Shown here piece after piece: positions 1 through 57,949 of a stretch of 57,949 nt of DNA. The stretch is from positions 1 through 57,949 of the forward strand of contig JAQWWZ010000056.1 in NCBI GenBank assembly GCA_029254745.1, in the 5' to 3' direction. The notes under the pieces were generated by a model. It was not told the origin of the DNA and made no database searches. It saw nothing but the letters and a program-made list of their open reading frames with translations. The stretch is from Opitutales bacterium (GTDB taxonomy: Bacteria; Verrucomicrobiota; Verrucomicrobiia; Opitutales; Seribacteraceae). Within the stretch, counting starts at the first letter, position 1. Every line of letters begins with the position of its first letter. The position numbers and the translations under genes were made by a program.

Positions 1-268
1 ACCAGTCCCGGTAAACTAAATTTACTTTTTCATTATACTCCAAAATGGAACCCCACCGGGCGCCCTTGTACTTGGGTATTACGATTCTTCTCTCAGGGTC
101 ATATTGATGCCTTGCAAGCCACGCTCTTTCCACGGAAGCAGGAGGCCTCCTCAACTGGGTTTCTCTTGGGTGCTTTTGACTAAATTTTTCCGTTGGGGAG
201 CAGCTAGACAAGATTACAGCAACAAATAAAGAAGTCGTGCCGAATAATAAGGTTCGTTTATAATTCAT
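1..268 (-). CDS. Lipoprotein, partial (C-terminus outside window)
   Basis: Open minus-strand frame from the ATG at 266-268 to the left edge, 89 codons visible, no stop. Residues 1-23 form a lipoprotein signal (basic MNYKR, hydrophobic core, lipobox LSSC), so the product is probably lipid-anchored at the envelope. After a Ser/Thr/Pro-rich spacer comes a segment matching the lipoprotein at 3934-4509: AW-x-AR-x2-YD-x3-R, then PKY, then a Tyr-rich stretch. The two are therefore probably paralogues. It starts 8 bp after the stop of the lipoprotein gene at 277-711, so the two are likely cotranscribed. No known function recognised. Confidence 0.72.
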   Translation of the reverse strand, partial: MNYKRTLLFGTTSLFVAVILSSCSPTEKFSQKHPRETQLRRPPASVERAWLARHQYDPERRIVIPKYKGARWGSILEYNEKVNLVYRDW

Positions 269-276
269 ACAAAAAG

Positions 277-711
277 TTACTTTACACTAGATAGCAGACG
301 TAATTTGTTTGATGACATGCTGAAGCATTCGATCTCCCCAGTAGTCGTATTGCATCGGTAAATCCACTTTTCATTACCATCACATAGAAACTGAAATTTC
401 ACTTGCGTGTCCATGGCAGATTCAAGTGTATGTTTAAACGAATTTTCCATATTCTTTAGTTGATCAGCATTTTGAATGGCCAATTCACTTTTAATATCTT
501 TGGACAGTTGGAGTAAAGAGTTTTCTCCCCTACCTCCTCGATTAAGTTTTTCTGATTCCACAGTTTTCAAAGTCGAGTTATCTTCTGTCTGGCTCCCCGT
601 TATCGAATGAAAATCTTCGAGCGAACACCCGGTGAACACTGATAGAAGAAGAAATCCCAAAAAAAGAAAGTTTAATTTCAAGCCACTAGAATAAATTGCA
701 TTTGTATTCAT
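277..711 (-). CDS. Small lipoprotein of unknown function
   Basis: 144 residues from the ATG at 709-711, preceded by GAAGG about 8 nt upstream. The frame stays open upstream, but that extension is basic and would bury the signal peptide. The N-terminus has a hydrophobic core ending in a lipobox (SVFTGC), so an envelope lipoprotein is likely. The mature part is polar: a Ser/Thr/Asn-rich linker, a predicted helical stretch around KDIKSELAIQNADQLKNMEN, then a short region with two cysteines (FLCDG and YRCNT) that could form a disulfide. Unrecognised family. It precedes the partial lipoprotein at the window edge by 8 bp and probably shares its transcript. Confidence 0.65.
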   Translation of the reverse strand: MNTNAIYSSGLKLNFLFLGFLLLSVFTGCSLEDFHSITGSQTEDNSTLKTVESEKLNRGGRGENSLLQLSKDIKSELAIQNADQLKNMENSFKHTLESAMDTQVKFQFLCDGNEKWIYRCNTTTGEIECFSMSSNKLRLLSSVK

Positions 712-1518
712 ATTTCGACCTTCAGCGATCTTGGTTATTTCGTCAACCTTTGTGCGTAATCTTAATGAAAATAAGAATACATATTTTAATGAAAGAACAA
801 AATTCACCGGGGTATTGCAATACCTTGAAACAAAGCCTTGGCGATTACTGAGAGACTCAAGTATGAAATGCTATTACGCGGGGCCACAACAAGTGAGCCG
901 GCATTTTGGGGGAGAATGGAAACGGGGTGTCCCCAGAGTCTATAATTCTTATAAAAACCAGTGGAATGTACCGGACTTGCTCCTATTTACACAGCCATCA
1001 AGTCAATTTTTTTGCGAAAAACTCACCTATTTTAAAAATCTATTTCCACAAAAATAAAGCTTCCTGCTTGAATATGTTGAAAATCTCATTCCGTACCTTG
1101 GGTAAAAAGCCATAGGAGTAAACTTCTCTCATAATTTTGGTTAAACCGGACGAGAGCATTTCACCCATCACTTTGACCTATTAAAATTTACTTACACACA
1201 ATTTTGAGCTTTGGTAAGCTGCCCCATGGATCGAAAAAGAAAAAAAAGAGGCTTTCTTATACCGAATTTCGGCCGCGATATTCCAAGACCGACCAATTTC
1301 ATGTTTTTCTTTGATTACCTTGGGATAACAATGTCATCTGTTGATTCACTATCAACCTATTTCCTTATGGCTTCAAAAAAGGCAAACGGCAATTTATACT
1401 ACACATAATGTATTTGGGGATCCTGTTTCTCAACTTTAGGAAGGAAAAGTGTTACAATCGTTCGTCTCGCTGGAGGCATTTCACCCACAACTTAAGGCAA
1501 TCAAGAAACTTGCTTTTT
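712..1518. other. Long intergenic region, no convincing gene
   Basis: About 800 bp between the 3' end of the acidic-protein gene and the lipoprotein gene at 277-711. Short open frames exist on the plus strand (for example 731-1057 and 1211-1408), but their starts are TTG or poorly supported, they lack signal peptides or domains, and their composition looks random. The region holds a 14-bp palindrome (811-824) and two copies of a GCATTTCACCCA-like sequence (about 1156 and 1478). A promoter for the two downstream lipoproteins must lie here or further upstream, but I cannot place it. It could hold an unrecognised RNA or a decayed gene. Confidence 0.4.
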
Positions 1519-2148
1519 TTATTTGGAGAATTTCTTCGCTCTCCGGTTTGAGCCGAATGAGAGTCCAGAAATCCATCCTTCCAGGCGAGCAGCAGGCCTG
1601 TGGGAATAACTATCTAGGTCACCATCTGGGGAAAGGGATGAACTGCCATGGATATCATCTGCTATATGATCTAGGCTGGGAAGATTTCCTCCCTTTTCAG
1701 ACAAGGATTTATGAAGGTAAGCGAGTTTATCGATTTCCAACTGCCTGGATAAATTCGATAAACTTTTTCGAAATTCAGAAACATCCCCCGATCCATTTTG
1801 AGCAGTGGTGGATGATGGAGGTGACTCAAGAACACTATCTTCAACAGAATCCACGCGGGGTAAGGCTTCAGCTGAAGAAACATCCGTAACCTTTTCTTGC
1901 TGAGCCTCAATAGGAGGATCAACTTTCTGGGCACTTTTAATACCAGATGAAGCAGTTGTCATCTCTTCATCAAAATCATCCATACTAAAGGTTTCTTCTT
2001 CTGACATCGCCTCTTCTTTGCTTGCGACTTCTGGAGGTATTCCTCTTTCGACTCCAGCAGTTTCCTCATCGGATAGATTTGAGTTTTCACTGTCATTCAT
2101 TAAGCCAGCGAGCTCGTCGTCCGTAGGATTTTCCTCAGGAATTGTCAT
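1519..2148 (-). CDS. Acidic, low-complexity protein of unknown function
   Basis: 209 residues. The first ~115 are strongly acidic and rich in Ser, Glu and Asp (EEETFSMDDFDEEM-type runs), typical of intrinsic disorder. Residues ~125-160 could form an amphipathic helix (FRKSLSNLSRQLEIDKLAYL). The tail is basic (SNRRAKKFSK). There is no signal peptide, so the product is probably cytoplasmic unless exported by contact with its neighbours. It lies 76 bp after the coiled-coil gene at 2225-3136, in the same direction, and is probably last in that cluster. The antisense frame at 1449-1889 is rich in Trp and His and looks like a shadow. Family not recognised. Confidence 0.55.
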   Translation of the reverse strand: MTIPEENPTDDELAGLMNDSENSNLSDEETAGVERGIPPEVASKEEAMSEEETFSMDDFDEEMTTASSGIKSAQKVDPPIEAQQEKVTDVSSAEALPRVDSVEDSVLESPPSSTTAQNGSGDVSEFRKSLSNLSRQLEIDKLAYLHKSLSEKGGNLPSLDHIADDIHGSSSLSPDGDLDSYSHRPAARLEGWISGLSFGSNRRAKKFSK

Positions 2149-2224
2149 GGAGCAATAATGTTTAAAAAAGTTATTCTATGAAAACTTTAAATTGGGGTAA
2201 ATTAAAGAGATAAACTGAACTAAG

Positions 2225-3136
2225 TCATTCACTTGTATTTGAATCCCCAGTTCTAATCAAGAAAAGTTTTTCACCATCGTTCACATTGAGCACTTTTTGA
2301 GACATCCCAATGGGGTATAGCTCTAAAAAAGAAAACTGGTCCTCCACAATGGCTGATTTTAAAATAAGTGGAATTTCATTAAATGCATCTGATTTTTGGA
2401 CCAAAAATATCATATCTTCACGAATACCTGATTCACGCCCTTGGTTAACAAACAATCCTTTTCCTGAAGGTGCTTTACTAGAAACGGAAACTTCTGCTTT
2501 ATCTCCGTAATAAAGATGACCAGGATGCCTTATCTCCAAAAGAATTTCCTCTCTCTTCGAAGTGTAATTGGATGTGGCAGTTTCACGCTCTTTTTCGAGT
2601 GCATTAAGATCCCCACCCAATGCGTTTGCCTCTTTTTCCAATGCTATGAGCATTTCCTCCTGTTTTTTTTGCTCCTCTTGGTGGGTAATGTGTTCCTCAA
2701 AAAGTGGCTTATTTTCTTCCTCCAACGCAAGGTATGGTACTTCTGCATCTTGGAGCTTGGATTGAATCTCTTCTAATTCTTTATCTACATCTGTCTTTCT
2801 TCTTTTTATTTTATCAAAAACAGGTGCCAAGAGTTCGATATCTTGCTCAAACTTATCCTTGGTCCCTTGTAATTCCTCTACTTGCTGCCTCATTTTACTT
2901 CTTTCACGGTATAAGGCAGTGATCATTTCCTCTGATTTATTTTGATCCAATTCGAAAGTAAGCGAGGCATTCTGCTCTACCATGACCGCTTCGATCAATT
3001 CATCTTCTAAGGGATCGAAGTGATCCACATTTACAAAATACATAACCGCAAGAGCAACAAGGCCTAAAAACGCTAAAGTTCTAAAGATGTGTAAGGTCAA
3101 AACTTTTAATACTGAGTAATTTTTCTGGTTGCCCAA
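2225..3136 (-). CDS. Membrane-anchored coiled-coil protein, MreC-like topology (copy 2)
   Basis: Up to 303 residues from a TTG start; a TTG at 3103 and an ATG at 3055 are alternatives. One N-terminal membrane helix (about 14-34), a long coiled coil (about 60-195, EELQ/KDKF/ELEE heptad-like), then a compact C-terminal domain of about 90 residues rich in beta-branched residues. That end domain resembles the C-terminus of the upstream neighbour (KGL, then G-x2-x-G, a hydrophobic strand, a polar turn and a LxLYPIG-like strand). The plan of TM, coiled coil and beta domain is that of MreC-like scaffold proteins, but identity is inference only. The start overlaps the preceding gene by up to 56 bp, suggesting coupled translation. 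Probably periplasmic and oligomeric through the coiled coil. Confidence 0.7.
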   Translation of the reverse strand: MGNQKNYSVLKVLTLHIFRTLAFLGLVALAVMYFVNVDHFDPLEDELIEAVMVEQNASLTFELDQNKSEEMITALYRERSKMRQQVEELQGTKDKFEQDIELLAPVFDKIKRRKTDVDKELEEIQSKLQDAEVPYLALEEENKPLFEEHITHQEEQKKQEEMLIALEKEANALGGDLNALEKERETATSNYTSKREEILLEIRHPGHLYYGDKAEVSVSSKAPSGKGLFVNQGRESGIREDMIFLVQKSDAFNEIPLILKSAIVEDQFSFLELYPIGMSQKVLNVNDGEKLFLIRTGDSNTSE

Positions 3137-3926
3137 ATAAAGGCATGATCAAACCAAGCGACTGATTCTGGCTCGATTCCATGATCTTTATTTTGCAAAT
3201 AATTTCCCCCAATGAACCTATCGATAAAAAAGCACCAGGTTCTAACCCAATTTCTTTTCCAACAGGCAAAGCAAGCAGCCCTTTTTCAAAATTAAAACTA
3301 AAAAGGTTTAACTTAATCATCTCACCTTTTTCAATCCAGGGACGATCGTACTTTTCGGTGTACAAAGCATCAATTGTACGAACAAAATGATCCTTCATAA
3401 TGGAAGTAATCTCGGCGTAATCAGCTAAATTATTGAAGATTCGTTGCTTCCTTTCTTTTTCGTTCTGTGCCTGCATTTCAATATCTTGTAATTTTGACTG
3501 AATGAGGAGTATATCTCGCCTACTATGAGTGGCTTTTTGATTTATTGCTTCGATTTTTTTGCCAAAATTAGCAAGCTCCACTTTAAAGGTTATAATTGTT
3601 TCAACTTTTTCTTCGATTTCTTTTTTTAAACTTTCAATTCTCGAATTTTGAGTTGAAAAAGTTGCCTCCATTTTGACATTTTCTGTTGAAAGGTCGATGG
3701 CCTGCTCTCCAATCTCTTGATTTTTCCGCCTCTCCCTAGAAAATCTCACCGCATGTTCTTTGGCAAACTCATCGATTTCCTTACGTATTCCATCTGTCTT
3801 GCTTTCACTAGCAGCAATCAAAGCACGATTGGCATCATGAACCCCAACAATATCGATAATTTTCCACACGCCCATGCTTGAGACAGAAAATGCAATAACG
3901 GAGAGAATGAGCGGCAGATGCTTCAC
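3081..3926 (-). CDS. Membrane-anchored coiled-coil protein, MreC-like topology (copy 1)
   Basis: 281 residues from a GTG start. The N-terminal hydrophobic segment (about 4-26) acts as an anchor or signal. A charged coiled coil spans about 40-165 (repeated K/E-rich heptads, ERKQR end). The C-terminal part (about 195-281) is beta-rich and contains G-KEIGLEPGAFLSI followed by GEI and IMP motifs, reminiscent of the turns in MreC beta-barrels. The next gene has the same layout, so the pair probably arose by tandem duplication and may form a hetero-oligomer. The gene starts 7 bp after the lipoprotein stop at 3934, and its end overlaps the next gene. No catalytic motif seen; a structural role in the envelope is plausible but unproven. 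Confidence 0.72.
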   Translation of the reverse strand: MKHLPLILSVIAFSVSSMGVWKIIDIVGVHDANRALIAASESKTDGIRKEIDEFAKEHAVRFSRERRKNQEIGEQAIDLSTENVKMEATFSTQNSRIESLKKEIEEKVETIITFKVELANFGKKIEAINQKATHSRRDILLIQSKLQDIEMQAQNEKERKQRIFNNLADYAEITSIMKDHFVRTIDALYTEKYDRPWIEKGEMIKLNLFSFNFEKGLLALPVGKEIGLEPGAFLSIGSLGEIICKIKIMESSQNQSLGLIMPLFGQPEKLLSIKSFDLTHL

Positions 3927-3933
3927 TTAAAAA

Positions 3934-4509
3934 TCAGGGACTCAGAGGAAGGAATGGAGAGAGTCCCCCACCATCTTCCATATCGGGGCTATCAGGAATT
4001 GGGCTAAAGGGACTATCTCCCTCAATGCTATCATCCCCTGTATTCATATCCAAACCAGCAGGAATAAAGGGGGTGGGTAAAAATTCCATGCCATCATCCT
4101 CTACGGCTTCATCAACATCTTCATTCTCTTCCGGTGCTTGCATATTAAGCAATCGCTCATTCAAACTTTCAATGCGGGCACGGTTCAGTTCATCCCATCT
4201 GCGTCCTCTTTCTTGGTCTAATTTATTTTTATGAACCACAAGTAGATCATCCTGAGCTTCCCCCTGCCCATCATAGTATTGGGCGTAGTTTAATCTACCC
4301 TGTTCATCCCTGCCCCATGCCAACCCAACTTGATAGTTGTCATACTTGGGCACCATCATTCGATTTCCAGCATCGTAGTGATACCTAGCATCCCAAGCCT
4401 TGTAAATGGATGGGCTAGTTAACTTTGACTGCGAGCTTTTTGTATGCTGACAGCTAGACAACAGGAATAATCCGCTGAGGAAAAAGCTGTAAATAAGCAC
4501 GCGAATCAT
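3934..4509 (-). CDS. Lipoprotein with acidic, Pro-rich tail
   Basis: 191 residues from the ATG at 4507-4509; two further in-frame ATGs lie up to 4530. I chose the one giving a compact lipoprotein signal (MIRV start, hydrophobic core, lipobox LLSSC). The following ~60 residues contain the motif AW-x-AR-x2-YD-x3-R and PKY shared with the partial lipoprotein at 1-268, then a Tyr/Gly-rich stretch. Residues ~95-120 are charged and helical. The tail is acidic and Pro-rich (EENEDVDEAVEDDG, then PFIPAG and SPFSPIPDSP), probably disordered. It is first in a same-strand cluster with the two coiled-coil proteins. Unrecognised family; probably an envelope partner of the coiled-coil pair. Confidence 0.68.
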   Translation of the reverse strand: MIRVLIYSFFLSGLFLLSSCQHTKSSQSKLTSPSIYKAWDARYHYDAGNRMMVPKYDNYQVGLAWGRDEQGRLNYAQYYDGQGEAQDDLLVVHKNKLDQERGRRWDELNRARIESLNERLLNMQAPEENEDVDEAVEDDGMEFLPTPFIPAGLDMNTGDDSIEGDSPFSPIPDSPDMEDGGGLSPFLPLSP

Positions 4510-4566
4510 ACATATTATCATAGTATACATTCAGATAACATCAAAGCCAAAATCTTTTTTATTAGT

Positions 4567-4598
4567 GAAGGAAGTGGATGCACATAAAGTCTTCCTTC
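4567..4598. repeat. Inverted repeat upstream of lipoprotein operon
   Basis: Arms GAAGGAAG (4567-4574) and CTTCCTTC (4591-4598) are perfect 8-bp complements with a 16-nt spacer. It lies between dtd and the lipoprotein gene, 58 bp before the chosen start. No T-tract follows on the minus strand, so it is not a standard terminator. It could be an operator, an mRNA 5' hairpin, or chance. Confidence 0.3.
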
Positions 4599-4640
4599 GG
4601 TGCCCAACCCTACCCGATACCGATTTCTCATCTTGCCTAC

Positions 4641-5093
4641 CTAATAATCCTTATTACTAGAATCCAACCAAATGGTGACGGGCCCATCGTCTCTGGCGAA
4701 CACTGACATATCGGCTCCAAAAACCCCACTCTGTACAGGACCAGGATGCTCGTTTTCAAGCTTACCCAAAAAAATTTTATAAATCTGTTGGGCATCTTGT
4801 GGAGGAGCGGCGCGGTGAAAGGATGGGCGAAATCCTTTTTTTAGATTCCCAAATAATGTAAACTGGCTGACAACTAGAATTCCCTCACTTTCACTAATTG
4901 GAGAATTAATTTTCCCATCACCATCTTCAAAAATCCGAATACCCAATATTTTTTTGGTTATCCAATCAAGGTCTTCGCTAGAATCTTTATGGTGAATGCC
5001 AAGGTAAAGCAGTAGACCTGTTTTAATTTGGCCAACCACTGATTTTTCTACCTCAACTCTAGCCTCCGTAACTCTCCTCAATAAACATCTCAT
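4641..5093 (-). CDS. dtd: D-aminoacyl-tRNA deacylase
   Basis: 150 residues, typical for DTD, a homodimeric cytoplasmic enzyme that hydrolyses D-amino acids (and misacylated glycine) from tRNA. Both active-site signatures are present: SQFTLFG around residues 76-82 and the Gly-cis-Pro motif near the C-terminus (DDGPVTIWLD), preceded by GVFGADM. The start at 5091-5093 gives the family N-terminus (MRCLLRRVTEARV). The frame extends 7 codons further to a TTG, which the family does not support. It lies 92 bp downstream of cysK on the same strand. Function is secure. Confidence 0.95.
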   Translation of the reverse strand: MRCLLRRVTEARVEVEKSVVGQIKTGLLLYLGIHHKDSSEDLDWITKKILGIRIFEDGDGKINSPISESEGILVVSQFTLFGNLKKGFRPSFHRAAPPQDAQQIYKIFLGKLENEHPGPVQSGVFGADMSVFARDDGPVTIWLDSSNKDY

Positions 5094-5185
5094 TACCAAA
5101 ACATGGGACTTCAAATAAGGTTACATCCAACACTTCAATCTTTTCAAGAAAAAGGGAGGCTGTAATTAACACCCGAGCACTATGA

Positions 5186-6157
5186 TTACATAGGCTCAGC
5201 TACTGCATCCATCACTTCAGATGCAGCTTTTGCAGCAAGAGGTGTAGATAGATAACGCTCTCCACAACTAGCACCGAGAACAACGATGTTCTTCCCTTCC
5301 ATCTCTGGCCGCATTGCAATGCGAAGGGCGGCAGTCACGGTGGCTCCAGTTGAAATCCCAGCAAGTACGCCTTCCTTGAGAGTAATTTCGCGGGCCATAT
5401 CAAAAGATTCATCACTGCTGACCAATTGAACCTCATCCAATATATCGATATTCAAATTCTTGGGCACAAAGCCAGCACCAATACCCTGGATTTTGTGAGG
5501 GCCTGGTTTAACTTCCTCTCCGTTTCGAGTTTGAGTGATAACCGGACTTTCCGCAGGCTCTACCGCTACTGATAACATGTCAGGATTTCTCTCCTTGATA
5601 ACCTCAGAGACACCAGTGATCGTACCACCGGTACCCACGCCTGCAACAAAGCAGTCAACTTTTCCATCCATACCAGACCAAATTTCTTCGGCTGTCGTCT
5701 TTCGGTGAATGGCTGGATTGGCCGGGTTATTAAATTGTTGAGGCATAAAAGCAGCATCTCCATGCTCTTCCATTAGTTGAGAAGCCTTGGCAATCGCCCC
5801 ACCCATTCCCTTGGGCCCCGGCGTGAGCACAATATCAGCACCGAGTAGACGAAGCAGGACCCTTCTTTCTTTGGACATGGTTTCAGGCATGGTTAAGATA
5901 CACTTATAGCCTTTGGCAGCACAGACAAAGGCAAGAGCAATCCCAGTATTTCCAGAGGTTGGCTCAATAACCACACTTTCAGGAGTTAACAGACCTTCTT
6001 TCTCGGCTGCCTCGATCATGGCTGCACCGATTCGGTCCTTTACACTAGCGAGTGGATTAAAAAACTCCGACTTTAAAAAAATTCGAGCTTTGCAACCAGT
6101 TGTTACCTTCTGTAATTCGACGAGCGGGGTTTTCCCTATGGATTCGATTATGTTCAT
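5186..6157 (-). CDS. cysK: Cysteine synthase A (O-acetylserine sulfhydrylase)
   Basis: 323 residues, fold-type II PLP enzyme making L-cysteine from O-acetylserine and sulfide in the cytoplasm. The PLP lysine is K40 in LASVKDRIG; the substrate loop TSGNTG is at 67-72; the phosphate-binding loop [10 protein letters not shown] follows at about 175-185. The start at 6155-6157 matches the family N-terminus ([15 protein letters not shown]); a longer frame would overlap infA by about 60 bp. It begins 13 bp after infA on the same strand, an unusual pairing that suggests readthrough. The alternative, cystathionine beta-synthase, is unlikely because there is no heme or CBS domain and the length is that of CysK. 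Confidence 0.94.
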
Positions 6158-6170
6158 AGTGTTAATTTTT

Positions 6171-6449
6171 CTATCTTCTTTTTCCTCTTGGACCAAAGCT
6201 CCTGATGGGTGCATTTCGATTAACCTCCGCATTTTTAAGACGGTAGACGATCCTGGCTTTTTCGAGATCCCTGGGACTCATTTCCATTTTCACAATGTCT
6301 CCAACGGTTATCTTTATAAAGTGTTTACGGAGTTTCCCAGAAATATGAGCAAGGACTTTATGTCCATTCGAAAGCTCAGCGCGGAACATGGTACTAGGTA
6401 AAACTGCTGTAATTTTTCCTTCAACTTCTACAATATCTTCTTCAGGCAT
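6171..6449 (-). CDS. infA: Translation initiation factor IF-1
   Basis: 92 residues. The S1/OB fold of IF-1 is clear: the first strand ([20 protein letters not shown]), then [25 protein letters not shown] and the RIVYRLK end. IF-1 binds the 30S A site during initiation. The family is usually about 72 residues; here a basic tail of roughly 17-20 residues (NAEVNRN, then FGPRGKRR) follows the OB fold. It is divergent from tadA (87-bp shared upstream region) and followed by cysK after 13 bp. The function is secure; the tail is the only odd feature. Confidence 0.95.
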
Positions 6450-6536
6450 AATTTTATATTTAAGTTTTGCATCACACCATCTTCATGGTTCAAGTCAAGA
6501 TTCTCCTTCAAACAATTTTTTTTAGTTATCAAAATA

Positions 6537-7037
6537 ATGAACTCTTCAACCTGCCCATTTCCCAAAATATTTCCATCTCAATTGGAAAAGGATGACCTCT
6601 TTTTTATGCAGCATGCTTACAATGAAGCGATCAATGCATGGAATACTGATGAGGTACCAGTTGGCGCCGTAATCCGTCTAGAAGATCAGATCATCGCATC
6701 CGCTCACAATCAGACTCGCAGCCAGAAAGATCCAACCGCCCATGCTGAGATGATTGCTATTACCATCGCTGCTAAGCATATCGGGGATTGGAGACTTAAT
6801 GAATGCGAGCTCTATGTAACCAAAGAACCCTGCCCCATGTGTTCTGGAGCCACCATCATGGCAAGACTCGGCGTCGTCCATTACTCTTTCCATGACCCCA
6901 AAATGGGGGGCTTAGGAGGTGCGACCTCTTTACACACGCTGGAAATGTCAAACCATAAGCCAATTATTAAAAAAGGCATAATGGAAGCTGAATCAAAAAA
7001 TTTAGTCCAAGCATTCTTTCAATCCCAAAGGAAATAA
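6537..7037 (+). CDS. tadA: tRNA-specific adenosine deaminase
   Basis: 166 residues. Zinc-dependent deaminase converting the wobble adenosine of tRNA-Arg(ACG) to inosine. The metal ligand and proton shuttle are in TAHAEM (H69, E71), and the other ligands are in EPCPMCSGA (C99, C102). The C-terminal helix with MGGLGGATSL is typical of TadA rather than guanine or cytidine deaminases. About 20 N-terminal residues precede the core; translation could alternatively begin at the methionine of MQHAYNEA (residue 24). It diverges from infA and is followed 73 bp later by the SOD gene. Confidence 0.93.
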   Translation: MNSSTCPFPKIFPSQLEKDDLFFMQHAYNEAINAWNTDEVPVGAVIRLEDQIIASAHNQTRSQKDPTAHAEMIAITIAAKHIGDWRLNECELYVTKEPCPMCSGATIMARLGVVHYSFHDPKMGGLGGATSLHTLEMSNHKPIIKKGIMEAESKNLVQAFFQSQRK

Positions 7038-7110
7038 GCCTGACTTTCTCATGCTTGACCTACCTTCATAAATTCTGTTACTTATTTTAAATATTTAATC
7101 CTACACGACT

Positions 7111-7728
7111 ATGCCTTATTCTCTACCATCCTTAGAATTTTCAGCTGACGCCCTAGAGCCGCACATCGATGCACGCACCATGGAAATCCATCACGGAAAG
7201 CACCACCAGACGTACATAGATAAGCTGAATGGTGCACTTGCAGATCATTCCGATTTGAACGAGCAAGCCATTGAAGACCTTATCCGAGACCTGTCTGCTA
7301 TCCCTGACAATATCAGAGGAGCTGTTCGTAATAACGGCGGCGGTCACTTCAACCACTCCTTCTTTTGGAAATGCATATCTCCCTCTGGCGGAGGTCTTCC
7401 ATCTGGTGCACTTGCCGAGGCGATTAACTCATCCTTTGGAAACTTGGATGCTCTCAAAGACGAATTTGCCCAAGCTGCCCTGTCACGATTTGGTTCTGGA
7501 TGGGCCTGGTTGATCAAAAAAGGAGATGGCTCTCTTGCAGTTACATCTTGCCCAAATCAAGACAACCCGCTCATGGAAGGCGTTGCAGATGATTGTGGTG
7601 CTCCTATACTCGGTCTCGATGTTTGGGAACATGCTTACTACCTAAACTACCAAAACCGTCGCCCTGATTATGTATCTGCGTTTTGGAATATCGTGGATTG
7701 GAACCAGGCAGGTTCATTGTTTGTATAA
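7111..7728 (+). CDS. sodA: Superoxide dismutase, probably Mn-type
   Basis: 205 residues, full length for the Fe/Mn superoxide dismutase family; dismutates superoxide to peroxide and oxygen. Metal ligands are H27 (EIHHGKHH), H82 ([11 protein letters not shown]), D170 and H174 ([11 protein letters not shown]). Metal preference is inferred as manganese: the outer-sphere glutamine sits in the C-terminal domain (NQD, Q150) as in MnSOD, and GGHxNHSxFW is also Mn-like. No signal peptide, so cytoplasmic. It is followed 23 bp later by the FecR gene, which may be coincidental. An iron or cambialistic enzyme cannot be excluded. Confidence 0.93.
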
Positions 7729-7751
7729 TTACATTACCCCAGTCTTTGTTT

Positions 7752-10436
7752 ATGAAAAGCGCCAGTAAAAGAATATCAGGTCTTTTGTTATTAATTACCT
7801 CCCTTTGTTTTACGGTGTCAGCGCAGGACGGCGGAGAGCCCAAGCCTGGTGCGATTATTGTATTATCTGCTAAAGGGCTGGTACAAGCCATTGACCCCGC
7901 TGGTAATGTAGTTCCGGGTACATTGAAGCCCGGAGCCGTTTTGGCCGAAGGTTATTCGCTCAAAACTGGATTTGGTGGCGAAGCTGCCATGCTTTTTTCA
8001 AATGGCTCAGTTGCCACAGTTGAGCCACGATCCCAGGTAAAAGTATCAACTTTTTTACAAAAACCTTTCGCGGGCGGCAACCAAAAGCTGGCAGACATCA
8101 AGACTGAGCCGAGTAGTAGCCAAATCACACTGGACATAGATGCTGGATCTCTAGTCGTGCAAACCAAAAAATTAAACCGCTCATCCAACTTTACTATCAA
8201 CACACCAAATGGTACCGCCGGTATCCGGGGCACAGAGTTTCAACTTGGGGTTTCTTCTACGGGTGATACCAAGCTCGATGTAGCTTCTTCAGCAGTATCC
8301 TTTGCACCAAGTGGCGGAAACCCTGTACTTGTCAGCCAAGGTAAAGGTATTGATGTATCCGGTGGTGGTTCAATTAGCCAACGCCCCATTGACCCAGCTA
8401 TCTCGATAAACATTAGCACCAAAAATGCATTTGCGTCGAACATAGCTGGTCAAATTCCACTATCTACGGTCAATCAAGCAAAAGAAAAAGCGGCAGCCAT
8501 TGCCGTTTTAAGCGAATCAGGTGCCCGCGAACAAGAACCCAGCAAGGAATCCAAAGAGGAAAGTGACGACGAATCTAGTGATGACAGTGGTGATTCGGAG
8601 TCTTCATCGGAAGCAGCCGAATCCTTCTTGAATAACCAATCCAATTCTTTCAGGAGTATCCCCGGCGCCCAGACAGGATCAGCTTACCAAAAATTAGTCC
8701 TTAAGCTTGCTAATGGTGAACTCTCTGCTCCTAATGTTAACCCCGGCGATGATCCTGGATATTACCCTACACCTTCTTTTACAGATTTTGTTATTTCTGT
8801 AGATGTTGATGATAACCTTGTCTTGACCCTTACATCGCTTATTGCTGATGAGGCATTTAATTTAGCAGGTATGTCGGCAGATTCGATTTACCCTTATCTC
8901 AACGACAAACAATTTAAACATAACAAGTATTCCAATGAAGTACTCGCAGTTGGTCTAAGTGCTTTTCTTAAGATGCAAAAAGCTGGCGTTTTGCCTGCCG
9001 ACGACAAGATTAATGAAGCACTGTCCGCAGCCCTTGACCTCAGTAAAGTATTCTTAACAAATGTTCTAATTTCTAACGGCAGTAATTTTTCTTTTACTGA
9101 AATTGACAACAACAATCTTGACACAGCCCAAATCTCTAACGGTAAAGTCTTAAATGCTCAAAACTTTCTCGATAAATATAAGGATAATGTCTATCTTTTC
9201 GAAGTTGGGATGGTTCTAGCCGAGTATGGTGCTTTTGGTAATGGTCGGGCCGATTCAAGTAACAACGATTCAAATGCACCTGAACGAGCAGACGCCACTT
9301 CAATTGCCTTAAACATCCTGAATTTTGTCGGGGGTAGAGACCTTAACATTCCTGATTCCATCTCTATTGGAGATGAAGGAAGCTCAGGTTTGATTAATGC
9401 GGCACTTTTAGGCTCCACCCGGAATGATTTACTTAATCCACCAGGATTAGGTCAGGAAGGGGTTACTGACTCTGCTTCCAAAAAAGAAAATGCTGACAGG
9501 CTCTACAAAATCTATCTTGAAAACATTTACGGAATTGTAGGAGCGGATATTACTGTAGGGGCAGAAAATGAAAACCGAATTGAACTTGATGTCTCTAGTG
9601 TTCTAACCAAGGCAGAACGGGACGAAGGTGGAAAGATGGTTGAAGATGGTAGCAAGAAAAAAATCCTAGCCTTAGCCGCCGCCAGAGACCTGCTTATTCA
9701 AAGTGATCTTCATATTGCAAATGACAACCATGCGGAAGATCATGTTCTTGTACTTGGTGCCGCTGATCATATTGAGATTTATGGAGATGGAAATGGGGCT
9801 GGTGCAAGCGTTAACGATGAGGGAGGAATACAGAATATAGACGGGGAAACTGAAATTTTTTATGAAGGTTCCAATCTAGCTTTAGGCTCCTACAGTGCGC
9901 TCAGTTTAACAAATGTAGATATTGATGTAGGCGGTAACTTAGCCATAGGTTCCCTGACTGATGTTGACATAAAATCTTCGAATTTCAGTGTCGGTCGATA
10001 TTCAGATAGAGATAATGTATACTTGTATGCTGAGAATGTTCTTAAGGTGAACGGCCTCACATTTGATGCCAGACCCGATGATCTTAATGTACGCTTTGAA
10101 TCGGGGACAGCCAGGGAGATTTACATGGAAGCCACTACCATCGATCTTCAGAATGTTCACTTCCCTGCTAATTCTGAAGTTATGCTAAGAAGTAGGGATG
10201 GGCAGCCAAAGTTTTATGGAGGAAAATATGATCTTACAAGCCGAGTTCCTGGTGCAGTCAATTTTTATTCAAATTCTAACACATATGGCGGTAATGACAT
10301 AACCAGGGCAACATTCACTAATTCTCCAAATGCAAACCCGATAGATGGCATTCCCTCAGGCTTCAACTCTATCGGTGATGCCTTCAAAACATCCACTGGA
10401 GATGCTGGTATAAAGATCAGGCAGTTCCCCAAGTAA
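7752..10436 (+). CDS. FecR-domain surface protein with beta-helical-looking C-terminus
   Basis: 894 residues. I start at the ATG at 7752, which gives a clean signal peptide (MKSASKRISG, hydrophobic core, VSAQ cleavage); the frame extends upstream into sodA and is rejected. Residues ~30-200 form a FecR-like domain ending in GTAGIRGTEFQLGV, the hallmark of this domain. A very acidic linker follows (~265-295, EESDDESSDDSGDSESSSE). The long C-terminal part is Asn/Asp/Ser/Gly-rich, and from ~650 onward shows repeated short strands (DIDVGGNLAIGSLTDVDI) suggesting a beta-helix. Classical FecR is an inner-membrane antisigma regulator; here there is no TM helix or FecI sigma gene, so the domain is probably a periplasmic or surface module. 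It is first of a four-gene cassette with a barrel, a second FecR-like protein and a TIR-TPR protein. Confidence 0.82.
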   Translation: MKSASKRISGLLLLITSLCFTVSAQDGGEPKPGAIIVLSAKGLVQAIDPAGNVVPGTLKPGAVLAEGYSLKTGFGGEAAMLFSNGSVATVEPRSQVKVSTFLQKPFAGGNQKLADIKTEPSSSQITLDIDAGSLVVQTKKLNRSSNFTINTPNGTAGIRGTEFQLGVSSTGDTKLDVASSAVSFAPSGGNPVLVSQGKGIDVSGGGSISQRPIDPAISINISTKNAFASNIAGQIPLSTVNQAKEKAAAIAVLSESGAREQEPSKESKEESDDESSDDSGDSESSSEAAESFLNNQSNSFRSIPGAQTGSAYQKLVLKLANGELSAPNVNPGDDPGYYPTPSFTDFVISVDVDDNLVLTLTSLIADEAFNLAGMSADSIYPYLNDKQFKHNKYSNEVLAVGLSAFLKMQKAGVLPADDKINEALSAALDLSKVFLTNVLISNGSNFSFTEIDNNNLDTAQISNGKVLNAQNFLDKYKDNVYLFEVGMVLAEYGAFGNGRADSSNNDSNAPERADATSIALNILNFVGGRDLNIPDSISIGDEGSSGLINAALLGSTRNDLLNPPGLGQEGVTDSASKKENADRLYKIYLENIYGIVGADITVGAENENRIELDVSSVLTKAERDEGGKMVEDGSKKKILALAAARDLLIQSDLHIANDNHAEDHVLVLGAADHIEIYGDGNGAGASVNDEGGIQNIDGETEIFYEGSNLALGSYSALSLTNVDIDVGGNLAIGSLTDVDIKSSNFSVGRYSDRDNVYLYAENVLKVNGLTFDARPDDLNVRFESGTAREIYMEATTIDLQNVHFPANSEVMLRSRDGQPKFYGGKYDLTSRVPGAVNFYSNSNTYGGNDITRATFTNSPNANPIDGIPSGFNSIGDAFKTSTGDAGIKIRQFPK

Positions 10437-10473
10437 GGTCTCCAACACCTAATCATAATTTACTAGATTTCAC

Positions 10474-11475
10474 ATGAAAAAAGTATCACTCGCTTTTATT
10501 GTTTTTCTTGGCTTCATGACCGGCTTCTCCACCTTCTTGGGTGCACAAAGCCCAACCGCTACCCAAAATGGAAGTAGGAAATTTGATGTAAGACCCGATG
10601 CCCTGGATCAGTATAGAAATCGAAGCATTCCCAAAACTAGTAGTTCCACATCCTCTTCAAGATCAAATAATCCAGACTTTATGGACAGTGACATGGGCAT
10701 ACAACGCCCTGTCGAAGCAAAAAAAACCGGATTTGGATACCACCTTGGCTTTGAAACCAAAATTTATCATTCAAGCAACCCAGCATCTGTAGATGGTGGA
10801 GATTTTGAAGTATCTGCGGGAATCTGGGAAAATGCGCTTCGTAATAATTTCTTACTTGGTGCTTACGACCTTGGGGGTGCTAGTTTTTCTCCGGTTTTGA
10901 GTCTTACCTACGTAAAATTCAACCATTTTGGGGATGATTTATTTGATACCTTTGATTTTGACTCTTTGGGACTCAATTTTGCAGGTATTTTTCAATTCAG
11001 CAACGGCCTAACATTACGTTCCAGCCTTGCATACAATGCAGACCTTAATCCCAATGACGGCTTGGAAAGACAATACAGCCAAATCGCACCTAGTTTAGCC
11101 CTGGGCAAGTCCTTTTCTCTCGATCCTATAAGTGCCTTTGTCGAGTGGTCCGTTGGCTACAATTTTACTGATAATCCTTCCGGGCTTGATGACGATGGGC
11201 TAAATCGTTTTGAAACCGCTCTTACCGGTGGCCTAACCGTACCTTTTGGGGGTTTTGAATTTAGCCCGCTCCTTCGCTTTGCCCTCGTTGATTATTCCAA
11301 GGAAAACCGAACCGATGTGATGAGCAGTTTAAATCTTCAATTGCAGTATGCTTTTACACAGTGGTTAAAACTGAAAGTCTACGCTAATATGAGTGCTCGT
11401 AATTCGGATGTGCCAGATAGTGATTTTTCTCGGTTTGATACTGGTGCAGGTGCAAGTTTTGATGCTCGGTTCTAG
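10474..11475 (+). CDS. Outer-membrane beta-barrel protein
   Basis: 333 residues. Signal peptide at 1-24 (MKKVSLAF, ending GAQ). A Ser/Thr-rich low-complexity stretch (about 45-65, TSSSTSSSRS) is followed from ~75 by alternating hydrophobic/polar strands (FGYHLGFETKIYH, FLLGAYDL, LSLTYVKF, LKVYANMSA) and ends in phenylalanine (FDARF), as barrel proteins recognised by BamA do. No named family recognised. It lies 37 bp after the FecR protein and 26 bp before the second FecR-like gene, so it probably serves the same surface system as anchor, channel or receptor. Porin or surface-display roles are equally possible. Confidence 0.75.
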   Translation: MKKVSLAFIVFLGFMTGFSTFLGAQSPTATQNGSRKFDVRPDALDQYRNRSIPKTSSSTSSSRSNNPDFMDSDMGIQRPVEAKKTGFGYHLGFETKIYHSSNPASVDGGDFEVSAGIWENALRNNFLLGAYDLGGASFSPVLSLTYVKFNHFGDDLFDTFDFDSLGLNFAGIFQFSNGLTLRSSLAYNADLNPNDGLERQYSQIAPSLALGKSFSLDPISAFVEWSVGYNFTDNPSGLDDDGLNRFETALTGGLTVPFGGFEFSPLLRFALVDYSKENRTDVMSSLNLQLQYAFTQWLKLKVYANMSARNSDVPDSDFSRFDTGAGASFDARF

Positions 11476-11501
11476 CTCCTTTTGGATTTCATAAACAGTA
11501 A

Positions 11502-12254
11502 GTGGGTTTTTTATTTTTATCGGTTTTATTGATAACCGACACCCTACTCAGTGCCTCCCCTCCTGAACACTTGGCCCCTCAAAGGGTTACCTACACTTTT
11601 GGTAAAACTTTTCTGCAAGCACAAAAGTTAGAAGACAACCCACCTGTCGAACTAGAACAAAATCAACCAATTAAAATACCGTACCCGTATGCGGTCATTG
11701 CCAGTAAAAATTCATACCTGGAAATACACCAACGCGAAAATGATCATATATCTATCATTCGCTTGGGAAAATCTACCGGCCTAGAGTTTAGTGAAAAGCA
11801 CGAGATCTATCTTTTTCAGGGTGCGGCACTTCTTTCCCACAGAGTTTATATCAAATGGAATGTCCATTCACCCAATAGCCAGTTTATTATTCAAGGCAAA
11901 GGTACGTGGATGATGGAGGCGACTCCATTGGGATTTAAGGTGATTATATTGGAAGGATCATTAGGACTTGCAAGTAATGATAATATTGAAAGCTTCCAAC
12001 CAGGGGATTTAATTCTTGTGACTGATCAAGAAGGGAAAATAAGCCAAGACCTTGAAGTCGAACTTCCCCTTGTACTTGGCACATCTAAGCTACTGAACCA
12101 TTTCCCCGGACTGCTACCTTCACATTCACGATTAATCAGTGCCGCGCAAGTACAGGCAATGCGTATGAAAAAAAAATATGAAGCCATGATTGGTGGCGTT
12201 AGGCCGAACCGAAAGCTCGAAATATGGCAAATTCCTAAAGCTGAGCAGCCCTAG
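11502..12254 (+). CDS. Second FecR-like exported protein
   Basis: 250 residues from a GTG directly after an in-frame TAA. The N-terminus is hydrophobic (GFLFLSVLLITDTLLSA) but lacks the usual basic residues. One extra T in the run of six at about 11507-11512 would join it to an upstream frame, giving a more normal signal (DFINSKWVF before the core). Whether this is a real GTG start, a frameshift or an assembly error cannot be settled here. The mature part has FecR-like features: a strand-rich region with KGTWMMEATPLGFKVIILEGSLGL and QPGDLILVTD, the usual turn before the end of FecR domains. The tail is basic. It lies between the barrel protein and the TIR-TPR gene, probably in the same operon. 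Confidence 0.65.
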   Translation: MGFLFLSVLLITDTLLSASPPEHLAPQRVTYTFGKTFLQAQKLEDNPPVELEQNQPIKIPYPYAVIASKNSYLEIHQRENDHISIIRLGKSTGLEFSEKHEIYLFQGAALLSHRVYIKWNVHSPNSQFIIQGKGTWMMEATPLGFKVIILEGSLGLASNDNIESFQPGDLILVTDQEGKISQDLEVELPLVLGTSKLLNHFPGLLPSHSRLISAAQVQAMRMKKKYEAMIGGVRPNRKLEIWQIPKAEQP

Positions 12255-12381
12255 TGTTTTTGCTAAATGCCAAAGCCAGTCTGAAAAAATTACAATCCTT
12301 AACTTTTCTTTAGTTTCTTTGTATGTGAGACCTTGCATGTCTTAAAAGATATCGATAGTAAGAACCCTTCATATTAATGCA

Positions 12382-14694
12382 ATGAGTGGGCAATTTAAGT
12401 ATAAAGCGTTCATAACCTATGCACATAGGGATGAAGAACGGGCTCGCTGGCTTCGCAAAAAGCTGGAAAACTTCCGGGTACCCAAGCACTTAATTGGTAA
12501 AAATAGCCCGTTTGGTCCTGTCCCTTCCCGTCTTTACCCAATTTTTCGTGATCGTGATGAACTAGCAGGAGCCGCTCAACTAGGTCCTCTGATTGAACAG
12601 GCTCTGCATGATTCATCTCACCTAATTGTTCTTTGCTCTCCTCATGCCGTAAAATCTCGTTGGGTAAATGAAGAAATTCGTATGTTCAAGGCTATGGGGA
12701 AGGCAGACCGTGTTCTTTGCCTTGTGGTGGATGGAGAACCGATGGCGGCGGATGTAAAAAATGACCCCGACAAAGAATGTTTGCCCCTCGCTGCTCGCAG
12801 AAGAATTGACCAGGAAGGAGTGATCACCGATCAGATCCATGAGCCTGGAGCGGCTGACCTCCGGGAATACGCAGACGGAGAAAAAGACGCACTGCTCAAG
12901 GTGATGGCTGGTCTATTGGGTGTTGGGCTCGATGAATTGAAGCAAAGAGATATGCTGGCCAGGCAACGCCGACTTGCTTGGGTAGCCACTGCGTCCACCG
13001 CCCTTGCCCTTTCTGCTATCGGGTTGGCTATATATGCCTTTTATCAACAACAGGAAGCGGCTCTAGCCCGTGCCAGTGCGATTGCCGAGAGACAGGCTGC
13101 CGAAGAAGAACTCGCCAAAACTCAAACCATTACAAATTTTGTCCAGGAACTCTTTGTATCACTTGACCCACAGAATACTGCTGGTATGGATACCGAGCTT
13201 CTCAAAGCCATGTTGGACCAAGGCTCGATAAGAGCCGCCGAGTTATCGGTAGAACCCGAGGTGGAAGCCGAGATCAGGTATTGCCTGGGTAAAACTTATC
13301 GCTCGATTCGTTCCTACGAAAAAGCAGAAGCTGAGCTTGAAAGAGTCTTAATTTTGTTTGCAGAAAAGATCAGGAAAGAATTACCTACTCGGCTGAAAGC
13401 GATGAATGAAATTGCCATGGTCCACGAAGCATTAGGTAATTATTTGGAAGCGGAACCAATGCTGGTTCAAATGCTCGCACAGAGAACACATGAGTTAGGG
13501 TCTAAGCATATTGAAGTCATCGATGCTCAAATTGATTTAGCTACGGTCTTTCGTCGAATTGGTAAATTAGAACAAGCTGAAGACCGATGCACTGAAACCT
13601 TATCTTTCCTCACCGATCAAAACCGTACCCAAGAGGATCCATTAATGCTAAAGTGTAAGACAGAGCTTTCCAAAATTTTTATTGCCCGTGAAAAAATATC
13701 CCAAGCTGAAAGTTTAATCCGAAATGTTTTTGAACGTTCCCGTTTACACCTTGGAGAAAACCATGTTCTGAGCCTTCGAAGAGGCCAAGTACTTGTGGAA
13801 GCCCTGCGCAAGTCGGATAAGTTAGATGATGCGGAAAAACTATCTAAAGAATTGGTCACTAAGCTCACCGCAATTCTGGGCGAGACTCACCCGGACACTC
13901 TTGGAGCAATGGATTCACTTGCAGAAATAGTGGCAGGCAGAAGAGACTTGGACCGAGCCCTTGACCTTTACCTCCGCATTGAAGCCGCCAAAGAAGAAGC
14001 CCTTGGTGATATGCACCCGGAGACTCTTTTTACGCTCAAGGCGATCGCACGAATTTACCGCCTACAGGAAAAATTAAATGAAGCGGAAAAAGTACAAACC
14101 GCAGTCAAACAGAGACTTGAAAAAAAATATGGGTTGGAACATCCTGAAACACTGCGGGCGATGAATGAACTTGCTGATGTTTTCTTAGATCTAGGTAAAG
14201 AAGACGATGCCTACGCCTTAAGTGAAAGAACTTTGGATATAGAATTGGCTGTATTGGGGGAACAGGACCCCATGACCTTGCAGACGATGTTTCGAATTGG
14301 TAAACTTCACTACCTTGCCAACCGAAAGGATGCAGCAATGGAAGCCTTGGGTGATACCTTGGCCAAGCAGGAAAAACTTCTGGGATTTGATAACGCAGAA
14401 GCGACTGAAACCCGGGATTTGCTCAATACAATCCTCAGTGAACGGGTAACCACAAAAGTTCTTGAGGATCCAGATGACACACCGAAGGCTAAAGAATCAT
14501 TAATTGGCCCTCCCCTTCCCACATTCCTGGAAGTTTATGATAAAAATGAATCAAACACCTCCACTTTGACCGATTCCATGGTTGATGCCAATACTTCCTC
14601 TACACCAGAAGAATTACAGACGGAATTCCTTAAAAGTTTATCCGACGAGCAAGATCAAAATAATTCAACTGCACCAAACTACAGCATTGATTAA
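12382..14694 (+). CDS. TIR-domain, single-pass membrane protein with tetratricopeptide repeats
   Basis: 770 residues. The N-terminal TIR domain (about 1-185) has strand A KAFITYAHRDEER, the box-2 region IFRDRDELAG, and helix C with SRWVNEEIRMF, where W94 and E97/E98 mark the usual catalytic-glutamate position of NAD-cleaving TIR enzymes. A membrane helix lies at about 199-221, then a coiled coil (QQQEAALARASAIAERQAAEEEL) and a long array of ~42-residue TPRs of the TPR_10/12 type (GNYLEAEP, IGKLEQAE, LDDAEKL, LGETHPDTLGAMDSLAE) to ~690. The tail is acidic and Ser/Thr-rich. The topology puts TIR in the cytoplasm and TPR outside, or the reverse. It follows the FecR/barrel/FecR-like genes after 127 bp. 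It could be a receptor-like sensor or a defence effector; NADase activity is not demonstrable here. Confidence 0.85.
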   Translation: MSGQFKYKAFITYAHRDEERARWLRKKLENFRVPKHLIGKNSPFGPVPSRLYPIFRDRDELAGAAQLGPLIEQALHDSSHLIVLCSPHAVKSRWVNEEIRMFKAMGKADRVLCLVVDGEPMAADVKNDPDKECLPLAARRRIDQEGVITDQIHEPGAADLREYADGEKDALLKVMAGLLGVGLDELKQRDMLARQRRLAWVATASTALALSAIGLAIYAFYQQQEAALARASAIAERQAAEEELAKTQTITNFVQELFVSLDPQNTAGMDTELLKAMLDQGSIRAAELSVEPEVEAEIRYCLGKTYRSIRSYEKAEAELERVLILFAEKIRKELPTRLKAMNEIAMVHEALGNYLEAEPMLVQMLAQRTHELGSKHIEVIDAQIDLATVFRRIGKLEQAEDRCTETLSFLTDQNRTQEDPLMLKCKTELSKIFIAREKISQAESLIRNVFERSRLHLGENHVLSLRRGQVLVEALRKSDKLDDAEKLSKELVTKLTAILGETHPDTLGAMDSLAEIVAGRRDLDRALDLYLRIEAAKEEALGDMHPETLFTLKAIARIYRLQEKLNEAEKVQTAVKQRLEKKYGLEHPETLRAMNELADVFLDLGKEDDAYALSERTLDIELAVLGEQDPMTLQTMFRIGKLHYLANRKDAAMEALGDTLAKQEKLLGFDNAEATETRDLLNTILSERVTTKVLEDPDDTPKAKESLIGPPLPTFLEVYDKNESNTSTLTDSMVDANTSSTPEELQTEFLKSLSDEQDQNNSTAPNYSID

Positions 14695-14703
14695 AAATGC
14701 CCG

Positions 14704-14846
14704 AGCCAGGGTTTATATTTGATTGGTATGGCATGGTGTGATTGTAGACTTGTCGCCTTTACAAAAACAATGCCAGAAAGCCCTGGCTGAAGATGCACTC
14801 TCACCCTTGATCAAAAATCATTTCAGGCAAGGATTTGGGAGTGCAT
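14704..14846. ncRNA. Candidate structured RNA (nested inverted repeats)
   Basis: In the 355-bp gap before the symporter, several complementary arms nest neatly. AGCCAGGG (14704-14711) pairs with CCCTGGCT (14781-14788). Inside it TGGCAT (14729-14734) pairs with ATGCCA (14770-14775). Immediately after, ATGCACTC (14793-14800) pairs with GAGTGCAT (14839-14846) and, within, CCTTG (14805-14809) with CAAGG (14828-14832). Two adjacent multi-helix hairpins fit a leader RNA or small RNA. I do not recognise a riboswitch or known RNA class, and no terminator T-tract follows. It starts 9 nt after the TIR gene stop and ends about 200 nt before the symporter ATG. The strand is unassigned because complementarity is symmetric; plus is more likely from context. 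Confidence 0.35.
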
Positions 14847-15017
14847 ATCAAGGTCATTATTGCAAGAGCCTCACGGTGGTCTGATAATACAAAACAAGAT
14901 AGATCTTGGGGCATCCACACATCTCATACAGCTGCCGACCGAATCAGAGCAGGAGCTCATATTTATTTCAATTTACCAAAGGAATTGACCATTCACTCGA
15001 TTGTAGAACTAATGTAA
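14835..15017 (+). other. Possible short ORF of about 60 codons, uncertain
   Basis: A frame of about 60 codons (first codon GTG or TTG type) in the gap before the symporter, ending 33 bp before it. Composition is plausible (one acidic/basic mix, ending KELTIHSIVELM) but it has no signal peptide, no recognised domain and no ribosome-binding site. Its start overlaps a predicted helix of the candidate RNA. It could be an upstream leader ORF of the symporter, a remnant, or chance. Confidence 0.2.
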
Positions 15018-15049
15018 GTTGATCTTCTTTTGTCGTTCCTCTTGAATCT

Positions 15050-16363
15050 ATGAAAACTGCCCTTCACTACAAAATCCTTATTGCCCTTACCCTTTCTTTT
15101 GTCCTTGGCTTGCTGGCAAACTTTGAGACCAAGGAACTTGAATCAAAGCCAGATTGGTTCCATTATTTAATCACAGGCTGCCAATTCATAGGGACACTCT
15201 TTCTTAATGCATTAAAAATGGTGGTTATCCCCTTGATCATGACTTCTATTATTTGTGGTATTGCCAAAATTGGAGGAGAATCAAACTTCAAAAGACTTGG
15301 CCTTAAAACCTTTGGGTTTTATACCCTTACTGGAGTTCTCGCAGTTACTGTCGGTTTGCTTTGCGTAAATATTCTTGAACCGGGTATCGTGGATGAAAAT
15401 ATTCGGAACAAAATGCTACACAGCCATCAAGCATTTGATACGGATAAGCTCAATTCTGCCATGGATCGAGCCGATAATGGTTGGGTCAACTTGATAGAAA
15501 TCTTTCACAGAATGGTACCAACCAATTTATTTAAAGCTGGGGTGGAAGGTCAACTTTTAGGTCTAATCTTTTTTAGCTTACTCTTTGGTTTTTTCATTTC
15601 TCGTTTACCACAGAAAGGAAAGCAAAATCAGACCGAGTTTTGGGAAAGTTTAAATGCAGTTATTCTAAACCTTACCAACTTTATTATCTCATTTGCCCCC
15701 TATGGTATCTTTGGGCTCGTTACCCCCACACTTATGACCGTTGGCGTCGATACTCTAGCAGTTATGGGAGGGTTTGCCCTCACCGTTCTTTGTGGACTTT
15801 TAATCCATAGCCTAATTATTTTGCCATTATTACTGAAAGTTCTCGGCAAGATCAACTTTATCAACCACTTCCACGCTATGTTTCCAGCACTGTTGACTGC
15901 TTTCTCTACCGCTTCATCATCGGCGACTCTTCCTCTTACCCTAAAATGTGTCACCCAAAGAGTAGGTGTATCCCCAAAAGTTGGAAGCTTTACTCTACCT
16001 CTTGGAGCAACCATGAATATGGATGGTACCGCTCTTTTTGAATGCGTTGTCGTTGTCTTCTTGGCTCAATTATTTGGAATTGATATGAGCTGGTCCGTTC
16101 AATTTTCAGTCGTGGTCATGGCATTACTGACCTCAGTGGGAGTGGCGGGAATTCCATCTGCTAGCCTTGTCGCTATCATTGTCATTCTACAAGCAGTTGG
16201 TTTCCCAGAAGAAACGATTGGGATTGGAGTTGGTATTGTCTATGTAGTCGATAGGATCCTTGATATGACAAGGACAGCAGTTAACGTACTTGGTGATAGT
16301 TGTGCAGCAGCGGTGATCGGGAAATCTGAAGGTGAGCAGGGGTACTACGCTACCAAGGTCTAG
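15050..16363 (+). CDS. Dicarboxylate/amino acid:cation symporter (SLC1/DAACS family)
   Basis: 437 residues, typical for GltP/DctA-type secondary transporters that import glutamate, aspartate, C4-dicarboxylates or neutral amino acids with Na+ or H+. Diagnostic elements: the hairpin-loop serine motif [10 protein letters not shown], the NMDGT motif in TM7 ([12 protein letters not shown]), and the TM8 motif [16 protein letters not shown], in which the aspartates and arginine bind substrate. The arginine suggests an acidic substrate (inference). The inner membrane location follows from multiple helices. It is preceded by the candidate structured RNA and followed 20 bp later by uvrB. Which substrate is used cannot be read from sequence alone. 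Confidence 0.9.
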
Positions 16364-16383
16364 AAAACGATTACATCCTTATC

Positions 16384-18405
16384 ATGAAGTTTAGACTTTG
16401 CTCAGATTATAAACCACAAGGAGATCAGCCCCAAGCGATTTCCAGCCTAGTCTCCTCTATTGAAGCCGGGAATCAAGCCCAGACCCTGCTTGGTGTGACT
16501 GGTTCCGGTAAAACATTTTCCATGGCAAATGTCATAGAAACATTACAGCGGCCTGCTCTGATTATTTCCCATAATAAGACACTAGCTGCTCAACTGTATT
16601 CCGAGTTTAAGTCTTTTTTTCCCGACAATGCAGTGGAATACTTTGTCAGCTATTATGACTACTATCAGCCTGAAGCCTATGTCCCCTCGTCTGACACATT
16701 CATTGAAAAAGACTCGTCTATCAATGAAGAAATAGAACGCCTGAGACTGGCAGCCACTGGCTCGTTAATCAGCCGTCGTGATGTCTTAGTGATCGCAAGT
16801 GTTTCCTGTATTTATGGATTAGGTTCCCCTGAAGACTTTAAGTCTCTTTCTTATGAAATCTGTAAGGGAAAAGAATCGGGAAGAGATTTGCTTCTAGAAA
16901 ACCTCGTGGAAGCCTTGTATAACCGAAACGATATTGAGCTCAAAGCGGGGAGATTTAGTGTAAGGGGAGATGTGGTGGATCTTTTTCCAGCCTACGCACA
17001 CAATCCAATACGAGTTGAATTCTGGGGTGAAGAAGTAGAATCCATTCGGGAATTTGACCTCATGACCGGGGAGACAGTTCGGGAACTTGATAATTACCGG
17101 GTTTACCCGGCCAATCAATATGTCACAACCAAGGACAAAAGAGGAGTTGCCTGTAAGGCCATTGAGAAAGAACTAAAAGAACGTGTGGACTGGTATGAGA
17201 AAAATGACCTTCTTTTAGAAGCCCAAAGAATTCGCATGCGTACCGAATACGACCTAGAAATGCTGAAGGAAATTGGGTTTTGTAACGGTATCGAAAATTA
17301 TTCGAGACACTTATCAGGTCGAAAGCCTGGTCAGCGCCCCTGGTGCTTGATTGATTTCTTTCCTGATGACTTTCTTGTTTTTGTAGATGAAAGCCATGTC
17401 ACTCTCCCTCAAGTTGGAGGCATGTTTCATGGGGATTTATCTCGAAAGAAAAAACTCGTAGACTTTGGTTTCAGGCTTCCCTCCGCTTTGGATAACCGCC
17501 CCTTGAAACCTGATGAATTTGATCAAGTAACTGGACAGACGATTTATGTATCCGCAACCCCGGCACCATTAGAATTAGAGCGATCAAGCTGTATCGCAGA
17601 GCAATTAATTCGGCCAACGGGGTTACTTGATCCAGAAATGGAAAGAAGGCCGATTAAAGGGCAGGTAGAGGATTGTATTAACGAAATAAAAAAAGTAGCC
17701 CACAAGGGAAATCGTATTTTAGTCACCACACTTACCAAAAGAATGTCAGAGGACTTGACTGACTTTCTGCGCGATCACCAAATTAAAGTAGAATACTTAC
17801 ACTCAGATATTGATGCGATTGAACGGGTGGAAATCCTTCGAAACCTACGCTCAGGGGCTTTTGATGTACTCGTTGGTGTCAATCTTTTGAGGGAAGGCTT
17901 AGATCTTCCTGAAGTGGCATTGGTCATTGTGCTTGATGCTGACAAGGAAGGTTTTTTGAGAAGCGAAACTAGCCTTATTCAGACCGCAGGTCGAGCGGCA
18001 CGGCATGTTGAGGGAAGGGTTATTTTTTATGCGGATGTTATGACCAAGTCCTTAACAAAAGCTTGGAATGTTTGCCAGTACCGTAGAGAAAAACAGATGG
18101 CTTATAATGAAAAACACGGGATTACCCCCAAAAGTGTAAATCGTCCAATCCAGGGTAGTCTAGTAAAGAAAAAAGAAGAGGATGAACTACTCGCTGTTTC
18201 TGAAAATGTTTCGAAAAAGGATGTAAAGAAATTACTCAAGCAACTTGAAAAAGAAATGCTTGAGGCGGTGAAGAAATTAGAGTTTGAAAAAGCGGCGTTA
18301 TTACGCGACCAGATGAGTTTTTTACAAGGTGGGGGCAACAGTCTTCAGCAAGCAAATAAAGGAGGCTACTCTTCAAAGAGAAGAAAATATGGAAAACGGA
18401 AATAA
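16384..18405 (+). CDS. uvrB: Excinuclease ABC subunit B
   Basis: 673 residues, full length for UvrB, the damage-verifying helicase of nucleotide excision repair, loaded by UvrA and then handing over to UvrC. Walker A is GVTGSGKTF near residue 40; the beta-hairpin region has YYDYYQPEAYVPSSDTFIEKD; the helicase motifs include NRILVTTLTKRM, LHSDIDA and QTAGRAARHVEGRVIFYAD. The C-terminal UVR motif for UvrC binding is at about 620-655 (LLKQLEKEMLEAVKKLEFEKAA). It lies 20 bp after the symporter gene. Its last codons overlap the next gene by 17 bp. uvrA and uvrC are not in the window. Confidence 0.97.
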   Translation: MKFRLCSDYKPQGDQPQAISSLVSSIEAGNQAQTLLGVTGSGKTFSMANVIETLQRPALIISHNKTLAAQLYSEFKSFFPDNAVEYFVSYYDYYQPEAYVPSSDTFIEKDSSINEEIERLRLAATGSLISRRDVLVIASVSCIYGLGSPEDFKSLSYEICKGKESGRDLLLENLVEALYNRNDIELKAGRFSVRGDVVDLFPAYAHNPIRVEFWGEEVESIREFDLMTGETVRELDNYRVYPANQYVTTKDKRGVACKAIEKELKERVDWYEKNDLLLEAQRIRMRTEYDLEMLKEIGFCNGIENYSRHLSGRKPGQRPWCLIDFFPDDFLVFVDESHVTLPQVGGMFHGDLSRKKKLVDFGFRLPSALDNRPLKPDEFDQVTGQTIYVSATPAPLELERSSCIAEQLIRPTGLLDPEMERRPIKGQVEDCINEIKKVAHKGNRILVTTLTKRMSEDLTDFLRDHQIKVEYLHSDIDAIERVEILRNLRSGAFDVLVGVNLLREGLDLPEVALVIVLDADKEGFLRSETSLIQTAGRAARHVEGRVIFYADVMTKSLTKAWNVCQYRREKQMAYNEKHGITPKSVNRPIQGSLVKKKEEDELLAVSENVSKKDVKKLLKQLEKEMLEAVKKLEFEKAALLRDQMSFLQGGGNSLQQANKGGYSSKRRKYGKRK

Positions 18406-19138
18406 GTTTTTCCTGTTAACTCTTTTGGTTGCAGTCGTGGGGGTGATACAAGTATTTCCAGCGCTTGAAACGCGAAACCAACTGTTGTTTTTTTTTGATA
18501 AGATTGAAGTAAAAGGAGATCTCGATGTATTTGTAAAAAAAGGACAAAGACGGGGTAAGGTATCAATCTATGCAGACGGAGAAATCATGGATTCAGTAAC
18601 CGCAAAAGTCAGGCAGAAGACTCTTTTTCTCGATGCGAACAATTCCTATGAATTCAAAAGAAGGATTCCATTTGTAAAAGTAAACGCGACTCGTAAATTC
18701 CCAGTTGAAATCATGGTTTCAGTTGAAGAAATTTCTGCATTAAGAATCTTGGAATCTTCCAACCTTACCTGCTCCGATATAAAATCGGCCCACTTAAATA
18801 TATTTCATTCGAGCACTGGAGATGTCCACCTAGAAGCAATGGATGCCCCAAAGATAGAAATACAACACCTAGGTAGTGGGCGACTTACCCTCAAAGGGGA
18901 TAAGACATCAAACTTATCTATCGAACTACGAGGTGATGGTATCCTCGATGCAGGTGAGTTAGAAGTTACCACAGCAAAAGTCATTCACCGAGGAAAGGCG
19001 GAATTACAAATTAACCCTCACCAATGGCTAGACGCTAGGATTCTGTCTACGGGAGATATTTTTTTACATCAAAACCCTACAAACTCTGTGGTAGAAATAA
19101 AGGGTTCTGGCCAAATTAAGAATCTCTTCGACCCTTGA
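18389..19138 (+). CDS. DUF2807 (head-GIN-domain-like) exported protein
   Basis: 249 residues. The ATG at 18389 overlaps the end of uvrB by 17 bp and is preceded by a purine-rich AGAGAAGAAAAT, a plausible Shine-Dalgarno. The first ~27 residues are a hydrophobic anchor or signal sequence (NKFFLLTLLVAVVGVIQVF). The rest is a beta-solenoid-like domain with repeated short strands (FDKIEVKGDLDVFVKKG, HLNIFHSSTGDVHLEAM, LTLKGDKTSNLSIELRGDG), characteristic of DUF2807 putative auto-transporter adhesin domains. Probably periplasmic or surface-exposed. Function unknown. Its coupling to uvrB is likely positional. Confidence 0.78.
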   Translation: MENGNKFFLLTLLVAVVGVIQVFPALETRNQLLFFFDKIEVKGDLDVFVKKGQRRGKVSIYADGEIMDSVTAKVRQKTLFLDANNSYEFKRRIPFVKVNATRKFPVEIMVSVEEISALRILESSNLTCSDIKSAHLNIFHSSTGDVHLEAMDAPKIEIQHLGSGRLTLKGDKTSNLSIELRGDGILDAGELEVTTAKVIHRGKAELQINPHQWLDARILSTGDIFLHQNPTNSVVEIKGSGQIKNLFDP

Positions 19139-19171
19139 GGAGAAGCAGGGATTACCGCCGAGTAAAAAACT

Positions 19172-20017
19172 CTAAAGAAAAATCTCCTCTCCCTCTATTG
19201 CAGGTCGAACACTTGACCGGATTGCCCGTGCCGCTTCTGCAATTTCATCCATTTTTGCATCATTATGTGAAGGGTCATGATGAAAAAGAAAAGTCTGCTT
19301 CACATTGGCGGCTTCAGCAATTTTGATGGCTTCTTGCCAAGTAGAGTGTCCCCAACCTTTAAAGCTAGGATATTCCTCATCCGTGTAAGCCGAGTCATAG
19401 ACCATGACATCGGCATTTTCGGCTAAGGCTAAGACATTTTCGTCTAACTTTCCTTCGAAGTGCTCTGTGTCCGTACAAATAGCAATAACTTTTCCTCCAC
19501 ACTCCAAGCGGTAACCACAGGCTCCATTTGGATGATTTAATTTTCCTGTTTTGATAACAAGGTCATTCCCAATTTCAAAAACTTTACCAACCTGGTAGTC
19601 GTTGAATGTACAGGCTTGTTCAATCAAAGCACTTGGTACAGGAAAAACAGGGTCCTTCATAAGCATGGTTCCAATAATGCCTTGCAAATCATAATTATCA
19701 CCATCGAGGTGACCTGCATAGAGATTCACATTACTATTGGGATTATACAACGGAGCAAAGAAAGGTAGGCCCTGAATATGATCCATGTGGGTATGGGTGA
19801 AAAATAACTTAGCAGTTAATAGGTTGTTCTCTTCTGTGAAAATCTTTTTACCCAACAAACGAATACCTGTTCCTGCATCAATAATGAGCCTTTCGTCCCC
19901 ATAATTAACCTCAAAGCAAGTCGTATTCCCACCATATTTAACTGTTTCAGATCCGGGGCAAGGAATACTTCCTCGGGTACCCCAAAATTTGAATCGAAGC
20001 GTGTAAGGATCTGTCAT
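19172..20017 (-). CDS. MBL-fold metal-dependent hydrolase
   Basis: 281 residues, cytoplasmic (no signal peptide). The metallo-beta-lactamase motif is THTHMDHIQG at about 74-83. Further ligands are suggested by NHPNGACGY (His), CTDTEH (Asp/His) and the terminal HHDPSH. The N-terminus RGSIPCPGSETVKYGGNTTC is typical of a family of phosphodiesterase-like MBL proteins (cAMP class II/PhnP-related). Substrate unknown; a cyclic nucleotide phosphodiester or related compound is a guess. It is convergent with the DUF2807 gene and 65 bp downstream of the MORN lipoprotein, possibly cotranscribed at the end of the T2SS operon. Confidence 0.87.
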   Translation of the reverse strand: MTDPYTLRFKFWGTRGSIPCPGSETVKYGGNTTCFEVNYGDERLIIDAGTGIRLLGKKIFTEENNLLTAKLFFTHTHMDHIQGLPFFAPLYNPNSNVNLYAGHLDGDNYDLQGIIGTMLMKDPVFPVPSALIEQACTFNDYQVGKVFEIGNDLVIKTGKLNHPNGACGYRLECGGKVIAICTDTEHFEGKLDENVLALAENADVMVYDSAYTDEEYPSFKGWGHSTWQEAIKIAEAANVKQTFLFHHDPSHNDAKMDEIAEAARAIRSSVRPAIEGEEIFL

Positions 20018-20082
20018 AATGAATTAATTATATTTTGTGTTAATGCCCAAGATGGCAACCTCCAAAAACAACCCTGCTATCA

Positions 20083-21036
20083 TTATCGGTCGACCCAATC
20101 CCCTTCTTCATTCTGAAAGGAGTCGGTAACCCTTCCGTCACCCCAATCATACAGTCCGTCATAAGCCAAGCCGTTTCTAAATCCACCCACAAAACTTGTT
20201 CCATCCCCAAAATCTAATGTCCCGGTGCCACTTTTTTCGCCATTTTCCCAGAGTCCGGCATAAATAATGCCATCTATATTTACCTGGACTCCAAACCCAT
20301 TGGGCTGATTATTGTCAAATTCACCAGAATATTTCGTTCCGTCAACCAAGCGTAAAACACCAGTCCCAGAAAACTCACCAGCTAAAAAATGTCCTACATA
20401 AATTGAGCTATCTTGTCGGGCCAGTACCCCCTTACCATGATATCTGTTATCCTTAAAACCTCCCGTATATTTATCCCCGTTTTCACTTTCAAGTGTGCCC
20501 AATTTATACCCTCCAAATTCGCTGAAAACGCCTGAAAACTTATTACCATATCCATCGTCCAAAATTCCATCAGAAAGAGTTTGCTCATTCCATTTCCCTG
20601 AAATCAAAACCCCGTCAGATCTTTCGAATTCTCCATAAAGAAGGGAATCATTAACCCAATGCCCAACCATGCGAGATCTATCAGCGAAATGTAAAGTGCC
20701 ATACCCTTCGCGAAGCCCGTTTGACCACATACCCACATACTTTTCAAGGTTTTCATCAGACTTATATCTCAAAGTTCCATGACCATGGGCTTCACCATTT
20801 AGGAATTGACCCTCGAAAAAATCCTCATTTGCAAATTTTCTCTTTCCAAAACCATGAGGCATACCACGGACCATTTCACCTTCATATTTGGAACCATCCT
20901 CCAACATACTTTTTCCCTCCGCTGCTGCCCGTTGTAAAAGGTTGGCTTCAGAACTGGTCTGGGTAATATCCAAATCTTCTGTTACTTCTGGACTACAACT
21001 TCCTAGTAGAGTTGAAATAAAAAGAACTATCCTCAT
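20083..21036 (-). CDS. MORN-repeat lipoprotein
   Basis: 317 residues from the ATG at 21034-21036. A TTG three codons upstream is the only extension and adds no signal. The N-terminus is a short lipoprotein signal (MRIVLFISTLLGSC), so it is probably lipid-anchored. From ~50 there are about ten MORN-like repeats of ~23 residues, each with YxGxF/W-x-NG-x3-GxG or a relaxed form (GHGTLRY, GYGTLHF, GKGVLAR, GTGVLRL, GFGVQVN, GTGTLDF). MORN repeats form extended beta-scaffolds binding lipids or proteins; enzymatic function is unlikely. It lies 16 bp after gspF, so it may be a T2SS accessory or substrate (inference only). Confidence 0.85.
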   Translation of the reverse strand: MRIVLFISTLLGSCSPEVTEDLDITQTSSEANLLQRAAAEGKSMLEDGSKYEGEMVRGMPHGFGKRKFANEDFFEGQFLNGEAHGHGTLRYKSDENLEKYVGMWSNGLREGYGTLHFADRSRMVGHWVNDSLLYGEFERSDGVLISGKWNEQTLSDGILDDGYGNKFSGVFSEFGGYKLGTLESENGDKYTGGFKDNRYHGKGVLARQDSSIYVGHFLAGEFSGTGVLRLVDGTKYSGEFDNNQPNGFGVQVNIDGIIYAGLWENGEKSGTGTLDFGDGTSFVGGFRNGLAYDGLYDWGDGRVTDSFQNEEGDWVDR

Positions 21037-21052
21037 CTTTACCAAAGGGGAG

Positions 21053-22324
21053 TTAAAAGGTCATAGTCTTACTAACCTGAAAGATACTAGTGACGATGGA
21101 AATAGCAACCAATGCCACCAAAGAGAATGCAAAACCTAGTGCGGCACCAGATACCAGTGTCGTCATTGATTTGATCCTTTTAGAAAGATCTTCCCTGAAA
21201 GCTTTACTTGCATCCTCCATACTGTTGCCTAAATTCCCAGTCTTCTCCCCTACTTCAATAATATCAAGTTGCATAAGAGGCATAAACTTAAACTTACGCA
21301 AGGCATCAGGCAAGGATTTACCCTCATTAACTAATGCTCGGGCTGAACGAAACTGAATGCGCATATGTTTATTTTTAATGGTCCGTTCACAAAGTCTTAA
21401 ATTTTCAGTTAGCCCAATCCCGCTCCACATCAGAGCAGATAAGAGGTTAGATAACTGAAAAAGTTCAGACATATACAATATCTTACCGAACATGGGAATT
21501 TTCAGCATAGAACGATCTAAGGAAACACCCCCTTGCTCGGTCTTTTTCCATTGCATAAGAATACCGAAAACTAAGATCAGAACTACAACCGCAAAAGGTC
21601 CAATAGTTAAAAGTGTCTCGGAGCCGTTTATTAAAATCTTGGACATTAAATTAAGTTCACCACCAAGTGAATCAAGCATATCTTCGATTTTTTCGAGAAG
21701 AAAAAAGAGGAAAAATAAAACGACACTAAAAGCCATGAAGCAAACAAAGATTGGATAACTCATACTGCTGGTAACTTTTGAACGGATTTCTCTCTTTTCT
21801 TCCAAATATGAGATGATCTTTTTAAGAATAGGTGACACATTTCCTGTGGCCTCACCTGCCTCTATAACAAAAGATGAAGATTCACTGAAAAATTGGGGTA
21901 ATTGTCTCATTGCCCGAGATAGTGTTCGTCCTTCCGCTAATTCTTTCCATAAAAATCCAGCAATCTCTTTTTGTACAGGGTCAGATAATCGAAGATTGAG
22001 AAGTTTGACAGCATCAGCGACTGGCATACCACTTGCATGAAGTTCAACCAATCTCTTGAGGAATTCCAACCCCAATTTTTCCCCCTTCGAACTACCTTTA
22101 CTGAAAGACTTTACCAAAGACGCTTTTGTTTCTTTATTCTGCTTGGCATTACTTTTTTTGGAAGCCTTCCCCCCCTCCCTAGCAAGGTCGGAAACTTGGA
22201 GTTTCAATGGGGTCAATCCGTCTTTTCGTAGGGTGCTGCGGGCATCCTTTAGGTTGTCCGCCTCCAGATTTCCTTGGATAGTTTTACCTTTTGAATTGAC
22301 TGCCAAGTAATTAAATTCTGGCAT
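21053..22324 (-). CDS. gspF: Type II secretion inner-membrane platform protein GspF
   Basis: 423 residues. PilC/GspF platform protein of the inner membrane that couples the ATPase to pseudopilus assembly. The N-terminal ~70 residues form the cytoplasmic domain (FNYLAVNSKGKTIQG), followed by a basic, Lys-rich insert. Two T2SF repeats follow, each with a GEATGNVSP/GEKTGNLGN signature before a hydrophobic helix. Membrane helices lie near 210-230, 255-275 and 395-418. It starts 5 bp after gspE and is the last recognisable gsp gene. The Lys-rich stretch (KKSNAKQNKETKA) is longer than usual. Confidence 0.92.
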   Translation of the reverse strand: MPEFNYLAVNSKGKTIQGNLEADNLKDARSTLRKDGLTPLKLQVSDLAREGGKASKKSNAKQNKETKASLVKSFSKGSSKGEKLGLEFLKRLVELHASGMPVADAVKLLNLRLSDPVQKEIAGFLWKELAEGRTLSRAMRQLPQFFSESSSFVIEAGEATGNVSPILKKIISYLEEKREIRSKVTSSMSYPIFVCFMAFSVVLFFLFFLLEKIEDMLDSLGGELNLMSKILINGSETLLTIGPFAVVVLILVFGILMQWKKTEQGGVSLDRSMLKIPMFGKILYMSELFQLSNLLSALMWSGIGLTENLRLCERTIKNKHMRIQFRSARALVNEGKSLPDALRKFKFMPLMQLDIIEVGEKTGNLGNSMEDASKAFREDLSKRIKSMTTLVSGAALGFAFSLVALVAISIVTSIFQVSKTMTF

Positions 22325-22329
22325 GATGA

Positions 22330-24555
22330 CTAGTTTTTAAATTCGGTTACAGGAGGTAAAGACTCTTCAGATACCTCAGCTTCAGTAAGCTCACCATCTC
22401 CTTCCATCAAACCATCTGAATAACGAACAACTTCATCGAAGGTGGTGAACCCCCTCTTAATTTGAGCCCATCCTGTTTCCTGCAATGTACTCATGCCCTC
22501 CTCCAATGCAATTTCTCGTATGTCCGGAGCAGAAGCATTTTTGATCACCATGCTATGGATAGCATCACTCATTTTCATCAACTCAAAAATACCAACACGA
22601 CCTCGGTAGCCTAAGTTTTGGCAATTTGGGCAGCCTACTGCACTAAGCACTGCCTTACCATGCTTGCATTCATCTGCATCCACCCCCAATAAAGCAAGAG
22701 ATGCAAGTAAGTCAGAATCCTTCATTTTGGCTGGGGTTGCACACTTTGGGCAAAGTCGTCGAACTAGTCGCTGGGCAATTACCATCTCCACGGAGGAAGC
22801 AATTAAGAAGGGTTCAATTTCCATATCAACTAATCGGGTAATCGCCCCTGGTGCGTCATTGGTATGAAGAGTACTCAACACAAGGTGACCAGTTAACGAT
22901 GCTCGAATCGCAATATCTGCCGTCTCTCGGTCTCTGATTTCACCAACCATAATAACATCGGGGTCCTGCCGTAAAATTTCCCTTAATGCACTCGCAAAAG
23001 TAAACCCTATTTCTGCATTAACCTGAGTTTGATTAATACCAGCAACTTCATACTCTACCGGATCTTCGACTGTCATAATTCTTCGTTGCGGCTTATGAAT
23101 CCTTCGAATAAATGCGGTTAACGAGGTCGACTTACCTGACCCTGTGGGTCCGGTAACCAGGACAATCCCATGCGGTTTCTCTAAAACATTGACAATATTT
23201 TTTTCATCCTGACCAAGAAGCCCTAGCTCCTGCATAGAAAGGGGTTGAGACTTTTCATTTAGCAGACGCAGGCTGATACTTTCGCCATACAATGTTGGTA
23301 AAGTAGAAACCCGAATATCAAGGTCACTTTGTCCATGGTTAAATGTGATTCGCCCACCTTGCGGCCTTCTCTTTTCAGATATATTAATGCCGCCCATTAT
23401 TTTAATCCGAGAAATAATCGCATCTTGAAAACTTCGAAGATTATCTGGAACTCTCACAGGCACAAGTTGCCCATCAATTCTATATCGAATCTGTAGGGTT
23501 TCCTTGTGAGGTTCGAAGTGAATATCAGTGGCTCGGTCTACTATCGCTTTTTGAATGACCTCGTTTACAAAGCGGATGATCGCCGCATTTTGATCCTCTA
23601 AGTCATCTTGCTGTTCTTCTTCCCCATCAATATCAAGATCGGAATCATCCAGGCTATCCGCCCCAATACCAAAGTTTTCAGTAATTGCACTTGTTACCTT
23701 CTCAGGAAGCCCCAAGAACCAAATCGGTTTGCGACCAGATACCGCAAATACCCAGCGACTCATTCTTTCAGTGGGCGGCCACAATGTTAACAGGTGAATA
23801 TTGCTACCGTCAGATTTCAATAAAAGCTTATTGCCTACATTTTGGTCAAATTGTTTTACGCCATCTTTCAGCACTTCAATTAGTTCTTCAGCTGGGCACG
23901 GCTTGGTTAGGATCTTAAAAACGTTACCTGAATTAATTGCGTCTTTGGCAATCTCGAAATCTGAATGACCCGTGATTAAAACACTTACAATTTGAGGGTC
24001 TATTTTTCTAATTTCAGTCAACATACTAGAACCACTCATCCCTGGCATTCTCATATCCGACAAAACGAGGGAAAAATCACCCTCTTTTTTGAATATCTCA
24101 ATACCCTCATCTCCACTCGAAGCAACGTGTACCTCAAAACCATTCCGCAAGTGAAGTTTAAAACCTTGAAGAATCGCTTCTTCATCATCTACACACAAGA
24201 TCTTAGGTTTTCCCTTGGACCCTTCAATGGCTGGCACAACTGGCAAGCATGAAAAGGAATGAATGAGCCTTAAAGGTAAAAGTTTAGTAGGGTTTTTAGA
24301 AAGGTTAAACTCCTCCACCAAGGAATATCCCGACTTACGGGCGATTTCTTTCATGGTTGCTTCAACTGACCTAGAATCCTTAGAAGCCAAAATTCGAGCA
24401 CGATCCTCTCTGTGAGCACCGAGAACATTGAGCCGGTCTAAATCAGACAACTCTGGCCACCAAGTCATATGATCTTGAGAATCAATGGAAAGCTCTGGTA
24501 CAGAATCATTGGTATTTTCTATCTCCACGACATCCAGCTTTTCTTCTTTTTTCAT
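22330..24555 (-). CDS. gspE: Type II secretion ATPase GspE with embedded receiver domain
   Basis: 741 residues. The C-terminal two-thirds is a classic GspE/PilB ATPase: [21 protein letters not shown], Walker A GPTGSGKS (469-476), Walker [10 protein letters not shown] (~535-542), [16 protein letters not shown], and a tetracysteine zinc motif (LCPKC then CPNC). It powers pseudopilus extension at the inner membrane. The N-terminal MshEN-like region (about 30-115 and 240-300) is split by a response-regulator receiver domain at about 117-235: acidic pair D123/D124, phospho-acceptor D167 ([11 protein letters not shown]), T195 and K218 (TKP). All phosphorylation residues are intact, so control by a histidine kinase is plausible. 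No kinase gene lies in the window. It sits between gspC-like and gspF genes with tight spacing. Confidence 0.93.
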
Positions 24556-24562
24556 AGCTTGA

Positions 24563-25084
24563 TTAAGGGCGAGGAGTACCAGGTGGTGTGCGGGCTGGTA
24601 TCTTCACGCGTGGCAAACCAGCCTTGGGGAGCCGGATAGGAGATTTACCCGAACTCGATGGAATTTTCTTTTTGACGGGCTGGGCACTAGGAACTGGCAT
24701 TACCCGATGCTGAGAAGATTTTAGGGTTAAGTTTTGCCCCCCCTTCATTCTGATAGATTCAGTATCAGGGTTGAAACTTTCAATTTGCACTTTTCCATTA
24801 TCAAAGCTTTCCCCTTTCTTTAGCCAAAAACCTTTGTTTTTAACTTTATCGAAAATGGCAAAACGCCAGACTTCCTGAAATTTAAAAAAGCCCCTCAGTT
24901 CCAAATTTGAATTAATGGGTTTTGGTGCGGGCGGCGGAGGGGCAGGCCTCACTATGGGTTGCGTTTTCTTACTCAAATCCCCGGGGCGCAAGAATGGATT
25001 GGCTTGTGCACCCAAGGTGGACAAGTAGGAAAGCAACCACACCACAGAGGCAAAAAAGAATCTAACCCAAAACAGGCTTCTCAT
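24563..25084 (-). CDS. GspC/PilP-like T2SS inner-membrane linker protein
   Basis: 173 residues. N-terminal anchor or signal (about 8-28), then NPFLRPGDL, a Pro-rich linker ([10 protein letters not shown]), and a small beta domain (about 62-122, [19 protein letters not shown], then [18 protein letters not shown]) resembling the homology-region domain of GspC and PilP, which contacts the secretin's N-terminal domains. The C-terminus is Pro/Lys-rich and basic. It overlaps gspD by 4 bp (ATGA) and precedes gspE by 7 bp. The position suits a GspC/PilP partner, but the sequence is divergent, so the symbol is left blank. Confidence 0.7.
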
Positions 25085-27396
25085 TTGGATAAGGTTGGGA
25101 CACTCGCCGGTCTGTCCATCGGGTTGTGGTTTGGTTGTATTTTTCCGTCAATATCAGGCATACCTAAAATCTTTCCTGATGGAGAAACAAACTTTGGAGC
25201 ATAAGTTCCCTCAATCCTACTATCGATCGACTCGACATTTGCTGCAGTCTCATTGTAATTCGGTGTAATGATGGTAGGTTTTAAGAAAATTAACAATTCA
25301 GTGGGGGTATACTTGACTGTCTTAGGTCGGAAAAATTTTTCACCAAAATAAGGAATATCGCTGAGTAAGTTATATTTGGATTCAGTAGAATCAACCTGTA
25401 CCTCCTGAAGACCACCAAGGACAATAATTTCTCCATCTCTAATCGTGACCATGGATTTGGCTTCTCGCACTTTTTTCCCGGGTAAAGATTGCCCCTGATA
25501 AGTGTTGCTTTGAGTTTCGTCAAATTTTTCGGCTTTTACTTCAACCTCCATAAAAATTGATCCGTGAGAGATAAGGGTTCCATTCTCATCCATCTTCGGT
25601 AAGCCAATTTTCGGCTTTTTTATTTGTAATTCAGTTTTAGCAGTAATTTGATCACGCTGACCGGTATTAGAGCCCTCCGTGGTTGATACATTTCCATAGT
25701 AAGTGGGAACAACAATATTACGTTCATCTTCAATAAGAATATGAACTTCCGGTGCATTATGAGAGACCATGAGCGATGGAGTAGAGAAAATACGGACATC
25801 ATTTCTTTCGGAAGACAAAGCAAAAATCTGCTCCCACCGTATACCAGTTAGTTCCCAATCCTGCATTTGAAAAGGGATCGAGGTATTTAGACCAGGAATA
25901 CCTAGCACTCCCTGTAAGGTTTCACTTCGGACTTGGTTTACGGTAACATCTCCAGCACTATCCAGCGAACTATCACCTGTAGTCGTTGTCGAGACAGGTT
26001 CACCAAACAATCCATCTGCTCTCGGCCCTCGTGCATATTTGGACCACTCCAATCCTCCAAAAAGAGAATCAATGCCACGCTGGTTCTGTTCTGTTAAATC
26101 AACCATTACAAAAATGGTATCGATACGGGCAAGAGGCAATGGTTCATCAAGGGAATCGATCATGCGCCCGATTTCGCTAATATCTTCCTTAGTACCATAA
26201 ACCAAAATCGCATTACTTCTTTCATCAGATGAGATGGTTATAAAATCACTAAATTCGTGGGCACCTTCCGACCCTCCAGCGTCAGGTGCAGTCTGTGCTT
26301 GCTTGCTTGAACCTGTGGGCGATGGTATTTGTTTGCTCGAAGAGGCTCTGGCATTAGACTTATTCCCTTGTATTTGCTGCTTAATGCGTTGTTGGTTTTT
26401 AATCACTTCATCTAGAATCGATTGTATATCTTTGGACTCAGCGTGTTGAAGTTTGAAAAGTTTACTTGTTGTTTTCATCTTTATCGGAGAGTCGTATGTC
26501 TCCAAAATGAAATTCAAGGTTTCCTTATTCTCACGTCGCGTTACAATAATTAATTTTCCAGTCCTATCATCTGAGTCTACCTTGGTAGTACCGCCCAGAA
26601 AAGGTTTAAAGCTTCCCTCAATCATTGACTTGAGCTTGCTCTCTAACTCACGAGCACCAGCATGCTTGACTGGCCATACGATCCACTCCATGCCAATATC
26701 TTCCTTACTGATGGGTTTATCGATCGAAAGAAGTAGTTTTTCCATCCTTTGTAAATTTAATAAAGAATCGGTGATTAAGATACTGTTAGCTTTTTCAAAA
26801 ACGAGCAAAGAACCGACATTGGGGGTAGCAAATGGATTGAGTTGCTCGCGCACCTCCAGAGCCGGTGCGTATTCAAGATGAAACATTTTCACATAAATTC
26901 GCTGACTGGGTCTTAAGCTGGATGCTGGACCATCTAACCAAATGGGGACATGTACATTAATTCCTGAAGCTGGGACCGCTTTAAAAAACAAATCGTCCAT
27001 TTTGGTGATACCAATTCCATTCATGGCTAGAAGACTTTCAAGTGCCCGTAAGGTTTCGCGCTTAGTGAGAACGTTCATACTATCAAACGTAATTTTAACC
27101 GCAGGTAAATTTTGAGGGCGCAGGATATAACGATCTGTGATCAATTGAATCATATCTAGGATCATATTGGTGTCATGATCTCGAAGACGTAATCGTTCCA
27201 TCGGGTCATCTAAACCAGAAATCGTGGAGAGCTCATCAGGATCAGTTAAGGCACCGAAAGAAAATTCTTTGTCATCCGATGGATCAACGGATGGAATCAC
27301 AAGAGGGAGGGAATCCTCTTCCCCTACGGGAACTTGGGACAAAAGACTGCTAAGCAAAATGCTTAAGGGGAGAAAAATAAAAAGTGATAATTTCAT
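25081..27396 (-). CDS. gspD: Type II secretion outer-membrane secretin GspD
   Basis: 771 residues with a signal peptide (MKLSLFIFLPLSILLSSLLSQ). Secretin forming the outer-membrane gate. The N-terminal part holds N-domains (VKMFHLEYAPALEVREQL, then VWPVKHAGARELESKL, KLFKLQHAESKDIQSIL); the middle has a Ser/Gly-rich linker with SPTGSSKQAQ; the C-terminal secretin core has VFVMVDLTEQN, IFSTPSLMVSHN, VREAKSMVTIRDGEIIVLGGL and a terminal LLIFLKPTII. It overlaps gspM and the gspC-like gene by 4 bp on each side, so the operon is translationally coupled. No pilotin motif is obvious. Confidence 0.93.
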   Translation of the reverse strand: MKLSLFIFLPLSILLSSLLSQVPVGEEDSLPLVIPSVDPSDDKEFSFGALTDPDELSTISGLDDPMERLRLRDHDTNMILDMIQLITDRYILRPQNLPAVKITFDSMNVLTKRETLRALESLLAMNGIGITKMDDLFFKAVPASGINVHVPIWLDGPASSLRPSQRIYVKMFHLEYAPALEVREQLNPFATPNVGSLLVFEKANSILITDSLLNLQRMEKLLLSIDKPISKEDIGMEWIVWPVKHAGARELESKLKSMIEGSFKPFLGGTTKVDSDDRTGKLIIVTRRENKETLNFILETYDSPIKMKTTSKLFKLQHAESKDIQSILDEVIKNQQRIKQQIQGNKSNARASSSKQIPSPTGSSKQAQTAPDAGGSEGAHEFSDFITISSDERSNAILVYGTKEDISEIGRMIDSLDEPLPLARIDTIFVMVDLTEQNQRGIDSLFGGLEWSKYARGPRADGLFGEPVSTTTTGDSSLDSAGDVTVNQVRSETLQGVLGIPGLNTSIPFQMQDWELTGIRWEQIFALSSERNDVRIFSTPSLMVSHNAPEVHILIEDERNIVVPTYYGNVSTTEGSNTGQRDQITAKTELQIKKPKIGLPKMDENGTLISHGSIFMEVEVKAEKFDETQSNTYQGQSLPGKKVREAKSMVTIRDGEIIVLGGLQEVQVDSTESKYNLLSDIPYFGEKFFRPKTVKYTPTELLIFLKPTIITPNYNETAANVESIDSRIEGTYAPKFVSPSGKILGMPDIDGKIQPNHNPMDRPASVPTLSK

Positions 27397-27944
27397 TGGT
27401 TGATAAATTCAACTGAGCTAACCTCGAAGACAGCGTCGTAAGTAGTTGGATCGTAGGGTCTAGACTTGGGCGGGTAATTGGGTTCAATCTTAACTTCGCT
27501 GAGGAACATATAGGGCCGCTCTTGGCGAATCAAACTAGCATACTCCTCGACTTGAGGATAACTTGCTCTTTCAAAGGTAATTTTGACACGATGCTGAGCA
27601 TAGCGCTCTCGCTCGATTGTGTCCAACTCTCGATAATCACGTTGAGGGAATACTTTATCGGCAAGCGTGGATGCACGGTTACTTAAATTCTTTTTGTCGT
27701 AGCTTTGATTTTTCTGCTCAAGCTTTTGCTGCTCGAGTGCTTTTCGAATAGATGGTTTTAATTTTATAAACTCACTGTACAGAGTGATATTATGCTCAGC
27801 ATCTTCTAAAGTGGCGTACTCTCGAATGCCCTCCTGAAACACCATTTTATAAAAAACGACCAATAAAAGGAGCCATAGAGTAATAACTAACAAGTTTTGC
27901 TCTCGATCAGATAGGCGAAGAAATAATTTCTCTAAAGACTTCAT
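27393..27944 (-). CDS. GspM/PilO-like T2SS inner-membrane protein
   Basis: 183 residues. Cytoplasmic tip (MKSLEKLFLRLSDREQN), membrane helix about 17-38 (LLVITLWLLLLVVFYKMVF), a coiled coil about 45-100, then a ferredoxin-like periplasmic domain (VKITFERASYPQVEEYASLIR, then VKIEPN). The layout matches GspM (or PilO), which stabilises GspL and links to the pseudopilus. It overlaps gspL and gspD by 4 bp on each side. Sequence identity to GspM is low, so the call relies on layout and operon position. Confidence 0.78.
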   Translation of the reverse strand: MKSLEKLFLRLSDREQNLLVITLWLLLLVVFYKMVFQEGIREYATLEDAEHNITLYSEFIKLKPSIRKALEQQKLEQKNQSYDKKNLSNRASTLADKVFPQRDYRELDTIERERYAQHRVKITFERASYPQVEEYASLIRQERPYMFLSEVKIEPNYPPKSRPYDPTTYDAVFEVSSVEFINQ

Positions 27945-29194
27945 CCCTCTTTCTGCACCTCCTCATTGGATGCAGCCTCATCGCTTGCCTCGATCTGCTT
28001 TTCTTCCATCAGTTTAAACTCAATTTTGAAAGTAGTCTTCCCCCCATCACTTTCAATCTCTCTAATTTCATCTCCAGATCTATTTTTATTGATGAAAGCC
28101 ACATTATTTAGCTCCAATTCCTCAATAAAATTATTAATAGCTTCCACATTTTTACCCTGCCCTTCAAGCTTAACCTCATTCCGACTTTCAAAATGAGCTT
28201 CTGAAAACCAAAGATCAGGACCATCAGCCCCAATCCTTCGATGCGCTCCCAATCGGCCAAGGGCACCAAATACATCAATTCCACCCAACTTGTTTTGCCT
28301 CAGTTTTTCTAAAAGTTTTTGGTCTTCTCGGACCTTTGGTACTTCCGCAAACATTTGCTTGGACACTAAAGCTTTACTTGAAGACACAACTCGAAGGTAG
28401 TTCACTCCAGCCAGCATCAGCAAAATAGCCGCCATCCCTAAAGTCCAACTGATCATCGCATTCCATTTTATCCGCGAAAGCCTTCTTCTTTTTTGTTCCG
28501 TCCCTTTGAATAAGGGTGGACGGAGGTCTACTTTCCAAAGTTCATCTGCTTCAAGCATTACATCTTGCTCAAGTTCCAAAGACGCATCTTTTCCTTCCAG
28601 CCAAGTATGCTCAAACTTAAAGAATCCATCCTTGGTCCGGGCAAATTCATCGAGCACTAAAATATCCGGCTCCAATTCAAATTTCTCTAAATCAAGCAAG
28701 GAAAGAAGTTTGGCTCGAACATCTTGAATTGACTCGGGATCTTCATTATTCGTAGGCAGAGAGAAAATGTTCACAGGAGCGGTACATCCCTCCTTGAAAG
28801 ACGCAGCCGTAAGAGTTTCTTCTGCTAGTAAAAAACGTATTGTTGGCTGTTCAAACTTTACCCCTAAAAGTGATACGAACGAAGGAAAAACTCTACGAAA
28901 GTGCTCTAAATTCTGCCAGCCCAAGCTTCGAAGTTTCGTAAAAGGAGTGGCAAAAATAATCATATGACCAAATTCGACAGAACCAAAGAATCCCCATGCG
29001 AGTTGCTCAACCGGGTAGGGAGAGAAAGACTCATCTTCCAACGCAAGCGTGGCTAAGCTTTCAAGATCTTGGTCTTCTGTGCCGTCGGGCAAAGGAATAT
29101 CTTCGCAAAAAAAGTGTTCCCCGGGAATCAACAGGGTTATTTCGCGAAGTTCTCCGAAATGTAGGCTTGTGCCATTGTCAGGATTTTCCTCCAT
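27941..29194 (-). CDS. GspL-like T2SS inner-membrane protein
   Basis: 417 residues. N-terminal actin-like cytoplasmic domain (about 1-245; LLIPGEHFFCEDIPLPDG start is typical of GspL/PilM), a membrane helix at ~250-270 (MISWTLGMAAILLMLAGVNYL), then a periplasmic ferredoxin-like domain (about 285-390) with a coiled coil. GspL bridges the ATPase and GspM. It overlaps gspM by 4 bp and follows gspK after 31 bp. The family is divergent, so the symbol is not asserted, but the topology and position agree. Confidence 0.8.
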   Translation of the reverse strand: MEENPDNGTSLHFGELREITLLIPGEHFFCEDIPLPDGTEDQDLESLATLALEDESFSPYPVEQLAWGFFGSVEFGHMIIFATPFTKLRSLGWQNLEHFRRVFPSFVSLLGVKFEQPTIRFLLAEETLTAASFKEGCTAPVNIFSLPTNNEDPESIQDVRAKLLSLLDLEKFELEPDILVLDEFARTKDGFFKFEHTWLEGKDASLELEQDVMLEADELWKVDLRPPLFKGTEQKRRRLSRIKWNAMISWTLGMAAILLMLAGVNYLRVVSSSKALVSKQMFAEVPKVREDQKLLEKLRQNKLGGIDVFGALGRLGAHRRIGADGPDLWFSEAHFESRNEVKLEGQGKNVEAINNFIEELELNNVAFINKNRSGDEIREIESDGGKTTFKIEFKLMEEKQIEASDEAASNEEVQKEG

Positions 29195-29225
29195 TCAATG
29201 TCTATTTTAATTTAAATTCAGGGTT

Positions 29226-30308
29226 TCAGTCGATCAAATTCTCGTTTTCCCTCAAGGAAAGAACCCGAAAAGGATATTTAATTTTTTGATTCTGCTGATT
29301 TCTTGGCTTTATCTTTTTCTTTCCACGACCAGAGGCAGACCGGTTTCTTATTCCATCAACCCCAACAACTGCGTGCAACTGAAAGTTTGCCTTCCCCTTG
29401 GAGACCGTGATGATCAAACGAAACATACTCGCATTCGTCCCCAATTTCATCCCACTTTTTTGAGAAATGCGAGAAAGTACTGGGTCACTCATCGATGTAA
29501 AAAAACTTGATTCCTTCGAGTAAGAACTAGGTCCGGCTTTTAAATCTTCGTAAAGCCCTTCATTCTCCCCACATAGAAAGCGAAGTAAAAATTCGGAAGC
29601 ACCATTTATATTGACCGAACCATCATGAAAAAAAGAAAATGAATTCCGAAAGTTTTTAAAATTTTGATTTTCTCGGCCATCTTCTCCATAGAAAATGCCC
29701 GAATTCTCAGAATCGTCATAATCATAGGCAAAACCCTTAATCATTCTGAATTCTTCAAAATTCTCAATTTTCTGGCCAGGGGTAAAGTAAGGAGGAGATA
29801 AATCCTCATAGTAGTCATCCTCCGCACCTTCATCACGATCATTGTCATCTGCATCCTGCCAATCCATCAAGGCATCATAGAAAGGTTTACCGTCATCTTC
29901 ATCTACAAGAGAGTCATCAGAAATCATGGTCGCAAACATGTAGACCATGTCTTTTTCACGGGCAGATGAAAACGGTACTTTGCCCGACTCATCCACAATT
30001 TTAACATCCCACTTCACTGCGCTTTCCAAGGGTTCGATCCCAGCATAACTGAGGGGATTCCCCCACCCCTGTGAGGGAGCATGCAAGTTTCTTTCGATCA
30101 TTTTGAACTCGTTAAGCACTCCAATACTTAAGTCTAGGACAGAATAGGCATGAGTTCTAAGATTATCCCGAAAATGCTGCTGACTTACATAGCGCATTTC
30201 TTGAATGGTCTCCTGCATCAATCGGGTAGCAATCACCGAAAGAAGAACAATCAATACCAGAACAAAAATCAAAATAGACCCCTTTTGGCTTTTATTTTGT
30301 TTATTCAA
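29226..30308 (-). CDS. gspK: T2SS minor pseudopilin GspK
   Basis: 360 residues. I start at the TTG at 30306-30308 because a strong ribosome-binding site (GGAGGA at 30315-30320) sits six bases upstream, and the product then begins MNKQNKSQKGSILIFVLVLI, the prepilin leader plus hydrophobic helix. The TTG shares a base with the gspJ stop (TTGA). A longer frame in the annotation-free track would bury this. The core includes DWQDADD, a GspK signature, and CNEAF-type acidic inserts. It caps the pseudopilus tip with GspI and GspJ. Acidic runs (DDGK, DRDEGAEDDYYED) are consistent with calcium binding. The glycine before the cleavage site is KG|SIL, so the residue after cleavage is Ser rather than Phe. 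Confidence 0.88.
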   Translation of the reverse strand: MNKQNKSQKGSILIFVLVLIVLLSVIATRLMQETIQEMRYVSQQHFRDNLRTHAYSVLDLSIGVLNEFKMIERNLHAPSQGWGNPLSYAGIEPLESAVKWDVKIVDESGKVPFSSAREKDMVYMFATMISDDSLVDEDDGKPFYDALMDWQDADDNDRDEGAEDDYYEDLSPPYFTPGQKIENFEEFRMIKGFAYDYDDSENSGIFYGEDGRENQNFKNFRNSFSFFHDGSVNINGASEFLLRFLCGENEGLYEDLKAGPSSYSKESSFFTSMSDPVLSRISQKSGMKLGTNASMFRLIITVSKGKANFQLHAVVGVDGIRNRSASGRGKKKIKPRNQQNQKIKYPFRVLSLRENENLID

Positions 30309-31015
30309 AAGGGATCCTCCTTCAACCCATTGGGTGAAATAGATTCTACCGCCAATGTAATGGTCCGTTCTAAATCTTCTTCCGGCCATCTAAAAACTAA
30401 TTTCACAAAGGCTGGAATCCGGTATTTCCCCGTTTGAATATTTTCTTCTAGCTCATCTTTAATATCCCATTCCTTGCTGTCTCCCTCTTTATCGTCCTCA
30501 TCTCCGTAGTAACAATAAAAAGCTTCATTACAGAATTTACTAATTGGCGTCTTCATCAAATCACTTTCATCTTCCGGCTCCAGCTTCCCTTTCTCGTTTT
30601 TCTCCAACTCCTGCAATTCAGAAAACCACAGAAAAGACAAGCCCTCTCCTTTATCAATTTGAAGAAAGCAATGCACACGGGTGGCGACACCTTTTGGCCA
30701 AACAAACAAGGGAGGAGCCTCCCGAAGATAAAAGTGAATCAGGGGCTCATCTGAATCTGAAAAACCAACGGGTCGCTGGAGGTCTACAATCGCATCACTT
30801 TTGCCCTTAGCAGTTGGTAAACTTGCCTCCTCCAATGTGGCATGCAAGAAATTGGCCACACCATTGACATGAGCATCAAATGCATCTCGTGTGGCAGGCC
30901 GGTTAGCCCATGCTTGTGAAACGGTAACAAGCAAGGAAACTGCGGCAACCAACAGCATTCCCCCAATGGCCATAGCTACCAAAAGCTCGATCATCGAAAA
31001 TCCATGTTTTCTCAC
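30305..31015 (-). CDS. gspJ: T2SS minor pseudopilin GspJ
   Basis: 236 residues from a GTG start with AGAGGAAAGG upstream. The leader is MRKHG|FSMIELLVAMAIGGM, the classical prepilin-peptidase site with glutamate at +5. The C-terminal part is beta-rich and acidic. Position between gspI and gspK, with 4-bp overlaps (GTGA and TTGA), supports the GspJ call over GspG/H. It participates in the pseudopilus tip complex. Confidence 0.88.
   Translation of the reverse strand: MRKHGFSMIELLVAMAIGGMLLVAAVSLLVTVSQAWANRPATRDAFDAHVNGVANFLHATLEEASLPTAKGKSDAIVDLQRPVGFSDSDEPLIHFYLREAPPLFVWPKGVATRVHCFLQIDKGEGLSFLWFSELQELEKNEKGKLEPEDESDLMKTPISKFCNEAFYCYYGDEDDKEGDSKEWDIKDELEENIQTGKYRIPAFVKLVFRWPEEDLERTITLAVESISPNGLKEDPF
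30315..30320 (-). promoter_or_regulatory. Ribosome-binding site deciding the gspK start
   Basis: The minus-strand reads GGAGGA six bases before the TTG at 30306-30308. It is a strong Shine-Dalgarno and the main reason for choosing that TTG over longer in-frame alternatives, since the translated leader then fits a pseudopilin. Confidence 0.7.
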
Positions 31016-31512
31016 TTTCTTTGCCTTTCCTCTTTCATATTTCGGATTTTATCTCTTTTATCCTCAAGTAATCGGGTACGTTCTGTGGAAAAATCTGACT
31101 CATTTGCCCAACCAGGACGAAGAATCAACATACTCGAAACCCTAGTGCCAGAATCTATGCCAAGTTCTTCATTTCCATCGTATTCAAGGGATAACTTAAC
31201 CCTGTACAAATCAAGCACATTGGTCATTTCAATTTCAGTTTCCCACAGAATTTCACCGATGGTTAAGGCTTCAATTTCTCCCCCATCCTCAAGCTTTTCG
31301 TATCGATGTTCCTTGAAGATCTGGCTCCTTGCCCAAAGAAGGTCTTGTTCCATTTCCCTTGTGTCTTTCATTAGCCTCATGGTGCGAGATGCTACAGAGA
31401 TACCATCCACTAGAAAAACTGCAGCCATTCCAAATAATGCTAATGCCACCAACACCTCGATCAGCATAAAGCCTCGATGAGAAGTATGGATTTTAGCCCC
31501 AGAACACTTCAT
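31012..31512 (-). CDS. gspI: T2SS minor pseudopilin GspI
   Basis: 166 residues. The leader is MKCSGAKIHTSHRG|FMLIEVLVALALFG, a canonical prepilin site (glycine then Phe, Glu at +5). The remainder has one short amphipathic helix and a beta domain (EILWETEIEMTNVLDLYRVKL). It overlaps gspH by 4 bp (ATGA) and gspJ by 4 bp (GTGA). The call uses both the leader and its position between gspH and gspJ. Confidence 0.87.
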   Translation of the reverse strand: MKCSGAKIHTSHRGFMLIEVLVALALFGMAAVFLVDGISVASRTMRLMKDTREMEQDLLWARSQIFKEHRYEKLEDGGEIEALTIGEILWETEIEMTNVLDLYRVKLSLEYDGNEELGIDSGTRVSSMLILRPGWANESDFSTERTRLLEDKRDKIRNMKEERQRK

Positions 31513-32048
31513 TCCTCACTCTTTATAGCATAGCCTGAAAATGGATCAAAATACATTTCAGTTTCTTGTTCACCAAACTCCAAAGTTGATTGAAATGGAA
31601 TACTGCTACCTGAGTGGAAAAGCACCCGTGGAAGCAACAACTCCTCCTTGTCATATTTAGTATCATCACCATCAAGGCCAGAAAGTGGCCCAACGGCAAG
31701 AAATGTTACCTTCGGGATATTACTTCCATCTTTTAGAATTTCGTTGTTCAAGTCCTGATACACTCGGTGCTCCGCCAAAGTCGCACCCATTGCGTCGCTA
31801 ACTATAAAGGATGCATTTCCTTCAAAATAGCTAAGGTAAGTAGCTCGCTTACGTTCACTGCTGTAGTAGACTGCGTCCAAAACAGCTTTTTTCAACACGC
31901 GCTGTGGTGGTTCAAAGTTAGCTCCTCTGACAAAAGCTCCTAAATTCCCGGCAACTACTCCTGCAAGAACTGAAAGTAATGCAAGAACGAGCAATATCTC
32001 GATCAAGCTAAAAGCTTGAATGGATTTTACCCGCTTGAACGAAGTCAA
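31509..32048 (-). CDS. gspH: T2SS minor pseudopilin GspH, atypical cleavage site
   Basis: 179 residues from the TTG at 32046-32048, one base after the gspG stop. An upstream TTG at 32075 would overlap gspG by 26 bp. The leader then reads MTSFKRVKSIQA|FSLIEILLVLALLS: basic, short, with Glu at +5, but the residue before the predicted cut is alanine, where prepilin peptidases nearly always need glycine. The C-terminal region is beta-rich with a Gly/Asp turn (GLDGDDTKYD). Order G-H-I-J and length support GspH. Whether the Ala site is processed is the open question. Confidence 0.82.
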   Translation of the reverse strand: MTSFKRVKSIQAFSLIEILLVLALLSVLAGVVAGNLGAFVRGANFEPPQRVLKKAVLDAVYYSSERKRATYLSYFEGNASFIVSDAMGATLAEHRVYQDLNNEILKDGSNIPKVTFLAVGPLSGLDGDDTKYDKEELLLPRVLFHSGSSIPFQSTLEFGEQETEMYFDPFSGYAIKSEE

Positions 32049-32049
32049 C

Positions 32050-32475
32050 TCAATTTCCGGTATCCCAATTACCAATTACTTTTCCATCGGGAGATGTAGT
32101 GAACAAATCAAAACTACTTGGATTATTTGTACCAGGATAAAGATATTGGTATGGTTTTTTCCATGGATCATTTAAGTCTGACGCCCGTTTTACAAAAGAA
32201 GGAGTTCCACTTGGAGGAGTTCGTAAATCACTTAAACTCTTTGGATATTCCCCCACCAAGGTAAGATAACTCGTAACATATGCCTCCCCTGTGCTGTTAA
32301 CCCACTGCTGAGCGGCTTTTACTTTTGAGCCACTAAAAATACTGCCTATATTACTCATCGATAGACCTGCTATTATTCCAATCAAAGCAAGTACGATTAA
32401 AATCTCAACGAGGGTAAACCCCTTTTGTCTTATTTTTTTTTCAACATGGTTGTTTGCTCGGTAATTTAAAATCAT
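32050..32475 (-). CDS. gspG: T2SS major pseudopilin GspG
   Basis: 141 residues, first gene of the operon. The prepilin leader is KKIRQKG|FTLVEILIVLALIG with Glu at +5. The soluble part has DPWKKPYQYLYPG and SPDGK then GNWD near the end, the calcium-binding loop pattern of GspG. The ATG at 32473-32475 is preceded by AAAAGGTC. It is the main subunit of the pseudopilus that pushes substrates through the secretin. It diverges from nuoA with a 111-bp shared upstream region. Confidence 0.93.
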   Translation of the reverse strand: MILNYRANNHVEKKIRQKGFTLVEILIVLALIGIIAGLSMSNIGSIFSGSKVKAAQQWVNSTGEAYVTSYLTLVGEYPKSLSDLRTPPSGTPSFVKRASDLNDPWKKPYQYLYPGTNNPSSFDLFTTSPDGKVIGNWDTGN

Positions 32476-32586
32476 GACCTTTTAAAAGTAATATCGAAAA
32501 GAAAGGCAAGCATTCAGAATTAGTGGAATCAATTCAGATCAACGAATAATCTTGCCCGACACCACCTTTCGAGTAAAACTGATAGA

Positions 32587-32961
32587 GTGTCATTAAGCGA
32601 TTATTTACCTGTTTTAATACAAATATTTATTGCCCTCAGCATTGGTGCGGGGATTTTGGTTGTCAGTCACATCTTCGGTCAGCGTGCGACTCGAAGCAAA
32701 ATCAAAGATTCTCCCTATGAATGTGGATTGGCGGCAGACACAAAGGGAGAGACTCGTTATTCTGTAAAATTCTACATTACTGCCATGCTCTTTATCCTTT
32801 TCGATATAGATGTTGTTTTCCTCATCCCTTGGGTATTATCTCACCGAGATTTTGTAGCAGCAGGAATTCCTATATTAGGCCCCATGCTCTTCTTCACATT
32901 TGTGCTTGTAGCGGGCTTAATTTACGAGTTAAAAAGCGGTGCCCTCGAGTGGGAAAAATAA
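32587..32961 (+). CDS. nuoA: NADH-quinone oxidoreductase subunit A
   Basis: 124 residues from a GTG start. Three membrane helices and the conserved loops of the complex I subunit A/NdhC family: SPYECGL (the quinone-site cysteine loop), RYSVKFYITAMLFILFDIDVVFLIPW and a final LKSGALEWEK. Inner-membrane part of respiratory complex I. None of the other nuo genes follow; the next gene is the EIIA-cyclase fusion 53 bp downstream. Either the nuo genes are scattered in this genome or this is a relocated copy. Confidence 0.92.
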   Translation: MSLSDYLPVLIQIFIALSIGAGILVVSHIFGQRATRSKIKDSPYECGLAADTKGETRYSVKFYITAMLFILFDIDVVFLIPWVLSHRDFVAAGIPILGPMLFFTFVLVAGLIYELKSGALEWEK

Positions 32962-33014
32962 TTTACCTGTTACTTACGGGCATACCCATTACGCGGTATG
33001 CTACTCAGATATAG

Positions 33015-34370
33015 ATGAGGATTGACCTTTACATTGCAAGCAATCGGATCATCGATCTGTCAAGCAAGGATTTAAAATCTGCATATTCCGAGCTCCTAAG
33101 TACATTTGGATCTGCTCTTCCAACTGCCCCAAAGCGGAGGAAGGTACTCAATGAACTTGTAGACCGAGAACGTTCAATGACAAGCTATATTGGGGAAGGT
33201 GTTGCCCTCCCCCATGCTCGGGTGGAAATGAAAAGACCTTATGCCCTGGCAATTGGGAGGTGCCCGGCAGGGCTCACTTTTGAAGGAAAAGACAGTTACG
33301 AGGATATTCGGTTTGTCTTTCTTCTTCTTGCTAGTAAAAAAGCAAAAAACTACCTTTCATTCCTCGCCTCGCTTGCCCGCACATTCCAAGATAAAGCGAC
33401 CATGGATCAACTGTGGATGGCACGCGAAAAGGCTGAATTCAAGACCGCAGTTCGAAATGCTTTTGTAGGAACAGATGACCGCCCGGCCCGGCGGAGAACT
33501 AAGTTTAACAAACTCCTGACAGACGAAGCCTCCAAAATTGCAAAGGCTGCAGAGTGCTCAACTATTTTGGTTTTCACAGACGTGTTCCCTCCTAGTCTAG
33601 CCCCAAGAATGACATTCCCTAACTTTAAAGTAGTTTTGGCGGGAGAAGGAGTTTCGGAAGAAGATCAAGCACATCATCGTGCGGATGCAACCTTGGCAGT
33701 GCGCACGCTTTCCCGCTCTAGGTTGTCGCAGTTGCGTGCAGCAATTCTTCTTGGCTTAACCCGAGATATTTTTGGTTTCCAAGATCGAGTTTGCTGCATC
33801 GGAGGGATACCGGGAAGTGGGCAATTTGACACTGTTTTAGTCGTTGATGTTGATGAAGAATTTGAATCTGTTATTGGACAGGGTGATGAGATGTTACCCA
33901 ACGATGTTTCGGCTGAAGCCTTAGAAAGGATTACTGCCATCGCAACCGACCTCGCTACCGCCGGTCGTGAAGGCCAGTCGATCGGGGCCATGTTCGTGCT
34001 CGGTGACCATGAAGAAGTGATTAAAAGATCTAAACAATTAGTACTTAACCCGTTCCATGGATACGGAGCGGAGGATCGGAGTATATTAAATCCTTTTATG
34101 GACGAAACCATAAAGGAGTTGGCGTTAATTGATGGTGCCTTTATTCTACGAGGCGACGGCGTGGTTGAATCAGCTGGATGCTTGATCCAAGCTAAAGCAG
34201 ATGAGATTGATTTACCTGGAGGGCTTGGTACCCGCCACGCAGCGGCTGCAGCAATTACCCATGTCACTGATTCTCTCGCTCTAGTCGTCTCTTCCTCCGG
34301 GCAAGTCACATACTTCAGGAAAGGTAGAATGTTTACCTTGTTTGAAAAATCTGAAGGGCGAGCACTGTAA
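33015..34370 (+). CDS. PTS EIIA domain fused to DacZ-like diadenylate cyclase
   Basis: 451 residues. Residues 1-150 resemble a PtsN-type EIIA domain with the phosphorylatable histidine in GVALPHARVE (H67). Residues ~165-300 look like the pyruvate-kinase C-terminal-like domain that precedes the cyclase in archaeal-type DacZ proteins. Residues ~310-445 are a DisA_N/DAC domain: GREGQSIGAMFVLGD, QLVLNPFHGY, the DGA motif (373-375), and the ATP-binding RHA (407-409, in GLGTRHAAAAAIT). Expected reaction: two ATP to cyclic di-AMP. Cytoplasmic, no membrane helix. The fusion suggests c-di-AMP output regulated by the phosphotransferase system (inference). It lies 53 bp after nuoA and 6 bp before nadD. 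Confidence 0.82.
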   Translation: MRIDLYIASNRIIDLSSKDLKSAYSELLSTFGSALPTAPKRRKVLNELVDRERSMTSYIGEGVALPHARVEMKRPYALAIGRCPAGLTFEGKDSYEDIRFVFLLLASKKAKNYLSFLASLARTFQDKATMDQLWMAREKAEFKTAVRNAFVGTDDRPARRRTKFNKLLTDEASKIAKAAECSTILVFTDVFPPSLAPRMTFPNFKVVLAGEGVSEEDQAHHRADATLAVRTLSRSRLSQLRAAILLGLTRDIFGFQDRVCCIGGIPGSGQFDTVLVVDVDEEFESVIGQGDEMLPNDVSAEALERITAIATDLATAGREGQSIGAMFVLGDHEEVIKRSKQLVLNPFHGYGAEDRSILNPFMDETIKELALIDGAFILRGDGVVESAGCLIQAKADEIDLPGGLGTRHAAAAAITHVTDSLALVVSSSGQVTYFRKGRMFTLFEKSEGRAL

Positions 34371-34376
34371 TTTTAA

Positions 34377-34994
34377 ATGCCCAAATTATCTTGCCCACCT
34401 TTACTTAAAATTGGTTTTTTTGGAGGAACATTTGACCCAATCCACACTGGACACGAATTTATTTGTGAAGAAGCAATCAAAGAATTTGAATTAGATAAGC
34501 TTCTTCTGTGCCCGGCGTATCAAGCACCACTACGAAATACCTCGCCCCTATTCACCGCAGAGCAAAGACTAGCAATGGTTCGGCTAGTAGCAGAAAACCA
34601 CTCGCGAGTAGCTATTTTCGATTTTGAGATAAATAAAAAACAAGCATCTTTTACTTGGCAGACTATCCAAGAGGTGAGAAGGATTTATCCAAAAGCAAAA
34701 ATACTTCTACTGATTGGGTACGATCAGTTCACTCAATTATCTAAATGGAAATTCCTGAATGAACTATCACAAGCTGTTCATTTTGTTGTTTTTGCAAGAG
34801 AACAACCCCGTGCTCCTCTCCCCACCTGCTCAGAGCTTAGCTTTACTTTAATGAATAACTCGTTATTAAATATCTCTTCTACATCCATTCGCGAACACCT
34901 CCACCAAGGCAACTCCATTGAAGGCATGGTACCCAAAGGAGTTTATTCCTATTTACAGACCAAACATTTACTAACCAACTCGAATCAAATATGA
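34377..34994 (+). CDS. nadD: Nicotinate-nucleotide adenylyltransferase
   Basis: 205 residues, cytoplasmic enzyme making deamido-NAD from nicotinate mononucleotide and ATP. The nucleotidyltransferase signature is GGTFDPIHTGH (15-25) and the second motif is ISSTSIRE near the C-terminus. It starts 6 bp after the EIIA-cyclase gene and overlaps rsfS by 4 bp (ATGA), a common arrangement. Function is secure. Confidence 0.95.
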   Translation: MPKLSCPPLLKIGFFGGTFDPIHTGHEFICEEAIKEFELDKLLLCPAYQAPLRNTSPLFTAEQRLAMVRLVAENHSRVAIFDFEINKKQASFTWQTIQEVRRIYPKAKILLLIGYDQFTQLSKWKFLNELSQAVHFVVFAREQPRAPLPTCSELSFTLMNNSLLNISSTSIREHLHQGNSIEGMVPKGVYSYLQTKHLLTNSNQI

Positions 34995-35365
34995 GTTTTT
35001 CAATTCCTAAAAATAAAAAGGAACTCAAGCAAAACCTATCCCTTGCTTGTGAAGCATTACTAGATAAGAAAGCAGAAGATCTTCAACTTCTCTATTTTGG
35101 GGATAAGTCTCCTCTTACAGATTGCTTCATCATCGCAACAGGGACCTCCGACCCGCACCTCAAGGCTCTACGCAATAATGTAGAAAAAACCTTGAAGGAA
35201 AATAACATAGAAATTTTATCAAAAGACAGATTTCAACCCAGTGGATGGCTTATCCTAGATGCCATTGATTTTGTGGTTCACCTATTTTCAAAAGAGCAGC
35301 GTGAAAATTATGCATTGGATCACCTTTGGAAAGATGCTGAGAAGCTAACTCCAAGCGACCTCTAA
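34991..35365 (+). CDS. rsfS: Ribosomal silencing factor
   Basis: 124 residues. RsfS/Iojap family protein binding 50S subunit protein L14 to block subunit joining. Family elements include DCFIIATGTSDPHLKALRNNVEK, the Gly-Trp (PSGWLILDAIDFVVHLF) and RENYALDHLW. It overlaps nadD by 4 bp. No terminator visible in the ~200 bp before the tRNA. Confidence 0.93.
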   Translation: MSFSIPKNKKELKQNLSLACEALLDKKAEDLQLLYFGDKSPLTDCFIIATGTSDPHLKALRNNVEKTLKENNIEILSKDRFQPSGWLILDAIDFVVHLFSKEQRENYALDHLWKDAEKLTPSDL

Positions 35366-35567
35366 TTTCACGCTGATAGCCTACTGCTGAGATCCATCTA
35401 ACGGGAGGGTATTTATAAAAGATGTTAGACGCTAAACACAATTTTGGTTAAAAAAATAAAACTTTCTAATGAGGCACCAGCTATGGTAAATCCTAAAATA
35501 ATTCTGTTGGGCTGTTGAAACTCGAGGGTTGCAAATACATAAAATTTTACCATTAATGTTTACAAGT
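35366..35567. other. Intergenic region upstream of tRNA-Leu
   Basis: About 200 bp with no supported gene on either strand. It contains the putative tRNA promoter (see 35529-35557). Short opposite-strand frames overlapping it look like shadows. Confidence 0.5.
35529..35557 (+). promoter_or_regulatory. Putative promoter for tRNA-Leu
   Basis: TTGCAA (35529-35534) and ATTAAT (35552-35557) are separated by 17 bp; each matches four of six consensus positions. Transcription would start near 35565, about 3 bases before the mature tRNA. A guess from pattern and spacing. Confidence 0.3.
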
Positions 35568-35654
35568 GCCCGGATGGCGGAATTGGTAGACGCGCCGGAT
35601 TCAAAATCCGGTTCCCGCAAGGGAGTGAGGGTTCGACCCCCTCTCCGGGTACCA
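35568..35654 (+). tRNA. tRNA-Leu(CAA)
   Basis: 87 nt with encoded CCA. The acceptor stem GCCCGGA pairs with TCCGGGT (one terminal G-U), the discriminator is A, and CCA is at 35652-35654. The anticodon stem CCGGA/TCCGG frames loop TTCAAAA with anticodon CAA (35602-35604). The variable arm is long (CCCGCAAGGG), as expected for leucine, and GGTTCGACC marks the T arm. It reads UUG leucine codons. The GNAT gene starts only 11 nt further on. Confidence 0.96.
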
Positions 35655-35665
35655 TCTTTTTTATT

Positions 35666-36169
35666 ATGGAAATTACCATTCGCAAAGGATTAGAATCTGA
35701 TTTACCTGCCCTTCGGGACATTTTAAATTACTACATTTTAAAGACCGTGGTAACCTTTGAAATGGTCGAACTCTCCCTGGAAAACCGCAAAACCTGGTTC
35801 ACGCAATTTTCAGAAGGTGGCCGTTACCAATTAATGGTGGCAGAAAAAAAGAATCATGTGGTGGGTTATGCCGCTAGCTTACGATTTCACCAACGTCCTG
35901 CTTATGCACCCTCAGTCATGACTAGCATTTACTTACACCCAGACCATACCGGTGAAGGAATTGGGGAAAAGGTATATACCGCCCTTCTCAAAAACCTAAA
36001 GCTAACCCAAGATGTTCATCGTGCATACGGCCTCGTGGTGCTACCAAACCCGGGTTCAGTAAGGTTACATGAGAAACTAGGCTTTCAGGTCGCAGGTGTA
36101 CTCAATGAGGGTGGATTTAAGTTCGGTCAATACCATGATGTACGGATGTACGAACACCGCCTACAATAA
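35666..36169 (+). CDS. GNAT acetyltransferase, phosphinothricin/methionine sulfoximine type
   Basis: 167 residues, GNAT fold. The N-terminus ITIRKGLESDLPALRDILNYY and VVTFEMVELSLENRKTWF resemble the pat/MnaT group, which acetylate the amino group of phosphinothricin-like amino acids; acetyl-CoA binding is shown by LHPDHTGEGIGEKVYTALL. The end GFKFGQYHDVRMYEH is typical. The true substrate is unclear. The ATG is 11 nt after the tRNA CCA end, with a run of T and no Shine-Dalgarno between, so it may be on the tRNA transcript and start with a very short leader. Convergent with mdh. Confidence 0.87.
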   Translation: MEITIRKGLESDLPALRDILNYYILKTVVTFEMVELSLENRKTWFTQFSEGGRYQLMVAEKKNHVVGYAASLRFHQRPAYAPSVMTSIYLHPDHTGEGIGEKVYTALLKNLKLTQDVHRAYGLVVLPNPGSVRLHEKLGFQVAGVLNEGGFKFGQYHDVRMYEHRLQ

Positions 36170-36236
36170 CACTGCCCAGTTCTTTACACTGACCAAATGT
36201 CAAAAGTAAAGTGGGAGTGAGTCAGCTTATTTGAGA

Positions 36237-37229
36237 TTAACTTGGCAATAAATCACTTACCATATCACGCTCTTCAGCAAGTTCATTTACCGAAGCATCA
36301 ATTTTTTCTCGGCCAAAGTCATTAATTGTCAAATCTTGGACAATTTCCCAATTCTTTCCATCAGAACGAACTGGAAAGGAAGTAATAAGTCCCTCTTTAG
36401 TGCCATAACTTCCATCTGATGCAACACATACACTATTCCAATTGCCTGCTGGTGTGGGACTTGTCAGCGACTTAACAGTATCAATGGCAGCATTGGCAGC
36501 TGAAGCAGCTGAGGAAGCACCTCTTGCCTGAATAATGGCAGCACCCCGTTGCTGTACGGTGGGGATGAAATTAACATGAGCCCAGGTGTCGTCAGAAATA
36601 ACTTCTGGAGCAGGGACATCACCAATTTTTGAATTATAGTAATCAGGGTATTGCGTGGCAGAATGATTACCCCAGATTGTAACATTAGAAACTTCTGAAA
36701 CTTGACGATTCGCTTTCGCAGCCAACTGGGCCGCTGCTCTATTTTCATCGAGACGCGTCATGGCAAACCAACGGTCACGGGGAACATCCGGGGCGTTGTT
36801 CATCGCAATCAAACAATTGGTATTACATGGGTTACCAACAACAAGAACTCTGGCATCCGAAGCTGCATTGGCCTGGATAGCTTGGCCTTGGCCAGTAAAA
36901 ATCTTACCATTTATCCCAAGGAGATCTCCCCGTTCCATTCCTGCTTTCCGGGGAACACTACCAACAAGTAATGACCAGTTTGCCCCATCAAACCCCTCGT
37001 TCAAATCAGATGTTGGACGGATATCTTTTAAAAGAGGAAAAGCACAGTCGTCTAATTCCATACAGACGCCCTCTAGAGCCTTCATTCCAGGCTCAATTTC
37101 GATGAGATTCAAGGCAACGGGTTGGTCTGGACCAAACAGCCCCCCCGAGGCAATACGAAAAAGAAGGGAGTAGCCGATCTGTCCAGCTGCACCGGTTACG
37201 GCAACACGAATAGGAGTTATATCATTCAT
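36237..37229 (-). CDS. mdh: Malate dehydrogenase
   Basis: 330 residues, cytoplasmic NAD-dependent enzyme interconverting malate and oxaloacetate in the TCA cycle. The nucleotide loop is [10 protein letters not shown], the substrate-binding motifs include [22 protein letters not shown] and [13 protein letters not shown], and the catalytic region is [12 protein letters not shown]. It belongs to the longer type seen in chloroplast and many bacterial mdh genes rather than the E. coli short form. It follows the DAHP synthase gene after 34 bp on the same strand. Confidence 0.94.
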
Positions 37230-37263
37230 AAAGTTTAAAATAAGTGGAGTAAAATAAGGACAA

Positions 37264-38334
37264 TTAAGAAAAACGAGTCTTATCTATTATCTCAGCGGCT
37301 TTACGAAGGCAAGCCTCTGTCTCGTCCCATCCTATACACCCATCGGTAATCGAAACACCATAATCAAGTTGCTCTACGGGACGGGGAAACGGTTGCGTAC
37401 CTGCATGCAGGTGACTTTCAATCATTACCGCATGAATACAGTCTGTACCATCTGCAACCTGGTTCATCACCGCATCCAAGACCAAGGTCTGCTTTGATGC
37501 ATCCTTCCCGCTATTGGCATGACTGCAATCAACCATGATGGAAGCTGGGGCTTTCACGGTATCCAACGCTATCTTTCCCAATTGCACATTCTCTGCGGAA
37601 TAATTTGGGCCATCAGCACCGCCACGAAGGATTAACTGACAGTCAGGGTTGCCTCCTGTAGTTACAGCTGACGCCTGTCCATCTTCAGTAATCCCAAGAA
37701 AGGTTTGAGGTTGAGTTGCCGCAATGATTCCATTTACCGCCGCCTTCAAATCTCCACTCGTTGCATTTTTGAAACCAACCGGCATGGATAGACCAGACGC
37801 CATTTGACGATGGGTTTGAGATTCCGTGGTCCTCGCACCAATCGCAGCCCAACACAAAGAATCTGCGAGGTATTGGGGAGTAATTGGATCAAGCAATTCA
37901 GTAGCTGTTGGAATTCCAAAATCAAGAACTTCGCCCAGGAATGAACGAGCAATTCGAAGACCTTCCGGAATGTCACAACTACCATTGAGTAGAGGATCCA
38001 TAATAAGACCTTTCCATCCAATAGTTGTTCGAGGCTTTTCAAAATAGACACGCATGACTAAGAGAAGGCGGTCATTCAATTCGTTCTTTAGCCTGGCAAA
38101 GCGCTCAGCATATTCGCGGCAGGAGTCAAGGTCATGGATAGAGCATGGACCGACGACAGCGAGTAATCTTTTATCTTTCTGGTGAATAATTCCATGTATG
38201 TCGTTTCTCGCTTGCTGCACCACCAGGTTTTGTTCCGAAGAACGCAAGATTTCGTTACAAAGCTCGATAGGCTTTGGTAAGGCTTTTGAGTTGGTTATTC
38301 TTAAGTTTGTTACTTGTTGCACGGTGAAGAACAT
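37264..38334 (-). CDS. aroG: 3-deoxy-7-phosphoheptulonate synthase (DAHP synthase), AroF/G/H type
   Basis: 356 residues, type I-alpha DAHP synthase, first enzyme of the shikimate pathway joining PEP and erythrose 4-phosphate. Conserved segments: VVGPCSIHD (metal and PEP site), [51 protein letters not shown] and ITDGCIGW. Which aromatic amino acid inhibits it cannot be told from here, so aroG is only a placeholder for the class. It diverges from ygfZ with 48 bp between and is followed by mdh. Confidence 0.93.
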
Positions 38335-38382
38335 AGAACGGAAGCTTGCATGAACAAGCTAAACTTTTACGAATAGTAAAGA

Positions 38383-39285
38383 ATGATTATTTTTACCCAC
38401 CTCTGCCCCCCCCCTGCATATCTTCAAGTTTCTGGAGAAGATGCCCAAAGTTATCTGCAAAGTCAGCTTTCTATCGATCTAGTTTCTATGGAGCCTTACG
38501 ATATTCGGTTCGGACTACGATTGAATAAAAAGGGGAAAACCCAGGCTGGTATGTATGTCATCAAAAGCGACGAGGAAACCTTTTCATTGCTCAGTCGTGG
38601 TACTAGTGGCCGAGACTTAATCGCCTTAATGGAAGAAAATATTGTGGCTGACGATATTGAGTTTTTTGATCAATCCACGGAGTATGATCTTGTTACCGCA
38701 TATGGTCCTAATGCAGAAGAAATCTTTAAAATTCTAAATCTCACCTGCCCCCCTGAAAAAAAGGTGTTACAGAATGAAGAAATTACGGCTTTCCTTGATT
38801 CTCGCCTAAAAAATAAGACTTACACCCTCCTCGTTCCTAAAAAAAATACCATATTGGACAACGTCCACATCAGCTTTACAGACCAATCAGAAATAGAAGA
38901 TGCACGGATTAGATCCGGTCTTGTGGCCATACCAAACGAAATAGGACCAGATGAATTACCGCAGGAAGGAGGACTCGAAAAAGAATGTGTTGATTTTCAA
39001 AAAGGCTGCTATCTTGGTCAAGAAGTGATGGCAAGAATTCACGCAATGGGAAAAGTTAGAAGACAAACCTTACCCGTTGAATTTGAGTCATCAACCCCAC
39101 CAATTCTCCCCACCCCCATATTTCATGACCAAAAAAAAGTGGGCCTGCTCAAAAGCTTTATAAAAGGAGTCCACGGATATGTAGGGATTGCTATTATTCA
39201 CGAAAATGGAATCAATGCTTTACGAGAAGGAAAAATAAAAATGCAAGGAAACACAGCCAAATTTAAACTGTATGAACCCAAATAG
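38383..39285 (+). CDS. ygfZ: YgfZ/GcvT-like folate-binding protein
   Basis: 300 residues. Folate-dependent protein assisting iron-sulfur cluster assembly. The diagnostic cysteine motif is QKGCYLGQEVMARIHAMGKVRR. The N-terminus (LCPPPAYLQVSGEDAQSYLQSQL) fits the GcvT fold. Cytoplasmic. It overlaps the small ORF downstream by 14 bp. Confidence 0.9.
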   Translation: MIIFTHLCPPPAYLQVSGEDAQSYLQSQLSIDLVSMEPYDIRFGLRLNKKGKTQAGMYVIKSDEETFSLLSRGTSGRDLIALMEENIVADDIEFFDQSTEYDLVTAYGPNAEEIFKILNLTCPPEKKVLQNEEITAFLDSRLKNKTYTLLVPKKNTILDNVHISFTDQSEIEDARIRSGLVAIPNEIGPDELPQEGGLEKECVDFQKGCYLGQEVMARIHAMGKVRRQTLPVEFESSTPPILPTPIFHDQKKVGLLKSFIKGVHGYVGIAIIHENGINALREGKIKMQGNTAKFKLYEPK

Positions 39286-39517
39286 TGATATCTCTAAAGT
39301 CTCTCAGATTTTTGTAAATCTGGGAGCTCCCAAGCAAAATGCTGAAGTGATGGCAAAGCAACTTGTTAAAAGAGCAGAGCAAGTAGCCGAAGAGAATAAA
39401 ACATCGAAAATCAAAGAACTTCAGAAACTTTTAGAGATTTCTGTTTTAGGTGCTCAGGGTAGACTGCACCCAAGCGATGAGGCTGATTTTAATCAAAAAA
39501 ACGCCTCAAATGCCTAA
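39272..39517 (+). CDS. Small hypothetical protein
   Basis: 81 residues, starting 14 bp before the end of ygfZ. Short helical protein rich in Lys, Glu and Ala (QNAEVMAKQLVKRAEQVAEENK) ending in HPSDEADFNQK. It has no membrane segment. Unrecognised; a plausible translationally coupled companion of ygfZ. Confidence 0.6.
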   Translation: MNPNSDISKVSQIFVNLGAPKQNAEVMAKQLVKRAEQVAEENKTSKIKELQKLLEISVLGAQGRLHPSDEADFNQKNASNA

Positions 39518-39622
39518 AAAATCGCATTTTTGGGAAAAAAAGTTTGACCACTTGGCAGAAAAACCCGAGCAAAGACTTATACAACTCATAATAACCATAC
39601 TTCCAAACAAAAGGAAAAACAT

Positions 39623-39901
39623 ATGAATAAAGGACAACTCATCGAAGCCGTACAAAAAAAATTGGGTAAAGACACTACCAAGGCTGCTGCAGACGCTGCT
39701 GTTAATGCAGTTATTGACTGCATTACTAAGGCAGTAAAAAAAGAACCAGTTCAAGTTATCGGATTCGGTACCTTTAAAAAGGTTAGTCGTAAGGCTCGCA
39801 CAGGTGTTAATCCACAAGACCCAACTGGTCCAAAGATTAAAATCAAAGCTTCCCGTTCAGTTTCATTCAAAGCTGGTACAAAGCTTAAAGCTGCTGTTTA
39901 A
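39623..39901 (+). CDS. DNA-binding protein HU
   Basis: 92 residues, basic histone-like protein. Family motifs: MNKGQLIEAVQKK, IGFGTFKKVSRKARTGVNPQ (with the flexible arm), and the KIKIKASRSVSFKAG end. AAGGA lies 7 nt before the ATG. HU forms dimers that bend DNA. Followed by a clear intrinsic terminator. Confidence 0.95.
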   Translation: MNKGQLIEAVQKKLGKDTTKAAADAAVNAVIDCITKAVKKEPVQVIGFGTFKKVSRKARTGVNPQDPTGPKIKIKASRSVSFKAGTKLKAAV

Positions 39902-39935
39902 CCAACGAGGTTACAAATAAAATTACCCCTTTATT

Positions 39936-39964
39936 AAACCCGTGGCTTGCCACGGGTTTTTTTT
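39936..39964 (+). terminator. Rho-independent terminator after HU
   Basis: Stem AAACCCGTGGC (39936-39946) and GCCACGGGTTT with a 2-nt TT spacer, followed by eight T residues. High-confidence intrinsic terminator. The galK ATG lies only 6 bp beyond, so galK must be transcribed from a promoter inside or before this region, or by readthrough. Confidence 0.9.
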
Positions 39965-39969
39965 GACAC

Positions 39970-41124
39970 ATGAATCAAGACTTTTTTGATGAAGCCCTTA
40001 CAAACAGGGATGAATATTTTGTAAGCTTTGCTCCCGGGCGGATTGAATTCCTAGGCAATCACCTTGATTACAATGGAGGTACGGTTCTAGGAATGGCTGT
40101 AAATGCAGGGATATCATGTTTGGGTATTCCCACAAATGACTCCTCGATTTCCATGAGTAGCGAAGGCTTGGAAGATGCTGTTTTGCTTGGAAAAATAAAC
40201 TGTATTGTAAAACAGACAGGTAAATACAAATGGGCCAATTATCCATTGGGGGTACTTCAGGCATTACAAAATCGTGACCTAGCTCCGACAAAAGGCTTTC
40301 ATCTTTACTACAAAAGCGACTTACCAACTGCTATCGGATTGAGCTCCAGTGCTGCTCTTGAATTAGCTACCGCAATCACACTCCTCCAGTTAGCAGGCAA
40401 AGAGATAGATCCTGAGACCTTGGTTACCTTATGCCGGGACGCAGAAAACAAATTTGTAGGCATGCCTTGTGGTATTCTTGACCAAGGGACATCAGCCTTC
40501 GGGAAGAATAATAGCCTCGTAAAGATTGATTGCAGGAAGGAAGAATACGAGAGCATAGACCTTCCCCAAAATACTCAGGCATGGATATTTGACACAGGTA
40601 TCAAGCACGACCTGGTAGATTCCCTTTATTCAGTCAGACACCAGGAATGCAGAGCTGCCCTATCCGCTCTCAATGACAGAGGTTCAGCAATTCCCCATTT
40701 ATCAATGGTTGAAAAAAAGGTGCTGCAAGACGCTAACCTAAATGAAAACCTCTACAAAAGAGCAACCCATGTTTGCGAGGAACAAGCAAGGGTGATTCAA
40801 TTTTGTCAAGGACTTGAATCTGACATGTCATCCGCCTCCCTAGGGAAACTTCTGCAGGAATCCCATCATAGCTCTTCCCTAAATTTTGAAAATAGCTGCA
40901 AGGAACTAGACTACTTATCCGAATTACTTAATGGACATGAGAATGTTCATGGGGCAAGACTTACAGGAGGCGGCTTTGGGGGAGCGGTTATGGCATGGAC
41001 AGAGGATTGTTTCAATGCAACAGCAGCTCAGGCAATATCAGATAAATTCGAAAAAAGATTTAAACTAAAATCTAAGTTTTATCAGTTTTTGCCCTCAAAT
41101 GGGGCAAGAAAAGAAACCTTATAA
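39970..41124 (+). CDS. galK: Galactokinase
   Basis: 384 residues, GHMP-family sugar kinase phosphorylating galactose at C1. The sugar-binding motif is APGRIEFLGNHLDYNGG (21-37), the ATP loop is IGLSSSAALE, the base region has CGILDQGTSAFG with the catalytic aspartate, and motif III is RLTGGGFGGAVMAW. Cytoplasmic. It begins right after the HU terminator. Convergent with the alpha/beta hydrolase gene. No other Leloir genes are in the window. Confidence 0.92.
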   Translation: MNQDFFDEALTNRDEYFVSFAPGRIEFLGNHLDYNGGTVLGMAVNAGISCLGIPTNDSSISMSSEGLEDAVLLGKINCIVKQTGKYKWANYPLGVLQALQNRDLAPTKGFHLYYKSDLPTAIGLSSSAALELATAITLLQLAGKEIDPETLVTLCRDAENKFVGMPCGILDQGTSAFGKNNSLVKIDCRKEEYESIDLPQNTQAWIFDTGIKHDLVDSLYSVRHQECRAALSALNDRGSAIPHLSMVEKKVLQDANLNENLYKRATHVCEEQARVIQFCQGLESDMSSASLGKLLQESHHSSSLNFENSCKELDYLSELLNGHENVHGARLTGGGFGGAVMAWTEDCFNATAAQAISDKFEKRFKLKSKFYQFLPSNGARKETL

Positions 41125-41163
41125 AATCTTCATTGTTAGCCATCCGGCAATAACTGTTTAGAC

Positions 41164-41940
41164 TTAGGATAGGAATGATTGGAGCATGTTCACAAAAAGG
41201 GCCCGGTTTTCAACATGCACATCATGCCCCACCCCATCCATGGTCTGAATAGACCCATTAGGGAAAAACTGATAGATATCATCAAAATGTTCCGTTCGAA
41301 TGTAACCTGAATTACTTCCGCGAATAAAAAGACTAGGGCCATCATAACGATCTGCTGCTTGCAGCGGGTTTTTCGAAAGTAATGATATTGAAGATCGTAA
41401 AACCTGAAGATTAGGGATCCACCTGCCCTCTCCCCCCACAAAATCTAAATTGGTTAACAAAAACTGGCGGAAGGCCCAACTAGGAATGTAGTCCGTTAGT
41501 TTTTCATCTGCATCCTTTCGGCTCTCTAGTGTCTTAAGGTCTAAGGAGAGCAAAGCTTCAAGCGTGGGGACATGATGGCCTTCTGGGTAGTTTCTGGGAG
41601 CTATATCGCCTACGACGGCGGAATCAACTCGATCCGCCTTTACGCAAGCCATTTTCATGACGACTTTACCACCAAGGCTATGCCCGCAGAAATGACTACT
41701 TTTAAATTCATGCAAATCCATCCATAGCAAAACATCCTCGACCATCGATTCTATGGTGGCATCATGGGAATGAAAAGATTGACCATGATTTCTGAGATCC
41801 AAGGTAAACACATGATGGCTTTCTGACATCGACTTGGCTACACTTCTCCAATTCCTTGAAGATCCGAGCAAACCATGCAGACAAATTAATGGAGGATTCA
41901 CCGAAGACCCAAACTCCTCATAATATAAAGTTTGATTCAT
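41164..41940 (-). CDS. Alpha/beta-hydrolase (esterase-like, YbfF type)
   Basis: 258 residues from the ATG at 41938-41940, 4 bp after mutS; a longer frame reads back into mutS and is discarded. HGLLGSSRNWRS (oxyanion region), nucleophile serine in CGHSLGGKVVM, DGVGHDVHVEN (histidine) and DGPSLFIRGSNSGYI support a catalytic alpha/beta-hydrolase. Probable esterase with unknown substrate. Cytoplasmic. Confidence 0.88.
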   Translation of the reverse strand: MNQTLYYEEFGSSVNPPLICLHGLLGSSRNWRSVAKSMSESHHVFTLDLRNHGQSFHSHDATIESMVEDVLLWMDLHEFKSSHFCGHSLGGKVVMKMACVKADRVDSAVVGDIAPRNYPEGHHVPTLEALLSLDLKTLESRKDADEKLTDYIPSWAFRQFLLTNLDFVGGEGRWIPNLQVLRSSISLLSKNPLQAADRYDGPSLFIRGSNSGYIRTEHFDDIYQFFPNGSIQTMDGVGHDVHVENRALFVNMLQSFLS

Positions 41941-41944
41941 TAAG

Positions 41945-44596
41945 CTAGAAAAGTTCAAGCTGAGAAGGGTCAGATCTTTCTTGCTTTTTCCTAGTAAGAC
42001 TTGATTTCTCCGCTGAAGTTCCATCGGCTTGCCCTGGAGTTTCCGCTCGGTCATGGTTGCCCGGCTTACATGCTGATGATTTTGGTGGACGCCCGGAAGC
42101 AAGTTCTCCCGTCTCCAGACCTGCAAGTATTTCCTTTGCCCGACCGACTACTGTATCTGGCAGTCCTGCCAATCGGGCAACCTGAATCCCAAAAGAACGC
42201 TCTGAAGCGCCGGGAGTCACTTGACGCACAAAGATAATTTCATCGTTCCACTCCTTCACAGCCACGGAGAAATTTCGTAAACGAGTCAGGGAGTCTGAAA
42301 GTTTTGTAAGCTCATGGTAATGGGTTGCAAATAAAGTTTTAGGTCCGCACTCATCTTGTCCATGTAAGTGCTCAATAACTGACCAAGCTATACTTAATCC
42401 ATCATAAGTACTGGTCCCTCTTCCAATTTCATCCAATACGATCAAACTGGAAGCGGTACAATGGTTGAGAATATTAGCTGTCTCATTCATCTCTACCATA
42501 AAAGTTGAATTCCCCCGGGCTAATTCATCCCCTGCCCCAACCCGCGAAAAAATCCGATCCACAAGACTTAAACGGCAGGATTGTGCGGGAACACCAGCTC
42601 CTACTTGTGCCATTAAAGTTATCAGAGCTACCTGCCTAATAAAGGTCGACTTTCCTGCCATATTTGGCCCGGTAATGAGAGCAATCTGATCTCTCTTAGC
42701 AGAAAGGAGGCAGTCATTAGGTACAAATGCATGAGTGCCGGCTAGACCAAGGCTTTCTTTTTTTAAAACAGATTCTACGACCGGGTGTCTTCCTTGCATG
42801 ATTTCAAGCACATCATCATCCTCTGTAAACTCAGGCAGGCAATAGTTACGGTCTCGTAAAATTGCTCCCCAGGATGAAAAAAGATCAACCTGTGCAAGTA
42901 CTTCAGCCACTGCAGATAGACCATCCGCATACTCTAAGGTTTTTCCAACGACTTCGGTAAACAGTTCCTGTTCTTTTGCTACTGCTCGCTCTTCTGCATT
43001 AACAATTTCTTTTTCTTTTTGCCGTAGTTCTTCAGTGTAAAAACGCTCAGCATTGGTCATCGTTTGCTTACGCACATAATGCTCCGGGACTAAGTGCAGG
43101 TTTGCCTTGGTTATTTCAATAAAATAACCAAAAGCTCCATTGTATTTAAGCTTTAAATTGGAGATGCCAGTTTTTTCACGCTCACTTGCTTCCAAGTCGA
43201 TAATCCATTTTTTCCCTCCGTTGCCAAGCTCGCGAAGTTCATCAAATTCTTGATTATAACCAAGTCGAATTACTCGCCCTCCGTCAGCTTTCACATCCAC
43301 TTTAATATCAGCTGGAAGTTCCTCCTCAAGCGAGTCCTCTAGTAACTTGGCCAAGTCGGTAAAAGTCTCCACTTGGTGGGCGATCGATTGAATAGCCGGG
43401 TAACAATCGCCAAGACCAAGTAAAACCTCCCGTATTTTGGGCAGACCACGGATCGTAGCACGCAAACCACCTAATTCCCTCGGTCGAACTAGTCGGTTGC
43501 GTAATCGTCCTAAAATTCTTTCTAGATCACTTCCTGCTTTTAAAATATCTCCTATTTCGTGAACAATCCTGGGTTCTGAAGAGAATTCACCTACTAAAGC
43601 CTGTCTTCTTTTAATTTCATCTAGGTTTCTCTCCGGGGAACCGAGGTATCTCTCCAATAAACGAGCACCTGCCGCGGTTACGGTTTCGTCCATCGAATCC
43701 ATCAGGGAGCCCTTGCGGGTTTGAGTGGAAGTCTTGAAGACCTCCAAATTACGTTGGGTTGCAGGATCAAGAATCAAAGCCTGACCTTGCTTGAACTCTT
43801 CAATACGTCGAAGATTCCCAGGTTTTCCTTTGAGCACATCTTGTACATAAATCAACAAGGATCCAGCAACGCCAAGAGCAGGGTGATCAAGAGTAAGCCC
43901 AAACCCTTCCAAATTCATGACCCCCAAGCTTTCCATTACCTCCCGAGCACCAGCTTTAAGGTCAAAGTCAAAATCAGGACGCTCGGTCTTGCTTATATCA
44001 CCGAGCACACGGTCCAACTCATTTTGGAAAGAGTGGGGATTACTGAGCTTGGCAATTTTTCGGTCAAAGTTTTCTGACACAAGCACTTCCCGGGGAGCCA
44101 AAGAACTCAAGGCGGCAAGAAAGTCCTCTGTGCAATCCGTGTGCATGAGCACAAACTTGCCCGTGGAAAGATCCAGCCATGAGGAACAAACCGTATTCTT
44201 CACAAGATCCAAAGCCAGTAAAAAATGATTACTGGAAGCCTGCAACTGCCGGTCTTCCAAGACCGTACCTGGTGTAAGAATCCGTGTAATCCCACGCTTA
44301 ACTAATTTACCGGTTTGGGCAGCCTCCAATTGATCGCAGATGGCAACCTTATGACCTCCGCTCAAAAGTTTGGTTAGGTACCCCTCAGCTGCGTGAGAGG
44401 GAATGCCAGCCATAGGCATATCATGCCTTTTGGTTAAGGTAATACCAAGCAGGGCTGCACCTCGCTCTGCATCTACCTCAAACATCTCATAAAAATCACC
44501 CAGACGGAATAGAAGCAATGTATCATCATCAAGGCTATTCCTAGCCTCTCGATATTGCTGCATCATGGGGGTTTCCTGTCCTGCTTTTTTGCTCAT
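41945..44596 (-). CDS. mutS: DNA mismatch repair protein MutS
   Basis: 883 residues. The N-terminal mismatch-binding domain has LLLFRLGDFYEMFEVDA (the FYE phenylalanine-glutamate pair), the core includes KRRQALVGEF, the ATPase has TGPNMAGKSTFIRQ (Walker A), ARGNSTFMVEMNETANIL, and DEIGRGTSTYDGLSIAW. The end QLELF matches many MutS C-termini. Mismatch recognition, cytoplasmic. The hydrolase follows 4 bp later. Confidence 0.97.
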   Translation of the reverse strand: MSKKAGQETPMMQQYREARNSLDDDTLLLFRLGDFYEMFEVDAERGAALLGITLTKRHDMPMAGIPSHAAEGYLTKLLSGGHKVAICDQLEAAQTGKLVKRGITRILTPGTVLEDRQLQASSNHFLLALDLVKNTVCSSWLDLSTGKFVLMHTDCTEDFLAALSSLAPREVLVSENFDRKIAKLSNPHSFQNELDRVLGDISKTERPDFDFDLKAGAREVMESLGVMNLEGFGLTLDHPALGVAGSLLIYVQDVLKGKPGNLRRIEEFKQGQALILDPATQRNLEVFKTSTQTRKGSLMDSMDETVTAAGARLLERYLGSPERNLDEIKRRQALVGEFSSEPRIVHEIGDILKAGSDLERILGRLRNRLVRPRELGGLRATIRGLPKIREVLLGLGDCYPAIQSIAHQVETFTDLAKLLEDSLEEELPADIKVDVKADGGRVIRLGYNQEFDELRELGNGGKKWIIDLEASEREKTGISNLKLKYNGAFGYFIEITKANLHLVPEHYVRKQTMTNAERFYTEELRQKEKEIVNAEERAVAKEQELFTEVVGKTLEYADGLSAVAEVLAQVDLFSSWGAILRDRNYCLPEFTEDDDVLEIMQGRHPVVESVLKKESLGLAGTHAFVPNDCLLSAKRDQIALITGPNMAGKSTFIRQVALITLMAQVGAGVPAQSCRLSLVDRIFSRVGAGDELARGNSTFMVEMNETANILNHCTASSLIVLDEIGRGTSTYDGLSIAWSVIEHLHGQDECGPKTLFATHYHELTKLSDSLTRLRNFSVAVKEWNDEIIFVRQVTPGASERSFGIQVARLAGLPDTVVGRAKEILAGLETGELASGRPPKSSACKPGNHDRAETPGQADGTSAEKSSLTRKKQERSDPSQLELF

Positions 44597-44662
44597 TTAC
44601 CAGCGTAGTAAGCAATCTTGCGAATCGTGGTTCGTCAAGGATATGTCTAGGAAAAATGCCTT

Positions 44663-45592
44663 TTAGAAGCTGGCACCCATACCTATTTCAAACTGATGAG
44701 AAATATTGTGTTGAAAAGGACCATTTTCCGACATACCTACCAGACGATACCCGGCAAAAGCAGATAAGTTTTCAGTGTAGGCATAATCGAGAAGAAGTGA
44801 AAATTCATAAGTAAAAACGGTTTTTTCTGACACATCATGCAAAGAAGACCCACCAATATTAATCGTTGCGAAATTAAACCGATTGGCAAAACCAAGGCCA
44901 CCGCCGAATTCAAAGGTTAAATCCTCACGCAATGAAATGGAGTATCCTCCAAAACCAATCAGAGAAAAAAGCTCATTTTCCCCTGTTAACTCTGTAATGC
45001 CCACACTTCTAGAAAATTCGTTGTAGTGATAGCTCAAGCGTAGTCCGAGGCTGAAATTTTCAATACGTGTGCCTGCCTGCAACCCAAGAGAATAACCGAT
45101 TCCTGAATCCAACTTTTTTAACCCCGGCGTTGGGGTTTCATATTTTTGGTCACTGGGGGCTTGCAGGGCAATGAAGGGACGGAGAAAGTATTGGCCTCGT
45201 TTATCTTCGATGGTAGGCTGATATTCAATCACTTCATCATCTGTAAACCTTAGGGAAGAAAATTCTGAATTATTTTGATCAGAATAAAACTCAGAAAAAG
45301 AGGATTCAGTATCTGCTTCTGCGAATGATGAATCTGCACCTTGTAATCCAGGCGAAGTTGCTCGGCTCGTATACTGTTTGGCTTGGCGGGGACTAAATAA
45401 CTTAACAGGCTCTGTACCTGAAATCTCTGCAAATTTGCCTGATAATTTAAGGGCTCTCTCTTCGAGCCGCCGAAAATATTCATCCCGATCAACTGATGCT
45501 TCATTTACTTGTTGCCCAATCATGACACAAGGTCCAAGTAGCAGAAAAAGGTGTAGAAAAAGCTTAAGGAAATAAAAACATGAAGTGTTCAT
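44663..45592 (-). CDS. Outer-membrane beta-barrel protein, companion of the cadherin giant
   Basis: 309 residues, signal peptide at 1-26 (MNTSCFYFLKLFLHLFLLLG, ending IGQ). A polar Ser-rich segment (about 60-115) is followed by a short barrel with alternating strands (GYSLGLQAGTRI, SLGLRLSYHYNEF, FGGYSISLRED, LTFEFGGGLGF, FEIGMGASF). The last residue is Phe, as for BamA substrates. The start codon immediately follows the stop of the giant gene (45593-45595), so translation is coupled. It may anchor or export the giant protein. Family not recognised. Confidence 0.78.
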   Translation of the reverse strand: MNTSCFYFLKLFLHLFLLLGPCVMIGQQVNEASVDRDEYFRRLEERALKLSGKFAEISGTEPVKLFSPRQAKQYTSRATSPGLQGADSSFAEADTESSFSEFYSDQNNSEFSSLRFTDDEVIEYQPTIEDKRGQYFLRPFIALQAPSDQKYETPTPGLKKLDSGIGYSLGLQAGTRIENFSLGLRLSYHYNEFSRSVGITELTGENELFSLIGFGGYSISLREDLTFEFGGGLGFANRFNFATINIGGSSLHDVSEKTVFTYEFSLLLDYAYTENLSAFAGYRLVGMSENGPFQHNISHQFEIGMGASF

Positions 45593-48500
45593 TTAGTCTT
45601 CTTTCAGTAGATTTTCAAGTGATGGAGATTGTCCGGTAAAATAAAGCTCTGAAACAATGACTTGTTTTTGCTCTGAAGAGAAATAAGAACTCGTACTTAT
45701 ATATTCTATCTTGCTGGAGACATCCGTGAGCGAAAGTAAGACAAAACTAACTTTTTGTTTTTGGTAATCAGCCATCTCAATAAATTTGTTCTGAGCAAAA
45801 TCGAAAAGAAGGACACCCCCTGGCTCATAAATTCCACCTTTCCAATAATACCATTTCTGGGTCTCCTCTGCAAAAAAATGCTCGAAGTATTCTTTACCCG
45901 TCCAAAACCAGCCAATGTCTTGATTCCACATCCATGATGCAGAATTCTCTCCACCGTCTTGAGAAATATAAAGCCACCCGATTCGCCCATGGAGAACCCA
46001 TGGATATTGGTTGCGCATCATGTAGCCAAACCCGGGCAGATATTGCCAACCGGGGAGGTTGGGAGAGCTCAGCACATGGATGGTTACATTTGCTGTGGAA
46101 GTTAATTGACCATCGTAAAGAGTGTATGAAAATTCAAATGGACCAATAAACTGAGGGTCCGGGGTATAGGTAAAGAGTTCACTCTCAGCCTTGTAATCAA
46201 TGGAAGCACTTTTACTCCAATCTGTGATTTCAATCGTTTCATTATCGTCTGGGTAACTCGAATCGTTCCCAAGTGTTGAAAACATCAAGGGTGCAAGTGT
46301 TGTTGAGTTATACTCAATCACATCATCCGAGGCTGTAGGCGGGTCATTAACTGCAATTACAGAAATGGTGGCAGATAGCTCGAGGCTTACATTCTGGTCA
46401 TCAACAACTAAAAACTGAATCGTGTCTTCCCCATTAAAGTCTAAATCTGGCATATACAGGTAGCCAGTGCCAGCAGGTTCTAAAGTTCCGAAATCCGGAG
46501 ATCTTAAAAAATCATACTCAAACGGATCGCCCTCTGGGTCATATACCTCTACATCTAGCAAAACCGCACTCGAAGGGTCTTCCATCAATTCAAAATTCGT
46601 TTGTCGCAAGGCTGGAGGTTCGTCAACATCCGAGATTCCTATATACAAATCATAATTGCCTGATGTGAAAGTATCATCCGAAACTTTCACCCCTACCATA
46701 TAAATATGATCACTTCGGTTGGACCGTATGGTTTCATAATCAGGGACATAGGATTGCTTGAAAGATAAAGCACCAGTGCTGATATTTAGATCAAACATAT
46801 GCATGTCAGCACCACTAGATAATGCATAGGATATACTCCCATTCACATCGTCTGATGAGGTAAGGTCGATAACAAATGCTTGATTCTCGAAATGGATTAT
46901 TGGGTCATCAGAGGTACCCAAAGCAGAAGTAATGATCGGTGGATCTTCATTGGCATTTATTACTTGAACCACCAATGAACGACTGGTGGAATTGATGCCA
47001 TCAGTCGCGTTCAAATCAACCTCATATAAATTGTCGGAGTTAAGATCTGTTGGATTTTCAAAATTTGGTGCGGTTAAAAATCTGAGTCTTCCCTCTTGGC
47101 TAAGATCAAACTCCGATATGTCTGAACCTCCTGTGAGCAAAAGTTCTATTTCATCGCCCTCAATATCAGAAAAGTTTAAATCCAAGACATCTAATTCATT
47201 TTCCATGACACGGAGTAAATTCGTTATGTTTTCGTCTAAATTATGAATGACAGGGTCAATATCAGCGACATCCAAGACTTCAACGGTCAAGGTTTTTTCT
47301 GCGGTCGCATCTCCGTCGGAAACGAAAATAGCAATCTCATAAAAGTTACTGGATTCGTTGGAGTCAGGGGTTTCAAAATCAGGCGGATTCCCTAAAAAGC
47401 TCAAGTCACCATTTACGGACAAAGAAAATAATTCATGATCGGCCCCACCACTTAAGCTCCAGGACAACTCGTCCCCTTCTATATCCGTTGCTTCTAAGGT
47501 ACTAATTGTCGTAAGATTTTCTGGGTGAGCTATGTCAATTCCGGTGATTATAATTGGAGCATCATTAACTTGAGTAATAGTAAAACCAATAGTTATTTGG
47601 GCTTTTAATTCTGCATGATCCTTAACTTCGAGTATTACTTCATCAGAACCATTTATGTTGTCAAAAGGTTGATAATGAAGAGTATCCTCAACAAGACTTG
47701 AGTCCCCAATAGTACCACCCTCAACAATCGACCAAGTTAGTGCACTTCCTTCAGGGTCAGACGCATTTAAATCACTTAATTCTAAAATGTGAAGAGTATC
47801 CTCAGGCAGAACGATCGAAAGCACTGCAGGATCAACATTAAATTCAGGCAAATCGTTTCCATCTGAAACACTTACATATAAATCAATTTCTGAAAAAGAG
47901 TTCTCTGGTCCATTGTCGGTGGCACGAACCACTACATGGTAGGAATTGTTTCCGTCAGATAGATCGTCTAAAGGATTTTCATAATCTGGTCCACTGATGA
48001 AACTCAAGACTCCTGTAGACTCATCGATGGTAAAAAATCCTGCATCTAAACCACCGGAAATTGAGAAAAAAGTATCTTCATACAGCCCTTCATCATTGGT
48101 TGCGTTTATGTCTATTACAAAGAGCGAGTGCTCCAATATCTGAAGGCTTTTTCCTTCTTGAGCCGTCGGTTGTTGAATCACCGGTGCTTCGTACAAATCA
48201 TCAACATTAATGACGACTTTTTCCATTACTTCTGATGATGGTTCAGCATCGCTGTCTGAAACTAAAATTTTTATTTCGTACTGATTGTCCTCATCTGCAT
48301 CCGTAGGAATCTCAAAATTAGGATTATCCCTGAAATACAAATTACCTGAATATTTCGGTCGAAAGACAAAATGTTCCGCATCTTCACTGGATTCATCGAT
48401 ACTGAATCTAAGTAATGTGTTGGTCTGGCTGAAATCGCCGAGAGAAACAGATATCACTGAAGATTGGTCGGTGAGAGCCATTTCATCATTGATTGTAAAT

Positions 48501-51500
48501 TTTCCAGAGCCATCATTGGTAAACCATCTAACATTTGAATCGGCACCTGCTGCCGCAACTAGGTCTAAATCTCCATCACCATCAATATCTCCAATATCAA
48601 AAGAGTTGATGTAAAAAGAAGAGCTGTAAAAAAAGGATGGGGCTAGAAACTCACCTCCACCGTTGGATGACTGAAGCAATACACCTAATTTACTAGAGTT
48701 TTTTGTGGTGACGACGACATCTAGCTTTGCGTCAGCATTTAAGTCGACAAGTCTCACTCCCTGTGCCTGACCATCTGTCTCGCTGTAAATACTAACGGGA
48801 TCACCAAAAACACCCCCTCCTTCGTTTATAAAAAGACTAAAGTTGCCATCCAAAGAGGAAGCAACCGCAAGATCTGTGTCACCGTCTTGGTCGACATCAC
48901 CCAATGACAAAGATTTTGGCTGGTTTATTTGCGAAAGGCTGAATGTAAGGGCCGATGGACCAGAAAATGTCAATTGTTCATTGGAGTGAGTAAACCAAAA
49001 TTCTCCTCCATTGCTAAACCAATGGATGTAATAGTCAGATGTAGTAGAATCTTTGCCGGTTGCAATTATATCAATATCCCCATCTCCGTCGATGTCTCCA
49101 CAATCAACATGCACAACATTACTGGATTCGAGCACTGAATCTATGGAGACGAAATCGAACGGAGCACTAGGATTACTCTGTAGCACTATCACTCTCCCAG
49201 CATCTTTGAGAGCAACGATAACATCAGGGTACCCATCTTCATTCAGGTCTTTTATCAATGCGTGCTGTGGATTACTTTCTGACCCGCTGTAAATGACATG
49301 GGACTGGGTAAACCCTCCCGATCCATTATTTTCAAACACGGTGACTTTGTCTGCATCTGCTTCGAGTAAGAGCACATCCATATCACCATCCAAATCAAAA
49401 TCTGAACCAGCACAGAAAGACGCGTCAATACCCTCAGAAATTACCGCAGGATCAAGAAAACGATTTTCAAGTTGCTCTGAATTTTCCAACCAAGAAATTG
49501 ACTCGTTGTCGACCACAATAGCCAAGTCTATGTAAGATGGTTTACTATCTTGATCAAAGGCTTCAAGTTTGGAAACAAAAGTCTGATTTTCTGGTACAAT
49601 TATTTCAGTCAAATCTGCACCGATAATGTTGGGTAAGTCATTAACATCTAGAATTTGAATTGAGAATTCCTGGCTAATTAAATTTTGCCCATCTTCAACA
49701 TTTACAGAAAATATGAATTTATTATCCCCATTTTCATCCAATGGACTTTCAAAATCTGGTGTAAAGGATTCATCAAAAGTAATTTCACCAGTGGTCGAAT
49801 TAATTAAAAAGAATTGAGAATCAAGGGACTCATCAAGAGAGAAAATATAGGTACGGTAAGAAGAATCTGTATCGGAATCTGTGTAATACTGAGATAAATC
49901 TAAAATGAAACTAGTGGAGCTTTCATTATGATCTAATACATAACTGATATCTGACTTGAATCCGAGTGGTTCATTATTGTCTGTGACTACAATTTCTACG
50001 CGTTGGACCTCGGAAGATAAACCATCCGACGCATTGACCTCCAAAATGTAGATATTTTGCCCCTCCACACCAGCGGGGTTCTCAAAATCAGGTGCATCTT
50101 TGAAAAATATTTCATTAGAGCCAAATGAATCGAACTCAAAGAGAGAGTTGTTGTTATCGATCTCATTGGATAAATCAAAACTGATATCCTGACCTGATTC
50201 CTCGACCCCTTGAGCCTCTACCATGTAAACGAAGGTAGTATTTTCGGAAATAAAAAGTTGAGCACTTAGCACTCCTTCAAGACTTGTGTAAACAGGGGGT
50301 TCATTCTTATTTCTGACTCTTACCCGCACGAGGTACTCGCCAAATATATCACTATCATCTGTGACTAAAACGCTAAAGCTGTAAAGGTTATCCTCCCCTT
50401 CATCTAGGGGTGATTCATAGTCAGGTGCATACCTGAATTTCAGAACAGCATTTGAATCAATAGTGAAATGGGATGCATCGCTCGTCCCATCAAGACTCCA
50501 TAAAAAGTCTGTTTCTGTACTATTAAATTCAACATCATGGAGGTCATTACCAATAAAGGAGGTAACACTCACATTATTTTCCCATACGAGAATTATATCA
50601 TTTTCTACCCGGTTCTCATCATCCGCATCACTGATACTCGGGGGGTCATTTATAGGGGCAACATCGACACTGATAGGAATATCTATGAACAATTCGTCCT
50701 CATCTGTTACCTTGACTGAGAATGAATCAACACCGAAATAATCCTTGTTAGGCGAGTACATTATTGCTCCGGAATATAAATCCACTGAAGCCTCTCCGTT
50801 CGACGCATTAATAGAAATTTCCCAAGTCAAGCTGCCACCGTCTGGGTCCTCTACTTGTAAATCTTCCCAGGCATCCTCCCAGGATATCGGAGCATTGTCT
50901 TCAGAAATAAACACGGTGGAAAGATTGGATAGTAAGGCAGGAGGTTCTGAAGAGTTTGTAACATTGATAACATAAGGATAATCGGAGACACCGTCATATT
51001 CGTCTTTTACAGAGATGATTATCTCATACCTGTTATTTAGCAGGGTTACCGAATCGTAAACGGGGGCTGTTTTAAATGAAAGCCTGCCCTGGTTTGAAAT
51101 ATCAAACAAATCTGCATCTTCACCGGAAACATTCCAAACTAAGTACAGGTCCTGGGTGTAGTGTATGTTATTATCTCCAAGATCATTAAAATCACTAGCT
51201 TCAAAATCAATAACTTCCAAGACCGATTCGTTGTGGTCGATGATATCGACAAAAGGTACGTCAGGACCGGTAATCTCCGGCGGATCGTTCACACCCAATA
51301 CATTAATTTGAATGGTTTGGTTTCTTTCAACTCCTTGTTCGTCCTCAAAAATGACGGTTAGAATTTCTGAACCATTCATATCGCGATTACTATTGAGTAA
51401 AGGATTAAAGGTCAGAACCCCATCTAGTTGACCGATGGAAACAGAGGAATCATTGGTTGGCGTGCTTAATGCATTTACTTTTGATGCTGTGGCTTCATCC

Positions 51501-54361
51501 CAGAGGAACCAGTTAATCCCCAAACTACTATTTGTCTCAGGATCAATTGCACTCCAAGCAGGAGATATAAACGAACTCGGGTCATCCTCATTCATTGAAA
51601 CCGATGTTGTAACCGTTCCGCTTAAATAAGGGGGCTCATTAACCCCCGAAACGAGCACTTGAAAATCGAAGATGTTGGAAACAAGAGGAGAACCATGACT
51701 GTCCGTGACTACAAGTGATAATTCATAATAATTATCGATATTTGCATCACCAGGAATTTCATAATCCAAAGAAGTTAAAAGCGAAAGCTCGCCAGTGCTT
51801 GAGTCCACAATAAAAAAGGAGGAATCATCTCCTGAGAGCACCCAAGAATGGGTCTGCCCTTGATCTTGATCCGTTACATTGAAGTCTGCAAAAACCTGAC
51901 CGCCCACCAGATCCTCTGCAATGGTGACAAGAGATGCATTATTACTTGTTTCAATAGTAGGAGCATCATTATCATCAGTAAGCTCAACACTGACATTCAA
52001 GTCCGATGGTACTCCCCCACTATCAACCGCTTGTACAATAAAGTTAAAAAGGTTACTACCCAAGTAAGAGGCATTGGCTTCAAAATCAGGGAGATTTATA
52101 AATGTGATTTCTCCTGTATCAGCATCGATGGCAAATTTACTAGAATCATCTGGGTAACCCTGAGAAACGATGAAGAAAGAATGAGAATCCCCAGAATCGA
52201 CATCAGAAACTGCTACCGCACCAACCTCTAATTGCTTTTCAGGTGCCAAGAAATACGAATCACTAACAAAAGTTGCAGGTTCAAAAACATCCACAACTTG
52301 AATCGTGAAATTTTGGAAAGAACTCCCATTACTGTCATAGGCTTCTATCGTAACCTCATAAGTATTTTGAGAGTCTAAATCCAACCTATTTTCAAAGTTC
52401 GGTGGATCTAAAAACCGAACCCACCCAGTCGTACCGTTGACTTCAAAATATCTTTGGTCATCTCCATGATGAATCGAATATGAAATATCACCCCCGTCTG
52501 GATCTGTTGCAGAAACCTGAAAATCACCGTTGCTATTTTCTGAGACTTGTAAGGAGACACTGGCGTTACCATCGTAAAGCAGAGTAGAAAAAACAGGCAA
52601 ATCGTCGGTTTGCAGAATGGTTATATTAATGTCGACAATATTGTGTAACTTACTGGTCAAGCTATTCCCCTCATCTTCGACACGGACTCTCATGAAATCT
52701 GTTCCGCTGTACCCGGGATTAGGGGTGTAAGAAATTGTAGTGGGACTTACTTCGGTACCAGTGTATTCTGCAGATCCGGAAACAACAGCTGTGCCGTAAG
52801 ACGGAACATCTTCTATGCTCCAGGTAAGAGTTCTCCAGCCACTGTTTGCACTGTAAAGATCCGGGTCTTCTGCGGTAAAAGGGGCAATAAAAGAAGAAGC
52901 ATTATCTTCATCCATAACAACAATCAAGGATGTAGGTGAAATGATTGGGGCTTCATTTAAATCTAGGATACTCAAAGTGTAATCCTGTGAATCGATTTGT
53001 CCCATTTCGTCGGTTACAGTGACCGCAAACTCAAACACGCTATCGCCATCATAAGATGAAGATGCTTCAAAATCGATATCCAAACTTGAAAGAAATTGAA
53101 GCTCTCCTGTACTCGCAATTATGTTAAATGATGAGCTGTCATTACCACCGGACAAAGACCAAGTGAGAGTACTTCCATCATCGAAATCATAAGCGGTAAG
53201 CATAACGGAATTAGCTGAATTTTCATCCAATGTTAAAGCTAGCACTGGATCGGATACTGCGACGCCTTGGTGAGTAATCACGGGGTCATCATTGTTCACA
53301 GGACTTACTTTTACCCGAAAGGTAATTTCGTCTACCCCACCACGATCGTCGATAACTTGGATGGTAAATTTATCGGCGACACCAGTCTGCCCGGCAGTGG
53401 GAGTTGCACCCGTATCAATACCCCACATGTCAGCATCAGGCACATAATTGACCGTACATTCATCATTATTATCGGTAATCGTGACTGCCCCATTTTGGGC
53501 ATTGGACGATATGGACCAAGTAAAGTCACTCGAATCCAAATCAGAGACAAGCAAGGTGTAATCTGACCAAGCAATTGGGCTTTCATCCTCATCGATGGTA
53601 AAAATAAGATCGTTATTCCCGTCTACGATAGTTGGGGCATCATTTACTTCTGCTATCGAGAGGGTAATTTCCTGCATGTCAGTACTCCCATTTGCGTCGG
53701 CAGCAGTAACTTCAAAAATATATTGATTATTGCTGTCTGAATCCTGGGGAAATTCGTAGTCAAACCCAGAAGTGGTATTAAAAAGGATTTGCCCACCGGA
53801 ATAACTAAATAAGTTTTGATCAGCTCCACCGGTGATAGTGATCGTGGGTGAACCACCATCAGCATCAGTAGCACTTGCATATGCAACAAAGGTTGTTCCC
53901 TCATTTTGCTCGTAGCTAATGGCTGCACTAGAGTCACTCGCGTTTGTCAAACCGGTGTATAAGACTGGTTCATCGTCCGAGGGTGAAACTACGATAACGA
54001 GATAATCATTTTGAGGGCTCCCAAGAAACGAATTTTCCGTGATAACCCCTGTCGATGAATCAGTACCATTCCAGTCTACATAGAAAGTACCGGAATAATC
54101 AGGGTCACTTGGCGTAAAGAAAAAAGTGGCTGTGCTCGAAATTGTCTGGCTATTCGCATCCACAAATTGACCAACCACATTACCTGTCACTGCATCGTAG
54201 GGTGGTTTAAGAATTCGGTAAATGCTAGTGGTTGCATCATGAGGTAGGGTTATCTGCATTGAAGTTCCACCTTCGCTGATTGGAGATTCCGAAGGAGTAT
54301 ATTGCCCATGTACGCAGATGCATACAAAACAGGGAAAGAAAAACCTTAGGAATTTGGGCAT
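45593..54361 (-). CDS. Giant secreted cadherin-repeat/FG-GAP protein
   Basis: About 2,920 residues, chosen start ATG at 54359-54361 (signal peptide MPKFLRFFFPCFVCICVHG); longer ATG options lie 30 bp upstream. About 14 cadherin-like repeats, each with xPDFExP... then YxFxVxVxDxxG, run nearly end to end, interleaved with tandem-95/Ig-like domains (YTPNPGYSG, YSPNKDYFG, YTPDPQFIG). An FG-GAP/VCBS-type propeller block with calcium-loop repeats (DFDLDGDMDV, DLNEDGYPDV, DIDGDGDIDI, DVDQDGDTDL) lies at ~1625-1980, nested inside one cadherin repeat. The end (~2810-2890) is Trp/Tyr-rich (GWLYISQDGG, WMWNQDIGWFWTG, WYYWKGGIY). Likely calcium-stabilised surface adhesin or matrix protein, secreted by an unknown route. 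No sorting motif recognised. Confidence 0.92.
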   Translation of the reverse strand: MPKFLRFFFPCFVCICVHGQYTPSESPISEGGTSMQITLPHDATTSIYRILKPPYDAVTGNVVGQFVDANSQTISSTATFFFTPSDPDYSGTFYVDWNGTDSSTGVITENSFLGSPQNDYLVIVVSPSDDEPVLYTGLTNASDSSAAISYEQNEGTTFVAYASATDADGGSPTITITGGADQNLFSYSGGQILFNTTSGFDYEFPQDSDSNNQYIFEVTAADANGSTDMQEITLSIAEVNDAPTIVDGNNDLIFTIDEDESPIAWSDYTLLVSDLDSSDFTWSISSNAQNGAVTITDNNDECTVNYVPDADMWGIDTGATPTAGQTGVADKFTIQVIDDRGGVDEITFRVKVSPVNNDDPVITHQGVAVSDPVLALTLDENSANSVMLTAYDFDDGSTLTWSLSGGNDSSSFNIIASTGELQFLSSLDIDFEASSSYDGDSVFEFAVTVTDEMGQIDSQDYTLSILDLNEAPIISPTSLIVVMDEDNASSFIAPFTAEDPDLYSANSGWRTLTWSIEDVPSYGTAVVSGSAEYTGTEVSPTTISYTPNPGYSGTDFMRVRVEDEGNSLTSKLHNIVDINITILQTDDLPVFSTLLYDGNASVSLQVSENSNGDFQVSATDPDGGDISYSIHHGDDQRYFEVNGTTGWVRFLDPPNFENRLDLDSQNTYEVTIEAYDSNGSSFQNFTIQVVDVFEPATFVSDSYFLAPEKQLEVGAVAVSDVDSGDSHSFFIVSQGYPDDSSKFAIDADTGEITFINLPDFEANASYLGSNLFNFIVQAVDSGGVPSDLNVSVELTDDNDAPTIETSNNASLVTIAEDLVGGQVFADFNVTDQDQGQTHSWVLSGDDSSFFIVDSSTGELSLLTSLDYEIPGDANIDNYYELSLVVTDSHGSPLVSNIFDFQVLVSGVNEPPYLSGTVTTSVSMNEDDPSSFISPAWSAIDPETNSSLGINWFLWDEATASKVNALSTPTNDSSVSIGQLDGVLTFNPLLNSNRDMNGSEILTVIFEDEQGVERNQTIQINVLGVNDPPEITGPDVPFVDIIDHNESVLEVIDFEASDFNDLGDNNIHYTQDLYLVWNVSGEDADLFDISNQGRLSFKTAPVYDSVTLLNNRYEIIISVKDEYDGVSDYPYVINVTNSSEPPALLSNLSTVFISEDNAPISWEDAWEDLQVEDPDGGSLTWEISINASNGEASVDLYSGAIMYSPNKDYFGVDSFSVKVTDEDELFIDIPISVDVAPINDPPSISDADDENRVENDIILVWENNVSVTSFIGNDLHDVEFNSTETDFLWSLDGTSDASHFTIDSNAVLKFRYAPDYESPLDEGEDNLYSFSVLVTDDSDIFGEYLVRVRVRNKNEPPVYTSLEGVLSAQLFISENTTFVYMVEAQGVEESGQDISFDLSNEIDNNNSLFEFDSFGSNEIFFKDAPDFENPAGVEGQNIYILEVNASDGLSSEVQRVEIVVTDNNEPLGFKSDISYVLDHNESSTSFILDLSQYYTDSDTDSSYRTYIFSLDESLDSQFFLINSTTGEITFDESFTPDFESPLDENGDNKFIFSVNVEDGQNLISQEFSIQILDVNDLPNIIGADLTEIIVPENQTFVSKLEAFDQDSKPSYIDLAIVVDNESISWLENSEQLENRFLDPAVISEGIDASFCAGSDFDLDGDMDVLLLEADADKVTVFENNGSGGFTQSHVIYSGSESNPQHALIKDLNEDGYPDVIVALKDAGRVIVLQSNPSAPFDFVSIDSVLESSNVVHVDCGDIDGDGDIDIIATGKDSTTSDYYIHWFSNGGEFWFTHSNEQLTFSGPSALTFSLSQINQPKSLSLGDVDQDGDTDLAVASSLDGNFSLFINEGGGVFGDPVSIYSETDGQAQGVRLVDLNADAKLDVVVTTKNSSKLGVLLQSSNGGGEFLAPSFFYSSSFYINSFDIGDIDGDGDLDLVAAAGADSNVRWFTNDGSGKFTINDEMALTDQSSVISVSLGDFSQTNTLLRFSIDESSEDAEHFVFRPKYSGNLYFRDNPNFEIPTDADEDNQYEIKILVSDSDAEPSSEVMEKVVINVDDLYEAPVIQQPTAQEGKSLQILEHSLFVIDINATNDEGLYEDTFFSISGGLDAGFFTIDESTGVLSFISGPDYENPLDDLSDGNNSYHVVVRATDNGPENSFSEIDLYVSVSDGNDLPEFNVDPAVLSIVLPEDTLHILELSDLNASDPEGSALTWSIVEGGTIGDSSLVEDTLHYQPFDNINGSDEVILEVKDHAELKAQITIGFTITQVNDAPIIITGIDIAHPENLTTISTLEATDIEGDELSWSLSGGADHELFSLSVNGDLSFLGNPPDFETPDSNESSNFYEIAIFVSDGDATAEKTLTVEVLDVADIDPVIHNLDENITNLLRVMENELDVLDLNFSDIEGDEIELLLTGGSDISEFDLSQEGRLRFLTAPNFENPTDLNSDNLYEVDLNATDGINSTSRSLVVQVINANEDPPIITSALGTSDDPIIHFENQAFVIDLTSSDDVNGSISYALSSGADMHMFDLNISTGALSFKQSYVPDYETIRSNRSDHIYMVGVKVSDDTFTSGNYDLYIGISDVDEPPALRQTNFELMEDPSSAVLLDVEVYDPEGDPFEYDFLRSPDFGTLEPAGTGYLYMPDLDFNGEDTIQFLVVDDQNVSLELSATISVIAVNDPPTASDDVIEYNSTTLAPLMFSTLGNDSSYPDDNETIEITDWSKSASIDYKAESELFTYTPDPQFIGPFEFSYTLYDGQLTSTANVTIHVLSSPNLPGWQYLPGFGYMMRNQYPWVLHGRIGWLYISQDGGENSASWMWNQDIGWFWTGKEYFEHFFAEETQKWYYWKGGIYEPGGVLLFDFAQNKFIEMADYQKQKVSFVLLSLTDVSSKIEYISTSSYFSSEQKQVIVSELYFTGQSPSLENLLKED
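48420..49500 (-). other. FG-GAP propeller inserted within a cadherin repeat
   Basis: Domain within the giant protein. Six or so DxDxDGxxD-type repeats (FG-GAP/VCBS) interrupt a cadherin repeat: the first half (ENQTFVSKLEAFDQDSK) lies before and the second half (RFSIDESSEDAEHFVF then NPNFEIPTDADEDNQYEI) after. Limits approximate. Confidence 0.7.
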
Positions 54362-54445
54362 ATTCAACATAAATCTAACTAACATCAGCATGGGAGATAA
54401 GTAATTCTTTGCAAGAAATATAAAATCGGCTGAGAAGATGATTTC

Positions 54446-54475
54446 TTAACTTTATTAGGTTTGAAATTTTATAAT
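54446..54475 (+). promoter_or_regulatory. Putative promoter for the DUF4212/SSS operon
   Basis: A perfect -10 TATAAT (54470-54475) with TTAACT (54446-54451) 18 bp upstream. It would start transcription near 54482, about 58 nt before the chosen ATG. It sits in the divergent region shared with the giant cadherin gene. Confidence 0.4.
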
Positions 54476-54539
54476 CTATAAAAACTAAGCCTAATATATA
54501 CGCTTGCCAAAATTGATCTGCTTTGACCATGCTAGGCGT

Positions 54540-54818
54540 ATGAAACAGCCCAAGTCTTCTATCCAACAAAAAAACAACAGCTATTGGCACGCAAGTCTTA
54601 AACTACTGACAACCATACTTGCTATTTGGTTTTTGGTATCTTTCGGATGCGGTATTCTTTTCAAAGATTTTTTAGACATTTACAGCGTAGGCGGAGCCCC
54701 TCTCGGTTTTTGGATGGCACAGCAAGGTTCCATTCTATGCTTTATTGGTCTTTTAATTGCTTACTCGTTCTGGATGAATCGATTGGACGAGCAACATGGA
54801 TATGAGGAGGAAGAGTAA
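54540..54818 (+). CDS. DUF4212 protein, small symporter subunit
   Basis: 92 residues from the ATG at 54540. Two membrane helices ([19 protein letters not shown] and [16 protein letters not shown]) and the family's [14 protein letters not shown] motif. DUF4212 proteins are encoded next to VC_2705-type sodium:solute symporters and are thought to form their small subunit. The stop overlaps the next start by one base (TAATG), so translation is coupled. Confidence 0.92.
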
Positions 54819-56596
54819 TGGATCAGACTGTTTGGAATTTTATTTTTATTGGTATCACCTTTAGTGTTTACATAGGTATCGCCATCTGGTCCAGGGCTGG
54901 GTCCACAAAAGAATACTACACAGCCGGAGGAAGTGTATCCCCTTTTGCGAATGGAATGGCAACCGCGGCAGATTGGATGTCAGCCGCCACTTTTATTTCA
55001 ATGGCAGGAGGAATTGCAGCAGCGGGCTACGGAGCTTCGAAGTTTTTAATGGGCTGGACCGGTGGGTTTGTTCTTCTGACTACTCTCATGGTTCCTTATC
55101 TACGGAAATTTGGGAAAGCCACCGTACCCGACTTTGTGGGTGACCGCTATTATTCCAATGCCGCCCGCTTAGTTGCCGTGATCTGTGCTATTTTTATTTG
55201 TATGACTTACATTATGGGGCAAATGAGAGGAGTTGGTATCGTGTTTTCGCGCTTATTTAGCATTGAAATCTGGATGGGCGTACTCATCGGCGGAGGAATT
55301 GTCTTTTTCTATGCTGGACTTGGCGGAATGAAAGGGATCACCTATACCCAAGTCGCACAATATTGTGTTATGGTATTTGCCTACACCATCCCGGTCATTT
55401 TCATATCTCTTATTATTACGGGAGACGCCATGCCCCAGCTTGGTCTAATTGGCAACTATATCAAGGATGGGCCCGAAAAAGCACAACCACTGATCGAAAA
55501 AATAAACCAGATTTCCACCGACCTTGGTTTCCAGGAATACACCGCAAGTTCGAGTAACAACCTCGACATGTTTTGTATAACCGCAGCCCTCATGATAGGC
55601 ACAGCAGGCCTTCCTCATGTAATTGTTCGATTCTTTACCGTTAAAAATGTACGAGCGGTTCGTAAATCTGCTTTTTGGACTCTTTCTTTCATTGCCGTGA
55701 TCTACTTGACAGCTCCTGCTTTAGGGATTTTCGCCCGCACGAACTTCGTAGAGGAGATTAACCAAAAGAAATACCAAAATGCTCCCAGCTGGTTTAAAAA
55801 CTGGGAAGATCAAGGAATGATAGCCTGGGTTGACAAGAACGGAGATGGAGTCATGCAATATCGATCCGGTGATGTATTCACCGGAAAACCCGAGTATGTA
55901 GATAATGGCACGAGAGATAAGGGCCCACGAAAAGTGACCAACGCTATTAATAAGTCCTCTCAAAATGAAGTGTACTACGACAAAGACATCATTGTTCTGG
56001 CCAACCCTGAAATGGCAGGTCTTCCGCCCTGGGTAATTGCCTTGGTCATGGCTGGCTGTGTCGCCGCTGCTCTTTCCACTGCAGCGGGTTTATTACTTGT
56101 GTTATCAACCTCGATCTCCCATGACCTGATGAAGAAAATTATCAATCCAAAAATTTCTGATAAGCAAGAAATGAAATACGCAAGAATGGCATCATTTGGA
56201 GCGATTGCCATAGCTGCTTATTTCGGGATCAACCCACCTTCCACTTTTGTAGCGAAGACTGTCGCTTTTGCCTTTGGCTTGGCAGCATCTTCTTTTTTCC
56301 CCACCCTCATCATGGGAATATTCTCAAAAAGAGTGAACAAGGAAGGAGCGATTGCAGGTATGATATGCGGCATTGGGTTTACCCTTAGTTACATCATCTA
56401 CTTCCAGTTCTTAACGGAAAGTAAAAATTATTGGTTTGGGATATCACCCGAAGGAATTGGCTTTCTCGGGATGGTGATCAACTTTGCTGTCGCATTTGCG
56501 GTCAGTTCCGTCACCGCCCCTCCCCCAAAAGAAATCCAAGATATGGTCGAAGAAATCCGTATCCCCAAAGGAGCAGGCAAAGCCTCCCAGCACTGA
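54818..56596 (+). CDS. Sodium:solute symporter (VC_2705/ActP-like)
   Basis: 592 residues, SSS-family transporter with about 13-14 helices in the inner membrane. Conserved parts: [29 protein letters not shown] (Na+ site), [10 protein letters not shown] and [22 protein letters not shown] long extracytoplasmic loop (about 315-395) contains a calcium-loop-like [14 protein letters not shown]. Related transporters carry acetate or other short carboxylates, but the substrate is not established here. Coupled to the DUF4212 gene; convergent with DUF218. Confidence 0.9.
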
Positions 56597-56633
56597 CCAT
56601 CTCACATGGTCCCCTAGGGCTTGCAATCAAGAC

Positions 56634-57287
56634 TCAAGTGTTTTCAATCAATTTTGGCTCGTGATCCCAAAGCCAATACACCGGAAGTTTAATTAACTCG
56701 GAAAGGTAGCAGAGGATGCCAAGATCCTTCTTCCACCAGTTAAACTCATCAAAGACTTCATTGGGAGCCCCTGCCACCTCAATCACAACAGAGCTTGCTT
56801 TCAACACTTTGTGGAAAGCAAGATATGCCCGGCGGATATGGAATTCATCAGTTACAATAATAACACGTTTCCAATTCTTTTGTTTTGCATACACTAAAAC
56901 ATCTTCCGCTTCGTCAAAGGTAGAGGTCGCCCCTCCCGTAAGGGAAGGTAACTCTTGCCATGAAGCACTCAATTTCATTTTTTTGGTCACTTCTTGGGCA
57001 AATTCTAAATTTGTCATTTCCAATTCACGAAATGCTGAATTCCTTGGCTTTTCTTCGGTAACCAGCAGGACAGGGCTGTATCCCTGATTCCAAAGTCGCA
57101 AGCATTCAGGGACTCGGGTCATTTTGCCACCGGAAAGACAAATAATGGCATCGGCTCCCTTGGTTGCAGTATTGATACTAAAATAAGTTGCGTAGCGGGT
57201 CAAAATTGGGGCTCTAAAAAGATATATCAGGGCGCAGCCAAGTCCAAGAGCACCAATAATAATAATAAGTTTACGGGATAAACTCAC
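56634..57287 (-). CDS. DUF218 (YdcF/SanA-like) membrane protein
   Basis: 217 residues from a GTG start. One N-terminal membrane helix (LIIIIGALGLGCALIYLF) then the DUF218 domain: ADAIICLSGGKMTRVPECLRLW, GGATSTFDEAEDVLVYAK and VIIVTDEFHIRRAYLAF. Related proteins (YdcF, SanA, ElyC) act in envelope or peptidoglycan-linked processes; the activity here is unknown. It overlaps the RidA gene by 4 bp (GTGA). Confidence 0.88.
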   Translation of the reverse strand: MSLSRKLIIIIGALGLGCALIYLFRAPILTRYATYFSINTATKGADAIICLSGGKMTRVPECLRLWNQGYSPVLLVTEEKPRNSAFRELEMTNLEFAQEVTKKMKLSASWQELPSLTGGATSTFDEAEDVLVYAKQKNWKRVIIVTDEFHIRRAYLAFHKVLKASSVVIEVAGAPNEVFDEFNWWKKDLGILCYLSELIKLPVYWLWDHEPKLIENT

Positions 57288-57748
57288 AAAGTAATTTTAA
57301 AGATTCCTTCAATTTCGACACATGCATTTGCGGGTAAACCCGAGACACCAAACGCACTCCTCACCCCGATGCCTTTGTCTTCACCCCATATATCCCGAAA
57401 CAACTCACTACAGCCATTTACAATTTGTGGGTGTTGGCTGAAATTACTCGGTGCGTTGACCATGCCTAAAATTTTGACCACTTGGCACACTCGATTTAAG
57501 CTCCCCAACTCAGCTTTCACCGTTGCCAATATATTAAGCCCAGCCTGCCTGGCTGCAAAAGTTGCCTGTTCTTGCGTTAGGTCAACCCCCACACAACCGG
57601 TCATCATATTACCATCAAAAGCAATAGGTAAATGGCCAGAGAAATAAGCAAGATCACCATCTAAAAAAAGAGGTTTATAAAGCCCCGCGGCGAGGGGTTG
57701 AGGGGGTAATTCAATGCCCAGGCTTATCATTTTCTCATCTATATTCAT
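57284..57748 (-). CDS. RidA-family (YjgF/UK114) protein
   Basis: 154 residues from the ATG at 57746-57748 (an upstream TTG is the annotated alternative). The subgroup with the ~20-residue N-terminal extension, LISLGIELPPQP-like, then LAYFSGHLPIAFDG, and VRSAFGVSGLPANACVEIEGI, in which the arginine matches the RidA catalytic position. RidA deaminates reactive enamine/imine intermediates. Likely cytoplasmic homotrimer. Precedes DUF218 and diverges from the Tat gene. Confidence 0.85.
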   Translation of the reverse strand: MNIDEKMISLGIELPPQPLAAGLYKPLFLDGDLAYFSGHLPIAFDGNMMTGCVGVDLTQEQATFAARQAGLNILATVKAELGSLNRVCQVVKILGMVNAPSNFSQHPQIVNGCSELFRDIWGEDKGIGVRSAFGVSGLPANACVEIEGIFKITL

Positions 57749-57817
57749 ATCCAAATAACTACATATTTCAGGTTCGATTCAAAGGAAATTCGATTACAAA
57801 TTTGATATTTCCGCATT

Positions 57818-57849
57818 GCTTACTTTCCGAAATTGGTTTCGAAAGTAAG
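57818..57849. repeat. 14-bp inverted repeat ahead of the Tat-signal gene
   Basis: CTTACTTTCCGAAA and TTTCGGAAAGTAAG flank a 4-base TTGG loop, giving a perfect stem as far as I can read the line breaks. It ends 3 bases before the ATG at 57853, covering where a Shine-Dalgarno would be. It may be an operator between the divergent genes or a hairpin limiting translation; no T-tract follows, so not a standard terminator. Confidence 0.75.
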
Positions 57850-57852
57850 ACT

Positions 57853-57949
57853 ATGAAAAATAGCATAGATTTAATAACCCGAAGGAAACTCATTGGGACC
57901 ACTGCCCTTGCATCCTTCACATTCCCGTTTATAGCATCTGCGAAAAACC
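57853..57949 (+). CDS. Tat-signal secreted protein, partial (5' end only)
   Basis: 32 complete codons and one extra base visible before the right edge. The N-terminus (MKNSIDLITRRKLIGTTALA, then a hydrophobic stretch ending IASA) carries a twin-arginine signal (TRRKLIG), so the folded product would be exported by Tat. In Verrucomicrobia this layout is frequent in Gfo/Idh/MocA oxidoreductases and sulfatase-like enzymes, but nothing beyond the signal can be read. Preceded by the 14-bp inverted repeat. Confidence 0.75.
   Translation, partial: MKNSIDLITRRKLIGTTALASFTFPFIASAKN

Follow-up and report, generated by a model that had tools for sequence, protein, structure and literature searches.

The housekeeping diadenylate cyclase (DAC) CdaA/DacA, usually present once per genome in the Verrucomicrobiota and characterized by DGA and RH motifs, is membrane-anchored and inhibited by GlmM in the species studied (PMC8573169). 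DAC domains need two active sites placed head-to-head, as stated for CdaA (PMC8573169). In the archaeal and bacterial enzymes DacZ and DacY/CdaZ, the DAC domain is preceded by a domain for which the fold of the C-terminal domain of pyruvate kinase (PK_C) has already been reported; DacZ of H. volcanii makes c-di-AMP with Mn2+ and is essential (PMC6741144). "DacD" is a further, previously defined bacterial class (PMC6741144, citing Corrigan & Gruendling 2013 and Commichau et al. 2018), with five representatives, from Lacunisphaera, Coraliomargarita, Puniceicoccaceae, Opitutae, and a "Verrucomicrobia bacterium" (PMC6741144).

Here we describe a cyclase that is joined to an EIIA domain of the phosphotransferase system (PTS). 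The signals that control c-di-AMP synthesis are, to our knowledge, largely open, and the inputs we know of are protein partners such as GlmM. In the PTS, EI and HPr pass phosphate from phosphoenolpyruvate (PEP) to EIIA histidines, and enterobacterial EIIA-Glc acts on adenylate cyclase. The logic that we propose below would be analogous, with a PTS EIIA setting the activity of a cyclic-nucleotide synthase, but the EIIA-Glc system involves a different EIIA family, a different nucleotide, and no covalent joining of the two partners.

The window, meaning the whole stretch of DNA analyzed (57,949 nucleotides, contig JAQWWZ010000056.1), comes from an Opitutales bacterium whose assembly (GCA_029254745.1) comprises 2.45 Mb and is 96.5% complete. 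It contains an uninterrupted open reading frame with an ATG start that encodes a three-domain protein (Table 1). The initial annotation described an EIIA domain fused to a DacZ-like cyclase, and both domains score above their Pfam cutoffs (PTS_EIIA_2, E = 2.9e-19, 69.9 bits against 27; DAC, E = 5.6e-21, 74.8 bits against 27); the refuting outcome named there, that one of the two domains would fit no model, did not occur. It overlooked the domain between them, which matches DacZ_P (E = 1.7e-11, 44.3 bits against 27.4) and gives the protein the order of DacZ/CdaZ-type cyclases, with a PK_C-like domain N-terminal to DAC. The best NCBIfam model is that of haloarchaeal DacZ (NF041371, E = 7e-29); the score of 100.9 bits lies under the equivalog cutoff of 430 bits, and the fusion is therefore a relative rather than an ortholog of haloarchaeal DacZ. 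The equivalog cutoffs of TIGR01419 (PtsN; E = 2.5e-11, 43.6 against 138.7 bits) and TIGR00159 (CdaA/DacA; 28 against 188.8 bits) are likewise not reached. Sequence searches of the PDB match the N-terminal part to PtsN and the C-terminal part to CdaA-type diadenylate cyclases.

Table 1. Position and supporting evidence of the features discussed, in window coordinates
Feature	Coordinates	Strand	Evidence
nuoA (complex I chain 3), directly upstream of the fusion	32587..32961	+	Pfam Oxidored_q4 1.8e-28
EIIA - DacZ_P (PK_C-like) - DAC fusion, 451 aa	33015..34370	+	ORF, Pfam, AlphaFold2, fold match
EIIA domain (PtsN/fructose-mannitol type), residues 1-152	33015..33470	+	Pfam 42-145; fold 1-152
H67, predicted phospho-acceptor histidine	33213..33215	+	alignment with PH histidine of PtsN
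Y113, replaces second histidine of ordinary EIIA_2	33351..33353	+	aligned to His of PtsN
DacZ_P "probable sensor" domain, residues 167-282	33513..33860	+	Pfam; pyruvate kinase C-terminal domain fold
DAC (diadenylate cyclase) domain, residues 314-438	33954..34328	+	Pfam, fold match
DGA motif (D373 G374 A375)	34131..34139	+	D373, G374 invariant, 80 relatives listed
R407-H408 of DAC "RHR-like" motif	34233..34238	+	invariant, 80 relatives listed

A full-length AlphaFold2 model built from 80 sequences has a mean pLDDT of 86 and a pTM of 0.60, which is low and indicates that the coupling between domains is not captured. The structure prediction that had been proposed as a check bears out both assigned domains: residues 1 through 152 of the model adopt the EIIA-Ntr fold (Z = 18.6) and residues about 294 through 446 the CdaA/DisA fold (Z about 15). 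The middle domain (residues 159 through 285) adopts the fold of the C-terminal domain of pyruvate kinase 5wrp (Z = 13.6 over 120 residues, rmsd 2.9), and a profile of this domain alone matches almost exclusively pyruvate kinases (best E = 7.9e-4); its fold was already known for this type of cyclase from the earlier report (PMC6741144). The fusion thus shares its middle and DAC domains with DacZ and DacY/CdaZ, but these enzymes lack the EIIA domain. The EIIA domain itself is closest in fold to PtsN (EIIA-Ntr) and resembles it around the acceptor histidine, whereas PtsN is free-standing and the EIIA of the fusion is joined to an enzyme and has Tyr for the second histidine. Chance or misassembly, and a peculiarity of the source genome, were considered as origins of the gene and ruled out, as 41 of 43 Opitutales genomes carry the fusion and it is also present in other phyla.

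In a search of 289 genomes of the phylum, all of these 41 copies were full-length, and a few further full-length fusions, at about 31% identity, were found in other classes. A DAC search of 195 genomes detected the domain in 32 of 34 Opitutales genomes, once in each except G173, which has two, with scores comparable to that of the fusion (E about 1e-17 to 1e-23). Nearly all of the genomes outside the order have a CdaA-like DAC, mostly of about 250 to 380 aa, with E about 1e-33 to 1e-44; the fusion therefore stands in for CdaA in Opitutales. It resembles CdaA in being a housekeeping DAC with DGA and RH motifs, usually one per genome; unlike for CdaA, no inhibitory partner of the GlmM type was identified for it in this analysis. 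The second cyclase of G173 (L039) is a 296-aa DacZ that lacks EIIA and sits on a very long branch (3.33). Two Opitutales genomes, G102 and G146, have no DAC domain that we could find, and G146 also lacks HPr; they are candidates for c-di-AMP-free relatives or for assembly gaps.

Among the matches listed from a scan of GTDB genomes, the fusion occurs in Verrucomicrobiota, Kiritimatiellota, Planctomycetota (Schlesneria, Pirellulales), Spirochaetota, and Fibrobacterota, and the same cyclase without EIIA in Thermodesulfobacteriota. EIIA_2 is present in 74 and DAC in all of the 80 relatives listed. In a phylogeny of the middle and DAC domains, one branch (98/94 support, recovered in 99% of bootstrap trees) has every EIIA-free row on the same side, and the fusion of the window falls within a 100/100 group with Opitutales rows. 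The topology is consistent with one fusion event; this origin is provisional, since the scan was seeded with a fusion alignment, 80 loci were listed, and EIIA-free DacZ is under-sampled.

The prevalence of the fusion in Opitutales bears on DacD: all five proteins listed for that class are verrucomicrobial, and Opitutae account for at least four. Because of this, and because Opitutales has in practice no DAC other than the fusion, the architecture described here is very probably that of class DacD, a membership read from the representatives listed. No functional or experimental study of DacD or of an EIIA-DAC fusion, and no paper joining EIIA and DAC, was found in the literature searched, outside which lies a 2023 work by Galperin, "All DACs in a row", reportedly a census of DAC architectures that may describe the fusion. 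The locus is thus very probably a member of a catalogued class for which we found no functional study, so that the initial statement that there is no well-described system holds for function but probably not for architecture. New here are the PTS setting of the fusion, its substitution for CdaA, its occurrence across phyla, its pairing with nuoA, and the pattern of conservation and loss of the acceptor histidine.

The DGA and RHA motifs noted in the initial reading are both present (the latter R407-H408-A409), and the fusion carries the catalytic DGA and RH motifs of DacZ/CdaZ-type cyclases. Among the 80 relatives listed, the DAC domain of the window has the most departures from consensus: V302A, E316A, N356S, and T428S fall at near-invariant columns, and the S-x-S-T-G loop is one residue shorter. 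Given these deviations and the long branch on which this copy lies in the tree, its cyclase activity, predicted from sequence, should not be assumed.

H67, named from the outset as a PtsN-type EIIA histidine, is part of the sequence ALPHAR and, as claimed, corresponds in alignment to the PH histidine of PtsN. Position 67 is His in 71 of the 74 fusions, drawn from five phyla, among the 80 relatives listed, and Gln, Lys, and Tyr in one each; in a second, partly overlapping set (n = 45), 43 have His and the two congeners L040 and L041 have Ser. Otherwise low in identity across the 74 fusions, the EIIA domain is most conserved at columns that include P66, H67, R51, and E52. The first reading missed the loss of the second active-site histidine, a residue typical of PTS_EIIA_2, if not universal, which contributes to phosphoryl handling in EIIAs that serve transport. 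Position 113 is Tyr in 35 and His in 27 of the 74 fusions; it is Tyr in Opitutales and mostly His in the planctomycete, spirochaete, and kiritimatiellote copies.

H67 has been lost from fusions that persist in L040/L041 (Ser), in two Fibrobacterota (Gln and Lys), and in L134 (Tyr); control through H67 is therefore not universal. Such sporadic losses, and retention of the gene in L040/L041 while its EIIA domain decays, would be expected if EIIA served to aid oligomerization, with no part in signaling, and if conservation of H67 were a relic of the fold. We consider this unlikely: the histidine stands in all but three of the 74 fusions though most of the domain has diverged, and the lineages that lost it are few and scattered. 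The fused EIIA of L040 and L041 (genus g21, family f4) carries H67S and scores only 28.9 and 26.6 bits, and these two genomes contain EI, HPr, and a free-standing EIIA of 161 aa, an apparent un-fusing of the function. The Fibrobacterota copies with Gln or Lys are L064 and L101, and that of L101 sits between acyltransferase-like and dnaG-like genes (names by sequence reading).

The source genome holds the components that would be needed to phosphorylate H67. The presence of ptsI and ptsH, proposed initially as a check, was established, with one EI, one HPr carrying His and Ser sites (GVHARPAA and NAKS), and, in addition, one HPr kinase (HPrK) with a P-loop. EI was found in each of the 47 genomes tested and HPr in 46 of them; the genome without HPr has no fusion either. 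The fusion is the only PTS_EIIA_2 protein and the only DAC gene found in its own genome; no second DAC that could do the housekeeping work was detected. Within the 16 fusion-bearing Opitutales genomes searched for EIIA_2, it is the only one in three (G000, G205, and G128); the others have additional EIIA_2 proteins, as do most relatives with the fusion, so that a role as sole output does not hold generally. As other targets of EI-HPr, a PTS permease and EIIA-man were considered; a search that covered the PTS_EIIC and EIIA-man families gave no match in the genome.

We think it probable, though by no means assured, that the fusion is a housekeeping c-di-AMP synthase with an EIIA receiver, in which phosphorylation of H67 by EI-HPr controls c-di-AMP synthesis. 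PEP would phosphorylate EI, EI would phosphorylate HPr, and HPr would in turn phosphorylate H67, with HPrK tuning the supply of phosphorylatable HPr. From what is known of PTS and DAC proteins and from the anatomy of the fusion, we infer that the phosphorylation state of H67 would change how the C-terminal DAC domains are arranged and thereby alter, in either direction, the rate at which two ATP are converted to c-di-AMP; a metabolite bound to the pyruvate-kinase-like middle domain may provide a second input. That phosphotransferase state could set c-di-AMP levels, as first suggested, is thus the best reading of the locus. We count in its favor the domain assignments by HMM and fold, the retention of H67, the invariant DAC residues, the presence of EI, HPr, and HPrK, the status of the fusion as sole DAC, an EI gene beside the Pontiellaceae copy, and a tree consistent with one fusion event; against it, we count the H67 losses, Y113, the extra EIIA_2 proteins of relatives, the deviant DAC of the window, and the low pTM. 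A synthase with a built-in PTS receiver, present order-wide and in several phyla, would tie c-di-AMP to carbon and energy status.

The main alternative is suggested by E. coli PtsN, which in its unphosphorylated state binds TrkA and KdpD. By analogy, the unphosphorylated EIIA domain might dock onto K+ transporters or sensors and bring the synthase to the K+ machinery that c-di-AMP controls, phosphorylation merely releasing it from these proteins. EIIA-Ntr is the best fold match, c-di-AMP acts on K+ homeostasis in characterized systems, TrkA_C domains occur in three ORFs of the genome, and the second EIIA histidine is Tyr in Opitutales, all of which would suit docking; we nonetheless hold it to be rather improbable, as the strong conservation of H67 and its neighbors and the presence of EI, HPr, and HPrK fit active phosphoryl transfer. 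The TrkA_C ORFs are possible downstream parts of c-di-AMP signaling, as is a protein of 334 aa that matches DHHA1 and might break down c-di-AMP or pApA.

Information might also flow in the opposite direction, with occupancy of the DAC domain by ATP or c-di-AMP setting the acceptance of phosphate by EIIA and the protein acting as an energy sensor on the PTS side. This would give a task to an EIIA that, with no PTS_EIIC found, has no recognizable transport role in its own genome, but the invariant catalytic motifs of DAC and its status as sole DAC point to synthesis as the conserved output and make such a sensor very improbable. Returning to control of synthesis through H67, we suggest tentatively, as a possibility rather than an expectation, that the PTS is here not a sugar importer but a PEP-EI-HPr(-HPrK) relay that ends on a c-di-AMP synthase, perhaps in similar genomes too. 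If so, c-di-AMP would be a direct read-out of PEP/pyruvate state, made by one enzyme with two inputs, phosphorylation of EIIA and a ligand of the pyruvate-kinase-like domain, and the EI-HPr-HPrK set would have a role where no PTS permease was found.

In Opitutales the recurring neighbor of the fusion is nuoA. In 40 of 41 loci it is the gene immediately upstream, in the same orientation, and the two are separated by about 14 to 178 bases; this conserved pairing suggests that the two genes share a transcript. Upstream of nuoA, the window has pseudopilin-like genes on the opposite strand rather than other nuo genes. Conserved c-di-AMP or PTS neighbors were sought as context, and none was seen recurring apart from EI beside the Pontiellaceae copy (L115). 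In that locus EI is encoded on the opposite strand, 0.3 kb behind the fusion, and additional EIIA domains are found on both sides of the fusion. The fusion is followed in the window by nadD and rsfS, which were not found behind it in relatives. A search of the window for RNA switches (Rfam, gathering threshold) matched only a tRNA. By far the longest open reading frame of the window (45593-54391, minus strand) encodes 2932 aa.
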